64,000 bases of DNA from Pirellulales bacterium (lineage in GTDB: Bacteria > Planctomycetota > Planctomycetia > Pirellulales > PALSA-1355), in NCBI GenBank assembly GCA_022844125.1, contig JALHMI010000009.1, positions 124,001 to 188,000 of the forward strand. Reading direction: 5' to 3'. Below the pieces are notes generated by a model. That model saw nothing but the letters and a program-made list of their open reading frames with translations. It did no database searches and was not told the DNA's origin. The position numbers were made by a program, and so were the translations under genes. Below are positions 1 through 64,000 of the stretch, one piece after another; position 1 is the first letter of the stretch; the number at the start of each line of letters is the position of its first letter.

Positions 1-2
1 GG

Positions 3-236
3 CTATTTCTCAACGGCAAGCCCCAAGGGACCATCGAAGGCTGGGACCTCACCTTCGGCTGGGATCCCGAGCAGGTGCGCCTCGTGCTCGGCGCCGCCTA
101 CGTCGGCCACCTCGACGACCTGGCCGTCTTCAACCGCGCACTGACCGACGGCGAAGTACGATACCTCCACGAACTCAAACAGGGCGTAGCTGAGTTGGAT
201 GGCGGTATGCCCCTGCGTTCGCCGGAAGGCGAATGA
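3..236 (+). CDS. C-terminal end of a LamG / concanavalin A-like domain protein (partial)
   Basis: Frame 3 is open from the window edge to a TGA at 234-236, giving about 77 residues. It begins LFLNGKPQGT and later reads HLDDLAVFNRALTDGEV, the usual ending of a LamG-type (laminin G / concanavalin A-like) jelly-roll domain, where the last strands carry a 'DD(L/V)xVFNRALTxxE' motif. A 20-residue tail rich in Gly and Leu follows the domain. Such domains bind glycans or protein partners and in planctomycetes usually sit at the end of large secreted proteins. The N-terminal part and true function lie outside the window. The family call is strong, the role of the whole protein is unknown. Confidence 0.75.
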   Translation, partial: LFLNGKPQGTIEGWDLTFGWDPEQVRLVLGAAYVGHLDDLAVFNRALTDGEVRYLHELKQGVAELDGGMPLRSPEGE

Positions 237-280
237 TTTAGCCGATCCGACGACATCAAGAGTCGCTGGCGAACGAATCG

Positions 281-508
281 CTAATGGGGCTTCCCTGAGT
301 TCGTTGGCGGTACGGAAGTCACGTCGCTTTCCCGCGCATCCCATCTCTGCATACACTCCCGGCACAGCGGTCCGCGCTGGCTCGCGAAACTCGCGGCCGC
401 CTCGGGCGTCATGCCCACGACATCGCAGTAGCGCTTGATGGTGCGCGATGTTTCGCCCGCGACTTCAATGCTGATCTCGGTGTGGCATTGCTTGCATTGC
501 ATGGGCAT
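281..508 (-). CDS. Small Cys-rich, putative zinc-ribbon protein
   Basis: This 75-residue protein has CKQC near the N-terminus (residues 4-7) and CREC about 45 residues later, the two CxxC pairs expected of a small zinc ribbon. A His follows the first pair, and the segment between them is polar and charged. The last 18 residues are low-complexity and probably disordered. Two Met codons lie at the start (residues 1 and 3), and neither has a clear Shine-Dalgarno sequence. The gene stands alone, convergent with the LamG gene tail. I recognise no named family. The Cys spacing makes it more likely real than a chance ORF, but the DNA- or protein-binding role often seen for such ribbons is only a guess. 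Confidence 0.5.
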   Translation of the reverse strand: MPMQCKQCHTEISIEVAGETSRTIKRYCDVVGMTPEAAASFASQRGPLCRECMQRWDARESDVTSVPPTNSGKPH

Positions 509-840
509 ATTTTAACCGGGGCCACCGTAATCGACCCAGAGGAATTCCAGGGCTTTGATCCCGCCAAGGGAACTGGCCGAACACGAGTCACACATTTGCC
601 CCCTGCTAGTGATAGCGTGCTGATAGGCCCCGTAAGCGACGCTTCTCGACGACAATGGACTCATCACACCGACCGAATTGTCGTGGGGACGCAAATGGTC
701 CGGACGTCAACTCATCGCCGATTATTGATGTGCTCGCTGGCCGTGGGCTTCGTTCTCTACTGCGGCTCGTAAGTCTATTCTCTCGCGGTTGACCTCCGCT
801 TTCCGGTCTCGCCGGGCAGAAAAAATCGCCCCTTGCGGCG
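509..840. other. Intergenic stretch without recognisable gene
   Basis: About 330 bases between the small Cys-rich gene and repeat copy A. ORFs on both strands are short and have shadow-like composition. I see no RNA gene, terminator or convincing promoter here. Confidence 0.4.
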
Positions 841-1150
841 CTCTTGCCTGCGTGTGTGGCGCCAACCCCGCGTAACTCGTTTGCCCTCACGGCGCTGGCG
901 TGCGCACGGCGCACACCGCCCACGTGTCCACCGACTCTAGAAATCTGGCCAGGACTTCGGTTAGGGTAAGGTCACGACATTAGGTAGAGACCAAGGCACG
1001 ACCATGACGCAGACGATCGTCACCGTGAAACTGGAGGAAATGCAAAGCCCGCAGACCCGCCGCCAGGGCGTGTGTGTGGCGCTGAAACTGCATTTTCGCG
1101 CGTTTCTAAATCCACACTCAAGAAAAACGCGCGTGCAAAAAACAGCCGGG
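841..1150 (+). repeat. Dispersed leader repeat, copy A
   Basis: This stretch is matched, in inverted orientation, by 22422-22733. Shared blocks include the GCGTGCGCAC...CGCACACCGCCCACGTGTCCA region (about 900-930), CTCTAGAAAT, TGGCCAGGA, GGGTAAGGTCACGACA (964-979), ACCGTGAAACTGGAG (1022-1036) and GCGTTTCTAAATCCACAC (about 1100-1117), ending at AACAGCCGGG. Each copy lies just upstream of, and points toward, a gene for a secreted protein: here the DUF4139 gene at 1297. Small differences include an in-frame 6-base length change in the short ORF it carries. No transposase or clear terminal inverted repeat is visible. A mobile leader or promoter cassette, or an expressed peptide or RNA gene, are both possible. 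Confidence 0.8.
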
Positions 1151-1252
1151 GAAAAAGTAGCCCCCATTCTCCTTTTCCCGGGGAACTTCCGCGGGGCAGG
1201 GGGCGTCAAAGAGCTAGAATTGCCTGCTGCACGCTGTTCGCTTCTCGGGTAA
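1004..1252 (+). other. Short ORF inside repeat copy A
   Basis: An 82-codon ORF starts at ATG 1004 within the repeat. Its first 50 or so codons are paralleled in copy B (minus strand, starting at 22575): both encode TVKLE(E/K)MQSPQ, GVCVA and RAFLNPH segments, and the indel near the start keeps the frame. The two reading frames diverge after the repeat ends near 1150, so if a peptide is made the conserved part is about 50 residues. A second frame (MCGAET...) is also open through both copies, which weakens the case that either one is coding. Confidence 0.25.
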
Positions 1253-1296
1253 TCAGCAGCAGGCACACCGGAACAACTTACTGGAGAGCCATCCCC

Positions 1297-3444
1297 ATGG
1301 TCCGTTTCCCATCGCTATTTCCCACGCGCCGCACGTTCGGCGCCGGTCTCGTCGCCGTCAGTTTGCTGGGCGCGGCCGCGCCCGCCACGTTCTTCCCGCA
1401 GCAGGCCGCCGCTCAAGAGCAGGCTGCTGCGGAGAAAGTTGCCGCCGGCGGCGTCCCGCTGAAGACGGTCATCATGTTCAACTCGGGCGTCGGCTACTTC
1501 GAACACCAGGGCGATGTCGAGGGGAACGCCAAGGTTGAACTGAAGTTCAACGCCGACGACATCAACGACTTGCTCAAGAGCATGGTCCTGCAAGACTTGG
1601 GCGGCGGCAAGATCTCGACCGTCACCTACGGCTCGCGCGATCCGATCACCAAAACGCTGGCCACGTTCCCCATCGATCTGACGAACAACCCCACGCTGGG
1701 CGACATCCTCAATCAGGCTCGCGGGCAGAAGGTCGAAGTCACCGCGCCCGATGTTATCACCGGAACGCTGTTGGGCATTGAGAAGCGCAAGAAGCAGGTC
1801 AAAGAAGACACGGTCGACGTGGAGTTCGTAAATCTGCTCACGGCCGAAGGCCTGCAAAGCCTGCCGCTCGAATCGGTCGGCCGGATCAAGCTGCTCGACG
1901 AAAAGCTCAACTCCGAGTTTCAGCAGGCACTCGTCATCCTGGCCGGCGCACACAACAACGACAAGAAGACCGTGACGCTCGATTTCACCGGAAGCGGCAA
2001 GCGCCCCGTGCGCGTGGGCTACATCCAGGAGACGCCTGTCTGGAAGACGAGCTATCGGCTGGTGCTCGATGAGAAGGGTAAGCCCTTCCTGCAAGGGTGG
2101 GCGATCGTCGAGAACACGAGCGAAGAGGATTGGAAAGACGTCAAGCTGACGCTCGTGAGCGGCCGGCCGATCTCCTACCGGATGGATCTCTACGAGCCGC
2201 TGTATGTCCAGCGCCCGCTGGAGCAGCTTGAGCTGTACGCTTCACTGCGTCCGCAAACGTATGACCAGGATATGGATGCAGATGGCGTTGCCCAGGGACA
2301 GGCGATGGGCGGCGGCCAAATGGGTGATTTAATGGCGGCGCGGCGACAACGATTCGCGAAGAATGCTCCCGTCGAACCACCGAATGCAGCGGCGCCGGCG
2401 CCCGCCGCGGAAGCTGCCGCGGACGAATCGTCCCCCGCATTTGGCACGTCTTTGCTTCAGAGTTCAGCATCAGCCGCCCAAGGCGCCGATGTCGGCGAGC
2501 TGTTCCAGTACCTGATCGACACGCCGGTCACGCTTGCCCGGCAGTCGTCGGCAATGCTGCCGATCGTGAACGAAAGCGTCGAAGGCGAGAAGGTGTCGAT
2601 CTACAATCCCGCCGTGCAGGCCAAGCATCCGCTCAACGGCTTGCGGCTGGTGAACTCCACACCGCTGCACCTGATGCAGGGGCCGATCACGGTGTTTGAC
2701 GGCGGCACTTACGCCGGCGACGCCAAGATCGAGGACCTCGCCCCGGGCGCCGAGCGGCTGGTGAGCTACGCGCTGGACCTGGCGACCGAAGTTGCGCTGG
2801 AGCCGAAGTCGCATCCCGACCAGCTTGTGAGCGTGAAGATCAACAAGGGCACCCTGCACGTGCAGCGGAAATACGTTCGCGAGAACAAGTACACGATCAA
2901 GAACTCGGCCGATAAAGCCAAGACCGTGCTTGTCGAGCAGCCGCTCAATGGCGACTGGAAGCTGGTCACGCCGAAAGAGCCGACCGAGAAGACACGCGAT
3001 CGGTATCGGTTCGCCGTCAAAGTTGAGCCCGGCAAATCCGAGACGCTGAACGTGACCGAGGAACTCGTGGCGCAGGAATACCTGGCCCTGACGGACCTCG
3101 ACGATTCGGTGATCGCCCACTTCATCAGCCAGAAGCAGGTGAGCGAAGAGGCCAAGCAGGCCTTGCAGGAGGTCGTCAAGCGGAAGCAGGCCTTGGCCGA
3201 GGTGGTCCGGAATCGCGAGCAGCTCAACCAGAAGATCGCCGCGATTGACCAGGAGCAGCAGCGGATCCGGCAGAACATGGGTCAGCTCGACCGCAACTCC
3301 GAGCTCTATCGCCGCTACGTGCAAAAGTTCGGCGAGCAGGAATCGTCGATTGAGAAGATGCGCGGCGAAATCGAAAAGCTCACGGCTGAGGAAAACAAGC
3401 TCCGCGACGAGCTGGGGCAGTATCTCTCGAACCTGACGCTGTAG
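1297..3444 (+). CDS. Secreted DUF4139 domain protein with C-terminal coiled coil
   Basis: The 715-residue product starts at ATG 1297, 11 bases after a GGAG. The frame stays open further upstream, but only by running through repeat copy A. Residues 1-40 form a signal peptide (twin Arg, hydrophobic core, AAAQ end). FNSGVGYFE near residue 60 and a GYIQETPVWKTSYRLVL-type segment near 260 are hallmarks of DUF4139-type proteins, related to the MuiA 'mucoidy inhibitor' group. An Ala/Pro-rich linker lies around 350-400. The last 110 residues are heptad-like and rich in Glu, Gln, Lys and Arg, giving a long coiled coil. Function is not established for the family, so an envelope or export-associated scaffold is inference. 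The gene is monocistronic, with the next gene about 100 bases downstream. Confidence 0.82.
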   Translation: MVRFPSLFPTRRTFGAGLVAVSLLGAAAPATFFPQQAAAQEQAAAEKVAAGGVPLKTVIMFNSGVGYFEHQGDVEGNAKVELKFNADDINDLLKSMVLQDLGGGKISTVTYGSRDPITKTLATFPIDLTNNPTLGDILNQARGQKVEVTAPDVITGTLLGIEKRKKQVKEDTVDVEFVNLLTAEGLQSLPLESVGRIKLLDEKLNSEFQQALVILAGAHNNDKKTVTLDFTGSGKRPVRVGYIQETPVWKTSYRLVLDEKGKPFLQGWAIVENTSEEDWKDVKLTLVSGRPISYRMDLYEPLYVQRPLEQLELYASLRPQTYDQDMDADGVAQGQAMGGGQMGDLMAARRQRFAKNAPVEPPNAAAPAPAAEAAADESSPAFGTSLLQSSASAAQGADVGELFQYLIDTPVTLARQSSAMLPIVNESVEGEKVSIYNPAVQAKHPLNGLRLVNSTPLHLMQGPITVFDGGTYAGDAKIEDLAPGAERLVSYALDLATEVALEPKSHPDQLVSVKINKGTLHVQRKYVRENKYTIKNSADKAKTVLVEQPLNGDWKLVTPKEPTEKTRDRYRFAVKVEPGKSETLNVTEELVAQEYLALTDLDDSVIAHFISQKQVSEEAKQALQEVVKRKQALAEVVRNREQLNQKIAAIDQEQQRIRQNMGQLDRNSELYRRYVQKFGEQESSIEKMRGEIEKLTAEENKLRDELGQYLSNLTL

Positions 3445-3546
3445 GATGGCTGCTATCAGCCGGTTGGAATGCCGATTCCCGAGGGTTACGATGGTGCGAA
3501 CTGTCGTGACCCCCGCTTGAACTATCCTGTCGTGCTGGAACATGAA

Positions 3547-4473
3547 ATGAGAATCGATCGGCGACGTTTTCTGAAAACAAGTGCCTTCGCAGCGGCGGCC
3601 ATGAGCATGCGTGAACTTCACGGCGACGACGGGCCGAAGAATTCCGCGATCGACGCCCACGTTCATGTCTGGACGCCGGACGTGAAGCGATTTCCGCTGG
3701 CCGAGGGCTTCTCGCTCGCCGACATGCAGCCCCCCAGCTTCACGCCGGATGAACTGCTGGCGATTGCCCGGCCGGCCGGTGTCGGTCGCGTCGTGCTGAT
3801 CCAGATGAACTTCTACGGCTTCGACAACCGCTACATGCTGGACGCGATTCGCGACTATCCCGGCGTGTTCCGCGGCGTGGCCGTCATCGACGAGAATGGG
3901 CCGGACGTAGTCGACACGATGCGCAAGCTCAAGGAGCAAGGCGTGCGCGGCTTCAGGCTGTATGGCTGGAAACCGCCGTATGAAACCTGGCTTGCCAGCG
4001 AAGGCATGGCCCGGATGTGGAAAGCCGGCGCCGAGCTGGGCATGGCGATGTGCGGGCTGGTGAATCCGGAGGCGCTTGCGCCGCTGGATGCGATGTGCGA
4101 AAAGTATCCCGACACGCCGGTCGTGATCGACCACTTCGGCCGGATCGGCGTGACTGGCGAGATCAACCAGGCCGATCTCGACACGCTCTGCAAGATCGCA
4201 AGGCACAAGAACGCGCACGTGAAGGTCTCGGCCTACTACGCGCTCGGCAAGAAAACCGCGCCGTACACCGACCTGGGACCGATGATCAAGCGGCTGGTGG
4301 ATGCTTACGGCCCCGAGCGGCTGATGTGGGCCAGCGATTGTCCCTACCAGGTGCAGAACGGTCACAAGTACAGTGACTCGATCGAGCTGATTCGCACGAA
4401 GCTCGAGTTCCTCTCCGAATCGGATCGGCCGTGGATTCTCGGCAAGACGGCCGAGCGAGTCTTTTTCAGCTAG
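3547..4473 (+). CDS. Tat-exported amidohydrolase 2 family (TIM-barrel) hydrolase
   Basis: The start at ATG 3547 places DRRRFLKTSAF at residues 3-13, a twin-arginine signal. An upstream in-frame ATG (3469) would bury this signal, so I prefer 3547. The mature part shows DAHVHVW (metal-binding HxH) near residue 37, VIDHFG near 200 and ASDCPY near 270, whose Asp is the usual last metal ligand or catalytic residue of amidohydrolase-2 enzymes. The family includes lactonases such as L-fucono- and L-rhamnono-lactonases and decarboxylases for aromatic acids. Nearby sulfatases and an FAH-family enzyme make a sugar-lactonase role plausible, but the substrate cannot be read from the sequence. It converges with the sulfatase gene. 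Confidence 0.8.
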   Translation: MRIDRRRFLKTSAFAAAAMSMRELHGDDGPKNSAIDAHVHVWTPDVKRFPLAEGFSLADMQPPSFTPDELLAIARPAGVGRVVLIQMNFYGFDNRYMLDAIRDYPGVFRGVAVIDENGPDVVDTMRKLKEQGVRGFRLYGWKPPYETWLASEGMARMWKAGAELGMAMCGLVNPEALAPLDAMCEKYPDTPVVIDHFGRIGVTGEINQADLDTLCKIARHKNAHVKVSAYYALGKKTAPYTDLGPMIKRLVDAYGPERLMWASDCPYQVQNGHKYSDSIELIRTKLEFLSESDRPWILGKTAERVFFS

Positions 4474-4505
4474 CGCGAACTATTGCGGCGGGAGGACACT
4501 TACCA

Positions 4506-5903
<1,398 letters not shown>

Positions 5904-5917
5904 CGGTTCAACCTCGT

Positions 5918-7822
5918 CTATCTAGCCTGGATCAGGATGTCGGGCTCGCTAAGCTCGATTAGCCGCCCCGTCTCATCACGAATCTGGCACAACACAAGCG
6001 GCGTGAGCAACTCGATGCCCCCAAATTCGCGATACTCGCCCATTGTACTTGGCGATGACCGAGTGCTCAGTACAAACTGCAGTTCGGCACCGCGAAAAAA
6101 CTCGAATCGGGGCAGGTGGCCGAGCTGTGCATGGCGCTGTTGGATGAACAGCACGTCCGAACATTCATGCAGCCACGCGTGGATTGCCGGAAACCGTGCG
6201 GCCAGTGGTTGCCAGTTGTACAGGTTTAGAAGCTCGGCGAGCGAGCCACGCGTGCTTCGCAAGATCACGAAGTCGTCGGCCGCTTTATTCGCGTCTGCCA
6301 GCGAGACGACGCCCGGCCGTTCGACACACTGCGATTCCGCGGCAGGCAGACCGGCGGGAGCGAGCGTCGCAAGTTGGGAACGGAGCACACGATGACGATT
6401 GTCATCGAACCAGCCGGCACTCGTTGCCGTTGCGAGTCGACGACTTGCGATCGACCGGCTGAACGCCACATACGAAACGAGCGGCGTGCGGTCCACTTCG
6501 CCGGGCAGCTTGAGCGCTCCCAGCGGACGATCGAGGAACAACGCCGTGCCGAGTTCCTGGAGCTCACGCTCGTCGTTGAGCTCGTGAAAAATCTGCTTGA
6601 GAACGGGCTGGGTCCGCTGGCTGAAGAGTCCGTCGGTTGGATCGTCGGCAAACAGCACTCGGCGTCGCTTGCCATGCTCGGTGATCTGCTCCTCGGGCAC
6701 TCGAGTGAACGGCGGAGGAAGTACGCGGGTATTCTCCCCCATCGACGTTGGGGCATCCGGAACTCGAAGTCCTTCGTAGTGCTTCCGCAAAAGCGCGCCG
6801 GAGCGAACCGCCCGTCTGAGCGGGCGCTGCTCCGGATGCAGTGTCCACTCTGGTTGCCGCTCGACAACTCGCAACGTCGCCTTGAGCAATGCGTCCAGCA
6901 GCAGAGCATCGGGATAGTTGGCGCCGAAGTTGTGAAACAGCGTGAGATCGAATGCCGTGAGGTGTCGGCAGAGTTGCCGCAGCATGTACGAGAAAAGCCG
7001 AAGAGCGCGCTGCTCTCCAAACCAGCGTTCATCCGCCAGTCGACCGACGAGCCCCACCAGTCGGTCTGCAAAACTGGTGTGCGGTGCGAGCGCCGCCTGG
7101 TTAAAGACCTTCCGCAAAAGCGAATCCGCGTGCTCTGGCCCGAGCTCGCCGAGGGCGGCAACGATTGCATCATCATCCGTCGACGGCAACCCTCGAAGTG
7201 CGAACTCCAATGCACGGCTGGCGAGGTTCGTATCCGCCAGTGTCAGCAAGTCACACAAACGATTGGCAGGCGATCCGTCAGCCGGGAGCGCCCGCGACTC
7301 GACGGCGAAATAACTGAGTTCTCCCAGCGAGAAGTACGGAAGTGGAGACTCCAGCGAGGTGATTGGCAACCGGCTGATTCCGACGACGGCCAGATAGATC
7401 AACTTCGCAAGCTGCGCGCTGAGCGCGTCGGGTTCCGTTTCGTGAGCGGAGATCGTGCCGACCAACTCACGCGTCCATTTCTCGGCCGGCCGCGTGCTGA
7501 TGACGCCCGGCGATTCTTCGTACGCTTCGAAAGCATGTGTCAGAATCTGTCGAGTGACGAAGAAGGATTCTGCGGGACGACTCCAATGCACGGTAATGAG
7601 CGGGGTCTCGGCCGGCGCTTCTGCGCGGTCGAGAAACACATGCCAGGAGTCGAACGTTTCGGTGCGGCGGGTAGCGGCCGGATCGAGCAAATGCCCCTGG
7701 AAAACCTCCCAGCGGATGGTCTGCCCCAACGTGTGGACCACACGCACGCGGTACGGCGGCATGGCGACAAACCGCGAAACCGTAAACACCTGCCTCGCAA
7801 TGGAGTCGATTTCGACATTCAT
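5918..7822 (-). CDS. Uncharacterised 634-residue protein between GntR regulator and sulfatase
   Basis: I do not recognise a domain. The protein has no signal peptide or membrane segment and looks soluble: alpha-rich, Leu/Ala/Arg-rich, with a middle part (about 190-340) of amphipathic helices that could be helical repeats. The N-terminal 100 residues look beta-rich, and the C-terminus ends in a beta-like LLTPLVLCQIRDETGRL segment. Coding on this strand is favoured over a 767-codon opposite ORF because that ORF also runs across the clear GntR gene. Spacing of 84 bases from the regulator and 14 bases to the sulfatase suggests co-transcription. Nothing in the sequence tells its activity. Confidence 0.65.
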   Translation of the reverse strand: MNVEIDSIARQVFTVSRFVAMPPYRVRVVHTLGQTIRWEVFQGHLLDPAATRRTETFDSWHVFLDRAEAPAETPLITVHWSRPAESFFVTRQILTHAFEAYEESPGVISTRPAEKWTRELVGTISAHETEPDALSAQLAKLIYLAVVGISRLPITSLESPLPYFSLGELSYFAVESRALPADGSPANRLCDLLTLADTNLASRALEFALRGLPSTDDDAIVAALGELGPEHADSLLRKVFNQAALAPHTSFADRLVGLVGRLADERWFGEQRALRLFSYMLRQLCRHLTAFDLTLFHNFGANYPDALLLDALLKATLRVVERQPEWTLHPEQRPLRRAVRSGALLRKHYEGLRVPDAPTSMGENTRVLPPPFTRVPEEQITEHGKRRRVLFADDPTDGLFSQRTQPVLKQIFHELNDERELQELGTALFLDRPLGALKLPGEVDRTPLVSYVAFSRSIASRRLATATSAGWFDDNRHRVLRSQLATLAPAGLPAAESQCVERPGVVSLADANKAADDFVILRSTRGSLAELLNLYNWQPLAARFPAIHAWLHECSDVLFIQQRHAQLGHLPRFEFFRGAELQFVLSTRSSPSTMGEYREFGGIELLTPLVLCQIRDETGRLIELSEPDILIQAR

Positions 7823-7906
7823 TCGGCACGCGACGCAATCAAACTTGGCGATGGGGGTCGGCTGGAATCAGCCATTGTACCTCCGGCAAAGCGCTCGCGG
7901 CAGCCG

Positions 7907-8584
7907 CTATTCGTCGGCCCTTGCCTCATACCCCTGGAGATGCTGGGCGATGAGACTCTGAGCGCCTGCGACGTCTCCGTCCTGAAGCAATTGCACGAGC
8001 CTGGCGTGATGGTTTATCGTCAGCTGCCAATTCTCTTCGCTGACCTGTGCTTCATAGCGGCTGAAGAAAATCTGGAGCAGATCGTCGAACACCAGCAGCG
8101 GACCGATGCCGCTCGTTTCCAGCATCGTGCGGTGAAACGCGATGTCGTTGGCCAGCCTCTGTTCGTACGTGGTGGCATCGCGCCCTTCGACCAGCCGTTC
8201 AGCGAGTCGATCGCCCAATTCGGGGCTCGCCGTCAGCGCTTCCACCACGAAGGGAATGACACCCGCCTCGATCACCAGCCGGCTGCGCAACAATTGTCGT
8301 CGCGGGTAACCGCTCAGCGCGAATTGAAAGCCGAGGTACTCGGTCACCCGAGCCATGTCAATTTCGCCGATGGTGAGTCCGCGACGGGGCGCGGCACGGA
8401 TGATGCCCAGAAAGCTCAGAGCTTTGGTGGCCTCCCGAATGCTGACTCGGCTGACGCCAAATCGCGCGGCCATCTCCTGCTCAGTGGGCAGACGATCGCC
8501 GGGCTTCAGCCCCTCATCGAGGATCAACTTCTTGATCCAGCCGGCCACCTGCTCGCTCAAATTCGTACGCCGGGCCGCTGCCAT
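7907..8584 (-). CDS. GntR family (FadR/FCD subfamily) transcriptional regulator
   Basis: The 225-residue protein has the GntR winged helix-turn-helix in residues 1-75: GDRLPTEQEMAARFGVSRVS then REATKALSFLGI is the classic recognition-helix pattern. Residues 90-220 form an all-helical FCD ligand domain with Asp/His candidates for metal binding (NDIAFHRTML; later INHHARLV), matching the metal- and acid-sensing FadR/UxuR-type group, which often respond to sugar acids or organic acids. It is transcribed away from the FAH-family gene at 8954, the usual layout for control of a neighbouring catabolic gene. Its own downstream genes encode an unknown protein and a sulfatase. The effector is unknown. 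Confidence 0.88.
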   Translation of the reverse strand: MAAARRTNLSEQVAGWIKKLILDEGLKPGDRLPTEQEMAARFGVSRVSIREATKALSFLGIIRAAPRRGLTIGEIDMARVTEYLGFQFALSGYPRRQLLRSRLVIEAGVIPFVVEALTASPELGDRLAERLVEGRDATTYEQRLANDIAFHRTMLETSGIGPLLVFDDLLQIFFSRYEAQVSEENWQLTINHHARLVQLLQDGDVAGAQSLIAQHLQGYEARADE

Positions 8585-8953
8585 CGTCCGTCGTCCGTTC
8601 GTAATCTGCCCCGTTGCATTGTCCCCGTGACGCCTCGAACGCTATCGGGGGGTTCCGTACTTGCACTTTACGAGTAGATGATACTCCCTGCAATGTCGAA
8701 ACTTGGTGGATTCATTTCCTGAATGTTGAGGCGAAATCGATCGAAGAATCGCAAGTCACTAACTGGCATTTTCGCGCGGTCTCCCTTCTTCCGGCGACTG
8801 GCGAAGCAACCAGTCCCTGCCGCGGACTGAGGCACGGGATGACTTTGCGTGTTTCAGTGCATCTCTCGGGGGTAATTGACGGCCAAGGCGGCGAGCTAGG
8901 ATAATCGCTGTCTTTACGTGAAACTCCTCGCACACTCCCTCCTGAACGGTGTC
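8585..8953. other. Divergent intergenic region between GntR regulator and FAH-family gene
   Basis: About 370 bases that must hold the promoters of both divergent genes and probably the regulator's operator. I could not single out a convincing -35/-10 pair or a clean GntR-type TGGT/ACCA dyad by eye. Confidence 0.4.
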
Positions 8954-9760
8954 ATGAGAATCATCCGCTACGAAGACGTTGCCGGACAATCAAAGCTCGC
9001 CGCGGAACGCCCGGACGGCTCGGCGCTCGAAATCGAAGGGGACCTGTTCGGTGCTTACTTTGTGACCGATCGGAAAGCGGATGTGCGGAAGCGGCTAGCT
9101 CCGCTAACTCCGACCGCGATCATGTGCATCGGACTCAACTACCGCCGACATGCCGCGGAGGGCAATGCGCCAATTCCAAAATGGCCGGTTCTATTCATGA
9201 AATCTCCCGGGGCTACTCAGAATCCCGGTGACCCGATCTACTTGCCCCGGCATCTCAAGAGTGATGAGGTGGACTACGAGTGCGAGTTGGCCGTGGTGAT
9301 AGGCAAGCGTTGCAAGAACGTGTTGCGAGAGCAGGCGCTGGAATATGTGTTCGGTTACACCTGTGCCAATGACGTCAGTGCGCGAGATTGGCAAAAACAG
9401 TATGGCGGCAGCCAATGGTGTCGAGGCAAAACGTTTGACACGTTTTGTCCGCTGGGGCCCGCACTTGTAACCAAGGATGAGATCCCCGATCCGAATGCGC
9501 TACAGATCAAAACCGTGCTGAACGGCGAGGTGATGCAGGATTGGAGCACGAATGACATGATCTTCGACGTGCCGACGCTGATTGAGTTCCTGAGTGGCAG
9601 TACGACATTGCTCCCGGGGACCGTGATTCTGACGGGCACGCCGCACGGCGTGGGCATAGCCCGCAATCCTCCGGTCCTGCTGAAGGGCGGCGACGAGATA
9701 ACGATTGAAATCGAGCGGATTGGCACCCTGACGAATCCGGTGAAGGACGAACCGCTGTAG
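8954..9760 (+). CDS. Fumarylacetoacetate hydrolase family protein
   Basis: Starting at ATG 8954 (MRIIRYEDV), the protein has 268 residues. An earlier ATG at 8918 would add 12 unconserved residues. GLNYRRHA is near residue 55. The acidic metal ligands appear as VDYECELA (near 98) and, further on, [10 protein letters not shown]. The C-terminal LTGTPHGVG motif is typical of FAH. The family cleaves C-C bonds or decarboxylates/hydrates beta-diketo and 2-keto acids, including 2,4-diketo-3-deoxy sugar acids and ureidoglycolate-like substrates. Its position divergent to a GntR/FCD regulator suggests a substrate-induced catabolic gene. Sugar-acid catabolism is favoured by the polysaccharide-degrading context, but that is inference. 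Confidence 0.87.
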
Positions 9761-9938
9761 GAATCGCACTTGCCTGTGAGGATCGGGGCTTGGTCTTTGC
9801 CGTATCTTGGGCAGGCAGTATGTTTAAGGTAGGTACGACCGGTCTGCGGGCATGCGTTCGGTCGCCTTCAGCCATCCAGCCAATAGCTCCGCCGGCCGTG
9901 GCATTTATTGCGGGCCGGCTTTACCCCAGCGAACCAGG

Positions 9939-11561
9939 ATGATGAGAGACCTGCAACCCCGCACCATTATTGCGCCTAGGGCGTTTGTGCGCCGCTGCCG
10001 CAAGTCGATGTTTCAAAAGAAGATCGTTGACTCGACCGGCGTGGAAATGAACGGCGGAAGCCTGCTCATGCGCACGCTGATCTTTCGACGGCTATTGTTG
10101 CGCGTGTTGGGGAACGATGAGAAGTTTGTTGGGCTGTTGGTGCCTCCTTCTGCCGGAGGAGTGCTGGCGAATGCCGCGGTGACGCTTTGCCGCCGTGTTT
10201 CGGTCAATCTGAACTACACCGTTTCTTCCGAAACGCTGAATTACTGCATCAAGCAGTGCGGCATCAAGCACGTGGTGACCAGCCGTAAGTTCATGGAACG
10301 ATTTGATTTCAAGCTCGACGCCAAGCTCATCTACCTCGAAGACCTGCGCGAGCAGGTGACCACGGCCGACAAGTTGGCAGGCGCCATTGGCGCATACGTC
10401 CTCCCGTCGGCTGTACTCGAACGGCAGCTTGGCTTGAACACGATTCAGGAAGACGAGCTGTTCACGATCATCTATACCTCCGGCTCCACCGGGAAGCCCA
10501 AGGGCGTGATGCTCTCATACAAGAACGTCGGCACGAACAGCGCGGCGATCGACGACATCCTGCAGCTCGATGAGCACGACATGGTGCTTGGGATTCTGCC
10601 TTTCTTTCATTCTTTCGGCTTTACGGTCGGATTGTGGTCGGTGTTGGCCTTGGGACCGCGCGGCTGTTATCACTTCAGCCCGCTGGACGCGAAAATCATC
10701 GGCAAGATGTGCAAAGACGAGAAGGTGACGATCATGGTCACCACGCCGACATTCTTGCGATCGTATATGCGGCGTTGCACGCCCGAGGACTTCGCCTCGA
10801 TGGAACTCGTCGTCACCGGCGCCGAGAAACTGCCTGGCGAACTGACCGCCGCGTTCGAAGAGCGGTTCGGAATACGTCCCATGGAAGGTTACGGCACGAC
10901 CGAGCTATCGCCGATCGTATCGGTCAACGTACCGCCGATTCGCGCGATTGGCGGCGATACGACACTCAATCGCTTGGGAACCGTCGGCCTGCCAATTCCA
11001 GGCGTTCAGGTTAAGACGATCGACCACGAGACAGGCGTGGATCTCGCCCCCGGCGAGACGGGAATTCTGTGTTTCAAGGGCCCAAACGTCATGCAGGGCT
11101 ACTTCAAAATGCCCGAACAGACGGCGGAAGTCGTGCGCGACGGCTGGTACGTCACCGGTGACATGGGCTGTGTGGACGATGATGGTTTCATCACCATCAC
11201 CGGCAGATTGAGCCGTTTCTCGAAGATCGGCGGCGAGATGGTGCCGCACATTCAGGTGGAAGAGTTGCTGCAGAAGATCATGGGCGAGGATGAAGAAAAG
11301 CTCGCCGTCGCAGTCACGTCGACCCCCGACCCGAAGAAGGGGGAGCGGCTCATCGTGCTGCATCTGCCCTGCGACAAGCCGGTGAACCAGATTCTCGAAG
11401 AACTCGCGGCCGCGCGGCTGCCCAACCTGTGGATGCCCGACAAAGACTCATTCTACCAGGTCGACGAGATTCCGCTGTTGGGCACCGGCAAGCTCGACTT
11501 GCAGGGGCTCAGGAATCTCGTCGAAGAACGCGTGCTCGGTGGCACCGCAGCTCAGGGTTAG
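9939..11561 (+). CDS. AMP-binding acyl-CoA / acyl-ACP synthetase family protein
   Basis: With the start at ATG 9939 (or 9942), preceded by AGG, the product has about 540 residues. Core motifs of the ANL superfamily are present: the phosphate loop YTSGSTGKPKGV near 185, PFFHSFGF near 225, EGYGTTELSP near 320, and YVTGDMG then DGFITITGRLSRFSKIGGE near 420. The ending with catalytic Lys (LLGTGKLDL) is present too. The motif set resembles the synthetase half of acyl-ACP synthetase / lysophospholipid acyltransferase (Aas-type) proteins, here without the acyltransferase half. It adenylates a carboxylic acid, probably a fatty acid, before thioester transfer. The N-terminal 35 residues are Arg-rich and of doubtful start. 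Confidence 0.85.
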   Translation: MMRDLQPRTIIAPRAFVRRCRKSMFQKKIVDSTGVEMNGGSLLMRTLIFRRLLLRVLGNDEKFVGLLVPPSAGGVLANAAVTLCRRVSVNLNYTVSSETLNYCIKQCGIKHVVTSRKFMERFDFKLDAKLIYLEDLREQVTTADKLAGAIGAYVLPSAVLERQLGLNTIQEDELFTIIYTSGSTGKPKGVMLSYKNVGTNSAAIDDILQLDEHDMVLGILPFFHSFGFTVGLWSVLALGPRGCYHFSPLDAKIIGKMCKDEKVTIMVTTPTFLRSYMRRCTPEDFASMELVVTGAEKLPGELTAAFEERFGIRPMEGYGTTELSPIVSVNVPPIRAIGGDTTLNRLGTVGLPIPGVQVKTIDHETGVDLAPGETGILCFKGPNVMQGYFKMPEQTAEVVRDGWYVTGDMGCVDDDGFITITGRLSRFSKIGGEMVPHIQVEELLQKIMGEDEEKLAVAVTSTPDPKKGERLIVLHLPCDKPVNQILEELAAARLPNLWMPDKDSFYQVDEIPLLGTGKLDLQGLRNLVEERVLGGTAAQG

Positions 11562-11570
11562 CCGCAGCCG

Positions 11571-12425
11571 CTAGTGCATTGCCGTTTCTGCCTCCGACGG
11601 CGCGGTGCTCGCGGGAATCACGCGAGCCTGAGTTGATGCACGCTGCCGCGCTTTCTCGCCGACTTCGAGGGAAATCTCGGCGAACCGATCGCGGATGTCC
11701 GGCTGCACGTTCGTCAGCTTGGCGGCAAGACGCTGCATCCCGCCCGGGTTGGCTTCCGCCGTCTGCGAAACGTTACTCAAGAACGACGCCGTCTCGACAA
11801 AGTTGTAGTCGGCCGAGCGGTGGATCAACATCTGCAGAGTCTTGGCCAGCACTTCCAGTCCCGCGTGTTCAATTTGAATGAACGTATCCATGCGACTGGT
11901 AACGTGGAAGCGGCCGTCCGTTTCCTGCAGATACCCGCTCTTCAGCAAGAGTACGCAGCGGGCCCGAATTGGTTGCTTGAACATCGGGCCGCTGTAGGCA
12001 CCCTCGGCATAGATGACCTGGGTCTCGTGGTCGCTGTAGCACATGCGCACGTCGCACGCAGTGCCCATGTTATCCGTGGCCCGGAAGGTATCTGGTCCGG
12101 TCCGGCGAATGGCCACATTGCTGACCTGCATGATCTCCCAGATGTTGACAACCACCTCGGGATGCCGGACCAGGAACAGGTACATGTCCGGGTCGCAGGG
12201 TGTCACCTGCACCGGCAGCCGGCGATACAGCGTCGTAGCCGCGATGGTCGCTTGCACGTTGGCACGCACATCCTCCGGCAATTTGTCGAACGGCAGCAGA
12301 CGAATCGCCTCATCGCGTGCCGCCCGACTGCTCGTGGCCTGATTCGGGCTGGCGGCCTGAGCCGCGCTCGACAAGGACAGAGCAGCGCAAGCAGCGATTG
12401 CGATTCCAACAACACGTAGTTGCAT
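11571..12425 (-). CDS. Secreted uncharacterised protein
   Basis: Start chosen at ATG 12425 so that residues 1-25 form a signal peptide (Val/Ile/Ala core, ending AAQA). The frame is open 17 codons further upstream. The 284-residue product has no family I recognise. Residues 40-150 contain a LYRRLPVQ segment followed by CDPDMYLFLVRHPEVVVNIWEIM, then a region with three further Cys and repeated short beta-like stretches. The C-terminal third is helical, ending in an Ala/Thr-rich tail. It may be a planctomycete-specific periplasmic protein. Its end lies 9 bases from the convergent AMP-binding gene, and upstream genes on the same strand are another secreted protein and a regulatory pair. Confidence 0.7.
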   Translation of the reverse strand: MQLRVVGIAIAACAALSLSSAAQAASPNQATSSRAARDEAIRLLPFDKLPEDVRANVQATIAATTLYRRLPVQVTPCDPDMYLFLVRHPEVVVNIWEIMQVSNVAIRRTGPDTFRATDNMGTACDVRMCYSDHETQVIYAEGAYSGPMFKQPIRARCVLLLKSGYLQETDGRFHVTSRMDTFIQIEHAGLEVLAKTLQMLIHRSADYNFVETASFLSNVSQTAEANPGGMQRLAAKLTNVQPDIRDRFAEISLEVGEKARQRASTQARVIPASTAPSEAETAMH

Positions 12426-12745
12426 TCCGAGCGCGCAGCGGCGCCCGCAAAGTTCAACTGGCATGGCTCCCCCCAATCCCAGATGATCCCCCCAAGCGCG
12501 ACTGCCACCCTTGCTAGCGTGCGGGTGCGTGGCAGGCGCGGTCGGCTGTGCCGACGTTAGAAGGTTTTCGGCTCAGGGAAGGAGCCAAGGCGAGAGAATT
12601 TTTTGTCGCATGGCCGCTGACGCCAGCGTGCTAGCGTGGCGTAGCGATAGGCAAAGCGGTAGCGGTTGCGAAATTCTGTCAAGCGACCACCGCGATCCAG
12701 GTGCCACAGACTAAGAAGATACTGCCGGCGTTTCAGCCTTTCACA
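12426..12745. other. Intergenic stretch, nothing recognised
   Basis: About 320 bases between two leftward genes. Contains a GTGCTAGCGTGG-like motif seen twice in related form (near 12510 and 12628) but no ORF, terminator or RNA gene that I can support. Confidence 0.35.
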
Positions 12746-13915
12746 CTAGCGCCGTACAGCGTCCAGCAGCGTCACCCGCTGAGCACTGACATGCTGCTTT
12801 TGCAAGTCAGGGATGTAACCACGTTGACCGCTTACGCCGACTTGCTTGTCGACGAATGGGCGAAGATTCACCCCGGGTGCCGGAGTTACGAAAGATCGCA
12901 CGCCACCACGCTCGTCGAGCAGCGCGTACTGTGGGCCTCCCGGCTTAGTCGCCAACACCGGAGCCAACCGTCCGACGCCGTCAAACCGTGCATCGGTTGA
13001 CTGTCCGGGAGCAGGCTGGGGAGTCGAGGCCACTGTCGCTCCGGCGGCGCTCGCACGCAGTGTGTCGTGGCGCTGCTTGATCTCGTCGAATCGGGCCAGC
13101 TTGTCCAACAGCACCCGGGCCCTTCCACGCTCCAGAGCGCTGTCGGCCGATTGCAGTGCCTGCTGAGCACGCTGTTCGAGCGACTTGAACGACCACTGCG
13201 AAATGTCTTCTGCAACGATCTGCGAAAGCTCGACGTCGATTTGCTCGAGCGCGGTGACTCGCTCTAGTTCATTCTGCAAGGCGGCGTGGGCTTGCGGATC
13301 GGCGGCCGACTGCGCGTTGTTCGCGGCCCCCGGTAGGCGGACGTCTCGGGCGAAATGCTGTTGATCGGCAGGAACAAAAGTAGCGGCGTCGCGGTTGGCG
13401 AACCCTTCGTCTGTTGTCTCACGTTCGGGCGAGGCAAGTTCGCGATCGACGTACTGCGCAAACACCCAGCGAAATTCGCCTGCCGGTGGTTCGACCTTGC
13501 ACCATGGCGAATCGTGGGTCGGCGGTTCCAGCAGCACGACTTGTTCGTCTCGCTCCAGTCGCACCTGGATTACGTCCCGGACATCACTGAACTCGCTGCC
13601 CACGCGAGCCACGACTCGGTCGGAATTGACAACCGCCAGTTCGCTTTCCGACGGATCCAAGTGCCGAGCGGAGACCCATGAGTAGCTGCCGGCGGGCGGT
13701 CGAATCGCCAGCCAACCGCCGGGGTCGTGGCGGTATACCTCAACGGGCTTACCCCTGGCGAGTTTGGTCGTCGGGTAATAGTCACGTCCCGGCCCGCTGC
13801 GGACGTACACGTCGTCCGAGTTGATATAAGCGATGTAGGGGAAGTCAGCGGCGCGCGCAGTACCTACTGTGATAATTCCCAGCAGCAGCAGCAGGATTGC
13901 AGGTCGCCACGACAT
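12746..13915 (-). CDS. Secreted SH3b (bacterial SH3) domain protein
   Basis: The 389-residue protein has a signal peptide (residues 1-22, ending ARA). Residues 25-90 form a bacterial SH3 domain: INSDDVYVRSGPGRDYYPTT then GWLAIRPPAGSYSWVSARHL. A second, less regular SH3-like unit covers 90-160 (VARVGSEFSDV...; WCKVEPPAGEFRWV). A helical, Glu/Gln/Ala-rich section (205-290) may be a coiled coil, followed by a Pro/Ala linker and a short beta-rich end containing FVDKQVGVSGQRGY, another SH3-like or OB-like strand set. SH3b domains bind peptidoglycan or envelope proteins, so an envelope role is likely, with no enzymatic motif seen. Confidence 0.8.
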   Translation of the reverse strand: MSWRPAILLLLLGIITVGTARAADFPYIAYINSDDVYVRSGPGRDYYPTTKLARGKPVEVYRHDPGGWLAIRPPAGSYSWVSARHLDPSESELAVVNSDRVVARVGSEFSDVRDVIQVRLERDEQVVLLEPPTHDSPWCKVEPPAGEFRWVFAQYVDRELASPERETTDEGFANRDAATFVPADQQHFARDVRLPGAANNAQSAADPQAHAALQNELERVTALEQIDVELSQIVAEDISQWSFKSLEQRAQQALQSADSALERGRARVLLDKLARFDEIKQRHDTLRASAAGATVASTPQPAPGQSTDARFDGVGRLAPVLATKPGGPQYALLDERGGVRSFVTPAPGVNLRPFVDKQVGVSGQRGYIPDLQKQHVSAQRVTLLDAVRR

Positions 13916-14090
13916 GCGTCAGTTCCCGGACGACCGGTGGGAAGTCCGAGCTCTAGGGGAATGCAGAGAATCATCGTCCGAGAAACAAGCGGCGCGGCTT
14001 GTAGCAGGATGCGTGCGGAAGCTCAAGAGCAATCGGCGGTGGTGCAACTCGAGAATCGACAAGCTGGCGATGCCAGCAAGCCCTGCGGCC

Positions 14091-14540
14091 TTAGTCGCAG
14101 CCGTTGCAGCAGGGAGTATCCTGCCCGCGGCGTTTCTCCAGTTCCACAACGTTGCCCTTCTGGTTGTACTCGACGCGGTTCATGAAGTTGCGCATTAACA
14201 TGATGCCGCGGCCGCTGGGGCAATCGATGTGATCGGAGTCCGTACAGTCGGGAACGTGCTCGGGATTGAAGCCTTTACCTTGATCGCTGATCTTGATCCA
14301 GATCTTCTCTGGGGTCGAATGGCAGATGACGTGGACCTGCTTGTTGTAGTCGAGGCAATTGCCATGCTTGATGGCGTTGACCACGGCTTCTTCCAGCGCG
14401 AGACGAATACCGAACATCTGCCGCGAATCCCAGTCCTCGGCTTGCAGACGGCCTAGTAGGTCCTCGAGCACCTGATGACCCGATGCCAGATCGCTCGATA
14501 TTGTGCGCTCGAATGTCCAGGTCGTCGGTTCGTTTGCCAT
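14091..14540 (-). CDS. Anti-sigma regulatory factor, HATPase_c_2 (RsbW-like) kinase
   Basis: Start at ATG 14540 (MANEPTTWTF) gives 149 residues, typical of RsbW/SpoIIAB-type serine kinases. The upstream in-frame ATG at 14711 would overlap the preceding gene. Bergerat-fold boxes are present: LALEEAVVNAIKHGN (N-box), ISDQGKGF (G1) and SGRGIMLM (G2). The C-terminus carries a Cys pair (PCCNGCD), unusual for the family. The gene directly follows a STAS antagonist, the standard partner-switch pairing in which the kinase holds a sigma factor or output protein until the phospho-state of the STAS protein changes. No sigma factor is encoded beside it, so the target must be elsewhere or be another protein. 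Confidence 0.9.
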   Translation of the reverse strand: MANEPTTWTFERTISSDLASGHQVLEDLLGRLQAEDWDSRQMFGIRLALEEAVVNAIKHGNCLDYNKQVHVICHSTPEKIWIKISDQGKGFNPEHVPDCTDSDHIDCPSGRGIMLMRNFMNRVEYNQKGNVVELEKRRGQDTPCCNGCD

Positions 14541-14679
14541 CTCACACCACTTGTCGTGCCGAACGTGAAAGGCTTGCGGCTCCAAAGGCGAGCTAAAAGT
14601 GGCTACCGCGAGCTTGCCAGTTTTGGGTTCCGCCTTCCCGCAATTGGTCTCTAGTATTCGAGCGCCGAAAGGACTCCGC

Positions 14680-15033
14680 TCAAAAGCTGGCCAGGGCGTC
14701 CGCCTCATCATCCTTGATGTCGAACAGCTTGTTCAACTTCGTGATTGCGAAGACTTCGTAGATCTCGGGCCGAATGTTGCTGAGCTTAAGCTTTCCGCCG
14801 TGGGCTTTGACTTTCTTATCGAGGGTTATGAGCTTGCCAAGCGCGGCGCTGGAAAGAAACTCGACAGACAAAAAATTTAACAGCAGACTCTTGCGATTCT
14901 CTTCCTCGACGAGTTGGAACAATTCTTGTCCCAACTCTTGGATGTTGGCTTCGTCAAGGATCTTGCGGTCGACGAACCGGACCACGGTCACGTCGCCGAC
15001 TTCCGTTAATTGCAACCGCCGATGAACGGCCAT
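14680..15033 (-). CDS. STAS domain anti-sigma factor antagonist
   Basis: The start at ATG 15033 (MAVHRRLQLTEVGDVTVVRF) gives 117 residues covering one STAS domain. LLNFLSVEFLSSAALGKLI at about 60-78 holds the conserved Ser that partner kinases phosphorylate (second Ser of SSAALG), followed by the HGGKLKLSNI strand. This matches RsbV/SpoIIAA-type antagonists. The kinase gene follows after 139 bases, and a sigma70-like promoter lies 170-200 bases upstream. Partner switching with the downstream kinase is expected from the family, while the stimulus and output are unknown. Confidence 0.9.
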   Translation of the reverse strand: MAVHRRLQLTEVGDVTVVRFVDRKILDEANIQELGQELFQLVEEENRKSLLLNFLSVEFLSSAALGKLITLDKKVKAHGGKLKLSNIRPEIYEVFAITKLNKLFDIKDDEADALASF

Positions 15034-15353
15034 CAAACAGGCTCCTCTTGCCACAGCTAGCAGGCACGCCGCAGTTCATTAAGCGGGCGAAGACTTGCCT
15101 CGCTGGTTAGTTGTAGGCTCTCGGTACGCACATCCTGCCCGCCGTGTCTGCGGTAGTCGCGTCGACCTAATTGTAATTGCGGCAACTGGTTCCGCAAAAG
15201 TTGTATGATACTGGACCAGTGGCGTCTGTCAAGCTAACACCCAGCTGCGCCTTGACTTACGGCCGAAATCACCCCTCAGTCTCAGTATAACCTGCGCAAG
15301 TCGCCAGTTTGGCGATCAATGTACCCGAGCTCCACAACCTTGCCAGTCGGAAA
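15034..15353. other. Intergenic region holding the STAS operon promoter
   Basis: A 320-base region between the STAS gene and the PIG-L gene end. Apart from the promoter at 15205-15232 I see no other feature. The part between the promoter and the gene is a long untranslated leader with no obvious riboswitch fold. Confidence 0.4.
15205..15232 (-). promoter_or_regulatory. Sigma70-type promoter for the STAS / anti-sigma operon
   Basis: On the minus strand TTGACA (15227-15232) and TATCAT (15205-15210) are separated by 16 bases, close to the sigma70 consensus. It points to the STAS gene, whose start is about 170 bases downstream, implying a long leader. Confidence 0.6.
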
Positions 15354-16133
15354 TCAAGCCTTCAACACGTGCGAGGAAAGTGCTTCGGCCAGCGGGTCGC
15401 CGTCGATGGCCCCATACCCGATCGGGTAGTGCCGCCGCCACCCCTCGGCATATTCGAACGTGCGTGACAGCCTCCCCACTTCGCGCGACAAGTCGTGCAT
15501 GGTCCTGAGGTACGAGTCGAATCCCTGGCTCGTGTCGAGCCACTGCTTCTGGCTGGCATGGCAGGCAAGCATTGCGGTCTTCTGCTCGATCACGCTCTTG
15601 ATGTCGACAAACATTTTCGGTCGGACCAGGTTACCCAGCGGATCGCGATTGCCGTGCGGCTGAGCGTGATAGACCGTCACCGGCTGATCCACCGGAGCTC
15701 GGGCCGGCGCGGTCGGGTAGTTCGGCATCCCGCGCGCGAACGCCGCAGTGAGCGCGAGCCGGCAGGCGTTCATGTGATCCTCCATGTAGTCGAGCGGCGA
15801 GTGTATGAGCAGAATCTCGGGTGCCACCTCGCGCATCACTGCGGCCAGCCGGGTGAGCGACTCGTGGTTATAGAAAATCTCCAAGTCGTTCACGAGACTC
15901 GGATGGAATACCGCCCCGATCGACGCCGCTGCGACTTGTCCTTCGCGCGCGCGGATCTCGGCAGCCTCGGCAGCCGAGTACTCGGTAGTGCCGCAGCAGC
16001 CGTTGGCGATATTCATGTAGTGCAGTTCGTAGCCGGCCTGGCCTAAAAGTATCAGTGTGCCGGCCATCACGAACTCGATGTCATCGGGGTGGGCGGCCAC
16101 GGCGAAGGCTCGCGGCTTGCGCTCGGCGTGCAT
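15354..16133 (-). CDS. PIG-L / LmbE family deacetylase
   Basis: The 259-residue protein opens with FAVAAHPDDIEF at about 10-21, the zinc-binding AHPDD(x)E signature of PIG-L/LmbE N-deacetylases. HSPLDYMEDHMNAC near 110-123 carries the second set (HxPxDxxxDH). The family removes acetyl groups from GlcNAc-linked substrates, as in GlcNAc-PI, mycothiol and bacillithiol synthesis, or from antibiotics. No signal peptide is present, so it is cytoplasmic. It lies 79 bases downstream of the sialidase-like gene on the same strand, which may be a functional link in amino-sugar glycan processing (inference). Length is normal. Confidence 0.88.
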   Translation of the reverse strand: MHAERKPRAFAVAAHPDDIEFVMAGTLILLGQAGYELHYMNIANGCCGTTEYSAAEAAEIRAREGQVAAASIGAVFHPSLVNDLEIFYNHESLTRLAAVMREVAPEILLIHSPLDYMEDHMNACRLALTAAFARGMPNYPTAPARAPVDQPVTVYHAQPHGNRDPLGNLVRPKMFVDIKSVIEQKTAMLACHASQKQWLDTSQGFDSYLRTMHDLSREVGRLSRTFEYAEGWRRHYPIGYGAIDGDPLAEALSSHVLKA

Positions 16134-16212
16134 GGCGTTACCTTGCAGGGTTGGATGAAGTCGTTCAGCGTGCCCGGTTTTAGCACGCTCCGCGTACTGT
16201 TGGCACTACCCT

Positions 16213-17439
16213 TCAATTCGACGGGGTCGCGGCGAGCTCTCGGGCAATTGCCGCGTCGACGTCATCCAACATAACCCGGACAACTTCGACCGTCTGCTTC
16301 TTGCGAGAGTATGCAATGTAAATCGCTTTAGCTTGCTCGATGACGTGCGGGTATTGCGCCGACTCGTAGCGTGTCGTCCCGTGCTTCGAGCCGTCGACCC
16401 AATTGATGCGTTCAAGTCGGGCCGGGATGGGCAAGCGATACATATGCCGGAAAACCATCCCATCGGCGGAAATCGAGAGGCATAGCGGATCGCGCTGTTT
16501 CGGATTCGTGTTCGAAGCCATGACCCAATAGCCACGACTGGTTTGCAGCCCATGAAACTTGCTCGTCGCGTCAGGAAAGTTGGTGCGAACCGGCGGGCTC
16601 CACGTTCGCCCGTTGTCGATCGAGAAGCTTCGCAGCAGACGTCCCGACTTGCTGTTATCGCGAAACATGCCGATGATTTCCCCTCCCGCCAACGTCCACC
16701 AGTAAGGCTCCTCCGGCGCGCCGCCGTCGGGCAGGCGATACTTCGAGAACGGAATCACCTGCCAATCATCGATCGACTTGAGACCGCCGATCAGCATCGA
16801 CACGCTACGGTCCGAGGCTCTTCGCGACATCATCCATTTCCCACTGCCCAGCTTCTTTGGCGCGAAGTTGTTCAGCGCGTCGTCGAAAACCTGTCCGGCC
16901 GACTCCCATTGACCCAGCTGCCGGTTCCAGCGAAAACCCACCAGCTTTAGATCGCCGTCGTGAAATGCGGGCGCCTCGTAAAGACTCGCCAGCGCCAACA
17001 GCTCGTCATTGCGAATCCACAGCCCGCGGGCAATATAGCCGTAGCCCGCTTGCGGCGGCGACGCGAGCACCTGCTGGGGGCTCCAAGCGATGCCATCATC
17101 GCTCGTGGCGAATTGCAGGTGCTGCCGAGCCTGATCTTCGATCACAAGCCCGTGACTCCAGAAGCACCAAAACCGGCCATTGTAGTGCGCGAGATAGTTG
17201 TGCAGCCGAAACTGCCACTCGGCGTCGCCCAGACTGACAACGCCGTGCTGGCCAGCAAGCTGCGGCAAGGTGGCGTAGTCGATGCGGCCGGGATCGGTGC
17301 CGGTCGTGACCAAATTCAACATCAACGGCGATTCTGGTCGTTGCCTCGGATCGGGGCGAACGAGATCGTCCGCCGTCGATTGATCGGCGATGCATAAGAG
17401 CAAAGTAACCAGAATCAAGGTGCGAGTACGGAGTGGCAT
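16213..17439 (-). CDS. Secreted sialidase/BNR-repeat-like protein
   Basis: The 408-residue product has a signal peptide (1-23). Two Asp-box-like motifs are visible: TSDDGIAWSP near 113 and SIDNGRTWSP near 275, each followed by a strand, plus repeated W-rich blades, consistent with a six-bladed propeller of the sialidase/BNR type. FRDNSKSGRLLRSF and ATSKFHGLQTSRGYW are typical of planctomycete exo-alpha-sialidase-like proteins. The full arginine triad of true sialidases cannot be confirmed by eye, so a glycoside hydrolase or a binding propeller are both possible. The partner downstream is a PIG-L deacetylase. Confidence 0.75.
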   Translation of the reverse strand: MPLRTRTLILVTLLLCIADQSTADDLVRPDPRQRPESPLMLNLVTTGTDPGRIDYATLPQLAGQHGVVSLGDAEWQFRLHNYLAHYNGRFWCFWSHGLVIEDQARQHLQFATSDDGIAWSPQQVLASPPQAGYGYIARGLWIRNDELLALASLYEAPAFHDGDLKLVGFRWNRQLGQWESAGQVFDDALNNFAPKKLGSGKWMMSRRASDRSVSMLIGGLKSIDDWQVIPFSKYRLPDGGAPEEPYWWTLAGGEIIGMFRDNSKSGRLLRSFSIDNGRTWSPPVRTNFPDATSKFHGLQTSRGYWVMASNTNPKQRDPLCLSISADGMVFRHMYRLPIPARLERINWVDGSKHGTTRYESAQYPHVIEQAKAIYIAYSRKKQTVEVVRVMLDDVDAAIARELAATPSN

Positions 17440-17633
17440 GGCAGTGGAACTCAGGGCCGGGGCGACGGGCAGCGGTTTCCACCCGCCATTTGACCTACCC
17501 GATTGTCTGCGTGCAAATCCGCCGAAACAGCGGCAGAAACGTCGAAGCCGAGCTCAGTCACGACCTGGAGGAGCCACGCTCGCACTCGTTCTTCGTATTG
17601 TGCCGGGCGAGCAATGGAGAATCGGCGGCTGGC

Positions 17634-18416
17634 CTAGGATCGCTCGCGCAGCCGCTGGGCGGCGAGCGAGTCGAGCCGATACTTACAGGCCGACGCGAAG
17701 TTGTATTCCGCGGCAGCCTCGAATACGCGATGCATCATGGTGAGCGAACGTACGCATTCCAGCTGGGCAACCTGCAGTTCGTCGAGCAGTCCGGCGCCGT
17801 CGGCGCTGCGGCCGGTGGCGTGCAGCATCCAGGCCAGGCCGATGCGACATTCCAAGTTGCGAGGGTCAAGATCAAAGGCTCGCTTAAGGTATGGCAGGAC
17901 GCTGGCGGCCGGCCGCCGAAGGCGACGCAAGTAGTAGGCGATGCCAAGCAGAGGTCCGGCCGATCGAGGCAATCGCTGCGCGGCTTCGCGGCAGACGTCC
18001 AGGGCGAGGTCCCGTTCGCCGACGCGTCCCAAACCATCGGCCAAGGCTTCGAGCAGCTCGCTATCAATACGGATTGCGGCCGCGAGGTAGCAATAGATCG
18101 AGCGCGCGGCCTCCACAAACCCCGAGTCGATATAGCACTCGGCTAGTGCCAACTGGCTAGCGTGCGCCAGTGGCACCAAGATGCTTGCCGTCTCCAGCGA
18201 CCACTGGGCTGCGTCGAAATGCTTCCGCTGGAGCAGCAGCATTCCCAACTGCTCCCACGCCTTTCCGGCGGCAGGAGAATCCGTACCCTGAGCCTGGACG
18301 GCAAGTCGCTGTTCGGCAATCGCCTGGTCGAGATCAGCGGCGTCTAAGGGAGGTTCCTGCGGGCGGATCCAGGATTGAGCCGAATGCAATTCTCGAGGAT
18401 CAGTGTGGCGAGTCAT
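17634..18416 (-). CDS. TPR-repeat protein
   Basis: Start chosen at ATG 18416 (MTRHTDPREL). The frame is open to 18467, but the extra residues run into an operator-like dyad. The 260-residue product is all-helical with at least five TPR-like pairs: a GKAWEQLGMLLLQRKHFDAA unit, the ALAECYIDSGFVEAARSIY unit, a GLGRVGERDLALDVC unit, GIAYYLRRLRRPAASVL, and a CRIGLAWMLHATGRSADGA unit ending in a helix. There is no signal peptide. TPR proteins are interaction scaffolds and the partner is not apparent. It stands alone on its strand with its own AT-rich promoter region. Confidence 0.78.
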   Translation of the reverse strand: MTRHTDPRELHSAQSWIRPQEPPLDAADLDQAIAEQRLAVQAQGTDSPAAGKAWEQLGMLLLQRKHFDAAQWSLETASILVPLAHASQLALAECYIDSGFVEAARSIYCYLAAAIRIDSELLEALADGLGRVGERDLALDVCREAAQRLPRSAGPLLGIAYYLRRLRRPAASVLPYLKRAFDLDPRNLECRIGLAWMLHATGRSADGAGLLDELQVAQLECVRSLTMMHRVFEAAAEYNFASACKYRLDSLAAQRLRERS

Positions 18417-18436
18417 CGAAGTCAGCTCGGATATGT

Positions 18437-18469
18437 AATTGAGACTCAATATCAATAGTGAGTCCAATT
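18437..18469. promoter_or_regulatory. AT-rich inverted repeat upstream of the TPR gene
   Basis: Arms AATTGAGACTCA (18437-18448) and TGAGTCCAATT (18459-18469) are complementary with one extra base, with an AT-rich centre. It lies 20-50 bases before the TPR gene's start, in DNA noticeably richer in A+T than its surroundings. An operator is the likely reading. Confidence 0.45.
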
Positions 18470-18726
18470 GTATTTAGGCAGCCATCTTCGCGTCAACGGG
18501 GATTGCTGACAAAATCGCTGTTTGGCGGGTCAGTCGCTCAGAACGCCAATCTGCGCGCGGCCACGCGCGCTGTCGCAGTTGCCAGCAGCATTGCCGGAAT
18601 CGAGTCGTCCGCTTTTGATTCGATTCTCGCCTTACAAGTAGGGGTGTTCGTAGTGCTCCGGCATTCGAGCTCGGGCGCGCCACCCGCTCTCCATTTGCCG
18701 AGTGCTGCGGTTATCCCGTCTCCCAG
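18470..18726 (+). ncRNA. Candidate small RNA ending at the orphan terminator
   Basis: This is inferred only from position: about 260 bases with no protein gene lie between the TPR gene's regulatory dyad and a strong plus-strand terminator. Sequence includes several GC-rich self-complementary stretches such as GCGCGCGGCCACGCGCGC (about 18555). I do not match it to tmRNA, SRP RNA, RNase P or 6S RNA. Confidence 0.3.
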
Positions 18727-18758
18727 CCTGTCCGTCCTTCGGGGCGGACAGGCATTTT
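18727..18758 (+). terminator. Intrinsic terminator without an upstream gene
   Basis: CCTGTCCGTCC (18727-18737), a TTCG loop, then GGGCGGACAGG (to 18752) form an 11-bp stem with one G-U pair, followed by CATTTTTTG. This is a near-ideal plus-strand terminator. No plus-strand protein gene ends upstream, since the genes to the left run the other way. Confidence 0.75.
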
Positions 18759-18830
18759 TTGTTAGTTTGCCGGAATCTCGCCCGCTGCCCTGGTCGCTCA
18801 GTTCCATAAGCAGAATAGAATTCCTTTCTG

Positions 18831-18854
18831 GCGATGCCTGCGGATCGGCATCGC
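18831..18854 (+). promoter_or_regulatory. Hairpin/dyad just upstream of aidB
   Basis: GCGATGCC (18831-18838) and GGCATCGC (18847-18854) are perfect 8-base inverted arms with an 8-base loop, 34 bases before the aidB start. It could be an operator or leader hairpin. No U-run follows, so it is not a normal terminator. Confidence 0.35.
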
Positions 18855-18887
18855 AAAATACTGGAATCGAATTCAGGGGTTCTGCGG

Positions 18888-20522
18888 ATGCCCACGCACG
18901 AAGTGTTCAACCAGGTTCCGGCACTGGTCAACTACAACCTGTATGCCGGCGATGTGGTTCTGCAGGAAGCGGTCCGCCGCGAAGGGGCTCCCTGGAGTGA
19001 AGACAGCGGATATCGTCTCGGGGCCAGGCTCGGTTCGGAGGAGGCTATCGGATGGGGTTTCGATGCCAACAACTATCCACCAGTACTCCATACCCACAAC
19101 ACGCGCGGCGAGCGCATTGACGAAGTCAGGTTCCATCCGGCCTGGCATGAATTGATGCGGCTGTCGGTTGAGTTTGGCGTGCATAACCTCCCCTGGGCTA
19201 GTCCCCAGCCGGGAGCTCACGTCGCCCGCGCGGCGCTGATGTATCTGATTGGGCAGAACGAAGCTGGGCATAGCTGTCCGATCTCGATGACTTATGCCGC
19301 GGTGCCAACCCTGAGCCGCCAGCCGAATCTTGCCACCGAATGGATCCCACGGATCGCCAGTACGGATTACGACCCCCGTTTCATTCCCGCCGACCAAAAG
19401 CGAGGAGCCTTGCTCGGTATGGCCATGACCGAGAAGCAGGGCGGCTCCGACGTGCGGGCGAACACTTCGCAGGCCATTCCGGAAGGTTGTGGCGGACCGG
19501 GCGAGGCCTATCGACTGACCGGGCATAAATGGTTCTGTTCCGCACCGATGTGCGATGCCTTTCTGGTGCTGGCGCAAGCGCCGGGTGGACTTAGCTGCTT
19601 TCTCATGCCGCGGTGGACGCCAGAAGAGCGATTAAACGCGTTCTATATTCAGCGGCTCAAAAACAAGCTCGGAAATCGCTCCAACGCTTCGAGCGAGATC
19701 GAGTTTTCGGGGGCCTTGGCGTGGCTGGTAGGGGAAGAAGGACGGGGGGTGCGGACGATCGTCGAGATGGTCAACCACACGAGGCTCGATTGCATGCTCG
19801 GGTCGGCGGCGCTGTTGCGGCAAACCGTCATGCAGGCTGCCCACCATACCCGTCATCGTTCCGCCTTTGGAAAACTACTGATCGATCAGCCGTTGATGCA
19901 GAACGTTCTGGCGGACCTATGTCTGGAATCCGAGGCGGCCACAACGCTGTCGATGCGCGTGGCGAGAGCTTACGACAGCAACAGCGAAAGCGAGCAGCTA
20001 TTTCGCCGAATCGCGACTGCCGTGGGCAAGTATTGGCTCTGCAAGCGCGGCTCAATTCATGCGGCGGAAGCCCTCGAGTGTTTCGGCGGAAACGGGTACG
20101 TCGAAGATTCGATGATGCCCCGCCTGTTCCGCGAATCGCCGCTCAACTCGATTTGGGAAGGCTCCGGCAACGTCATCTGTCTCGACGTCTTGCGTGCCAT
20201 TGCCAATGAACCGCAATCGCTCGAGGCTTTGTGGGCCGAGATCGATGCCGGCCGCTCTGGCGACCGCCGGCTCGATAAGGCCGCGAGCCATTTGCGCGAC
20301 AATTGGACGCGTCTGGCCGGCGAGCCGACGCAGGCGCGGCGGTTGGTCGAGCAACTGGCCTTGGTGCTGCAAGGTTCGCTGCTCGTGCGACATTCGCCAG
20401 CGGAAGTTGCCGAAGCATTCTGCGCGACGCGTCTGGCAGGAGACTGGGGTCGCGCATTCGGCACGCTGCCGTCTCGTGTCCAGTTTCGTACGATCATCGA
20501 TCGGGCTACCTCCGCGAACTAA
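18888..20522 (+). CDS. aidB: AidB-like acyl-CoA dehydrogenase
   Basis: Start at ATG 18888 gives PTHEVFNQVPAL at the N-terminus, the same opening as E. coli AidB, and 544 residues, the AidB length. Flavin-binding and dehydrogenase motifs follow: GMAMTEKQGGSDVRANTS near 180, GHKWFCSAPM near 210, LGNRSNASSEIEF near 265 and ALECFGGNGYVEDS near 390. AidB is a flavoprotein of the adaptive (Ada) response that binds DNA and is thought to protect it from alkylation, and the same fold also serves isovaleryl-CoA-type oxidation. The C-terminal domain, where AidB binds DNA, is present and Arg-rich. No ada gene is nearby. The stop overlaps the convergent stop of the next gene by three bases. Confidence 0.85.
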   Translation: MPTHEVFNQVPALVNYNLYAGDVVLQEAVRREGAPWSEDSGYRLGARLGSEEAIGWGFDANNYPPVLHTHNTRGERIDEVRFHPAWHELMRLSVEFGVHNLPWASPQPGAHVARAALMYLIGQNEAGHSCPISMTYAAVPTLSRQPNLATEWIPRIASTDYDPRFIPADQKRGALLGMAMTEKQGGSDVRANTSQAIPEGCGGPGEAYRLTGHKWFCSAPMCDAFLVLAQAPGGLSCFLMPRWTPEERLNAFYIQRLKNKLGNRSNASSEIEFSGALAWLVGEEGRGVRTIVEMVNHTRLDCMLGSAALLRQTVMQAAHHTRHRSAFGKLLIDQPLMQNVLADLCLESEAATTLSMRVARAYDSNSESEQLFRRIATAVGKYWLCKRGSIHAAEALECFGGNGYVEDSMMPRLFRESPLNSIWEGSGNVICLDVLRAIANEPQSLEALWAEIDAGRSGDRRLDKAASHLRDNWTRLAGEPTQARRLVEQLALVLQGSLLVRHSPAEVAEAFCATRLAGDWGRAFGTLPSRVQFRTIIDRATSAN

Positions 20523-22243
20523 GATTTGGCCGGATTCGCCGCGATATAGGCCTCGATCGCTTCCATCGCAGGATCGCGATGAGCCCTGAGCGCCGCCGCT
20601 GTTGGCGGTGCGTAAATTTGCGGTGAGATCATCTGGCGGTAGTCCATCGGGTAGGAAGTCTGCCACCAAAGATCCGAGATGCTCAGAGCCCAGCGGCTCG
20701 CCGGGAGAACGACCTCGACGCTTTCGCCAACAAAATTCGGCGGTGAAGAAGGCGGTTCTCCGACCAGGATCGCCGTCGTGCGCCGTTCGAGATCCACGGT
20801 GGTGTTGATTGCGGCCGAGAACGTGTTGCGGCTGACGATCACGAACAGATTGCCGGGCTTGCGGAATTTCTGGCTGCGCAGAATGCCTTCGATGAGCGGG
20901 GCATTGAGAAACGTATTGCCGCCGCCGTTCCAGCGGAGGTCGAGAACCAATCGCTCGAGGCCGGCCGATTCGATTTCGGCAAACAGCTTTTCGAAGTAGC
21001 GGTGGAAGAATTGCTTGCCGTGGCCGATCCCGTTGAGCTGGCAATACATCGTCTTGCCGTCAGGCAGGACTTCGTGCCAGAAGATCTCGTGCCGATTTCG
21101 CATGCAGCGTGGCAGTTCGGCCGTGCACCCCGGGACCGAAAACACGTAGTCCTCTCGATTCAATCGCTTCTCGGGAGCCGTGAGCTCAACCTCGCGCACG
21201 CTTCCCTGCGCATCTTCAATCTTGAGCTTCACGGGCCCGTCAACCGGAGCCAGGCCCAAGCCTCGCAAGACGGTCAGTGAACGCAACAGACCGGCGGCCT
21301 CCCAGCGTGCCGTCATGCGGTTCTCAACCGGTGCCAGTGCAATTCCTTGTGCAAGGACATCTTCGATTGGGCGCCCGCCGATTTCCAGGATCTTGGCGCC
21401 GACCAGGTCGGCATGCTGGCTGCTTGCGCCGAGCACGTGCAACCCTTCGGGGTACACGAACAGCGCGAGCGGCAACTGTGGCGTACTGCGCAGCCAGCGC
21501 GTGTGACCATCGCCGAACGCACTGATGATGGCCTGCATCCGGACATAGATTTGATCGTCGGTGAGTTGGGGGATCTCCGTGTCGAGGGCTGCCACGAGCG
21601 AATCGACTTCCGCCTCCGGATGGGCGCGGAAGGGAGCATAGTGCAGTCGCTTGAGTTCGTGGACGGCGAACTTCAAGTCGCGGCGAAACCGCTCGTCGCG
21701 TGACAGCCCTGCGACATCGTCCATGTCGAGCCAGGCAAGCTCGCGAAACTCCGGATCAGCAGCAATCGACTCAAACTTCGAGTCACGGAACTTGCGAATG
21801 TTCCTCAGGCCTTGCTTGAGCGACGTACGTGCCGCGTCGACGGCCTTCCGTTTGTCTCCCTGCCCCGCATAAGCGGCCGCCAGGAGGTAAGCAGCCTCTC
21901 CGCGGTGCACCCATTTCACCGGGCCATGCTGGAACGCGCCCAGCTCGATCGCCTGCTGAAGTGGCTCAATGGCCTGTTCGTACTGCTTGGCATTCAGCAG
22001 CGCGTCGCCCAGGCGATACTGGTACATGCCGCTGGTGGGATTGAGTTCGACGAGTTGGCCGTAGCGCTTGATCGCCTCGTCCCAGTCGCGAGCCAGGTAA
22101 TTACGCTCGGCCTTCTGGGCGAGAGCCGGAGTATCGGCCGGGCCAGGCGTGCTCGCTGGGCCAGGCGTACTGGCCTCCGCAGATTGCGCCAGCGTGCACG
22201 TGGCCTGCAGCAGGATGGCGAGCCAGAAAAGCGAGCGGTTCAT
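20519..22243 (-). CDS. Secreted TPR and S41 (tail-specific) peptidase-like protein
   Basis: Start at ATG 22243 gives a signal peptide (1-22), a PGPASTPGPADTP low-complexity linker, and two to three TPR units (45-170: AERNYLARDWDEAIKRYGQL; YRLGDALLNAKQYEQAIEPL; YLLAAAYAGQGDKRKAVDAA). Residues 230-560 resemble S41 peptidases: FGDGHTRW near 255, VLDLRWNGGGNT near 445 and SRNTFSAAINT near 485, the place of the catalytic Ser, with a Lys/Glu partner less clear. The frame extends upstream past 22243 only by running into repeat copy B. A periplasmic processing protease, possibly degenerate, is the best reading. Confidence 0.78.
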   Translation of the reverse strand: MNRSLFWLAILLQATCTLAQSAEASTPGPASTPGPADTPALAQKAERNYLARDWDEAIKRYGQLVELNPTSGMYQYRLGDALLNAKQYEQAIEPLQQAIELGAFQHGPVKWVHRGEAAYLLAAAYAGQGDKRKAVDAARTSLKQGLRNIRKFRDSKFESIAADPEFRELAWLDMDDVAGLSRDERFRRDLKFAVHELKRLHYAPFRAHPEAEVDSLVAALDTEIPQLTDDQIYVRMQAIISAFGDGHTRWLRSTPQLPLALFVYPEGLHVLGASSQHADLVGAKILEIGGRPIEDVLAQGIALAPVENRMTARWEAAGLLRSLTVLRGLGLAPVDGPVKLKIEDAQGSVREVELTAPEKRLNREDYVFSVPGCTAELPRCMRNRHEIFWHEVLPDGKTMYCQLNGIGHGKQFFHRYFEKLFAEIESAGLERLVLDLRWNGGGNTFLNAPLIEGILRSQKFRKPGNLFVIVSRNTFSAAINTTVDLERRTTAILVGEPPSSPPNFVGESVEVVLPASRWALSISDLWWQTSYPMDYRQMISPQIYAPPTAAALRAHRDPAMEAIEAYIAANPAKS

Positions 22244-22575
22244 CGTCTGATCTCCGCGGAAAGGGCGCACGGGTGGCGCGGGGCGTTTAACGGGAATTCG
22301 CCACCGCGTGGCCGATCTTGGCCCAGTCTCTGCCAGTAATTCGTCTCGGGCAGCAATTCGCCGTCTGCCGCCGTCGTCATTATAAAGCTCGCGTCTCGGG
22401 ACTCGCGGTTGAGGACGATTTGCCCGGCTGTTTTGCCGCGTCGCGTTTTTGGGGTGTGTGGATTTAGAAACGCGCGCAAATGATGTTTCGGCGCCACACA
22501 CACGCCCCTCTGGCGGCCCTGCGGGCTTTGCATCTTCTCCAGTTTCACGGTGGCGGCTGCAGGCGTCATGGTCAT
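22240..22575 (-). other. Short ORF inside repeat copy B
   Basis: A 111-codon ORF starting at 22575 whose first 50 or so codons match the copy A peptide (TVKLEKMQSPQ, GVCVA, RAFLNPH, KTAG). Beyond the repeat it continues in unconserved sequence to a stop that overlaps the start of the S41-like gene. If only the repeat part is coding, the downstream residues are fortuitous. Confidence 0.25.
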
Positions 22576-22733
22576 GGCTCGGTCTCTCTCTAGTGTCGTG
22601 ACCTTACCCTATCTGAAATCCTGGCCACATTTCTAGAGGTGTTGGACACGTGGGCGGTGTGCGCGGTGCGCACGCGAGCGCGGCGAGGGCCAACGACTTA
22701 CGCAGCGAGCCAGCCACACGCGCGGGCAAGTTC
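22422..22733 (-). repeat. Dispersed leader repeat, copy B
   Basis: Inverted partner of 841-1150. Read on the minus strand it carries the same ordered blocks: GCGTGCGCAC, CGCACACCGCCCACGTGTCC, CTCTAGAAAT, TGGCCAGGA, GGGTAAGGTCACGACA, ACCGTGAAACTGGAG, ATGCAAAGCCCGCAG, GTGTGTGTGGCG and GCGTTTCTAAATCCACAC. Like copy A it lies just upstream of a gene for a secreted protein and in the same orientation as that gene (start 22243). Its outer end is about 50 bases from the first palindrome-ended tandem unit. Confidence 0.8.
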
Positions 22734-22780
22734 GATTCGGAATGCGAATTTTTCAGATGCGAGCGATGGCTGCCCGGAAA

Positions 22781-23217
22781 GTAGCAGGCACACGCCGTGT
22801 GCCGTTGCTGAACTAGCGAAGTGGCGACAATCTCCGAAGGGCCAGCAGCAGTAAGTCGGCTGGCTCGTCAGGCCGTCCTCGAATGCCGAGCTCTTCTCCG
22901 CCCCGGTTACAGCACACGGCGTGTGCTTACTACTTAGCAGGCACACGCCGTGTGCCGTCGCTGAACCGCCACAGAGCCCGCGATCGTCAGTCGGCTCGCT
23001 CGTCGGGGCGTTCTCGATGCACCGTCTTTTCAACTTCGGTTACAGCACACGGCGTGTGCTTACTACGTAGCAGGCACACGCCGTGTGCCGTTGCTGAACT
23101 AGCGAAGTGGCGACAATCTCCGAAGGGCCAGCAGCAGTAAGCCGGCTGGCTCGTCAGGCCGTCCTCGATGCGGAGCCTTGTCCACTTCGGTTACAGCACA
23201 CGGCGTGTGCTTACTAC
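22781..23217. repeat. Three tandem palindrome-ended repeat units
   Basis: Units lie at 22781-22933, 22934-23066 and 23067-23217. Each opens with (G)TAGCAGGCACACGCCGTGTG and closes with GCACACGGCGTGTGCTTACTAC, so its ends are inverted copies of each other, and each end contains the palindrome GCACACG-C-CGTGTGC. Units 1 and 3 also share a central block (CTAGCGAAGTGGCGACAATC... through CAGCAGTAAG); unit 2 has a shorter, different centre but keeps the GTCGGCTxGCTCGTC and TCCTCGA-like blocks. No ORF for a transposase is present. The structure is that of REP/MITE-type non-autonomous elements. Confidence 0.85.
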
Positions 23218-23421
23218 GTTCAAGTTGCCGCCCCAGCTCGATGCGGCGGCGGAGGTGCTGCTCAACTTCCGCGGCGTCGGCGTCGGGATACTGCCGCCGA
23301 ATGCCGGCGCGGGCGACTTCGCAGGCGAACTCGTACAGGTCGAGCGCGATCTTGAGACGCTGCTCGCCGTCATCTGACGGTAGAGTTCGATTTGCCTGGC
23401 AAGTGCGGCTTCAGGACTCAT
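23218..23421 (-). pseudogene. Frameshifted Rv0078B-like antitoxin gene, 3' end replaced by repeat
   Basis: From ATG 23421 the frame reads MSPEAALARQIELYRQMT, then a single-base loss near 23372 shifts it. In the next frame it continues GEQRLKIALDLYEFACEVAR, AGIRRQYPDADAAEVEQHLR and RRIELGRQLE, the body of a small helical family I associate with Rv0078B-type antitoxins (from memory, to be checked). At 23217 the frame enters tandem unit 3 and gains a repeat-encoded tail beginning RSKHTPCAVT. Both changes argue that it is no longer functional. Its start overlaps the end of the upstream remnant by ATGAGTCCTGA, as in coupled two-gene operons. Confidence 0.65.
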
Positions 23422-23461
23422 CGGGCAACTCACCTTGATCGAACAAGCCGTACGCGGCGAT
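23411..23461 (-). pseudogene. C-terminal scrap of the gene formerly upstream of the antitoxin-like gene
   Basis: On the minus strand 16 codons plus stop read IAAYGLFDQGELPDES, ending in a TGA that overlaps the ATG of the antitoxin-like gene. The overlap is what remains of a coupled partner, perhaps the toxin (nucleotidyltransferase-like in related loci, as I recall). The sequence just upstream belongs to the kinase-like fragment in a different frame, so a deletion joined the two near 23465. Confidence 0.35.
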
Positions 23462-23468
23462 CGAGCCA

Positions 23469-23780
23469 TCACGCGGGCTCCAGAATCGAGCCGTCTGCGA
23501 CAGCACGGGCAATCCGACTGAGATGATTGCATTTTCCGCACAAGGTTTTCTCGAACATGTAGGCAGTAGTCATGCCTTGTAAAACCTCTGCCGTATTTGG
23601 ACTCGCAAATGCACGAGTGTAGTCCATGGCTTTTAGAAAGCCTTTGGACCCGTCTTCGTGCTTGGCGATGTAGCCCTGAGAGAAAAAACCTCCGGTCGCA
23701 TTCGGTTTCCGCTGGGCCGGCTCGACTACGGTCCAGCCGTTTCGAAGATCGAGCCCTTTCAATTGTTCGGCCGGTGTCAT
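23469..23780 (-). pseudogene. N-terminal fragment of a protein-kinase-like gene
   Basis: Starting at ATG 23780 (MTPAEQLKGLDL), 103 codons encode the opening of a kinase-like protein: GGFFSQGYIAKHEDGSKGFL followed by KAMDY looks like a glycine-rich loop and Lys strand, then an NTAEVLQGMTTAYMFEKTLC helix and HLSRIARAVADGSI. A stop comes just where the hinge and catalytic loop should follow. The missing catalytic lobe makes this a truncated remnant, joined to the end of an unrelated gene. I recall similar full-length planctomycete proteins with complete Ser/Thr kinase domains, but cannot verify this here. Confidence 0.55.
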
Positions 23781-24047
23781 GGAACGCTCCGCCTCCATCA
23801 CAAATTGGGCGCGACTATTGCCTTGCCGCACAGGTAGCGTGGACCATACGGGTGGGGTACAGGCGTACATTTTAACGCCTGGGCATTACGCGTCTAGCGC
23901 GAAGTAGATTCGTGACCCGGCGCGTTGGTGTAACGTTTCTTCTGTAAACAGCACTCAGAGAATTCGCGTGCGAGGCTTGGCGGAGCGAAGGCGAGAGAGC
24001 GGCACCGGCTCGTTGCCGACTAACCGAGTAACTAGCTAGGCGGCTCT

Positions 24048-25037
24048 CTACGCAGCTCGACGATCGGGCGCGCCGCGCTGCGGATACCGTCGGCGGCTCG
24101 CCGCCTGTTCCCAGGGGGCGATGATCAGATTCTCGACCCACCGCGCCGGGCCGGGCCCAAGCAGTCGCAGCATCCGGCGATAGGGCTCCAGCGTCAATCG
24201 CCGGTGAACATCGAGCCGCTCGGCCATCGCCGCAAGTGAGGGATCGTCGTCGGCCAGATTCCACTTGCGGCGGAAGTGCTCGATGGAACTGCGATTCCAG
24301 GCATCGCTCCAGCGAAGCTGAAAGTACTCGAGATCCACGTCCTCGAACGGCGGCGGGGGAACGTGCGTGACGTGGCTGGCCGGCTCCAGATAAACCGTGC
24401 CACCCTCGGCTTGGACCCGCAGGCAGAAGTCGGTGTGCTGCGCCGTGCTGAGCAACTGTTCGTCGAAATCGCCAACACGCTCGAACGCTTCCATGCGGAT
24501 GAGGACCGCGTGAAACGGCACCTGCCCGACGGGCTCCCGGCGCAGTGACGAGGAAACGTCGTCAATCAACTTCCCGTGGTGCCGGCAGCGGGCTTTCAGC
24601 AGGCGGCGTCCGTTCTCGTCGACGATCTCCGCGCTGCCGCCGGCGGTCTTGATCCGCTCGCTGGGGGATTGACCGGAGCAGACGATAGGCCCGACCACCC
24701 AGGCGCCGGTTAACTCGGCACACTCGACAAGTCGCTCCAGCCATCCTGGCGAAACGAGCACGTCGTTGTCGACCAGGGCCATGTACTTTGTGCGGACTTG
24801 CTTGAGCGCCACGTTGCGCGCGGCGTTGGGACTCAGGAACCGCTCGGTGCTGATCAGCCGGAAATCGTGCCGTACTGCCCGCTGTTCGAGAAATTGCCGT
24901 ACCAGCGGCGGCGAGCCGGCGTCGACATAGACGAGTTCGGCGCCAGCATTCGCGTCGAGAATGCTGAGCAGCGATTGCGGCGCGATGCTGAATCGTTCGC
25001 GTGGCACTACGGCGATGGTCGCGAGCGGTGGGGTCAT
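24048..25037 (-). CDS. Family 2 glycosyltransferase
   Basis: The 329-residue protein has the GT-A fold pattern of GT2 enzymes. It opens with TIAVVPRERFSI and AELVYVDAGSPP near 35 (nucleotide-binding Asp), then NAARNVALKQVRTKYMALVD and NDVLV near 75-95, where VDNDV is the DXD-equivalent. HAVLIRMEAFERVGDFDEQL near 180 is the acceptor-side motif, followed by a HTDFCLRVQAEGG helix. No membrane segment is present, so it is a soluble or peripheral cytoplasmic enzyme. It transfers a sugar from a nucleotide donor in polysaccharide or glycolipid synthesis. It stands alone, divergent from the 25559 gene. Confidence 0.85.
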   Translation of the reverse strand: MTPPLATIAVVPRERFSIAPQSLLSILDANAGAELVYVDAGSPPLVRQFLEQRAVRHDFRLISTERFLSPNAARNVALKQVRTKYMALVDNDVLVSPGWLERLVECAELTGAWVVGPIVCSGQSPSERIKTAGGSAEIVDENGRRLLKARCRHHGKLIDDVSSSLRREPVGQVPFHAVLIRMEAFERVGDFDEQLLSTAQHTDFCLRVQAEGGTVYLEPASHVTHVPPPPFEDVDLEYFQLRWSDAWNRSSIEHFRRKWNLADDDPSLAAMAERLDVHRRLTLEPYRRMLRLLGPGPARWVENLIIAPWEQAASRRRYPQRGAPDRRAA

Positions 25038-25196
25038 GCGCGGCTCCGGTTTGCAAACGGCGCGAGGCAGGCAGAACAGTCAGAAAAATGGGACGTGCCA
25101 CGAAGTCTTATCGGCGGCGGCGAGTTGCTACGCCTAGCGAAACACGACTGGCAGGCGGCGGGTGGCACCCTACGCCGTTTACCATTGGACGGACTT

Positions 25197-25311
25197 GGGT
25201 GCCACAGGTGCTGCGCAGCTGTCACCTGTGCGCGTCGCGACCTAGAAGAGCCCGTGCTGCCACTGCCAGCAGAGCACAGGTGAGCCGCGCTCACGGCCAC
25301 CTGTGGCACCC
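25197..25311. mobile_element. 115-bp inverted-repeat (MITE-like) element
   Basis: Perfect 14-base terminal inverted repeats, GGGTGCCACAGGTG at 25197-25210 and CACCTGTGGCACCC at 25298-25311, bound a 115-base segment with a nested second inverted pair (GTCACCTGTGC near 25221 and GCACAGGTGA near 25274). A further GGGTGGCACCC lies just left of it near 25160. There is no coding capacity and no flanking direct repeat that I can define with certainty. Confidence 0.65.
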
Positions 25312-25558
25312 GATCGGAAATCTCAGCCAGAAAAGGGTTAACGGCGTACGGTGGTTACGTGCTGCTGCTAGCGGTAGGCTGCTGTCGCGATTCTCGCGCG
25401 TTTCTCGGCAGATAAACAGTGGATGGCGTCGCCAGCCGCTTCCGATAGAAACGAAAGCACCGCTTCGAAGGGCGTTTTCGGCCATTCGAACGCAACCCCC
25501 GCCAGTATCGCGCCGCAAGCACCCTCCGGCGCGCTCCGATAACGCGAAGGACGCAAGA
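25312..25558. other. Leader region of the secreted protein gene
   Basis: With the inverted-repeat element this completes a 520-base gap between two divergent genes. It must hold the promoter of the gene at 25559, but I see no convincing -35/-10 pair, RNA gene or ORF. Confidence 0.35.
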
Positions 25559-26536
25559 ATGGATTCTCTGCGCTCGAAGCTCCTCGTTCTAGGACTGTGT
25601 CTCGCACCTTGCGCGGCCTATGCCCAGGTGCCCGTGCCGGGTACCGGTCAGCGGATCACGCAGGTCGGCGATACGTTCGAAGATCCCGAGTGGACGTACA
25701 TCCCTAACAATCCCAAGAGCAGTGACGAGAACGACAAGCAGAAGCGGTTGCCCACGGGGCAATCGAAGAATGGCCGCTGGTTCGAGGGCATCATGCGCGG
25801 GCATCCCGACGTGGTGAAACGCGTGCCGACGCCGGAAGGCGGTTTGGAAGGGAGCGAGGGCGCGCTGCTGATGGTCTCGCGGCAGACGGGCGTTCCCGGC
25901 CGCTATAGCTACAAGATGGAGCAGGACGACTTCATCGTGAATACCAGCAGCCGGCTGCGCGGGATGATTCCGGTATCACGCTCGCCGAGCGTCGTGGTCC
26001 GCGTGTACCTGCCGCCTTGGGAAGAGTGGGAAGAACGCCGCGGCCCGAGCTTCGGGTTCCGCGCGGCCTGCACCACCCACATTCGCAAGTCGGAGAAGAA
26101 GAAGGGCATCTTCGGCGGTAGCAGCAGCTCGATGAAAATGGAAACCTATTGGCCTGGGATGTTCATTCAGTTTCATCCCGGCGATGGCGACAAGCGGCCG
26201 GACGGCGCGGCGATCGTGGTCCGCGGCAACGGCATGGGCCACGACTTCATCGGTCCCAAGATCGACGAAGTCGGCTGGTGGACTTTGGGCATGTCGTTCA
26301 CGCCGGATGGTTCGGTGCACTATTTCGCCAGGCCAGGCGTTGAGGACCTGACCTCGAGCGATCGAATTACGTCGCAGTTCCCGTACGGCTACCGTGCCGA
26401 ACATCTGGACACGTTCTTCTTCAACGTGTGCAGCGGCGACAACGGTAACTGGTCGACGCCGTGGATCATCGACGACGCGGCCCTGTACTACTCGGGCAGC
26501 TACGCCCAGTCGCCATCGCGGAACATGTCGCGGTAG
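25559..26536 (+). CDS. Secreted planctomycete-type protein, function unknown
   Basis: Start at ATG 25559 gives 325 residues with a signal peptide (1-22, ending AYAQ). The frame is open to 25001, but that would cross the inverted-repeat element and lacks a signal. The mature protein is rich in Trp, Tyr, Gly and Ser with beta-strand spacing: a GRWFEGIMRGHPDVV segment, then VVVRVYLPPWEEWEERRGPS, a GHDFIGPKIDEVGWWTLGMS stretch and a STPWIIDDAALYYSG end. These look like a beta-sandwich of concanavalin-like or polysaccharide-lyase type. I cannot name the family or find catalytic residues, so either an enzyme or a carbohydrate-binding protein is possible. Confidence 0.7.
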   Translation: MDSLRSKLLVLGLCLAPCAAYAQVPVPGTGQRITQVGDTFEDPEWTYIPNNPKSSDENDKQKRLPTGQSKNGRWFEGIMRGHPDVVKRVPTPEGGLEGSEGALLMVSRQTGVPGRYSYKMEQDDFIVNTSSRLRGMIPVSRSPSVVVRVYLPPWEEWEERRGPSFGFRAACTTHIRKSEKKKGIFGGSSSSMKMETYWPGMFIQFHPGDGDKRPDGAAIVVRGNGMGHDFIGPKIDEVGWWTLGMSFTPDGSVHYFARPGVEDLTSSDRITSQFPYGYRAEHLDTFFFNVCSGDNGNWSTPWIIDDAALYYSGSYAQSPSRNMSR

Positions 26537-26567
26537 GCCTGGCAGATGAGCGTCACACGCTGGCAGG

Positions 26568-28085
26568 TTACCGCTGCTTGCGGCGCGGCGGACGGCCGTT
26601 GAGCTTTGCCGCGCCAGACCACTTCATCTGCTCCAGCAGCTTCGGGTCGGGCGTCAGGTCGAACTGCTCCCAATATGCCGCCTTGAACGGGTTCACGTCC
26701 GGGCCGACGGCATCTTCGTTCACCATGCCGGCCCGGGCTTCCTGCCACCAGGCGTCATACGCCGTGCGCATCGCGGCGACTACGTCCGAATGCTGGTCGA
26801 TGACGTTGGTCGTTTCGCCGGGATCGACGGCCAGGTCGTAAAGTTCCGCGTTGTTCACGAAGCGAAACCGCTCGTTGCGCACGGCACAGCCAGTGAACCT
26901 GGCCGATTCGGCTTCGCCGCGCGGCCAGCGTCCCTGGTGGATAAAGACGTAGCGATCGGGCCACTCGGCTTGGGGATCCGCGAGCAGTGGCAGCAAGCTG
27001 CGGCCATCGAGCTTGATGTCGGCCGGAAGTTTCGCGCCGCTCAGTGCGGCGAGTGTCGGAAGATAATCGATGTGAGCCGTCAGCCGATCGACGTCGACTC
27101 CGGTCCCTAGCTTGCCGGGCCAGCGCCAGAAACACGGCACATGCGTTCCGCCCTCGTACGGCGAATTCTTACCGGCCCGCATCCCGGCACTGAAAAGCTG
27201 CGTGTGAGTTCCGCCATTGTCGGATTGGAAGATCACCAGTGTGTCGCCTGCGATCTGTAGTTCATCGAGCTTTGCCAACAGTCGGCCGACATTGTCGTCG
27301 ATGTTCGAAATCATCGCATAGTAGGCGATCGAGCCGGCATCGAGCGGTTTGCCGCCAATGGACTTGCCCGCGTACAAGGCGTCGTACTTTGGGCCGGGGC
27401 TGACCAGCGGGCTGTGCGGAGCGTTGGGTGTGATATAAGCGAAGAATGGCTGCTTCGCGGCGTGCTGTGATTCGATCCAGTGAAGCGCCTGGCCGAAGAA
27501 TAGATCGGTGCAATAACCCTCGGTCTTCACGAACGTGCCGTTGTGACGAATGGCTGGGTTGAAGTACTCGTTGCCCGGCGCATCACCACAACTGCCTGGA
27601 TAGGTCTGCCCGATGCCGCCGGCGCCGTGGATGTAAACTTCGTCGAAGCCGCGTCTGCCCGGCTGATAGGCGTCCTCGTCTCCCAGATGCCACTTGCCAA
27701 AGATCCCCGTCGCGTAGCCCGCTGTCTTCAATAGCCGGGGCAATGTTGTCGCCGCGAGGCCCATGCGTTCGCGTTCGAGGATCGTGTGCGTAACGCCCGA
27801 CTTGAATTCATGCCGACCGGTCATCAGCGAACAGCGAGTCGGCGCGCACGTGGGGCTGACCTGGAAGTCGGTGAACCGCAGGCTCTCGGCATACAGGCGG
27901 TCGAGGTGCGGCGTCTTGATCAGCGGATTGCCGTGGCAGGCCAGGTCGCCATAGCCCTGATCGTCCGTCATCACCAGGATGATGTTCGGTCGCGAACCGG
28001 CGAGTTCGCTGGCCGAGCCGCGCGCGATCACCGCCACACCGATGACGGCAACCGTCACGTACGTTTGGACTACAATTCGCAGCAT
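26568..28085 (-). CDS. Secreted arylsulfatase
   Basis: The start at ATG 28085 (MLRIVVQTYV) leaves a signal peptide of about 27 residues; an ATG at 28163 would overlap the upstream sulfatase. The mature 505-residue enzyme shows NIILVMTDDQGYGDLA at 34-49 with the Asp pair at 41-42, the formylglycine motif CAPTR at 80-84, GKWHLG near 143, a PHSPL near 230 and SDNGGTHT near 300. C-terminal HQGRWPRG and DPGETTN are typical of arylsulfatase A-like enzymes of marine and soil planctomycetes. It hydrolyses sulfate esters of polysaccharides or aryl substrates. It follows the iduronate-2-sulfatase-like gene by 4 bases, so the two are almost certainly co-expressed. Confidence 0.9.
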   Translation of the reverse strand: MLRIVVQTYVTVAVIGVAVIARGSASELAGSRPNIILVMTDDQGYGDLACHGNPLIKTPHLDRLYAESLRFTDFQVSPTCAPTRCSLMTGRHEFKSGVTHTILERERMGLAATTLPRLLKTAGYATGIFGKWHLGDEDAYQPGRRGFDEVYIHGAGGIGQTYPGSCGDAPGNEYFNPAIRHNGTFVKTEGYCTDLFFGQALHWIESQHAAKQPFFAYITPNAPHSPLVSPGPKYDALYAGKSIGGKPLDAGSIAYYAMISNIDDNVGRLLAKLDELQIAGDTLVIFQSDNGGTHTQLFSAGMRAGKNSPYEGGTHVPCFWRWPGKLGTGVDVDRLTAHIDYLPTLAALSGAKLPADIKLDGRSLLPLLADPQAEWPDRYVFIHQGRWPRGEAESARFTGCAVRNERFRFVNNAELYDLAVDPGETTNVIDQHSDVVAAMRTAYDAWWQEARAGMVNEDAVGPDVNPFKAAYWEQFDLTPDPKLLEQMKWSGAAKLNGRPPRRKQR

Positions 28086-28089
28086 GCTG

Positions 28090-29577
28090 CTAACCACCTT
28101 TCGCCTTGCGCTTGCCCCGGCGCGGTTCCTCGACAACGAGCTGCTCCAGCCCCTCGGGCACAACTCGCGCCGCGGCCACTCGCTCGTGCAACTGCTTCTT
28201 GAGCTGTGAGATTGTCTCGGCGAGTTCGGCCTGGCCGGCGAGATTGCTCATCTCGGTGGGATCGGTCAGGTGGTCGTAGAGTTCGGCGCCGTCGCGACCC
28301 TCCGGGCCCCATTCGGTGTAGCGATAGCGATCCGTGCGGAGCGAGTAACCATCGCGATGTTGCGTGAGGGCGGCCGAGCGCGGAGCCCGGGCCGAATCAG
28401 AAAGGACCGCGGCCTGACTGATGCCCGACTTGCCCGGCGGAGCCGAGAGGCCAGCAAGTTCGGCGAGCGTCGGCAAGTAATCCACCATCTCGACGATGGA
28501 TTTGGTCCGGCTGCCGGCGTTCTTCATGCCGGGTGCCGAGATGATCAGCGGCACGCGGGCGGCATTCTCAAACAGCGTCATCTTCTGGAAGTGTCCATGC
28601 TCGCCCATGTGGTAGCCGTGGTCGCTGGTCATGAGCACGATCGTGTTGTCGGCCAGCTCTACTCGCTCGAGCGCGTCGAGCACGTGGCCGACCTGAGCAT
28701 CCATGAAGGTGATCGAGGCGTAGTAGGCCTGCATCGCCTCGCGCTTGGTCTCGTCGGGCAGGTCGATGTTGACCTGCTTGGCCCCGAGCGCATCGACGCA
28801 TGGCTGAGGCAGCGTGCTCAGGTAGTTTTCCGGAACGCGTGGTGGCTCGATCTTGTCGCGCGGATACAGGTCGAAGTACTTCTTTGGCGAGACATATGGC
28901 GTGTGCGGTCGATAGAAACCCACTGCCAGGAAGAACGGCTTCTCGTTCTTCGCAAACTCTTCGAGCAACGTCACGGCGTGGGCGGCGCCGATGCCATCGG
29001 TCTGCTCGGCGTCGGTCCCATCGGCGGCCAACCAGCTAAGCGTGCCGCCGTATTGCCCCGGTACGAGCGTGAAGACCTTGGACTCGTCGTCTTTGTCGCG
29101 CCCGCGGGGATTGAACACCCGATCCCACGAGGGGGCATCGTCGTGACCGTCGGTGCCAATCGTGCCAGGCACGCCGTAGTGATACAGCTTGCCGACGCGA
29201 ACCGGCGTGTAACCGTGATTCCGGAAATGCTGGGGCATCGTCAACACGTTCGGCACGCGGTCGCGCACGAAGACTGCGTTCTGTCGAACGAGCGTCTGAT
29301 CGGGATACAGGCCGCACAGAAATGACGCCCGACTTGGTCCGCAGAGCGGGAACTGGCAGTAAGTTCGCTCGAAGAGCATGCCACGAGAAGCGAGCCGGTC
29401 GATGTTCGGCGACTTGACCAGGGGGTGGCCGTAACAGGCCAGGTCGCAGTTCAGGTCGTCGGCGATCAGGAACAGGACGTTGTATGTGCCGGCCGGCTTT
29501 TCGGGGGCCGCAGCACAAGCCAAACCGGCCCCGGTGAACAGGAACAGGCACAACACGTAACGTAAAGTACGGGGCAT
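28090..29577 (-). CDS. Secreted sulfatase, iduronate-2-sulfatase-like
   Basis: The 495-residue protein has a signal peptide (1-23). NVLFLIADDLNCDLACYG at 33-50 holds the metal-binding Asp pair, CGPSR at 79-83 is the formylglycine motif, VGKLYH near 128 the conserved Lys/His, FYRPHTPY near 220 and SDHGYHMGEHG near 318 the remaining active-site pieces. PHTPY and HMGEHG are characteristic of the iduronate-2-sulfatase branch. The C-terminal 30 residues are Arg/Lys-rich and probably unstructured. It heads a two-gene operon with the arylsulfatase, so the pair may remove different sulfates from one polymer. Its promoter must lie in the 196-base region shared with the divergent oligopeptidase gene. 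Confidence 0.9.
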   Translation of the reverse strand: MPRTLRYVLCLFLFTGAGLACAAAPEKPAGTYNVLFLIADDLNCDLACYGHPLVKSPNIDRLASRGMLFERTYCQFPLCGPSRASFLCGLYPDQTLVRQNAVFVRDRVPNVLTMPQHFRNHGYTPVRVGKLYHYGVPGTIGTDGHDDAPSWDRVFNPRGRDKDDESKVFTLVPGQYGGTLSWLAADGTDAEQTDGIGAAHAVTLLEEFAKNEKPFFLAVGFYRPHTPYVSPKKYFDLYPRDKIEPPRVPENYLSTLPQPCVDALGAKQVNIDLPDETKREAMQAYYASITFMDAQVGHVLDALERVELADNTIVLMTSDHGYHMGEHGHFQKMTLFENAARVPLIISAPGMKNAGSRTKSIVEMVDYLPTLAELAGLSAPPGKSGISQAAVLSDSARAPRSAALTQHRDGYSLRTDRYRYTEWGPEGRDGAELYDHLTDPTEMSNLAGQAELAETISQLKKQLHERVAAARVVPEGLEQLVVEEPRRGKRKAKGG

Positions 29578-29704
29578 CGCAACGTCCTTCTGCTAGCGCT
29601 GGTCATGGGGGGCTCTGGCGGTTTCAGGATGCACTACCGCCCCGCCCCATGCAAGCGATTCTGGTCAGTTCTTCGGACGGACCTGTCTGCGGAGCCGGCC
29701 AGAA

Positions 29705-29713
29705 TGCTATATT
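29705..29713 (+). promoter_or_regulatory. Possible extended -10 promoter for prolyl oligopeptidase
   Basis: TGCTATATT at 29705-29713 fits an extended -10 (TGn plus TATATT) 61 bases before the start codon. No good -35 is visible, as is usual for extended -10 promoters. Confidence 0.35.
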
Positions 29714-29773
29714 TTCAGTCGCACAAGAAACAGCCGGCATTCGCCCCCTCGAACATTCGGGAGCAACATCGAT

Positions 29774-31921
<2,148 letters not shown>

Positions 31922-31935
31922 CTGGCGAGCGTCCG

Positions 31936-31960
31936 CGCCTGTAGCAACTGTTAACAGGCG
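31936..31960 (+). terminator. Weak hairpin after the oligopeptidase gene
   Basis: CGCCTGT (31936-31942) pairs with ACAGGCG (31954-31960) across an 11-base loop. No T-run follows, so termination activity is doubtful. Confidence 0.3.
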
Positions 31961-32081
31961 GATTTGGTGATTTCCGCCGCGACGGGTACATTGCGCCTTA
32001 GCAATGGGGTCGCCATGCGCTACCTTTCCGCTATCCTTTGCCAGTTTCTCGGTGCGACCGGACATGATCAAGGTGCTACCC

Positions 32082-34127
32082 ATGAATGGCTTGCAGAAGT
32101 TTGGAGAATGGTTTCGCGGCATAGGACTGGCCGTGACTTCGTTGTTGCTCATTCTGGCGATATGTCCGGCGGCGGGCAGCGATGAAACTGAGATTCCGCC
32201 CGTGCGTTTCCTGACCGCGCTCGATCTCGAAGGCCAGGTGCATCGCATCGGCAGCGAAGAGGGGCTCAAAGGCGTCGCACTCGTGTTCATCTCGACCGAG
32301 TGCCCGATTGCGCGCGGCTTCATTCCGGAACTCAATCGCCTGCATAAGAGCCTCTCAGATCAGCCGGTCAAGTTGCTCGGCGTCATCTCTGATCCTACGA
32401 CGACGCGCGCCGCGGCGGCCAAGTTTCAGCAAGAGTTCGAGATTGGGTTTCCGGTCCTGTTCGACGCCTCGGGCGAGATCGCCGAGGTGCTCAAGCCGAC
32501 GCACGTGCCGGAAGCATTTGTGGTCGACACCCACAGTCAAGTGAGATATCGAGGACGGATCGACGACCGATATCCCGAAGTTGGCAAGCGGCGACCGCAA
32601 CCCACGACGCACGACTTAGCGGATGCGATCCAGGCCGTGGCCGCGGATCAGAAGATTGAAGTTGCCCAGACGACGCCGGTCGGATGTCCGTTCGAAGAGC
32701 CTCCGGCGGACCTCGAGCACGGGGTCACCTACACGCGCGACATCGCACCCCTGCTGGCGGCGAACTGCGTTGAGTGCCACCGGCCGGGCGAAGTGGCGCC
32801 TTTCTCGCTGCTCACGTATGACGATGCCGCGAAGCGTGCGGAGTTTTTAGCCGAGATCACTGCCGGGCGATCGATGCCGCCCTGGCAGGCCGAGATCGGA
32901 CACGCTCGATTTCTGGGTGAGCGGCGCTTGACCGATGCTCAGATCGCACTCTTCGATCGCTGGGCCAAAGCCGGCGCTCCGGAGGGCAGTACGGACGACC
33001 TCCCGCCAATGCCGACCTTCGCGAATGGTTGGCGGTTGGGTAAGCCTGACCTGGAACTGGTGGCCCCCAATTCGATCACAGTGCCGGCCGACGGAGAGGA
33101 CATCTTCCAGCACTGGATCATTCCCATTGATATCCCCGAGGACAAGACGATCGTCGGGTTCGAGTTCCGGCCCGGGAATCCGGCGGTCGTGCATCACGCC
33201 ATTTTGTTTCTTGATAACTCGGGTCGCGGCCGAGAGAAGGATGCTGAAACTCCTGAGCCCGGGTATGTAACCTTCGGTTCGGTCGGCATTCCGACGGCGG
33301 GCATCGTGGGCGTCTGGACGCCTGGCATGACGCCGCGATTCTATCCGCAGAATGCCGGCATGGACGTGCACAAGGGGACCGACCTCGTGCTGCAGTTGCA
33401 TCTGCATCCTAGCGGCAAACAGGAAATCGATCGTTCGAGCGTCGCGCTCTACTTTGCCGACAAACCCGTGGCGCGGAAAATGTCGCGCAGCCCCTTCGTA
33501 GTCGGTTCAATTTTGATCGACATCCCGGCCGGCAAGCCCGACCACATGATTCGTTCGTCGATCACGCTGCCGGCGGACATTACCTTGATCTCACTCCTGC
33601 CGCACATGCATCTGATTGGCAAGGAGATGAAGATCACGGCGACCTTCCCGGACGGCCACCAGGAGCACCTGATGTGGATCAAGGATTGGAACTTCTACTG
33701 GCAGGACAATTACGTTTATCACGAACCGAAGAAGCTTCCGGCCGGCACCAAGCTCGACGTCGAGTGTCGGTACGACAACTCGCCTGAGAACGAATTGAAC
33801 CCCAGCAGTCCACCGGAGCGAGTCTTCTTTGGCAACGGCAGCTCCGACGAAATGTGCTTCGGCATCTTTCAGCTGATCGTCGACAATCCGAATGACGAAC
33901 GTAAACTCCAGGGAGCACTTATCACCTCGCTGTTGCGCGACTGGCGCTCGGCCGATCTCGACGACACGGCTCGCAATCACATCCTGGAAGAGGCCGGCAA
34001 GCTGTTCGGCGGGCGCCGTTTCAGTATTCCCGGTGGCGGAACTGGCGAGTTGCCTGGAGCGCGCGACGAGGATAAATCGCGTGAGAAGCCCGCGGAACCG
34101 ACTTCGGCGGCCGCGGCCACAAATTGA
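32082..34127 (+). CDS. Redoxin / haem c / copper type II monooxygenase fusion protein
   Basis: Start at ATG 32082 (MNGLQKFG), with AGG 8 bases upstream, gives 681 residues with a signal anchor (about 12-32). Residues 40-190 are a thioredoxin-like AhpC/TSA domain with ISTECPIARGF as the redox centre, having one Cys. Residues 225-280 hold a haem c site, CVECH (Cys229, Cys232, His233). The rest matches the PHM/DBH copper monooxygenase fold: VVHHAILF (His371, His372) and LHLHP (His440/442) for one copper, PHMHLIGKEM (His508, His510) and SSDEMCFG (Met591) for the other. All copper ligands are thus present. Electron delivery from the redoxin and haem to the copper centre is inference; the substrate is unknown. 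Confidence 0.85.
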   Translation: MNGLQKFGEWFRGIGLAVTSLLLILAICPAAGSDETEIPPVRFLTALDLEGQVHRIGSEEGLKGVALVFISTECPIARGFIPELNRLHKSLSDQPVKLLGVISDPTTTRAAAAKFQQEFEIGFPVLFDASGEIAEVLKPTHVPEAFVVDTHSQVRYRGRIDDRYPEVGKRRPQPTTHDLADAIQAVAADQKIEVAQTTPVGCPFEEPPADLEHGVTYTRDIAPLLAANCVECHRPGEVAPFSLLTYDDAAKRAEFLAEITAGRSMPPWQAEIGHARFLGERRLTDAQIALFDRWAKAGAPEGSTDDLPPMPTFANGWRLGKPDLELVAPNSITVPADGEDIFQHWIIPIDIPEDKTIVGFEFRPGNPAVVHHAILFLDNSGRGREKDAETPEPGYVTFGSVGIPTAGIVGVWTPGMTPRFYPQNAGMDVHKGTDLVLQLHLHPSGKQEIDRSSVALYFADKPVARKMSRSPFVVGSILIDIPAGKPDHMIRSSITLPADITLISLLPHMHLIGKEMKITATFPDGHQEHLMWIKDWNFYWQDNYVYHEPKKLPAGTKLDVECRYDNSPENELNPSSPPERVFFGNGSSDEMCFGIFQLIVDNPNDERKLQGALITSLLRDWRSADLDDTARNHILEEAGKLFGGRRFSIPGGGTGELPGARDEDKSREKPAEPTSAAAATN

Positions 34128-34154
34128 TTGTGAAGCAATCTCGGTAGAGCATCT

Positions 34155-35231
34155 ATGCGGGGCGAAGTCGTCTATCTCTTTGCGTTTGACGTGGCCAATG
34201 AGATCGCCACCGAGCGCGTGGGCGAGATCCTGGCGGCTCGGCCGACGAAATTTGAACTCCCGACGAGTCCGGCACTGCCGCGCGACCTGCGTATCTATCG
34301 ACCGCTCACGGTCGAGGCATCGTCGCACTCCACGCCACTCGGTTCCGGAACGATCCGGTCGCTCGTCCGCGTCTATCAGATTGGCGTCGTCTCGGTCGTC
34401 ATGAGGCTCGCATTCGATGTAGGCTCGCTCAGCGAATTGCTTAACTGTCACGAGCCAAAGTTGGCCGATGGTGTGCCACTTTCGACGGCGGCGCGCGCGT
34501 TGTGCGAAGACGTGTGTCGCAGCTTGCGCGACACCATGGTCGAGCCGGCGCTGCTGGCGGAACCCGAGGCGTACACGGTGTTCTGCCTTACGGATCTGGG
34601 TGGCGCCACAGATGCCGGAGCATGGACGACCGCACACCGCCGGGAGATCGCGGAACTCATCGCCGCGGCACCGTCCAGTACCCTTTCCGACATGCAGGTT
34701 GGCGAAGTGAATCGCGTGGCGCGCAGCTACAACGTCTCGGACGCGATGATCATCGACTGGGATGCCGCGGTTGTTGTGGAACTCGACGGTTACCTGGAAG
34801 ACGTGCTCTACGTGTTGGAGGTCGCCAATTTGCAACTGGAAGAGTACAAGGTGATCGACGAACGGCTGGACAGCTTTCTCGACCGAGCGTATGACGACCT
34901 GGGAAAGCAGCGATATGGCGTGCTTGGTCGTTACTCCAGCACGCTAGCTGCCCTGCGGCTAATCCGCGTCGATCTGACCAAACTGAACGACGAGGTGACG
35001 CACATCAGCAAGTTCATCGGCGACTGGTACCTGGCGCGGGTGTACCTGGCGGCGGCAGAACGCTTCTATCTAAGCCAGTGGCGACAGAGCGTCGAGAATC
35101 GGCTGGGGCAGCTCGACGAGCTTTATTCGGTTGTTGACGGGGAGATCAACAATCGTCGGATGGTCTGGCTGGAGACTCTGATCGTCATCTTTTTCGCGAT
35201 TGATCTGTTGATGCTGTGGTTCAAAGAATGA
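34155..35231 (+). CDS. RMD1/DUF155 family membrane-anchored protein
   Basis: The 358-residue protein lacks a signal peptide. Its C-terminal half shows the RMD1 (DUF155) pattern: DEVTHISKFIGDWYLARVYL near 285, YLSQWRQSVENRLGQLDELY near 312, then NNRRMVWLETLIVIFFAIDL as a single C-terminal membrane helix. The N-terminal part begins GEVVYLFAFDVANEIA and is alpha/beta-like. In yeast and mitochondria the family is linked to sporulation and mitochondrial translation at membranes. The bacterial role is not established. The gene begins 27 bases after the redoxin/monooxygenase gene, so the two may be co-transcribed. Tail-anchored topology with a large cytoplasmic part is likely. Confidence 0.8.
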   Translation: MRGEVVYLFAFDVANEIATERVGEILAARPTKFELPTSPALPRDLRIYRPLTVEASSHSTPLGSGTIRSLVRVYQIGVVSVVMRLAFDVGSLSELLNCHEPKLADGVPLSTAARALCEDVCRSLRDTMVEPALLAEPEAYTVFCLTDLGGATDAGAWTTAHRREIAELIAAAPSSTLSDMQVGEVNRVARSYNVSDAMIIDWDAAVVVELDGYLEDVLYVLEVANLQLEEYKVIDERLDSFLDRAYDDLGKQRYGVLGRYSSTLAALRLIRVDLTKLNDEVTHISKFIGDWYLARVYLAAAERFYLSQWRQSVENRLGQLDELYSVVDGEINNRRMVWLETLIVIFFAIDLLMLWFKE

Positions 35232-35342
35232 CCTCGCCGAGGCGCACTTACTCCGCTGGCAAAGTTGCCTTGCCTCGCCTTGTTCTGTAGGTTACTGGCT
35301 AATTCGGCCAGATATCCCTCGTTACTACAGGAGCTACCCACC

Positions 35343-36206
35343 ATGCACGAGGATCTCAGGAGCTGGCTTCCCAAGTCGGACTTTTCCCGCCGCGAGTTCG
35401 TGGTCACCACGCTGGCGACAGGATTCGCGCTCGCCGTGCAGCCCGTCTCGGCCGAAACGATTACGACCGACGTGAAGGGGATTGTGGCGGGCGAAGTGAA
35501 GGTGCCGACCGCGGATGGCGCGATGCCGGCTTACCGAGCGTTTCCCGCAGGGAAAGGGCCGTTTCCCACGGTGCTCGTCGTGCAGGAAATCTTCGGGGTT
35601 CATGAGCACATCAAGGACATCTGCCGCCGCTTCGCCAAGGCGGGTTACTTTGCCGTTGCGCCAGAACTCTATGCGCGTCAGGGCGACGTCTCGGGCATGA
35701 CCGACATCCCGAAGATCATCAGTAGCGTCGTCTCCAAGGTACCTGATGCACAGGTGATGAGCGATCTCGATGCGACCGTCGTCTGGGCCAAGTCGACCGG
35801 CAGCGCTGACACGGCGAAGCTGGCGATTACCGGTTTCTGCTGGGGCGGGCGGATCGTGTGGCTGTACTCAGCACACAATCCGAACCTGAAGGCGGGCGTC
35901 GCCTGGTATGGCAGGCTGGTTGGCGAAGCCGATCCCTTGCATCCCAAGCATCCGGTCGATCTCGCCGGTGATCTCAAGGCTCCCGTGCTCGGCTTGTACG
36001 GCGGCGCCGACACGGGCATCCCGCTCGAGAGCGTGGAGAAAATGCGCGAGGCGATCAAAGCCGCCGACAAGCCGGCTGAGATCGTCGTCTATCCCGACAC
36101 GCCGCACGGCTTCTACGCCGACTACCGGCCCACGTACCGCGAGGCGAATGCCGACGACGGGTGGAAGCGATTGCTGGCGTTTTTCAAGGCCCACGGCGTG
36201 TCCTAA
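35343..36206 (+). CDS. Tat-exported dienelactone hydrolase family protein
   Basis: Start at ATG 35343 is preceded by GGAG. The frame is open upstream to 35265, but without a signal. Residues 14-35 ([18 protein letters not shown]) form a twin-arginine signal, ending near SAE. The alpha/beta hydrolase core has [12 protein letters not shown] near 80, ITGFCWGG near 161 with Cys in the nucleophile elbow as in dienelactone hydrolases, LYGGADTG near 219 (Asp) and [11 protein letters not shown] near 257 (His). The family opens lactones such as dienelactone in aromatic breakdown, but many members are general esterases or lactonases. It converges with the SulP gene. Confidence 0.88.
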
Positions 36207-36217
36207 GTCACGAGGGC

Positions 36218-38512
36218 TCATGCCACGATTTCGGACTCCGTTTCGACGGGTAGCGCCGTTCCATTGGGAGTGACAAACTCGAGCGTGCCGGTCACCACGT
36301 CGTAGACCGCGCCGACGACCATCACACGCCGCTCGCGCACCAGCTTGCGAATCGTCTCACTCTTCTCGAGGATTTGCTGACAGGTGCGCAGCACGTTGGC
36401 CTTAGCGACTTCATTGACGAACTGCTCCAGCGCCTCGGGCGATGAGCGATCCGTGCGCCGCAAGCGGTTGGGATCGATGGCCGACTGGATTTCTTGCAGC
36501 ACCGATTCGACGTGCGCGCAGCCAGTCATCTTCTCCGTCGACTCGGTGCTGCCGGCCAGTTTCACGGCTGTCGTAACGGCCCCACAGCGGGTGTGCCCCA
36601 TCACCAGAATCAGCTTGGCATTAGCCACGGCGGTCCCATACTCAAGACTCCCGAGCACTTTGCGGCTGATGATGTTTCCGGCAATGCGGACGACGAAGAT
36701 GTCACCCACGCCGAGATCGAAAATGAACTCCGCCGGCGTGCGTGAATCGATGCAACTGAGTACCACGGCCAGTGGATGCTGTCCTTCGGCCGTGGCGCTC
36801 ACGATTCTCCCCAAGTCGCGGGTGAGTCGCTGTCCCGTGCGGAAGCGGTGATGTCCTTCCTTGAGGATCGTCAACACCTGTTCTGGCGTGAGTGATTCCT
36901 GCAAGTCGCGCGTCGAGTAGTCGACGTACTGAATCTGGTCCTTGATGTGGTACTTGTTGCGGAATCCGCGGAAACTGACTTCCACGCCGCGGGCAGGCGC
37001 CGTCTTGTCGCGATACTCGCGAAGCTGACCGAGCACGTCCGGATCGATGTAGTCGGTGCCCTGGGCGTCAATCAGCACGTGTCCACCGCGCGGCACTTCG
37101 TTGAGTACTGTCGAAAGCATGGCTCGATTCAGGAAGCTGACCTGATTCGCCAGCTCGATGTGCAGCACGTCGCCGCCGAGATGACGTTCAACGTGACGCC
37201 GCAACGGTCGCCGCAGATTGCTGTTGAGAATAAAGCTGATTGCCACGCCGAGGCCGATGAGGATACCGATCAGAAGGTCGGTGAACACAATCGCCAAGAC
37301 CGTCGCGATGAATGGCAGCAATTGGTAGCGACCGTCGTTCCACATTTCGCGAAAGACCCGCGGGCTGGCCAGCTTGAAACCGGCAACGAGCAGGATCGCG
37401 GCGAGGCAGGACAGCGGCACCATGTTGATCCAGGTGGGAAACACGGCCACGGCGGCCAAGAGCCAGATTCCATGAAAGATCGTGGAGAGCTTCGACTGGG
37501 CTCCGGCGTTGATGTTGATCGAAGTACGAACCACGACGGAGGTGATGGGTATTCCACCCATGAAACCGGTGGCAATGTTGCCTAAGCCCTGCGCGACGAG
37601 TTCACGGCTGGGGGGCGAACTCCGCCGCTTGGGATCCAGTCGGTCGCCCGCTTCCAGATTGAGCAGTGTTTCCAGGGAAGCGATCAGCGTAATCGCTATG
37701 GCCGTCGTGTAGATGGCCGTCTGGTTCCAGAGCGAGAAATCCGGCTTGCTCAGAAAATCCAGGAAGTGATAGAAGTCTTTCGCTATCGGCACCTGCACCA
37801 GGTGCGTGGGGCCGATGACCCAAGGCCCGCCAAATCGCGAAATTACTTGCCCGAGCACAACGCCCATCAGGACAACCAACAGTTGCGAGGGAACTACCGA
37901 CTTGCGCAGTGGCTGGAATCGCTCCCACAGCAACAAAAACACCACGGACACGACGCCCACGACCGCCGCGCCTGGGTGGACGTCGAACAGCAGTTCCACA
38001 AGTTCGGAGAACGTGTTCTCCTTGTCGGGTTGGAAGAAGGACATGTCTCCCTCCGGGTCTTTGTCGTGGCCGAACAGGTGCGGAATCTGCTTCATGACCA
38101 GGATGATGCCGATTGCGGTGAGCAGCCCATTGATCACGCTGCTGGGAAAGAAGGCAGCGATCGCGCCTGCTCGTATCAGGCCCAGCAACAATTGCATCCC
38201 GCCCGCGACGATCACAGCGAGCAGGAAGGCCTCGAATGATCCCAAGCTGGCGATCTGCACTGCGGCAATCGCCATCATGCTGTTGCCGGGCCCGCTGACG
38301 CTGGTATGCGAGCCGCTCAATAGGCCCACGATAATCCCGCCGATAATTCCGGAAATGACGCCCGACATCAGCGGGGCGCCAGAGGCCATGGCGATTCCGA
38401 GGCAAAGCGGCAGGGCGACGACGAAAACGACTGCCGAGGCAGTCAAGTCGCGCAGGACATTCAGCGGCGAGTAGCCGTTGGTGGAGGTGGACGGTGCAGA
38501 CGGCTGCGACAT
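36218..38512 (-). CDS. SulP anion transporter fused to beta-carbonic anhydrase
   Basis: The 764-residue protein has a SulP/SLC26 transporter of about 12 membrane segments (residues 15-430; starting DLTASAVVFVVALPLCLGIA, with VSGPGNSMMAI near 72 and FMGGIPITSVVVRTSININA near 315), a STAS-like segment (440-530, HVLIDAQGTDYIDPDVLGQL), and a C-terminal beta-carbonic anhydrase (about 545-764). The anhydrase has the zinc ligands in CIDSR (Cys587, Asp589) and GHTRC (His640, Cys643). The fusion couples CO2/bicarbonate interconversion to bicarbonate (or related anion) transport, so bicarbonate uptake is the likely role. Transport selectivity is not readable. A short dyad lies 82 bases upstream. Confidence 0.93.
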   Translation of the reverse strand: MSQPSAPSTSTNGYSPLNVLRDLTASAVVFVVALPLCLGIAMASGAPLMSGVISGIIGGIIVGLLSGSHTSVSGPGNSMMAIAAVQIASLGSFEAFLLAVIVAGGMQLLLGLIRAGAIAAFFPSSVINGLLTAIGIILVMKQIPHLFGHDKDPEGDMSFFQPDKENTFSELVELLFDVHPGAAVVGVVSVVFLLLWERFQPLRKSVVPSQLLVVLMGVVLGQVISRFGGPWVIGPTHLVQVPIAKDFYHFLDFLSKPDFSLWNQTAIYTTAIAITLIASLETLLNLEAGDRLDPKRRSSPPSRELVAQGLGNIATGFMGGIPITSVVVRTSININAGAQSKLSTIFHGIWLLAAVAVFPTWINMVPLSCLAAILLVAGFKLASPRVFREMWNDGRYQLLPFIATVLAIVFTDLLIGILIGLGVAISFILNSNLRRPLRRHVERHLGGDVLHIELANQVSFLNRAMLSTVLNEVPRGGHVLIDAQGTDYIDPDVLGQLREYRDKTAPARGVEVSFRGFRNKYHIKDQIQYVDYSTRDLQESLTPEQVLTILKEGHHRFRTGQRLTRDLGRIVSATAEGQHPLAVVLSCIDSRTPAEFIFDLGVGDIFVVRIAGNIISRKVLGSLEYGTAVANAKLILVMGHTRCGAVTTAVKLAGSTESTEKMTGCAHVESVLQEIQSAIDPNRLRRTDRSSPEALEQFVNEVAKANVLRTCQQILEKSETIRKLVRERRVMVVGAVYDVVTGTLEFVTPNGTALPVETESEIVA

Positions 38513-38593
38513 GGTTTAACTCTCTCGAACGGCGATTCCATTGCGAATCCTTGATCGCGGAACTCGATCGCGGTTGCCAACATCGGCTAAAAC

Positions 38594-38610
38594 TCGAACA
38601 GCATGTTCGA
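38594..38610. promoter_or_regulatory. Palindrome upstream of the SulP-carbonic anhydrase gene
   Basis: TCGAACA (38594-38600) and TGTTCGA (38604-38610) are perfect 7-base inverted arms around a 3-base centre, 82 bases before the SulP start. It resembles LexA boxes of the CGAAC-N4-GTTCG type but has an N5 centre, so it may be a site for another repressor. Confidence 0.35.
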
Positions 38611-38756
38611 ATCACTTTCAGCGCACCTGCGGGCTGTAACCAGGCCCGAAGCACGGTAAGAGCCGACGGCAGAATTCTGACACACAGTTCCAGGCGCACC
38701 GGCTGACTAGGGGGCGCGCGGCGACCTCGGTAAACGGGAGACGAAGCGAGTGGCGC

Positions 38757-39119
38757 CTAGCAAAGACGCGGCGCGTTCAATCCGTTTGACCAGCGATGTC
38801 CCTGAGGGCAGCTTCCCGGCGTGGGCCGTTCGCTACTGCTGGCCGCCACACCCATGTCTCGATGCAGCGCTCGGACTGCTAACTTGTGGGTGACCGTGCT
38901 GCGGGCCGTTGTGACACGACCCTCGTCGGCGCAGGCAGTTTCAACGCTGGACTGCTCGACGATTTCGTAGTTGATCTCGGCGAGCGGCGCCGAGGAGCGA
39001 AACATTGCCAGGAGCAAGGCGACCTTGCATAGCGTCACCAACGCCATCCACCCGCCGCGTCTGAACTGGCGGCAGGTGAGGCGGCGGACTCGCTGGACTT
39101 TTGGCTGCGAATTCGTCAT
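38757..39119 (-). CDS. Small secreted or membrane-anchored protein
   Basis: ATG 39119 is preceded by AAGG at good spacing. The 120-residue product has a basic, Arg-rich N-terminus, a hydrophobic helix (ALVTLCKVALLLAMF, about 26-40) and a hydrophilic remainder with Cys residues, ending in GHRWSNGLNAPRLC. I recall planctomycete small proteins with similar '(A/S)NGLxAPxxC' endings, but cannot verify it. The helix could be an uncleaved anchor or a signal peptide. Other ORFs overlapping it on the plus strand are shorter and less protein-like. No function can be assigned. Confidence 0.45.
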   Translation of the reverse strand: MTNSQPKVQRVRRLTCRQFRRGGWMALVTLCKVALLLAMFRSSAPLAEINYEIVEQSSVETACADEGRVTTARSTVTHKLAVRALHRDMGVAASSSERPTPGSCPQGHRWSNGLNAPRLC

Positions 39120-39257
39120 GCCGGCCTTGCCTGGTTGGATCGCTCTGCAGAGCTATAAGCAAAGCTAATGGCCAGTGCCCAATCGGTCAAGTCCGGCACG
39201 GGGCGTCACGTCGAACCCGCGGCGACACCTGGTTTTGCGCAGATTCGCTTTGTCGAT

Positions 39258-39998
39258 TTACGAACCGTTACTGCCTCCAGCTTCACGTCGCTGCTCGAAC
39301 AACCATTTCCACATATCAGGGTTCGCGTAGGTTTCGGTCCATGAGTCATGCTGCGCCTCGGGATACACGGTGAACTCCACGTTCCCCTGGGAACGCTTGA
39401 CTGCGGCGACCATGTCTTCGCTTCGCTTGAGCGGTACGATGGCGTCCTTCGCGCCATGAAAAACCCAAATGGGGGTTTTTGTAAGTGAGCGGGCCACAAG
39501 GGTCTCGCCACCACCACAGATGGGGACGAGGGCCGCAAACCGGTCTGGCGTGTACGCGCCGAGAGCCCAGGTGCCGAAGCCTCCCATGCTCAGTCCCGTC
39601 AAATAGACCCGGCTCTTGTCGACTTTATAGTTCGCTTCAACTTCGTCGATCAGCGCCGTCAACTCCAGCAGTTGCGCATGCCACCAGCGACCGCTGCTGC
39701 ACTGCGGGCTTACCACGATGGCCGGAAAGTCCTTTCCCTCAGCGATCAGCTTCGGCGGGCCATGCTTCTTGACAAGTTCCAGATCGTGGCCGCGTTCGCC
39801 CGCGCCGTGCAGAAAGATCACCAGCGGCCAGGCGTCCTGCTGTTCATATTCGGGCGGCAGGTACAGCAGGTAGTCGAGTTTGACCGGCACCTTGAATTCA
39901 AGTGTTTTCGCCACTTGTCGCGGAGCGTCTTCGCCCAGGGCGGGGGACAACAACGCAATGCAGAGAAGTCCGCTGAAGAAACTGAATGTTTTACGCAT
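39258..39998 (-). CDS. Secreted alpha/beta hydrolase (phospholipase/carboxylesterase-like)
   Basis: The 246-residue protein has a signal peptide (1-22). LVIFLHGAGERGHDL near 60 gives the oxyanion-hole HG motif, YLTGLSMGGFGTWAL near 131 the nucleophile elbow (Ser in GLSMGG), FHGAKDAIVP near 183 the Asp, and EAQHDSW near 223 the His. The shape is that of planctomycete prolyl-oligopeptidase-like esterases of about 230-260 residues, which hydrolyse acyl or feruloyl esters of plant and algal polysaccharides or lipids. It lies divergent from the CMD gene. The exact ester substrate is unknown. Confidence 0.88.
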   Translation of the reverse strand: MRKTFSFFSGLLCIALLSPALGEDAPRQVAKTLEFKVPVKLDYLLYLPPEYEQQDAWPLVIFLHGAGERGHDLELVKKHGPPKLIAEGKDFPAIVVSPQCSSGRWWHAQLLELTALIDEVEANYKVDKSRVYLTGLSMGGFGTWALGAYTPDRFAALVPICGGGETLVARSLTKTPIWVFHGAKDAIVPLKRSEDMVAAVKRSQGNVEFTVYPEAQHDSWTETYANPDMWKWLFEQRREAGGSNGS

Positions 39999-40133
39999 GA
40001 ATGCGCCTCGCTTAGAATGGCCGACAGACCGTGCTTAATTCGTGCTCGTAACTGCTGGATCATAACACTCGTCGGCATGCGATTCGACCGTCTGCCGCCG
40101 ACCGCAATATTCTTTGTTCAGGAACTTGTGGCC

Positions 40134-40721
40134 ATGTCCGCTGTCCCGTCTCGTCCGCGTCCCAAGTCTCCGCGCATCCCGCCCTTGACCGAGAGCTCGG
40201 CGAGTCCCGAACAACAGCAATTGATGCAAGGACTCAAACGCAAGGGGAAGGTCTGGAACGTGTTCGCCACGTTCTGCCAGCACACGTTGCTCGCGAAGTA
40301 CTGGTTGCCGTTCGCGACCTACGTGCTGCGCGACAACACCGTGCCGCCCCGCGAGCGAGAGATTCTAATCCTGCGGATCGGCTGGCTTTGTCAGTCGGAA
40401 TACGAATGGGCCCAGCATGTGCGCATTGGCAAACGCGCGGGACTCACTGACGACGAGATTCGCGGCATCAGCGAGGGGGCTGAATCAGCACGACTGAACG
40501 CTGCCGATCGGCTGCTCGTGCGGGCGACCGATGAGCTGCATCAGGACGCCTGTGTGTCGGATGCCACCTGGCAGGCCTTGAGTCAAGTTTACACTCAGAG
40601 CCAGTTGGTCGATCTGGTGTTCACCGTGGGGCAGTACAACCTGGTCTCGATGGCGCTGAACAGTTTTGGCGTACAACTGGACGACGACCTCGAAGGATTC
40701 GAGAAGACGCTCTCCAACTGA
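40134..40721 (+). CDS. Carboxymuconolactone decarboxylase (AhpD-like) family protein
   Basis: Start at ATG 40134 has GGAA 9 bases upstream; in-frame ATGs upstream lack this. The 195-residue product is helical with LRIGWLCQSEYEWAQHVRIG near 95, the Cys-x(n)-His motif of carboxymuconolactone decarboxylase/AhpD proteins, followed by GLTDDEIRGISEG. DRLLVRATDELHQDACVS and SQLVDLVFTVGQYNLVSMAL complete the usual domain. The family comprises decarboxylases in protocatechuate breakdown and thiol-based peroxidase reductants. With a single Cys in the motif, the decarboxylase-type or a non-redox role is more likely than AhpD activity. No aromatic pathway is nearby. Confidence 0.82.
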   Translation: MSAVPSRPRPKSPRIPPLTESSASPEQQQLMQGLKRKGKVWNVFATFCQHTLLAKYWLPFATYVLRDNTVPPREREILILRIGWLCQSEYEWAQHVRIGKRAGLTDDEIRGISEGAESARLNAADRLLVRATDELHQDACVSDATWQALSQVYTQSQLVDLVFTVGQYNLVSMALNSFGVQLDDDLEGFEKTLSN

Positions 40722-40901
40722 GCAGCAGATGGCCGAAATCATGCGACGCGAGCACCGGCCTTCGGCGGAGTTTCCATTTCCGGCACTGGATCAAAAATGA
40801 CCCAAGTCGGCTGGCAAGCGCGAACCTTGGCCGGCTTGCCATAGTAGACTAAATGGAAAGCCATATCTTCAGTTCGCCTGCTTCTCGACAGAAGGCACTC
40901 C

Positions 40902-43900
40902 ATGCATTCGGCGCTTGTGGCCGCGTTTGTTTTGGGCAATCTGCCCGTATACCTGTATCCGCAATCGGCGTTGCCGGATGCCAATTGGCCGACGCACGCG
41001 ACGATCGCGGTGCCGCAAGGTTGGGTCGGTCCGCAGCACAAGACGTATCTCACGGAGAATGGCCGGCCGATGCTCGCGCAGGTTGAAGTTGCCTCGCGCT
41101 GGCCGGATGGATCGCCCAAGTGGATCCACGCGTTCGGTCAGTTTCGCTATTCGGGTGGCAAGCCGGCTCGCTATGAGTTCGTGAGCGCGAAGGAGTTGCC
41201 GGCTGAAATGCCCGCCTCACCGCTACGCGTGCGTGACGGGGTGGATGGCATACAAGTCGAAAGCGGTGAATTGACGGTTCTGGTCCCTCGGCCGTTCGTG
41301 GGCATCTCGCTCCTTAAGCGTGGTGATAAGACGCTCATTCGTGGCGATGGCGGACCTTATGTCATCGACGGTGAGGGCACGCAGTGGCATGCCCGCCACG
41401 ATCGAGCTGCAGAAGTTACGGTCGAGCAGCAGGGACCGGCTCAGGTCACCATCAAGGCCACCGGGTTCTATCAGACGCTCGAAGCTCGCAAAGACACGTT
41501 TTGTCGGTTCTCGACTCGCTTCACGATCGTCGCCGGTTCGCCGATCATCAAGATCGATCATGCGACAACCTTTGCCGACGACATGAAGCGACACCAAATC
41601 GCCGAACTTGGCTTCAAGTTCGCATTACCAGGGGCGACGGCCTTTAACTCGCCGACTCATCGGGGGCGATTTCATGACAAGTTGCATGCAGCCTACCTGG
41701 CACAGCTCACCGCCGATCGCCTGTACCGGGTCGCGCAGACCGGTCCGGACGCCGAGCGGGATATTCGCCATCAGGGTGATTTCGAACGCAGCGTCGGTTG
41801 GTTCAGCACCACTGTTGGCGACCAGCGGCTGGCCCTTCTTGCTAAGGATTTCTGGCAGAAGTATCCCAAGGAAGTCAAGTTTTCGCCCGAGGAACTCGTG
41901 TTCTATCAGTGGCCTCGGCACGGTGAGCTGTCGGTGCCCGAACCGGACGCCACGGCCATCCATAACGTCTACAAATTCAAATGCTTTCACTCGGGCGACA
42001 AGCTCGATTCGCGGCTGCCCGAGGAATACTTCCAATCGCTCTCAAACCAGAGTGATACGACAGAATGTAAGGCCGAATTCGCTCGCGACGGCAATTTGCA
42101 GGGCGCATCGATGCGGAATGAGTTCGCGCTTGTCGTGGCAGACGACGGCGACCCGAAGTCCGTCGATGAGCATCTCGAACGACTACATCAGCTCTACCTG
42201 CTGAATCCGACTGCGCGCGTGAGCCCGCAGGCACTGGCCGACAGCGGCGCGTTGGGGCCGGTTGCGCCTGCTAGCGAGCCGCTAGCGGAGACGGAGCGGG
42301 TGGTCGTCGACGGATTGTTGGGCTACGCCCGCTCGATTTCCCGCTACGGCGATTATGGCTGGGGAATCTACGGCAATGTCCACTCGCTGGAAATGTTGAA
42401 CTATTCTGTGGATGGCCGACGGGTGGGGCGGCCTTCGCTCCATCGCGTGTGGATCAATTCCCATTACCAACACGTAACGGCAACCTGGCAGGCTTGGGGG
42501 CTCAATGGCGACCAACGGCTGCTGCAACTAGCTCGCGTGTACACCGACAATTACGGCAGCATCGGACAAATTCGTTACGACAAGGCGATCAATGAGGGTG
42601 ATCCCAACGAACCGAAACGCCGTGCCAGCGTTCGTTACCACTGGCCAGGCGGCTTCTATCATTGCAAGGCCTTGCTTCCCTGGGGCTCACGCTCGTATGA
42701 AGACGACGCCATGGATACAGACGCAGCACTCTGGGGGCATTGGCCCGATCCATCCGCTCTGTTGTCGGCTTGGCTGTACGATGCCGATCGTTGGGCGAAA
42801 GATGGTTACGATATCTGGCGAAGTCAGGTGCGACTTTCGCGGACCGGCACTCGTCGAGAAATGAATCAAACGCTCGTGCAAGCGATGAACTTGTACGACT
42901 ACGAACCGACGGACGAATTGTTAAGCGACATCAAAGGGCTGCTGTTCGGAATCGAGCAACCCGGCAAAGGACTAGTCAGCGGGCTTCTCTCGCAGCCGTT
43001 ACAGTTGCAAGAGCCCGGGCCGCTTTGGAGCCCGGTTTGGCTGACTCGCGCGTATCACCTCTTCCCGAATGATCAGCGCTTGCGCGAGTACATCGTAAAA
43101 TCGGCCAATGAAACCAACCTCAGCATTACCGGCATCTGGACTTTGGCGCTCAGCGCAACCGCCTGGGAGATCACCCGAGATCCGAAGTATCTCGAGCGTC
43201 ACGCAGGCTCGATGGCAACGATTCGGCAAATGATTGTGCGCGATCCGACGGGCTGGTGGGAGGGCTATGGGCTCGCTCCGGGTGCAACCGGCGATAATTG
43301 GTTCGCTGTCCAGTGGTACCATTTTGTCAAAGCCTGGCGCGACGCAAAATTAGGCAGTCCGATTGCCCCCAAAGAACCGGGCACTTATCTGTGTCCCAGC
43401 TCCAATGTCGAACGTCCTGCAGACGTCGCCGCGCGTGGCGGAAGGATCCTGATCCTGCAAGACAAGGCCGGCGCCGCTCGACCGGCTCCGCTCAACATAC
43501 AAGTTGCCAACATCCTGTCGGGCGACATGCATGTGACGTCGTTCAGTTTGATTTCCCCGGATGGTCGTCCTCTGTGGTCGGAACCAAAGATTGACCCCGG
43601 AAAACGTGGTGAACGCCCGAGCGGTCGGGGGGCGCTCACGAAGGAATACCCCGGCCCTGGAGCTGCCGGGCTGAACACGCTGCTCTTCGGATCGTATTCC
43701 ATCGGTATCTACCAAGGCCTGGCGGGTGGGCTTCCCGAGTGTCAGCTTTTGCAGTCGACGCATTCCGGGGGACCAGACAATCGCGTCGTATATATGGCCC
43801 AGGTGTCCAGCGGATGGCTGGTACCTACCACGGAAAACTCGACGCGGTTGTCGGTCACCGCAGCCGGAACCTTCGGGGCGTCATGGATCAGCATCACCCC

Positions 43901-44111
43901 CCGCAACGGCACTCGCCAGCTCCGGTGGCTGATTCCGGGAGACACGGTCCAAAGCCTGCTGGAGTCCTCGGCAGGGCCGTGGTTGTTAGAATTGGGAGGC
44001 GCCTTGAATGGCAATGTACGAGTCGAGATCGAGTCGAATGTTCCCAGCCCGCTCTTGTACGGCAGCAATCTCGAGCACATTCAGATGATCAAGCAGGCGC
44101 TGAATCTTTGA
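40902..44111 (+). CDS. Large secreted protein, PcRGLX/YetA-like rhamnogalacturonan lyase type (putative)
   Basis: A GAAGG lies 6 bases before ATG 40902. The product has 1,069 residues with a short signal peptide (1-20). Residues 30-120 contain ATIAVPQGWVG, GRPMLAQVEVASRWPDGSPK and WIHAFGQF, the pattern of the N-terminal domain of PcRGLX-like exo-rhamnogalacturonan lyases. A central beta-rich domain (120-420) and an (alpha/alpha)-barrel-like part (460-820: GYARSISRYGDYGWGIYGNV, YHWPGGFYHCKALLPWGSRS, TGIWTLALSATAWEI) are compatible with that family. Residues 850-1069 form one or two beta-sandwich modules. Catalytic residues are unassigned; a general uronic-acid polysaccharide hydrolase is an alternative. 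It is probably monocistronic. Confidence 0.6.
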   Translation: MHSALVAAFVLGNLPVYLYPQSALPDANWPTHATIAVPQGWVGPQHKTYLTENGRPMLAQVEVASRWPDGSPKWIHAFGQFRYSGGKPARYEFVSAKELPAEMPASPLRVRDGVDGIQVESGELTVLVPRPFVGISLLKRGDKTLIRGDGGPYVIDGEGTQWHARHDRAAEVTVEQQGPAQVTIKATGFYQTLEARKDTFCRFSTRFTIVAGSPIIKIDHATTFADDMKRHQIAELGFKFALPGATAFNSPTHRGRFHDKLHAAYLAQLTADRLYRVAQTGPDAERDIRHQGDFERSVGWFSTTVGDQRLALLAKDFWQKYPKEVKFSPEELVFYQWPRHGELSVPEPDATAIHNVYKFKCFHSGDKLDSRLPEEYFQSLSNQSDTTECKAEFARDGNLQGASMRNEFALVVADDGDPKSVDEHLERLHQLYLLNPTARVSPQALADSGALGPVAPASEPLAETERVVVDGLLGYARSISRYGDYGWGIYGNVHSLEMLNYSVDGRRVGRPSLHRVWINSHYQHVTATWQAWGLNGDQRLLQLARVYTDNYGSIGQIRYDKAINEGDPNEPKRRASVRYHWPGGFYHCKALLPWGSRSYEDDAMDTDAALWGHWPDPSALLSAWLYDADRWAKDGYDIWRSQVRLSRTGTRREMNQTLVQAMNLYDYEPTDELLSDIKGLLFGIEQPGKGLVSGLLSQPLQLQEPGPLWSPVWLTRAYHLFPNDQRLREYIVKSANETNLSITGIWTLALSATAWEITRDPKYLERHAGSMATIRQMIVRDPTGWWEGYGLAPGATGDNWFAVQWYHFVKAWRDAKLGSPIAPKEPGTYLCPSSNVERPADVAARGGRILILQDKAGAARPAPLNIQVANILSGDMHVTSFSLISPDGRPLWSEPKIDPGKRGERPSGRGALTKEYPGPGAAGLNTLLFGSYSIGIYQGLAGGLPECQLLQSTHSGGPDNRVVYMAQVSSGWLVPTTENSTRLSVTAAGTFGASWISITPRNGTRQLRWLIPGDTVQSLLESSAGPWLLELGGALNGNVRVEIESNVPSPLLYGSNLEHIQMIKQALNL

Positions 44112-44132
44112 TATCGCCGGGAGCTGACTACC

Positions 44133-45320
44133 GTGGCAGATGATCTCGTAGCGGAGTTCGACGCGACGCTGCCCGCGGCCGATCTGGCTCTCGTGCGGCG
44201 GGCAACCCAGTTCGCCCGTGAGGTGGTCGCGCTACGCGCTGCTGCCTGGCAGCGCGGCGAGCTCGATGTACGGGCGACGCTTCGCGAAGCTTGCTCCGCC
44301 GGGTTGGCCAGCATCGAGCTACCGGCAAGTCTCGGCGGACAGGGCATGCGGTTTGGCGCCAAGCTGCGGATCGTCGAAGAGTTGGCCAAAGCGGACTTCG
44401 GCTTTGCGTTCGCACTGGTGAACCATCACAATGCCTTGGTGCGCGTCGCGCAGGCGGAAGAGAGCACTCGCGCAAGGTTGCTGCCGGAACTTGTTGCCGG
44501 CAAGCGTTTCGGGGCGTCGGCCTACACCGAGCCGGCCCACGGCAGCGACCTGGTGCAACTGGAGACCTATGCGGATCGAGCCGACGGCGGGTGGCGAGTG
44601 ACAGGTTCCAAAAGCTGGATCACCGGCGCCGCCTGGGCGGACGTGTTCCTGACGCTCGTGCAAATCCAGCCCGGCAGCGGCGCTGCGGGCATTGCGCTCG
44701 TGCTGGTCGAGGCGGATCAGGAAGGCTTTCACCGCGACACGCCTTACGAGACTGCCGGCGGACGAGCCACCGGCCTGGGCGGTTTCCAACTGCGAGATTA
44801 CTTCGTACCCGACGCTGCCGTGCTTCAAGCTCCCGGCACGGCTCTGCGCGCGGCGCTCGAAGGCATTAATGGAGCTCGCTGTTATGTTGCGGCTATGTGC
44901 GCGGGAATGCTCGAGTCGGCGCTCGATTTGGCGATTGAGTACGCGACGAAGCGCCGGGCATTCGGGCAGCCGACCATCGAGTTTCAAGGGCTCCGCTGGT
45001 CGCTGGTCGAGGTGGCGACCGATCTGGCGGCGCTACGGCTGCTCACTTATCGGGCAGCGCGGCTGATCTCGTCCGATGAGCCTGATCTTCGCAAGTTCGC
45101 GCATGCTGCGGCGGCGACCGCGAAGAAATTCGCAGGCGATCGCACGCTGCACCACTTGTCCAGTTGCATCCAAGCGCTGGGCGCCAACGGGCTTCGTGAA
45201 GATTATCCGCTCGTTCGCCACATGCTGGCGGCCAAGATGGCAGCCTTTGCCGATGGGACTACTGAGATGATGAACGATCGGCTGGGCAAGCTCCTGGCCG
45301 CGAGGGTGGCAGGCGCCTAG
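44133..45320 (+). CDS. Acyl-CoA dehydrogenase family protein
   Basis: The 395-residue protein has the normal length of acyl-CoA dehydrogenases. Visible motifs: GLASIELPASLGGQGM near 57, ASAYTEPAHGSDLVQLE near 128 (FAD/acyl binding), WRVTGSKSWITGA near 149, GFQLRDYFVPDAAVL near 215, AIEYATKRRAFGQPTIEFQG near 268 and IQALGANGLREDYPLVRHML near 345. The glutamate at the usual catalytic position is not clear from the sequence alone. FAD-dependent alpha,beta-dehydrogenation of an acyl-CoA is expected. It begins 21 bases after the large secreted protein. The small gap suggests but does not prove an operon. Confidence 0.87.
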   Translation: MADDLVAEFDATLPAADLALVRRATQFAREVVALRAAAWQRGELDVRATLREACSAGLASIELPASLGGQGMRFGAKLRIVEELAKADFGFAFALVNHHNALVRVAQAEESTRARLLPELVAGKRFGASAYTEPAHGSDLVQLETYADRADGGWRVTGSKSWITGAAWADVFLTLVQIQPGSGAAGIALVLVEADQEGFHRDTPYETAGGRATGLGGFQLRDYFVPDAAVLQAPGTALRAALEGINGARCYVAAMCAGMLESALDLAIEYATKRRAFGQPTIEFQGLRWSLVEVATDLAALRLLTYRAARLISSDEPDLRKFAHAAAATAKKFAGDRTLHHLSSCIQALGANGLREDYPLVRHMLAAKMAAFADGTTEMMNDRLGKLLAARVAGA

Positions 45321-45553
45321 AATCCGATTGGCGATCACCGACCTCCCTTCAACGAGAAGCTGGCGAATCTGTGGCGATTGTAAGGCCGCGATAGCTGCAA
45401 TCTTCCCGAGATTTCACTGTCACGGCAGTTTGCCCGGTCCCGGTTCGTACGCAATACTTCAACGCTTTTCTTGCGAACCTGTCTCGATGCTCCGATTCGC
45501 CTGGGGCCAGCGGCCAAGCACGGTCGCCGCACACTTCTCAAAGGATGACTTCG

Positions 45554-46429
45554 ATGCTGTCTGGTCGCCCCGTCGCGATAGTGCTTGGAGCTGGGCTCTT
45601 TGTCGGTACGCTTGAAAGCGGGGCGCGCGCGATCGCGGAAACCCCGCAAAGCACGACGTCTCGGGTATCCACCTACCGCCCTGAAGTGGCCAACGCGAAG
45701 CAGCCATTGACGGCGGTTATCGAGTACGCCCGACGCGAACAGCAATACATGAACCGTATGGTGCGCGACTTTACCTGTCGCCTGGTGAAGCGCGAACGGA
45801 TCAACGGCGTCCTGCAAGAGATGCACTTTATCGATATGGAAGTGCGCGAGGCACAGTCCGATGGCGGTCAGCTCGTCCGCCCGCTCTCGATCTACTTGCA
45901 TTTTCTGGGACCCAAGAATGTGCTTGATCGCCGGGTGATCTTCGTCGAAGGTGCGAATCAGGGCAAAATCCTGGTGCGCAACGGCGGCAAACACTTCGAC
46001 TATGTCATCGCCGACGTCGATCCCAACAGCGAGGCCGCGCGTGAAGAAACTCTGGTGCCTGTGACCGGCATCGGTTTCAATCGCCTGCTGGCACACATGA
46101 TCGACGTTCTCGAAAAGCATCGCCAGATCGATGTCACAGGGGAGAACACGACCGCCGAACGGATTCGCGGTGCGAAAATCAATGGCCGTGAGTGCACGGT
46201 AATCCGCATCACGCACCCCCAGCCCATGCAGGGGCTCGAATTCCATCAGGCCAACGTGTTTGTCGACGACGAGCTTCACGCGCCGGTCCGCGTCGACTAC
46301 TCCGATTGGCCCAAGATCGAAGGTCGGCCGGCGCCGCTGATCGCGGAGTACACGTACACGAATCTCAAACTGAACGTCGATCTGCCGGATTCGACGTTCT
46401 CGACCGCACGCCTCCGCGGTGGCGAGTGA
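45554..46429 (+). CDS. Secreted DUF1571 domain protein
   Basis: I prefer ATG 45554 (MLSGRPVAIVLGAGLF) because AAAGGA lies 9 bases upstream; ATG 45545 directly touches that sequence. The 291-residue product has a signal peptide (about 1-30). MVRDFTCRLVKRERINGVL near 80, SIYLHFLGPKNVLDRRVIFV near 120, GGKHFDYVIADVDPNSEAAR and LIAEYTYTNLKLNVDLPDST at the end match DUF1571, a planctomycete-rich family. Its fold recalls outer-membrane-lipoprotein-sorting (LolA-like) proteins, so a lipid-carrying role is a reasonable guess. No catalytic motif is visible. Confidence 0.85.
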   Translation: MLSGRPVAIVLGAGLFVGTLESGARAIAETPQSTTSRVSTYRPEVANAKQPLTAVIEYARREQQYMNRMVRDFTCRLVKRERINGVLQEMHFIDMEVREAQSDGGQLVRPLSIYLHFLGPKNVLDRRVIFVEGANQGKILVRNGGKHFDYVIADVDPNSEAAREETLVPVTGIGFNRLLAHMIDVLEKHRQIDVTGENTTAERIRGAKINGRECTVIRITHPQPMQGLEFHQANVFVDDELHAPVRVDYSDWPKIEGRPAPLIAEYTYTNLKLNVDLPDSTFSTARLRGGE

Positions 46430-46448
46430 TGCACACTCGCGAGAGTCG

Positions 46449-47621
46449 CTAGTTCGACTCGTCGGCTTGCGAAACCGGATGCGTTGCGGCTTCGGTCGGG
46501 ACAGATTCGGATGATGTCGCACTTCGTTGTTGCTTCGCAACCTGTCCAAATCGCGGATCGAAGCTATCATCGATCTGCCGCACAAACGCGAAGTCTCGTC
46601 GATAGTCGATCGGCTGAAAACGCATGGGGGTACCTGTGCCCGCCAGCGCGCCACCTGGGTTTTCAAACCGCAGCGCAGTGTCTCGAATCTGTTGGGCAAG
46701 GTCGGGCTGCAGGTTGTGCACGAACCCCAGTGCGAGTCTGGGGATGATTTGCGACTCGTAGATGATTTGCAGATCAGCGGCTGCAACTTCGCCATCCTCA
46801 ATCATCTTCTGCAGTCGGTCAGCCGACAGGCTGCCGACCTCGTACTCACCTTCGATCAGGCCCAGGATCGAACGCTTCTGCCCAAACGAGAAGGCGACTT
46901 TGTAGTCCAACGAGGGGCGCAGGCCCGCCTCACGCGCCAGAATCGCGACAGCCGCCCGGTAGCCCGTGATCGAATCGGGGCGCGTGCAGACCAGTGTCTT
47001 GCCGGCTAAATCCCGCAGCGACTTGACGCCCGACTTCGGCCGCGTGGCCAGCAGCAAATGGTTACCGCTGGCAGATTCTCCCGTGCCAAGCACGGCGAAC
47101 GGCAAATACCCAGCGTTGTTGACCAGGTAAGGGACATCGGCTGCGTGCAGGGCGATGACTTGTATTCGCCCCGCTCGCACGTCCGCAATCTCTTCGGCGC
47201 TGTTTAGAAACGGCTGAATCGTCACCTCTTTGCCAGTCACTTCCCAGAGCTGTTCTTGAAAGGCGGGCCAATTCACACGCTCGCCTTCGTCGTCTCCCTC
47301 GTAGTACGCCACGATCAGGCTATCCGGGTTCAGTTGGTCAGCGGCCTGAACCGGATGATCCGCGAGCAAATCTCCGTTGTCATCGCGATACTCGCTGGCG
47401 AGCGGTTTCGAGACGGGCTCGATCAGGCCATGCCGCGCCACAAGCTGCGCGTCGCTGGCTCTCAAAGACGCGCGGTCGTGCATCACCGAGTAGCCGCTAT
47501 AGACGACCAGGACAGCCACCAGGGCCAAGATGCAGTAGATCATTCCCCGGGCAGCACGCGGCGTGTTTCCGTTCCCGGGCTGCTCTGACGTCGCCGGACC
47601 GTTGGCTCCCTGTTTGTGCAT
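46449..47621 (-). CDS. Membrane-anchored PhnD/phosphonate-type substrate-binding protein
   Basis: Start ATG 47621 has GAAAGG 9 bases upstream; an in-frame ATG at 47666 lacks this. Residues 25-47 (GMIYCILALVAVLVVYSGYS) are a membrane anchor rather than a cleavable signal. The periplasmic part (about 75-360) matches PhnD/periplasmic phosphate-phosphonate-like binding proteins: VQAADQLNPDSLIVAYYEGD, VIALHAADVPYLVNNAGYLP, LAGKTLVCTRPDSITGYRAA and AFSFGQKRSILGLIEGEYEV. The tail is disordered. No permease or ATPase gene is nearby, so a sensing or receptor role is likelier than ABC uptake. The gene is divergent from a diguanylate cyclase. Confidence 0.8.
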   Translation of the reverse strand: MHKQGANGPATSEQPGNGNTPRAARGMIYCILALVAVLVVYSGYSVMHDRASLRASDAQLVARHGLIEPVSKPLASEYRDDNGDLLADHPVQAADQLNPDSLIVAYYEGDDEGERVNWPAFQEQLWEVTGKEVTIQPFLNSAEEIADVRAGRIQVIALHAADVPYLVNNAGYLPFAVLGTGESASGNHLLLATRPKSGVKSLRDLAGKTLVCTRPDSITGYRAAVAILAREAGLRPSLDYKVAFSFGQKRSILGLIEGEYEVGSLSADRLQKMIEDGEVAAADLQIIYESQIIPRLALGFVHNLQPDLAQQIRDTALRFENPGGALAGTGTPMRFQPIDYRRDFAFVRQIDDSFDPRFGQVAKQQRSATSSESVPTEAATHPVSQADESN

Positions 47622-47976
47622 AACGACCAACCTTTCGCCGCGAGATCCCTGCACGGAAAACCGCATGTGAGTTGACTCAGGAATGGTTTTCTACAAATTA
47701 CCGACTATAGGACACGATTGTTCGGGCTTGATGAGCAAATGATGAATCCGCGGATCCTCTGCAATCGGGGAGTCCTTCGCTCATTCGAAATCGCGATCGA
47801 GGCAGGAAAACGGCGACTGTCCGCCGCGCCTCCGAGGCGCCCGTCGGTGGGGTGGTATCGATTTTCTCGGTTGCGCCGCTTCTGCAAAGATCACACCCGG
47901 CCCTCCCTAACGTTGTGCTAGTGTTTGGTGGGGCAGCCTGGAGTTCTCTTTTCCTCCCCGCTGGCGCTCGACTAAC
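47622..47976. other. Divergent region between PhnD-like and diguanylate cyclase genes
   Basis: About 355 bases with promoters for both neighbours expected. TTGACT at about 47672 followed by TATAGG at about 47706 is spaced too widely (28 bases) for sigma70. No RNA gene or ORF was recognised. Confidence 0.4.
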
Positions 47977-49134
47977 GTGACCCCGTCTTTGTCGTCAATT
48001 TACCGCGCACTGGAACGCGGCCTGACCCTTCACCAGCCGCAAGATCCTGATTCGATTGCCCAGGCCTCGCGTGTGTTGGCGTTCGGACTGGCGATGCTCT
48101 TCTGGGTTCCGGTTTTCGCGGTTATCTACACGCTGCTCGGCGCGCCGATCTGCACGAATATCCTCCTCTCGGGGGCGGCGCTGTTGATGGGCATTTTCAT
48201 GTTCCTGCGACGCGGTGCTTCGGCGGAACTGTGCGGCAACCTGTTGACCGGCGCCGCCTGGTACGTATACACCGCGCTTGCCGTATTGACTGGGGGGCTG
48301 TGGGCGCCGGCCGTCTTCTGGTTTTCGACCCTGCCGGTGTTGTCGGTATTGCTTTCCGGTCCGAGGTCGGGCGTCTTCTGGACGATCTGGAGCGCGATCA
48401 CCGTGGCGTCGTTCGCGGCGATCGAATGGCTGGGCTGGTCGTTGCCGATCGAAGTCGGGCCGCAAGGCATCTTCGTGATCCAGACGAGCGGCATGGCTGG
48501 GCTTTTGATGTGCATTTATCTGCTCGTCAGCGTCCTGAAGAAAATGGAGTTCAACGCCCGCCGCGAGCTGCGCGACGCCAACACCAAGCTCGAACGCCAG
48601 GCGGCCACTGATGGCCTGACCGGCATTCCCAATCGCCACTGCTTCGACGGCGTGCTCGCCCGCGAATGGTCGCGTCATGAACGTTCCGAACTGCCGCTGT
48701 CGGTGGCCATGATTGACGCTGACTTCTTCAAAGCGTTCAACGACGAATACGGCCATCTGGCCGGCGACGAGTGCCTGCGCGCTGTCGCCCGGGCTATTCG
48801 CGCCAGCGTGCGACGACCATCAGATTTCTGTGCCCGCTTTGGCGGCGAGGAATTCGCCGTCGTGCTTCCCAACACAGATGCCGAGGGCGCGATTCGCGTC
48901 GCGGAAACGATCTGTATGCACGTCCGCAATGCGGCGATTCCGCATCCGCGTTCGGGCGTCAGCCGCTTCGTGACCGTCAGCATTGGACTGGCCACGATCG
49001 TGCCTTCTTCCGACCGGACGCGCCAGGAGTTCCTGCACGACGTGGACATGGCTCTCTATCGGGCCAAGGAATCCGGCCGCAATCAGATCGTTCAGCTCGC
49101 GGGCAATTCCATTCAAGCTCTCAACGAACTTTAG
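47977..49134 (+). CDS. Membrane-bound diguanylate cyclase (GGDEF)
   Basis: GTG start at 47977; no good ribosome site is seen. Residues 30-190 contain about six membrane helices (AFGLAMLFWVPVFAVIYTLL; ILLSGAALLMGIFMFL; two in the NLLTGAAWYVYTALAVLTGG and FWTIWSAITVASFAAI regions; and so on), a MASE-like sensor. A short coiled-coil linker (EFNARRELRDANTKLERQAA) joins it to the GGDEF domain (about 205-370): TDGLTGIPNRHCFD, IDADFFKAFNDEYGHLAGDE, and FGGEEFAVVLP, with catalytic GGEEF. An RPSD I-site precedes it by five residues, so product inhibition is expected. It makes cyclic di-GMP. The membrane domain may sense a signal shared with the divergent binding protein. Confidence 0.92.
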   Translation: MTPSLSSIYRALERGLTLHQPQDPDSIAQASRVLAFGLAMLFWVPVFAVIYTLLGAPICTNILLSGAALLMGIFMFLRRGASAELCGNLLTGAAWYVYTALAVLTGGLWAPAVFWFSTLPVLSVLLSGPRSGVFWTIWSAITVASFAAIEWLGWSLPIEVGPQGIFVIQTSGMAGLLMCIYLLVSVLKKMEFNARRELRDANTKLERQAATDGLTGIPNRHCFDGVLAREWSRHERSELPLSVAMIDADFFKAFNDEYGHLAGDECLRAVARAIRASVRRPSDFCARFGGEEFAVVLPNTDAEGAIRVAETICMHVRNAAIPHPRSGVSRFVTVSIGLATIVPSSDRTRQEFLHDVDMALYRAKESGRNQIVQLAGNSIQALNEL

Positions 49135-49170
49135 ACGACCAGTAGCCAGTCAAGTGGGCGACGATCACTG

Positions 49171-50115
49171 CTAGTGCATCTCGGCATCGCAAGTGCCGAT
49201 GCCGGGGCGGTAGAAATTGAATTGCACGTCTGGGTGATCGGCCAGCAGCGACATCGGAACCGCCGAGTCGGGCAGCCGCTTGGAAATCATCAGGCTCGTC
49301 AACCGCAATCCGAACGGATTGTCGTGATGGCCGGCATGCCAGATGGAAACCTTCTCGGCCTTCCAGGTTTCGCGCGGTCCGACCGTGATTGCTTGCGTGG
49401 GAACGCCCGTCACCACCCCGCCGCCGCTGGTGCGAGCATTCTGAATGATGGTCATCGGATGCAGGTCAACCAATCGCGTACCGAGCTTGCGGTACTCCTC
49501 CGGCGAGGGCGGTGCGTCTTGGTACTTGCCGGTGCGGCGAACAGGGTCGTTGAACGCCCAGTGCTTGACTTCGCCCTGGCCGCCTTGCATGACGACGCAG
49601 CGAATCTGGTCGTAGCTTTCCGAGTAGGCCGCTGACGAGAGGCTAGGAAAGTGCAGGTTCGCGTCCGGCATCCGCAGCTCGGATCGAATGCGATTGAAGC
49701 ACAAATCTTTATCGGCCTTCGCGAAGCTGAGCGGAAAGTCTTCGCTGGCCTCGCGGCCATCGATGGCCCATTCGTCCATGCCCCAGAAGTGCGCGTGCCG
49801 CAGGTCGAGTTCCAATTCATTGACCAACCGGGCCACGAGCGGCAACTGCTCGGTCGGGCCGATCGGACCGCAAATGCCGGCCGGGCGGTCGGGAGTCGCT
49901 TGCCGCCAGGCCGTGATGTACTCCAGGGCTTCAGCCAGGTAAAAGTCTTCGAGCGTGTCGTAGAACTTCACCCGGAAGCCTTCGCGTGACAGCCCCAGCA
50001 GGTCATCGGCGGAGAGCCGGGCGGCGTCGTCCAACAGCTCGGTATCGAGAGTTGTATAGTCCCACCAGTCGGGCGCAACTTTACTGAGCGGTCGCAAGGC
50101 AAGGTCCTCGATCAA
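49171..50115 (-). CDS. NagB-like glucosamine-6-phosphate deaminase family protein
   Basis: The 314-residue protein resembles the NagB/RpiA/CoA-transferase-like sugar isomerase fold: [20 protein letters not shown] and [20 protein letters not shown] near 80-100 take the place of the phosphate-binding Ser/Gly loop, and [20 protein letters not shown] near 110 corresponds to the NLDEY motif. [14 protein letters not shown] segment resembles the conserved GITVGIGT-type turn. It is longer than typical NagB (about 266 residues) and the phosphate-loop residues differ. Deamination/isomerisation of an amino-sugar phosphate is plausible, as amino sugars are expected in the context. A related 6-phosphogluconolactonase-type activity is an alternative. 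Confidence 0.72.
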
Positions 50116-50292
50116 GCTGACATTCGTAACGCAAGTGACTTGATCGACAAACTACACAATTAAGGATTCGAACGCCACCTGCGCGCGAAAGGATGGCAGA
50201 ACCCCTCTTGATTGGCTATGACTATGGAGGCGCTCTTGCGCCAGATGGAAAAGGCCAGCGCACGAAACCAGCCTCTACAGGAGAAATTCAAT

Positions 50293-51498
50293 ATGAACGC
50301 GCGGCGGATTTCACTCGGGCTACTGATTGCTGTCGGTATCGTGCTCGTGACCGGCAATCTCTGGTCAGAAGAGCCTGCCGCGCCGGCGGCCAAGCTCAAG
50401 GGCAAACTCGATCCCGCAGTTCAGCAACTGATTGCCGAAAAGCTCGCGGAGAAGAATGGCGAACCGGCGCCGGACGCGAAAGCGGACGAAGCCGCCGACG
50501 AGGAAGCCAAACTCGACCCCTTCAAAGTGCCGGAAACCGACAGCGTTCCCGAATTGCTGACTTTCCTGGACGCGATGATCAACTATCGGCCAAAGAACCG
50601 CGAGGAGCTGCTGCGGTCGCGTGTTCGCTTGACGGGCGCGCTTAAGGAGTCTGCCGAGAAGATCGTCGCCAAGGCCACGGACGAGGAAAAGAAACTGCCC
50701 GGCTACAAGGACGCCGAGGCGGTCGTGCTGAATTTTCGCGCACAGGATCGCGAGCTGACCGACGAGCAAGAGGCCAGGTTGCTCGATGAACTCAAGGCTT
50801 ATCTGACCACCTACCCTGAGCCGTCGACCTATGCGATTCGCGCCGTGCAAATGCTGGCTTCAAAGCACGAGTATGGCGGTGACCCGGAGCGGGCCGCGGT
50901 GATTTACCGCGAGATCGGACCCATCCTGGCCAAGAGTACGGACGAAAAACTCGCCCGCAATGGCATCATGATGGAAGGCGCCGCTCGCCGGATGACGCTC
51001 ATCGGTCAGCCGATCGAAGTAACCGGCACCGAGATGGACGGCAAGAAGTTCGACATCAAGGACCTTCGCGGCAAGGTGGTGCTCGTCGACTTTTGGGCTA
51101 CCTGGTGCGGTCCCTGCCTGGCCGAGTTGCCCAACGTGAAGAAGAACTATGAGCTGTATCACGATAAGGGTTTTGAGGTCGTGGGAGTCAGCCTCGATCG
51201 CGACCGCGAAGCGCTCGAGAAGTTCCTGGTCGACGAGCAGACCCCTTGGATCACACTCCACGACGGCGACTGGAAGGACAACAGCGTTGCCACTTATTAT
51301 GGCGTGATGGGCATTCCGACGGTCATCCTGGTCGACAAAGAGGGCAAGGTCGTGAGCACCCGGGCGCGTGGCGAAGAGCTGGTGCGGCTGCTAGCCGAGC
51401 AGTTGGGACCGCCGCCGGAGCAACCCGCCGAACCGGCTGAAGGCGAGAAGCCGGCCGATGGCGAGGATAAACCCGCTGAAGCGGCAGCGACCGAGTAG
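50293..51498 (+). CDS. Secreted TlpA-like thioredoxin-fold protein
   Basis: Start ATG 50293 follows GGAG at good spacing. The 401-residue product has a signal peptide (1-26), a Lys/Glu/Ala-rich stretch (30-75), a helical N-terminal domain (75-235), and a thioredoxin domain (240-375) with VLVDFWATWCGPCLAELPNV (Cys272 and Cys275), VVGVSLDRDREALEKF and GVMGIPTVILVDKEGKVVST (cis-Pro). The last 30 residues are a Pro/Glu/Ala tail. Exported TlpA-type proteins reduce disulfides in the periplasm, for cytochrome c maturation among others. The helical domain may be a partner-binding module. A strong terminator follows at 51534. Confidence 0.88.
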   Translation: MNARRISLGLLIAVGIVLVTGNLWSEEPAAPAAKLKGKLDPAVQQLIAEKLAEKNGEPAPDAKADEAADEEAKLDPFKVPETDSVPELLTFLDAMINYRPKNREELLRSRVRLTGALKESAEKIVAKATDEEKKLPGYKDAEAVVLNFRAQDRELTDEQEARLLDELKAYLTTYPEPSTYAIRAVQMLASKHEYGGDPERAAVIYREIGPILAKSTDEKLARNGIMMEGAARRMTLIGQPIEVTGTEMDGKKFDIKDLRGKVVLVDFWATWCGPCLAELPNVKKNYELYHDKGFEVVGVSLDRDREALEKFLVDEQTPWITLHDGDWKDNSVATYYGVMGIPTVILVDKEGKVVSTRARGEELVRLLAEQLGPPPEQPAEPAEGEKPADGEDKPAEAAATE

Positions 51499-51533
51499 CG
51501 GCCAGTTCGTCATCGCTTGTCTGTTCTCCCAAG

Positions 51534-51564
51534 CGGCTGGGCGCGACCATCGCCCAGCCGTTTT
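51534..51564 (+). terminator. Intrinsic terminator after the TlpA-like gene
   Basis: CGGCTGGGCG (51534-51543) pairs perfectly with CGCCCAGCCG (51551-51560) across a 7-base loop and is followed by TTTTGCTTG. It separates the TlpA-like gene from the aldehyde dehydrogenase. Confidence 0.75.
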
Positions 51565-51699
51565 GCTTGCTTGTCGGAAACGTTTGGCAAGCGCTACAAT
51601 GCTCAATGCCCGGCCGGTGCTCGCGGCGAAACAGCCTGAGTTGCCGGAATTTCGCTTCCACCTCACAAGGCACACCAAAAGTCCCAGGAGGATTTTCTT

Positions 51700-53172
51700 A
51701 TGGCGACCCTGACCAAAACGGCCCGCGGGCCCGAAATCAAGCAGACGCAATGCTTCATTGGCGGCCAGTGGATTCCCTCGGCCAGCGGCAAGACGTTCGA
51801 GACGATCAACCCCGCGACCGAAGAAGTCATCACCACCGTCGCCGAAGGTGACGCGGCCGACATCGATCTGGCCGTGAAGGCCGCTCGCGAAGCTTTCGAA
51901 AACGGCCCCTGGCGATCGATGGATGCCCGCGATCGCGGCCGGCTGATGCACCGCCTGGCCGACCTGATCGAAGAGGATATCGACCAGCTCGCGATGCTCG
52001 AATCGCTCGACAACGGCAAGCCCATTCGCGAAGCTCGCCATGGCGACCTGCCGCTGGTAATCGACTGCCTGCGCTACTACGCCGGCTACGCCGACAAAAT
52101 TCACGGTCAGACGATTCCGATTCGCGGTAACTACTTCTGCTACACCAAGCGCGAGCCGGTGGGCGTGGTTGGCCAGATTATCCCCTGGAACTTCCCGATG
52201 CTGATGACGGCCTGGAAATGGGGACCGGCGTTGGCTGCTGGCTGCACGATCGTGATGAAGCCGGCCGAGCAGACGCCGCTCACCTGTTTGCGGATGGCGC
52301 GCCTCGCGCAGAAGGCCGGCATTCCGGATGGCGTCATCAACGTCGTGCCGGGCTACGGTCCCACGGCCGGCGCCGCGATCGTCAAGCATCCGGGCGTGGA
52401 CAAGGTTGCCTTCACCGGCGAGCATCGCACGGCCCAGATCATCATGAAAGACGCCAGCCAGACCCTGAAGCGATTGACCTTCGAGCTGGGCGGCAAGAGC
52501 CCCAACATTATCTTTGCCGACTCTGACCTCGATGCGGCCGCGGCTGGCACGCATACTGGTCTGTATCTGAATCAGGGACAGTGTTGTTGCGCGGGCAGCC
52601 GCGTGTTTGTCGAAGAGAAAGTTCACGACAAACTCGTTGACAAGCTGGCTTCGATGAACAAGAGCCGCAAGGTCGGCAACCCGCTCGATCCCGCAACCGA
52701 GCAGGGTGCGCAGGTCGACCAGGCGCAGTTCGATAAGATCATGCACTACGTTGACCTGGGCAAGAAGGAAGGCGCCAAGTGCGTCACCGGCGGCAAACGC
52801 GTCGGCGACAAGGGCTACTTCATCGAGCCGACGTTGTTCGAAGGCGTAACCGACGACATGTCGATCGCCAAGGACGAGATCTTCGGTCCAGTCCTTTCCG
52901 TCCTGAAGTTCAAAGACATCGACGAAGTGATCGAGCGCGGCAACAACACGTTCTATGGCCTGGCCGCCGCCGTCTGGACACGCGACATTGGCAAGGCTCA
53001 TCGCGTGGCCAACTCGCTCCGCGCCGGCACCGTGTGGGTCAATTGCTATGACGTCTTCGACACCGCCGCTCCGTTCGGCGGCTTCAAGATGTCGGGCCTT
53101 GGCCGCGAATTGGGAGAGAAGGGTCTGGAAGCCTACACCGAGAACAAGACCGTCACCGTCAGCCTGGCCTAG
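51700..53172 (+). CDS. NAD(P)-dependent aldehyde dehydrogenase
   Basis: A perfect AGGAGG lies 8 bases before the start. The 490-residue protein has the ALDH domain order: [17 protein letters not shown] near 162, KVAFTGEH near 235-242, [10 protein letters not shown] near 259 with catalytic base Glu262, QGQCCCAGS at 292-300 with nucleophile Cys296, and EEIFGPVLS-type [12 protein letters not shown] near 390. The nucleotide-binding motif reads FTGEHRTA where most families have FTGSTxxG, replacing Ser and the last Gly, which could change cofactor binding or preference. It oxidises an aldehyde to the acid. The substrate is unknown, and it is flanked by terminator-like hairpins. Confidence 0.92.
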
Positions 53173-53203
53173 CCCGGCCGACCGGATCACGTCCGGCAAA
53201 CGT

Positions 53204-53245
53204 CAGCCGCGCTGTCGAGTCCTGTGCGACTTGGCAGCGCGGCTG
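53204..53245 (+). terminator. Long hairpin after the aldehyde dehydrogenase gene
   Basis: CAGCCGCGCTG (53204-53214) pairs with CAGCGCGGCTG (53235-53245) and an inner AGTC/GACT pair extends the fold. No T-run follows, so it may be a rho-dependent or attenuating element. Confidence 0.45.
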
Positions 53246-53339
53246 CTCTGTTGAGCTGCTGGAATCGAGGTTTGACAGATTGCGCATCCGAGCCGTAAAA
53301 TGCCCCCTCTGAAAGGCACTGACGGCGCGGGTAACTTGA

Positions 53340-54401
53340 ATGGCCAAAGCGACTTACAAGGATGCAGGTGTAGACCTCGAGGTCTATCGCCAGTCCATGG
53401 CCCGGCTGCCTCGCCTGCTGCATCGCACCTACAGTCCCCGGGTGATCCCCAGCGATGGTGGCTTTGCGGGTCTCTATCAGCTCGACTTTGCCAGCGCGCT
53501 GTTCGCTCGACGGTATGAAGACCCCGTGTTGGTCTCCTGCACGGATGGGGTAGGGACCAAGCTGAAGGTGGCCCAACTCGTCGGCTCGCATCGCACCGTG
53601 GGGATCGACCTGGTGGCGATGAGCGTCAACGACGCTCTCTGCACCGGAGCCGAGCCGCTGTTCTTTCTCGACTACGTGGCCATGTCGCATGACGACTCCG
53701 AACTGCTAGAGCAGATTGTCGAGGGGATTTCGGATGGCTGCGTCGAGGCCGATTGCGCCCTGCTCGGCGGCGAGACGGCAATCATGCCCGATCTTTATGC
53801 TCGTGGCGACTATGATTTGGCGGGCTTTTGCGTCGCGGTTGCCGAGCGGAAGAAGCTGGTCGATGGCAAGTCGATCTCGCCGGGCGACGTGGCGATTGGC
53901 GTCGCCTCCAGCGGCCTGCACTCGAATGGATACAGCCTGGCGCGGAAGATTGCCTTCGACATCGCCGGGCACAAGCCGGGAGACTTTGTTGGAGAGCTGG
54001 GCGCCACCCTCGGAAAGGCGCTGCTCGAACCCACGCGAATTTACGTCCGCTGCGTCCGCCGCGTACTCAGCTACTACAAGGTCAAGAAGGTCGTCCATGG
54101 CATCGCCCACATTACGGGCGGCGGACTGTGCGAGAATCTGGAACGGATTGTGCCCGAGGGAGTGCGGATCGAGCTGGATCGCGGCAGTTGGACGGTTCCC
54201 CCGGTGTTTGGCTGGCTCCAACGTCACGGTGAAGTCGATGCCGACGAAATGGACCGCGTGTTCAACATGGGCATCGGGCTCGTCCTGGTTGTCAGCCAGC
54301 ATTTCGCCGACAGCATTCAGAGTCAACTCACCGATTGCGGCCTCGATAGCTGGATTCTGGGACGGGCCACGGCCGGCGCGCGCGGCGTCGTCTGGGCCTG
54401 A
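53340..54401 (+). CDS. purM: Phosphoribosylformylglycinamidine cyclo-ligase (AIR synthase)
   Basis: The 353-residue protein has the length of Pur[16 protein letters not shown] opens it. [20 protein letters not shown] near 65 is the ATP/FGAM loop, then [20 protein letters not shown] near 90, [15 protein letters not shown] near 140, [15 protein letters not shown] near 190 and [19 protein letters not shown] near 255. It closes the imidazole ring in step five of purine synthesis. No other pur gene is in the window. The housekeeping role makes this the best anchor that the segment is chromosomal. Confidence 0.96.
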
Positions 54402-54495
54402 CCTTGCCAACTGTCGCAGGGCGGACTCACCCGGCAACGACTAAAGTGTTTGCATCGCGCGGCCATCGTATCGCTGCTCTCCCTCGTGATTTGCC

Positions 54496-55806
54496 ATGTG
54501 GACCGTTGAACTAATCGTGATGGCCGTGATGATCGCCTTGAACGGCATCTTCGCGGCTTATGAGATTGCCCTGGCCTCGGTGGGGCTTGCACGTCTCGAC
54601 ACGCTCGCCCACGAGAACCGGCACGGGGCTGCATCTGCCATGCGGATGAAGACGAGCATGGAGGGTAGCCTGGCGGTCGTGCAACTGGGGATCACGCTCG
54701 TCGGCGCTATCGCCGCGGCCACGGGTGGCGCCGGCGCGGAAGAGTCGATCGAGCCCTGGTTTCTGGCACAGGGATTTTCCAACGGCACGTCGCAGTTTCT
54801 AGCCATCGGGGTGATCGTTCTCCCGCTCACGGTGGTGACGATCATTTTCGGCGAGTTAGTGCCAAAGGTGTTCGCGCTAGAGAATCGCGAGTGGGTCGTT
54901 TTACGGCTTTCACCGCTGATGGAATGGTTCAGCTTTGCCGTGTGGCCGGCGGTTTGGTTTCTTGAGACGACGGTATCCCTCTTCGTCGGACTACTGACCA
55001 GGCGCTGGAATCGGAGTGAGGCCTCTGCGAATGCTACGGAACTTCAGGAGCTCCGCGCTATCGCCGCTCTCGCCCGTACGTCGCGACTGATCGGGCGGCG
55101 GGAGGAAGGGATCATCGTCAGTGCCGCGCGACTTTCCAGCACGACGATCGAGTCGGTAATGCTGCCGATCGAGCATGTGCGCTACCTGTTCATCGGCGAC
55201 TCGCTGAACGAAGCCCTGGTGGCGGCCCATCTGGACATGCACACGCGTTATCCCGTGACCGAAAGTCGGGGCGATCCGGAATCGTTCATCGGGTATGTGA
55301 ATTTCAAGGACATTGTGGCGACGCTCAGGCTTGCGCCGCACGAACCCTCATTGCGGGGCATCCTGCGGCCTCTGGTGCACTTCAAGTCGACCGCCACGGT
55401 GGCCGAATGCCTGGAACGGTTGATCCATGAGCACAATCACATCGCCGTGGTTCGCGATCCAGAGGGCAAGGTCGTAGGCATCGTCACGCTCGAAGATATC
55501 CTGGAAGAGCTGGTTGGCGAAATCCACGACGAGTATGACCGGCTGCCAGCGCACGTCGTGCCGACGGGGCATGGCTGGATCGTCGGCGGAAGCTTGCCGC
55601 TGGCCAGGTTGGCCGATGTCATCGGCAGCCCGCTGGAGATGGAGTCGGGGCTGCTGCCCACAGATGCCCTGAACGCCTGGATTGCGCGACGGCTCGGCCG
55701 GCCGGCCCATCCCGGCGATATCGTACGTTCGGACGGGTGGCAGCTCGTTGTGCGAAAGGTCCGCCGCCAGGCGGTGGTCGAAGCCTTCGTGACGCGCGCC
55801 AGTTAG
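54496..55806 (+). CDS. CNNM/HlyC-CorC family membrane protein with CBS pair
   Basis: The 436-residue protein starts with the CNNM (DUF21) domain of three to four helices (MWTVELIVMAVMIALNGIFA; SLAVVQLGITLVGAIAAATG; FLAIGVIVLPLTVVTIIFGE with the conserved GELVPK). Two CBS domains follow (about 220-280, VMLPIEHVRYLFIGDSLNEA; and 285-345, HNHIAVVRDPEGKVVGIVTL), then a C-terminal CorC/HlyC domain (360-436). The family mediates or regulates Mg2+ (or Co2+) efflux, with nucleotide sensing by the CBS pair. Older 'haemolysin' annotation is not evidence of toxicity. Its stop overlaps the convergent stop of the secernin-like gene. Confidence 0.9.
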   Translation: MWTVELIVMAVMIALNGIFAAYEIALASVGLARLDTLAHENRHGAASAMRMKTSMEGSLAVVQLGITLVGAIAAATGGAGAEESIEPWFLAQGFSNGTSQFLAIGVIVLPLTVVTIIFGELVPKVFALENREWVVLRLSPLMEWFSFAVWPAVWFLETTVSLFVGLLTRRWNRSEASANATELQELRAIAALARTSRLIGRREEGIIVSAARLSSTTIESVMLPIEHVRYLFIGDSLNEALVAAHLDMHTRYPVTESRGDPESFIGYVNFKDIVATLRLAPHEPSLRGILRPLVHFKSTATVAECLERLIHEHNHIAVVRDPEGKVVGIVTLEDILEELVGEIHDEYDRLPAHVVPTGHGWIVGGSLPLARLADVIGSPLEMESGLLPTDALNAWIARRLGRPAHPGDIVRSDGWQLVVRKVRRQAVVEAFVTRAS

Positions 55807-57026
55807 CTGCCAGCGAAAGCGGGCACGCCGGCAACCGAGTCCAGCTTGATCCCAGCTCGGTCATTGGCCTTTTGCCAAAAGCGCCGGACATACCAGGGGC
55901 GAACGTCGCGTACTGGTTTCGCTAACACTCGCTCCAGCCAGCGATTCTCCAATCTGCCGTGTTCATCGAACGCGGCTTGCGAGTCCGGTGGCGACGCCAG
56001 CCACGCGGATTCGATCGTGTCACGCTCTGGTGTGAACAGCGGGAGGGCACTCCGCGGATCGCGCAGCGCCGCGCGATGCAGCCGCTCGTGCCGCCACCAC
56101 AGCGACAGATCCGCATGCTCTCCGGGCGGTGGACCCAGCTCGAGTGGCTCACCGACCGAAACCGGCTTGAACAGCCCGGTGCAGGGCGCAGCAGTTGCGG
56201 TTACCCAGTGCTCGTGTTGGTCCGGCCGCAGGCGGGCGACCCAGGATGCGGTCGTCTGCGATCCGGCGACAAGTCCCGCCGCATGGACGCAGGGAGCCCC
56301 AAGTCCGCCATTGAGCCAGGAGTAGCCCGGCTGCGAGTCTGCGGTTCCATGATCGCGCAGGATGCGCATCAGATCGGCGGGGCCCGTCGCACTGCCGGCC
56401 AGCGACAAGGTGCGAGCCTGCCTTGCATCGCACGCGGCGACGCGCGATTTGACCGGATCGCGATAGCGATTGGCGAAGCTGGGGATCGTCAGGCCGTTCG
56501 AGATGCTACGAGCGCCGTGAATCTCTTCGACTGCCGTGTGCCGGCCGGCCGTCTCCAGGACGAATGCCCGCCGCGGATCGGCCACGATGAAGCTGTTGTG
56601 GTACGTAAAGCCGGTTCGCTCGGCGCTGCACGAGCCGCCTTGGCCGTGCACGTTGAGCAGCGAGGCGATCGTCTCGACGGCGGCCTCGGCTGTTTCGGCC
56701 CGTTCAAGCGCCAACCGCAAGAGATCCATGCCGAGAAGCCCTGTCTTGGCATAGGGTTCGCGGGTGAACACGGCCTCGTTGCCGATCGTGACACGGTGCT
56801 CGTTCGTGCCCATCTCGGCGCCCCACATCCAGCGCGGCCGGCTCAGCAGCACGGCGTGCGTCTCGCGAACCTGCGGGATCTCGATCCAGGTGCAGCGCAG
56901 AGTTGCACCTAGTGGATATTGACGCCGCGGATGCCAATCGAGCAGTTGTGGCTCGTTGGCGTCGCGATCCGAGTTCTTGGCGAACAGGACGCCGGTGGAA
57001 CCAACGATAGCCAGCGTATCGCACAT
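55803..57026 (-). CDS. Secernin-like / C69 family N-terminal-Cys hydrolase
   Basis: The 407-residue protein begins MCDTLAIVG with Cys at position 2, the N-terminal nucleophile exposed on removal of Met, and continues LFAKNSDRDANEPQ near 14, the hallmark of secernins and C69 dipeptidases. EMGTNEHRVTIGNEAVFTRE near 71, GLLGMDLLRLALERAETAEA near 96 and SNGLTIPSF near 176 complete the Ntn-hydrolase pattern. There is no signal peptide, so it is intracellular. The family cleaves amide bonds in dipeptides or small substrates. Autoprocessing beyond Met removal is not predicted. It is not grouped with a neighbour. Confidence 0.84.
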   Translation of the reverse strand: MCDTLAIVGSTGVLFAKNSDRDANEPQLLDWHPRRQYPLGATLRCTWIEIPQVRETHAVLLSRPRWMWGAEMGTNEHRVTIGNEAVFTREPYAKTGLLGMDLLRLALERAETAEAAVETIASLLNVHGQGGSCSAERTGFTYHNSFIVADPRRAFVLETAGRHTAVEEIHGARSISNGLTIPSFANRYRDPVKSRVAACDARQARTLSLAGSATGPADLMRILRDHGTADSQPGYSWLNGGLGAPCVHAAGLVAGSQTTASWVARLRPDQHEHWVTATAAPCTGLFKPVSVGEPLELGPPPGEHADLSLWWRHERLHRAALRDPRSALPLFTPERDTIESAWLASPPDSQAAFDEHGRLENRWLERVLAKPVRDVRPWYVRRFWQKANDRAGIKLDSVAGVPAFAGS

Positions 57027-57060
57027 GGGAAGCGGGACCTCGGCGAAGTCGATTCCGAAG

Positions 57061-59487
57061 TTAATCCGCGGCCACGCGTGCGGCGGTTAGCTGCGTTCCC
57101 GATTTGGACGGGCCGGCTTGTTCGATCGCTTCGAGTAGTTGCTGCTGGGTGATCACATCGCGCAGCACGATCGGTTGATCCGGACGGTCGGCCGGGAAGA
57201 TCGCCAACAGTGGAATCGACGTGCTCTGAAGCGAGTTCAACGCCTCTTTGATTTCGGGCGACCCCTCGGTGTAGTCCGCCAGCAGCGGCACAATCTTATT
57301 GGCCGCGAGTGCTTCGCGAATCTCGTCCGTCTCGATGACGAACTTCAGATTCATTTTGCATGTCAGACACCATTCGGCCGTGAAATCAACCAGCACCGTG
57401 TTGCCAGAATTGCGCAGACGAGCCAACTCCGAGGGCGTAAACGGTTGCCAAGGAATCTTCGATGATCCCGGGACGAGGTACGTGAAGGCCAGCAATGTGA
57501 TGATTCCACCCACGAGCACGCCCTGTCCCCAGGCAAGCGACTTCCGGCCCAGGCTTTCGGTGAGCGAAGTCCGACCGATCCACCAGCAGGCCATCCAGAT
57601 TCCGACCATCATGGCGAACGTCGGCACGAGATAGTTTTTGTTCATGAAGCTGAACAGGAAGACGATTGTGCCTAACAGCACAAATCCCATCAGTTGCTTG
57701 AACGTATCCATCCACGCGCCAGGCTTCGGGAGGAATCGGATCAGCGTAGGGAACGCTCCAATCAACAGGTAGGGCGCCGACATGCCGAGCGCGATGCAGG
57801 CAAACAGCAAATAGGTGACCGATGGCGGCTGGTTCAGCGTAAAGCCGAACACGGTGCCCAGGGCCGGCCCACTGCATGGCGTGGCCAGAATCGTCGCCAT
57901 CACACCTTTCGAGTACGCGCCGGCGACGCCCTCCTTTGCGGCAAGATCGTTGGCTTTTCCCGAACCGACGAAACCAGGGATGGGGATCTCCCAGACGCCG
58001 AGGAAGCTCAACGCCATAGCGAACACCAGGCCGACCATAACGACGTTAAACCACGTGTTGCTGAACTGTTCGCCCCAGCCGAGGTTGGAGCTAAGGAGCC
58101 CCAGCGACGCGGCGGAAGCCAACGTGGCCAGCACCATGAATACGGTCAGCGTTCCGAGGGCATACCACACGTTGAGCTTGAGTACCGTCGCGCGACTGCG
58201 TCCGGCCTGCTCGGCAAAGGAGAGGATCTTGAGCCCGATGACCGGCAGCACGCAAGGCATGAAGTTCAGAATGAAGCCGCCTGCGATCGCAAACAACATG
58301 ATTACCGGCAGCGATAGGGCGGTACTTCCGGCCCCCTCGATCGTCACCAATCCAGGCTGGGCGTCGATCGGGGCTGGTTGGTTAGCTGCCAGTTGTGCCG
58401 CTTCTCCGTATTTCGCCTCGCTGAAGACAACTGCCGAGGCGCCGGGCTGTGGCTCCGCGGCGACTTCGACTGAGCCGCTGAACCGGGCCGCTTTCGGCAT
58501 ATCGCAGCTGGCGTCTTTGAAACATGTCTGCAGGCCAATGATGCCTTCAATCGGGAACTGGCCCGGCGGGGCGTCGGCCGAAATCACGATCGGAGTGCTC
58601 CACTTCACTTGCCCTTCGTAGAAGGGGAGCATCGCCGGCTCGCCGGGCTTCGCGGCATGCGGGGTGACGAGTTGGCCGTCCGCAGTGGTTGTCTTGCGAT
58701 TGAAGCCCGAGGTGTTGCTCAGCGCGATCAGCGTGGGCTTGTTGCCCAGGGCCTTGGGATCGGTTTCCGCTCGCTCGTAGATGTGCCACCCGGGCGGCAT
58801 ATCGGCGGTGATGACCAGATTTACCGTCGACCCCGGCGTTGCCACGCGGGGTTCAAGGTAGCCTCGCAGAGTCGCATGCGTGTTGGGCACAGCGAATTCA
58901 ACGGCCGCAGGCATCGCGCTTTCGGCTTGTTGCTTCAGTCCGGCCTCAAAGGGCAACTCCTCGGGCGGCAGGCAGGTTCCGACCTTGCAGACTTGTGCGC
59001 GGACCGAACCTTTAATCTTGAGCTGACCAAGATCGGCGCCGGGCCGGAATTCGACGGGTGCTTGCCAAGTCACCTCGCCGGCAAACTCTTCCAGCACGTA
59101 CTCGCCATCCTTCACTACCTTGGGGGGCAGCGTCGGCCGAAAGTCGCCTACCACTCGGAAATCATTCGATGGCTCAACCGTAATTTTGGTTGGCGTCGCC
59201 CCCAGGGGCTTTTGCGTCGTCGAGTACGTGTACCACGGCGATTCGATGTTCGCCGTGATCGAGAGCAGCCCCGGCTGGGCTCCGCCTGGCGCAGTGAAAT
59301 GCGCGAACACCGAGATCACGGATTCGCCACCATTGGCGTCGACGCCGGCACCCGGCGACGTGAGGCCCCCCAGCGGCCCGCCATTGAGGATGTCATCGAG
59401 CTGCGCAATCGCCGCAGGCGCGGTACTGATAAGCAGGAGGACCGCGAGAAGGACTCGCACAAGCCGCCGCGATGGAGCGTCGAGCAT
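57061..59487 (-). CDS. dsbD: DsbD-type thiol:disulfide interchange protein with doubled N-terminal domain
   Basis: The 808-residue protein has a signal peptide (1-28). Two DsbD alpha-like immunoglobulin-fold domains follow: about 50-200 with CKVGTC, and about 205-350 with CFKDASC, so each keeps its own Cys pair. The eight-helix membrane domain (about 395-650) carries MPCVLPVIGLK and ATPCSGPALG, the two electron-carrying Cys. The C-terminal thioredoxin domain has EWCLTC (Cys707, Cys710). The protein moves electrons from cytoplasmic thioredoxin to periplasmic substrates, plausibly the TlpA-like and redoxin/haem proteins in this window. Most DsbD proteins have one alpha domain, so the tandem pair is unusual. 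Confidence 0.93.
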   Translation of the reverse strand: MLDAPSRRLVRVLLAVLLLISTAPAAIAQLDDILNGGPLGGLTSPGAGVDANGGESVISVFAHFTAPGGAQPGLLSITANIESPWYTYSTTQKPLGATPTKITVEPSNDFRVVGDFRPTLPPKVVKDGEYVLEEFAGEVTWQAPVEFRPGADLGQLKIKGSVRAQVCKVGTCLPPEELPFEAGLKQQAESAMPAAVEFAVPNTHATLRGYLEPRVATPGSTVNLVITADMPPGWHIYERAETDPKALGNKPTLIALSNTSGFNRKTTTADGQLVTPHAAKPGEPAMLPFYEGQVKWSTPIVISADAPPGQFPIEGIIGLQTCFKDASCDMPKAARFSGSVEVAAEPQPGASAVVFSEAKYGEAAQLAANQPAPIDAQPGLVTIEGAGSTALSLPVIMLFAIAGGFILNFMPCVLPVIGLKILSFAEQAGRSRATVLKLNVWYALGTLTVFMVLATLASAASLGLLSSNLGWGEQFSNTWFNVVMVGLVFAMALSFLGVWEIPIPGFVGSGKANDLAAKEGVAGAYSKGVMATILATPCSGPALGTVFGFTLNQPPSVTYLLFACIALGMSAPYLLIGAFPTLIRFLPKPGAWMDTFKQLMGFVLLGTIVFLFSFMNKNYLVPTFAMMVGIWMACWWIGRTSLTESLGRKSLAWGQGVLVGGIITLLAFTYLVPGSSKIPWQPFTPSELARLRNSGNTVLVDFTAEWCLTCKMNLKFVIETDEIREALAANKIVPLLADYTEGSPEIKEALNSLQSTSIPLLAIFPADRPDQPIVLRDVITQQQLLEAIEQAGPSKSGTQLTAARVAAD

Positions 59488-59637
59488 GCTTCTTATATCC
59501 TTATAGCCAAAGCACTAAGGGCGTTGTGACCGATTGATTCTAGCGGCCCGCGCAGGGGCGGGTCAACGCCGCCGTCCTGGGCAATTGTACGCAGAATCAG
59601 AGCGATTGTTCGGTCATTGGCCGGGCACAAGCTCCGT

Positions 59638-60651
59638 TCAAGCCAGCGTTTGCGACAGGTGCTCAAGCCGCTGCAGAAACTCGTCGAGCCGGGCAGTCAC
59701 GGCGGCTTCGTCGGCGAACTCGCGACCTTCCATGTAAATCCATTCCAGCCATTGCAGCCCGCCCATCAGCACCGTGCTGCGGTCGAATGCCAGCACCAGG
59801 TTATGTTCGTTGCGCGATAGCCGCCGGATGGATTGATACGCGGCCAGACCCGCTTGCCAATCGGACACGTCGTCCTGAGCGAGGCTTCCCAGCAGCCTCG
59901 CGACATCGGTCGCCACATTGTCCGGCCGCAGCGCGCCAAAATCGACGATCCCGGTCACTGCGTCCGCTTCAAACAGGATGTGGGCATGCCACACATCGCG
60001 GATACAAGGCTGCACGGCGACATCCAGCCCGCTTGCCGTTTCCAGCGCGTGCAGCACGCTGGGGCCGTGCCGCATCGCCGTGTCGATCAGCCGCCGGCCT
60101 CGCTGGGCAATTGCGGGATGAGCACCTGAGCCCATCGCTTTCCGGAGTTCGACCAGCCGCCCGCCCAGGAGCCCTTGGAGGTGCAACGCCCGATCGGCGA
60201 TTCCCGGCGAGCCGGTGGGACCGGTCTCCGGCAGCGGGAAGGTTCGGGCTGCCTCGTGAAACGCGGCCAGCGCGAGCATGGCGTTATGCAGTCGGGGCTT
60301 GGTGGGATTGGCCCGGTAATCGGCGTCCCCAGGCAGCCAGGGAGTCAGCTCCCAAAAATGCCCCGCATGCCAGATGAACCCGTGTTTGTGGTGCGTCTCG
60401 ATGGGGACCGGAATGCGGTCGAAGCCTTCCTGGTTGACGTGCCATAGGACGGCCTGCAGGAATTCGAGCCTCTCGGTTCCAGGAAACCCGGGCGGCCACC
60501 GCCGCAGGCAGAGCGGCCCCCTGGGAGCCGAGATTCGCCATAGCGTGGCACCGCTGAAGCTCAGGGGCGCATGGAACCGGTCGACCGACAGCGGCCGGCA
60601 ATCCTCCGGGTAGAGCTGCAGAATTCGCTGGATATCGCGATCGATTCCCAT
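59638..60651 (-). CDS. APH-like phosphotransferase family protein
   Basis: Start chosen at ATG 60651 (MGIDRDIQRILQLY); a further ATG at 60732 adds a less likely N-terminus. The 337-residue protein has the aminoglycoside phosphotransferase / homoserine-kinase-like fold: LWRISAPRGPLCLRRWPPGF near 36-55 (P-loop-like), HAGHFWELTPWLPGDADY near 93, and a catalytic region reading CIRDVWHAHILF near 215, followed by GIVDFGALR with the Mg-binding Asp. The usual HGDxHxxN pattern is thus changed to RDxWHAHI. Substrate is unknown and phosphotransfer activity is uncertain. Confidence 0.75.
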   Translation of the reverse strand: MGIDRDIQRILQLYPEDCRPLSVDRFHAPLSFSGATLWRISAPRGPLCLRRWPPGFPGTERLEFLQAVLWHVNQEGFDRIPVPIETHHKHGFIWHAGHFWELTPWLPGDADYRANPTKPRLHNAMLALAAFHEAARTFPLPETGPTGSPGIADRALHLQGLLGGRLVELRKAMGSGAHPAIAQRGRRLIDTAMRHGPSVLHALETASGLDVAVQPCIRDVWHAHILFEADAVTGIVDFGALRPDNVATDVARLLGSLAQDDVSDWQAGLAAYQSIRRLSRNEHNLVLAFDRSTVLMGGLQWLEWIYMEGREFADEAAVTARLDEFLQRLEHLSQTLA

Positions 60652-60732
60652 CGCCCCGTCTCGCACGACCGTCCCGGAATTACCTACCAGGGTTTTAATC
60701 GTCAGGTATACTAAAGATCGCACCTTCGGCAC

Positions 60733-60943
60733 GATCCGCTGCGTAAATCTTCCCGGCGACCGATCCCTCCCGCAGATTTCCCCGTATTACAACTGCCGCA
60801 CCGGGAGCCTGTCGGTAACTGGCTAGGTTAGGCTATATTTGGCGCGGGTGCGGATTCCGCGCTGTGGGCATACGGGCCTTTACTAGGATCGGCGGACGCC
60901 GGTCTCCCCCACCATTTCTCCCCGCGATAGCGAGACAGCAACG
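60733..60943. promoter_or_regulatory. Upstream region of the metalloprotease gene
   Basis: Contains GGCTATATT near 60830-60840, a -10-like sequence similar to the one before the oligopeptidase gene, but no good -35. The region serves two divergent genes. Confidence 0.3.
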
Positions 60944-63664
60944 ATGGTCAGGCACCTCGTAGGATTCTTTGGTTTCATGATGGCCGTTGCGTTCATCGCT
61001 CCGGTGACGCTCGCCCAGGAGATCACGGCCAGCGAGAATCCGCCCGCCGAGAACGCAGCCGGCGAAGCGACAAAAGAAGAGCCTAAAGGTGAGAGCAAGC
61101 CCGCCGCTACCGCGGAACAACCGAAGCCGAAGTACCCACCCTATGCCGACGTGATCAAAGATCACGAGACGATCGACGGCTTGATGAAGCTGCACCGTAA
61201 AGGAAATCACCTATTGGGCGAGCTTGGCAGCCGGCACATGAACAAAGACTTCATCGTGCTGATCTCGATCGCCAAAGGCATCGGCCGCGGTTCAATTCTG
61301 GGCGGCATGAGTTGGGGTTTCGGCGATGATTGGATCTGGCAGTTCCGCAAGGTTGACGATCGCATCCTGCTGGTCAGGCGAAACGTTCGTTTCACCGCCG
61401 ACAAGGGCGACCCGCAGTCGCGCGCCGTGAACCTCGCCTACACCGACAGCGTGCTGTTCAGCCTGCCGATCGTCACCACGTCGCCGGACGGCTCGAACGT
61501 CGTTGACTTCACGCCGGTATTCATGAGCGACTTGCCGCAGATTTCTTCCGTGCTGCCGGGCTTCATGTTCTCGGACACCAAGAGTACCTGGGCCGAAGGG
61601 TTCCCCAAGGGTAAGAACCGGGGCCTGACCGATAACATCGAATTAGAAGTCGCCGCGACTTACGCCTCGAGCGGTCGCGATGAGATCGACTCCGTCGCCG
61701 ACAGCCGCGGCGCCAGCATTCACGTGCACTACTCGATCAGCCTGCTGCCGGAGAACGGCTATCAACCGCGGATGGCGGACGACCGCGTCGGTTACTTCCT
61801 AACCGCGCTGAAGGATTGGTCGAAGAAGGGGGAAGACGATCGGTTTGTGCGGTACATCAACCGCTGGGATCTGCAAAAAGCCGAGCCCTCGGCCGAGATT
61901 TCGCCGCCCAAGAAGCCCATTATCTTCTACCTGGAAAAGACCATTCCCTACGCGTATCGCGCTCCGATTCGCGACGGTATCGCCGAGTGGAACAAGGCCT
62001 TTGAGAAGGCCGGCTTCGCCAACGCGATCGAAGTCCGCCAGCAGCGCGACAGCGACGACTGGGATCCGGAAGACATCAACTACAACACCTTCCGCTGGAT
62101 CACGGCCGGCGCCGGCTTCGCCATGGGCCCTTCACGCGTCAATCCGCGCACCGGTCAGATTCTCGACGCCGACGTGATTTTCGACGCCGACTTCCTGCAG
62201 TTCTGGAAGCAGGAGTATGAGAACTTCACGCCCGAGGCAGTGGCGCGCATGACGGGCGGTGCGCTCGATCTGCGCAGCTATCAGGAGCAGCTCAAGGCCG
62301 AGCCCCACATGCACGGCGAAAATATCTGCGAGTTCCATCACGGGCTGGCCCGAGAACTGGCGTTCGGCTCGCACGTGATGGCAACCCGGACCACGAACCC
62401 GGCGGACCGCGAGAAGCTCGTCGTGCAGGGGCTCAAGGAAGTGACCATGCACGAGATCGGCCACACGCTGGGCCTGCGTCACAACTTCAAGGCCAGCACG
62501 ATGCTCACGCTCGAGGACATGAACGATCCCGCCAAGACGGCGGAGACGGGCCTGACCTCGTCGGTGATGGACTATGCTCCGGCCAACCTGATGCCGCAGG
62601 GCTTGCCGCAGGGGGACTACTTCTCGAGCACCATCGGTCCTTATGACATGTGGGCCATCGAGTATGGTTACAAACCGCTCTCCGGCGGTACCGACGGCGA
62701 AGTCGCTGAACTGAAGAAGATCGCCGCTCGCTGCGGTGAACCGCAACTTGCATATGCGACCGACGAAGACACTCGCGGCATCGATCCCGATCCGCTCTCG
62801 AACCGCTACGACATGGGCAAGGATCCCTTGGCTTATGCCAGGATGCGGGCCCAGTTGATTGGCGAGTTGTGGCCGACCGTGCTCAAGGAATCGACCAAGG
62901 ACGGCGACGGCTATCAGAAGACTCGCCAGGTGTTCGGCGTGCTGTTGTCGAATCACGGCCGCGCAATGCACTTTGCATCGCGACTGGTCGGCGGCGTGTA
63001 CGTCAGCCGCGCCCATCGCGGCGACCCGAATTCGGCTCCGCCGTTCACGGTGGTCGAACCGGCCAAGCAGCGTGAAGCCCTGGTGCTGGTCGGCGAGCAG
63101 GTGTTCAGCGACAAGCCGTTCCAGTTCCCGCCCGAACTCTACAGCCACCTGGCTTCCAGCCGCTGGTCGCACTGGGGTTCGGACATGCCGCTCCGCACGG
63201 ATTTCCCCGTGCATGAAGTGATCGGCATGTGGCAGGATCGCATCTTGAGCCAGCTTATGTCGCCCCTGACGCTGGAGCGCTTGCACGACACCGAGTTGCA
63301 ACTGCCGGCCGATCAGGACGCCCTGACGACGCCGGAATTGATGGGCACGCTTACGAAGACGATCTTCTCGGAGATCGAGGGGATGCCCGAAGGCGAGTAC
63401 ACGAACCGCAAGCCGGCAATCAGCAGCCTGCGGCGTAACCTGCAGCGGACGTATCTTGAGCGGATGTCGTCGCTGGCCATGGGGCGCAGCGGGGCCCCGC
63501 AGGACTGTCAGACCGTGGCTTACGCCGAGTTGGAAGCTCTGGAACTGCGGATCAATGAGCTGCTCAAGAGCGACCGCAAGCTGGACGCCTACAGCAAGGC
63601 TCATTTGCAGGAATCGGCCAGCCGGATCCACAGGGTACTCGATGCACGGTTTAACCTGAATTAA
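60944..63664 (+). CDS. Secreted zinc-dependent metalloprotease (DUF5117-type)
   Basis: The 906-residue protein has a signal peptide (1-24) and a Pro/Glu/Lys-rich linker (25-70). A long N-terminal region (70-330) matches the DUF5117/5118 type (e.g. GNHLLGELGSRHMNKDFIVL then ISIAKGIGRGSILGG). The protease domain carries HEIGHTLGLRHN at 503-514, an extended metzincin zinc motif (His503, His507, His513; Glu504), followed by SSVMDYAPAN near 546, the Met-turn. The C-terminal part (650-906) is helical. It probably digests extracellular protein. Homologues are abundant in planctomycetes and bacteroidetes; the natural substrates are unknown. Confidence 0.9.
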   Translation: MVRHLVGFFGFMMAVAFIAPVTLAQEITASENPPAENAAGEATKEEPKGESKPAATAEQPKPKYPPYADVIKDHETIDGLMKLHRKGNHLLGELGSRHMNKDFIVLISIAKGIGRGSILGGMSWGFGDDWIWQFRKVDDRILLVRRNVRFTADKGDPQSRAVNLAYTDSVLFSLPIVTTSPDGSNVVDFTPVFMSDLPQISSVLPGFMFSDTKSTWAEGFPKGKNRGLTDNIELEVAATYASSGRDEIDSVADSRGASIHVHYSISLLPENGYQPRMADDRVGYFLTALKDWSKKGEDDRFVRYINRWDLQKAEPSAEISPPKKPIIFYLEKTIPYAYRAPIRDGIAEWNKAFEKAGFANAIEVRQQRDSDDWDPEDINYNTFRWITAGAGFAMGPSRVNPRTGQILDADVIFDADFLQFWKQEYENFTPEAVARMTGGALDLRSYQEQLKAEPHMHGENICEFHHGLARELAFGSHVMATRTTNPADREKLVVQGLKEVTMHEIGHTLGLRHNFKASTMLTLEDMNDPAKTAETGLTSSVMDYAPANLMPQGLPQGDYFSSTIGPYDMWAIEYGYKPLSGGTDGEVAELKKIAARCGEPQLAYATDEDTRGIDPDPLSNRYDMGKDPLAYARMRAQLIGELWPTVLKESTKDGDGYQKTRQVFGVLLSNHGRAMHFASRLVGGVYVSRAHRGDPNSAPPFTVVEPAKQREALVLVGEQVFSDKPFQFPPELYSHLASSRWSHWGSDMPLRTDFPVHEVIGMWQDRILSQLMSPLTLERLHDTELQLPADQDALTTPELMGTLTKTIFSEIEGMPEGEYTNRKPAISSLRRNLQRTYLERMSSLAMGRSGAPQDCQTVAYAELEALELRINELLKSDRKLDAYSKAHLQESASRIHRVLDARFNLN

Positions 63665-63684
63665 CTCGATTATCTCCAACCCTC

Positions 63685-63717
63685 GCTGCGGCTCTCGGCA
63701 ATCTGGGAAGCCGCAGC
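63685..63717 (+). terminator. Hairpin after the metalloprotease gene
   Basis: GCTGCGGCT (63685-63693) and AGCCGCAGC (63709-63717) are perfect arms with a 15-base loop. The absence of a T-run makes intrinsic termination uncertain. Confidence 0.4.
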
Positions 63718-63818
63718 AATCGGATTTGAGTTAACGACGATTGGGGGCTTATCGGTTCGGCGGGGCGCGGTATGCTTGACCGCTGCTGTTGGGTCGCCCT
63801 TTGCGGGAGTACGCCGCC

Positions 63819-64000
63819 ATGAAACTCGTCGTCGCCGTCATTCAACCTACGAAGCTGCACGCCGTGCGCGAAGCGCTCGACAATATCGGCGTCACGCGGA
63901 TGACCGTCTGCGATGCCCAGGGCTATGGCCGACAACGCGGACAGACGGAGTTCTACCGCGGCAATGAGTATCGCACGAATCTGCTCCGGAAGGTCGCCCT
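63819..64000 (+). CDS. PII-like nitrogen regulatory protein (partial, N-terminal)
   Basis: ATG 63819 has GGGAG upstream. The 60 codons before the window edge read MKLVVAVIQPTKLHAVREAL, then DNIGVTRMTVCDAQGYGRQR and the T-loop segment TEFYRGNEYRTNLLRK, where the Tyr before RGNEY and the Tyr in it match the PII T-loop with the uridylylation-type tyrosine. PII proteins are trimers that report nitrogen, energy and carbon status and control glutamine synthetase, AmtB or other targets. Whether an amtB gene adjoins it cannot be seen here. Confidence 0.87.
   Translation, partial: MKLVVAVIQPTKLHAVREALDNIGVTRMTVCDAQGYGRQRGQTEFYRGNEYRTNLLRKVA

Follow-up and report, generated by a model that had tools for sequence, protein, structure and literature searches.

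What are the three tandem, palindrome-ended units at positions 22781–23217 of this DNA, which enzyme could move them, and how did they come to stand head to tail? The window, the whole 64,000-nucleotide stretch that we analyzed, belongs to a 6.44-Mb assembly of 27 contigs, in which the array is referred to as C9. We confirm the three tandem units with inverted palindromic ends reported in the initial annotation: they measure 153, 133, and 151 bp and abut exactly, with zero bases between them. Their hairpin ends are referred to here as REPs and the units as REPINs, and a further repeat to their left as E. The features of the locus are as follows.

22419 to 22754, plus strand: companion repeat E (approximate core, ~340 bp), with a T-run at its right end
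22755 to 22780, plus strand: linker from E to the REPIN, containing TGGCTGCC and further on GGAAA; similar linkers occur at C1, C5, and both C18 loci
22781 to 22933, plus strand: REPIN unit 1, 153 bp
22781 to 22803, plus strand: REP, left type A (GTAG, 7-bp stem, GCC loop)
22911 to 22933, minus strand: REP, right type B, end of unit 1
22934 to 23066, plus strand: REPIN unit 2, 133 bp, with T replacing G as its first base
22934 to 22956, plus strand: REP, type A with TTAG, start of unit 2
23044 to 23066, minus strand: REP, type B, end of unit 2
23067 to 23217, plus strand: REPIN unit 3, 151 bp
23067 to 23089, plus strand: REP, type A, start of unit 3
23195 to 23217, minus strand: REP, type B, overlapping the 3′ end of a minus-strand ORF at 23191–23541

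The left end of the units consists of GTAG, CA, and a hairpin of GGCACAC, GCC, and GTGTGCC (GTAGCAGGCACACGCCGTGTGCC), with TTAG as the tag in unit 2; the right end, read on the other strand, consists of GTAG, TA, and a hairpin of AGCACAC, GCC, and GTGTGCT (GTAGTAAGCACACGCCGTGTGCT). Both ends are 23 nt long, shorter than the 30 shared bases originally proposed, and they differ from each other at three positions. GTAG is the tag in five of the six REPs of the window and TTAG in the remaining one, and the spacer between the inverted REPs of a unit is 87–107 bp. The core GCACACNNNGTGTGC occurs six times in the 64-kb window, always inside the array (shuffle mean, 0.01), and the array ends make up six of the 11 perfect palindromes in the window (8-bp arms, 0–4 nt gap). 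Two of the six ends, folded as single-stranded DNA, form a stem of 7 bp closed by a 3-nt loop, with GTAG in an unpaired tail. Unit 2, the only unit folded whole, forms one long hairpin with single-stranded DNA parameters (z = −4.5), and the end hairpin is kept in the fold of the first 84 nt of unit 3 (z = −1.8).

The initial annotation expected further copies in the genome, as opposed to an array standing alone, and REPs are indeed found at many loci. There are 53 REPs with the GTAG tag at no more than one mismatch, against none in the reversed control; at no more than three mismatches, the numbers are 68 and 18. Pairing by hand gives 25 inverted REP pairs at 11 loci, including one pair whose second REP lies in unknown bases: six pairs at C7, four at C8, three each at C1, C5, and the window array, and six single pairs. 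A few right-hand REPs are degenerate (two to three mismatches), and solitary REPs are also present (for example, at C10 and C12). In the listed exact matches, the strand carrying GTAG has TCC or GCC as its loop, and the hairpin therefore has a direction. Type A on the left and type B on the right keep their places at most loci; C11 has two A ends, and both ends of the 89-bp pair of C8 are B-like.

Dispersed copies with inverted ends would also be seen in a conventional MITE family, one with terminal inverted repeats and mobilized by a DDE transposase. Such an identity is very improbable here, since the ends form hairpins with GTAG left unpaired and with a 3-nt loop (KCC) whose strand is fixed, the listed flanks contain no target-site duplication that is consistent by eye (at either end, many outer flanks finish in AAA or AAC), and the associated transposase is of the Y1/HUH type. 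We set it aside on anatomy.

That transposase is one of 10 matches to PF01797 (Y1_Tnp) found by six-frame search of the genome. The match lies at C7:191932–192150 (23.7 bits; cut-off, 23), with a protein match at 191875–192516, and the gene sits between REPINs at 191614–191879 and 192537–193099, with four REPs to its left and seven to its right (locus L140). The 238-aa protein scores 22.4 bits against Pfam Y1_Tnp, slightly below the cut-off of 23, and 72 bits (E = 4.7e-20) against the NCBIfam model for REP-associated tyrosine transposase (RAYT), for which the cut-off is 80; because this score falls below the cut-off, we name the protein a RAYT by its motifs, its REP flanks, and its best match instead. 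It has an intact HUH motif, an FWQ...DH..R region, and the tyrosine of YI..NP, and N133-H-V-H136, W173-Q174, D179-H180, R183, and Y194 are invariant in all 11 aligned sequences, its own included. The WQ and R residues have been read as the region that contacts GTAG (PMC6006769). The best PDB match of the RAYT profile is TnpA_REP (4er8, E = 3.2e-5), and the likeness to this solved protein is a distant one, with 84 of 210 profile positions covered.

According to the classification in PMC6006769, class 3 Y1 proteins occur mainly in planctomycetes, acidobacteria, and proteobacteria and go with Y....Q and a CnGA foot; the C7 RAYT has Y...NP and GTAG and, by those signs, would belong to class 2. A second REPtron is present at L088 (C6:78961–80440), where a Y1 gene at 79459–79827 lies among tandem GTGG-tagged hairpins (GTGGCACCGACAATCTGTCGGTG and its kin) and a copy of E lies to the left of the gene.

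By its anatomy and neighborhood, the C7 locus is a REPtron. A RAYT-type transposase had been suggested for the palindromic ends, and the association of an intact-motif RAYT gene with two clusters of the same units, one on either side, supports this suggestion. We therefore consider it highly probable that the three units are REPINs and that the RAYT at C7:191875–192516 (TnpA_REP, a Y1 HUH nuclease) is their most likely mover. They would be non-autonomous elements, each formed by two inverted GTAG-tagged REP hairpins around its 87- to 107-bp spacer, on which the C7 RAYT would act while they are single stranded. We infer that this enzyme cuts and joins the REP ends of the window, so that mobilization would be in trans.

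RAYTs of the C7 subfamily (E ≤ 1e-15) were found in 17 of 57 genomes (our own and 56 relatives), with 24 matches. Taken whole, with the gene included, the 24 RAYT loci contain 86 GTAG hairpins (11 of them at our own locus) vs. 0.1 in dinucleotide shuffles. At least one such hairpin is present at 17 of the 24 loci, our own included, and 12 loci have hairpins on both sides (by true gene position for L148 and L161, and by a split at position 1501 for the others). The stems are locus-specific, for example GGCTCAC in G002, GGCACGT in G043, CCGCTTGC in G007, and TCCGCCGC in G015. While the stems vary in this way, the tag is constant and the loop mostly so, ending in CC in 79 of the 86 hairpins, mostly as TCC. 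Variable stems together with a constant tag and a mostly constant loop fit a nuclease that would read the tag, the loop, and the pairing of the stem.

Several of the same data oppose a strict pairing of RAYT and REP. Seven of the 24 RAYT loci, including that of the closest RAYT (G007, 64%), have no GTAG hairpin, and at L153 the sole hairpin is located inside the RAYT gene. Among the 12 other genomes with the GCACAC type of REP, five have no RAYT of the C7 subfamily at E ≤ 1e-15, and G018 is the only relative with the GCACAC stem beside its own RAYT. This genome, from the same order, holds 411 REPs of the GCACAC type at no more than one mismatch, approximately eight times the number in our own.

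Direct stacking of units was described in the initial annotation as not normal for independently moving MITEs. Head-to-tail order is, however, normal for REPINs and BIMEs (PMC3116915, PMC8266576), and both tandem REPIN clusters and insertions of a REPIN into or beside another are on record for Pseudomonas fluorescens (PMC3116915); stacking is already in print and therefore no novelty. Eight joints in C1, C7, and the window array read CTAC/GTAG (TTAG in place of GTAG at one) with no host base between the units, and one further C7 unit follows after an 11-bp gap. Exact CTAC/GTAG joints also occur in the REPtrons of G018, G007, and G022; a search of a wider collection of genome contigs with the tandem-junction pattern gave no match. 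Exact joints would be expected if cut ends are joined by the RAYT or if it places a new unit directly beside an end already present.

Other arrays have recurring spacers between their units, of 8 bp at C5 and of 21 bp between the four units of C8. The C8 spacer resembles both outer flanks, having TTTGCAGCGTGA in common with the right and AGCGTGAACCCGCG with the left, as might be expected from local duplication (slippage or recombination) after insertion. One could then regard the arrays as purely local duplication of one inserted REPIN, by slippage or unequal exchange between palindromes, without a role for the RAYT. We give this reading considerable weight, although we hold it to be somewhat less probable than its opposite. 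The two comparable C5 units, separated by the 8-bp spacer, are identical, and mean inner identity is higher within loci (0.81, 20 pairs) than between loci (0.73, 211 pairs), in a comparison that omits one pair with unknown bases, a truncated unit, the 89-bp pair, and the double C18 unit; yet the eight joints at C1, C7, and the window are entirely free of flanking sequence. Nor does the order of the window units conform to it: Units 1 and 3 are mutual nearest relatives (inner identity, 0.94), and unit 2 between them is of another subtype.

The same order fits the original proposal of duplication or of insertion into one another. After unit 3, the nearest relative of unit 1 is the REPtron unit C7:192537 (inner identity, 0.87), to which units 1 and 3 both fall within the range 0.87–0.89; unit 2 is nearest to the REPtron units C7:191747 (0.83) and C7:192822 (0.82). 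The window copy of E is likewise nearest to the E of C7 (95% over 202 bp, among the best 40 of 60 candidates). Because its E copy and its units are both nearest to those of C7, the REPtron region is the probable source of the window array, either through insertion of a unit into a unit or through duplication and loss.

REPIN unit 1 starts 26 nt past the right end of E, a repeat with at least 29 copies in the genome (that of the window and 28 further ones, loci L100–L127, from the best 40 of 60 candidates scored). In seven of the 29 copies, a REPIN begins no more than 30 bp beyond E's right end, vs. 0.002 expected under random placement of 13 REP loci. The GTAG of the REPIN follows the T-run of E by 26 nt in the window array, by 28 nt at C1, C5, and each of the two C18 loci, by 17 nt at C7, and by 10 nt at C3. 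Three more E copies have a REP 146, 371, and 556 nt rightward, and 19 have none in the stretch examined. Y1 genes are found on the same side: seven of the 10 PF01797 matches have an E copy at most 3 kb to their left (0.14 expected), a limit that was chosen post hoc and to which one of the seven, at 2.98 kb, lies close. The window has a second copy of E at 843–1010 on the minus strand (L104), with no REPIN nearby in the stretch examined.

E was found in none of the 56 relatives (best 12 candidates per genome scored) and in none of 395 other genomes of the order (best two candidates each; partly the same relatives). One exact pattern for E gave no match in the wider collection of genome contigs, a collection that possibly lacks the record of our own genome. 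Rfam has no match at gathering score in the 64 kb, E and the array included; the nine matches in 22300–23600 are weak and far below the gathering scores (eight to miRNA models, in the array, and one to a snoRNA model). A structured-RNA identity for E gains no support from covariation: RNAalifold, on the one strand folded, predicts 22 pairs, none of which has changes on both sides. Many copies contain a small minus-strand ORF of similar wording, several are broken by stops or run in other frames, and neither Pfam nor NCBIfam has a match to the window version; the coding capacity of E is doubtful. In 20 of the 29 copies (e.g., L100, L102, and L103), the motif TCGAATTTTCAAAGAGC occurs, with no more than three mismatches, 360–477 nt left of the T-run of E. 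We take the complementary strand of this motif to resemble a boxA.

C18 has two loci, separated by 13 kb, whose alignment starts at the left end of E, passes through the linker, and enters the REPIN with 99.4% identity over 501 bases. A further aligned stretch (94.5% over 128 bases) extends the match to the right end of the REPIN; the match is split into two pieces because one of the loci has an extra partial unit. Their outer flanks differ on both sides. A shared block between differing flanks indicates that E and the REPIN were copied together at least once. With the 26- to 28-nt linker at five loci, this raises the possibility that E and the REPIN are one composite mobile unit, of which E is the left part. 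We think this rather unlikely: no REPIN lies within 30 bp of 22 of the 29 E copies, the E of C5 is nearest to a copy without a REPIN (88.7%), and the extra partial unit is present at only one of the two C18 loci. It is a still more tentative suggestion that a nuclease of the RAYT family moves, besides REP dimers, a block of ~0.5 kb composed of E and the REPIN, with E as a lineage-specific repeat whose far end lacks a REP.

The locus lies between genes for a TPR/S41-peptidase protein (on the left) and a family-2 glycosyltransferase, which are separated by 1.8 kb that contain E, the array, and two small ORFs. Of the two flanking genes, the left one has a relative at E ≤ 1e-30 in one genome, G002 (another genus), out of three from the same family; in G002, the relatives of both flanking genes are ~130 bp apart. 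In this comparison with one relative, the difference in distance reflects either an insertion here or a loss in G002. The minus-strand ORF beside the array (23191–23541) appears frame-shifted, with its later part in another frame that enters the REPIN.

As the array overlaps the 3′ end of this ORF, and REPs are reported to lie mostly downstream of genes (PMC3733652), the units might have been retained for a role in the host, in transcription termination or mRNA stabilization at gene ends, and not through movement. Only ~11 loci in 6.44 Mb have pairs, however, and the copying of blocks is recent, so that we consider such retention improbable and movement of the REPINs by the C7 RAYT remains the reading that we prefer.

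The window units share with the REPINs of P. fluorescens SBW25 two inverted REPs with GTAG on the outside (Bertels and Rainey 2011, PMC3116915) and differ from them, as described there, in having a stem (GGCACAC) and a loop (KCC) of their own, few loci, and the association with E. The joints in three of our arrays are free of flanking sequence, whereas the ordered clusters of SBW25 are presented as repeats that include flanking sequence (PMC3116915). The GTAG-tagged REP superfamily (Di Nocera et al. 2013, PMC3733652) is similar in its tag, its 5- to 13-bp stems, its HH dimers, which tend to have conserved spacers, and its occurrence in members of the PVC superphylum, with R. baltica given as one of the species with several REP families; the GGCACAC stem and its loop may be among the 24 families listed. 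In the REPtrons of Escherichia coli and Stenotrophomonas, as at C7, a RAYT with HUH and one tyrosine (TnpA_REP) stands beside its REPs, and the REP of S. maltophilia, like those of the window, has a short perfect stem and a 3-nt loop (PMC8266576). Among the titles and abstract openings listed for REPINs, RAYTs, and planctomycete REPs, no paper deals with the GGCACAC family or with a companion like E. REPINs with a RAYT are thus a known kind of system, of which this is a lineage-specific case; the companion repeat E is the unexpected part.

The genome therefore presents a small REPIN system in a bacterium that is planctomycete-like by its gene content, with one RAYT found with GGCACAC REPs and ~11 paired loci. 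Its exact end-to-end joints suggest where cutting must occur. The order-wide set of RAYTs and REPs, with their differing stems and nearly constant loop, can be used to test recognition, and G018 is a better population in which to study the GCACAC REP family. If E and the REPIN do move as a composite block, E would be carried along as cargo or would serve as a landing pad to whose right side REPINs and Y1 transposase genes are drawn. The repeat could also reveal whether RAYTs are ever able to mobilize something bigger than a REPIN.
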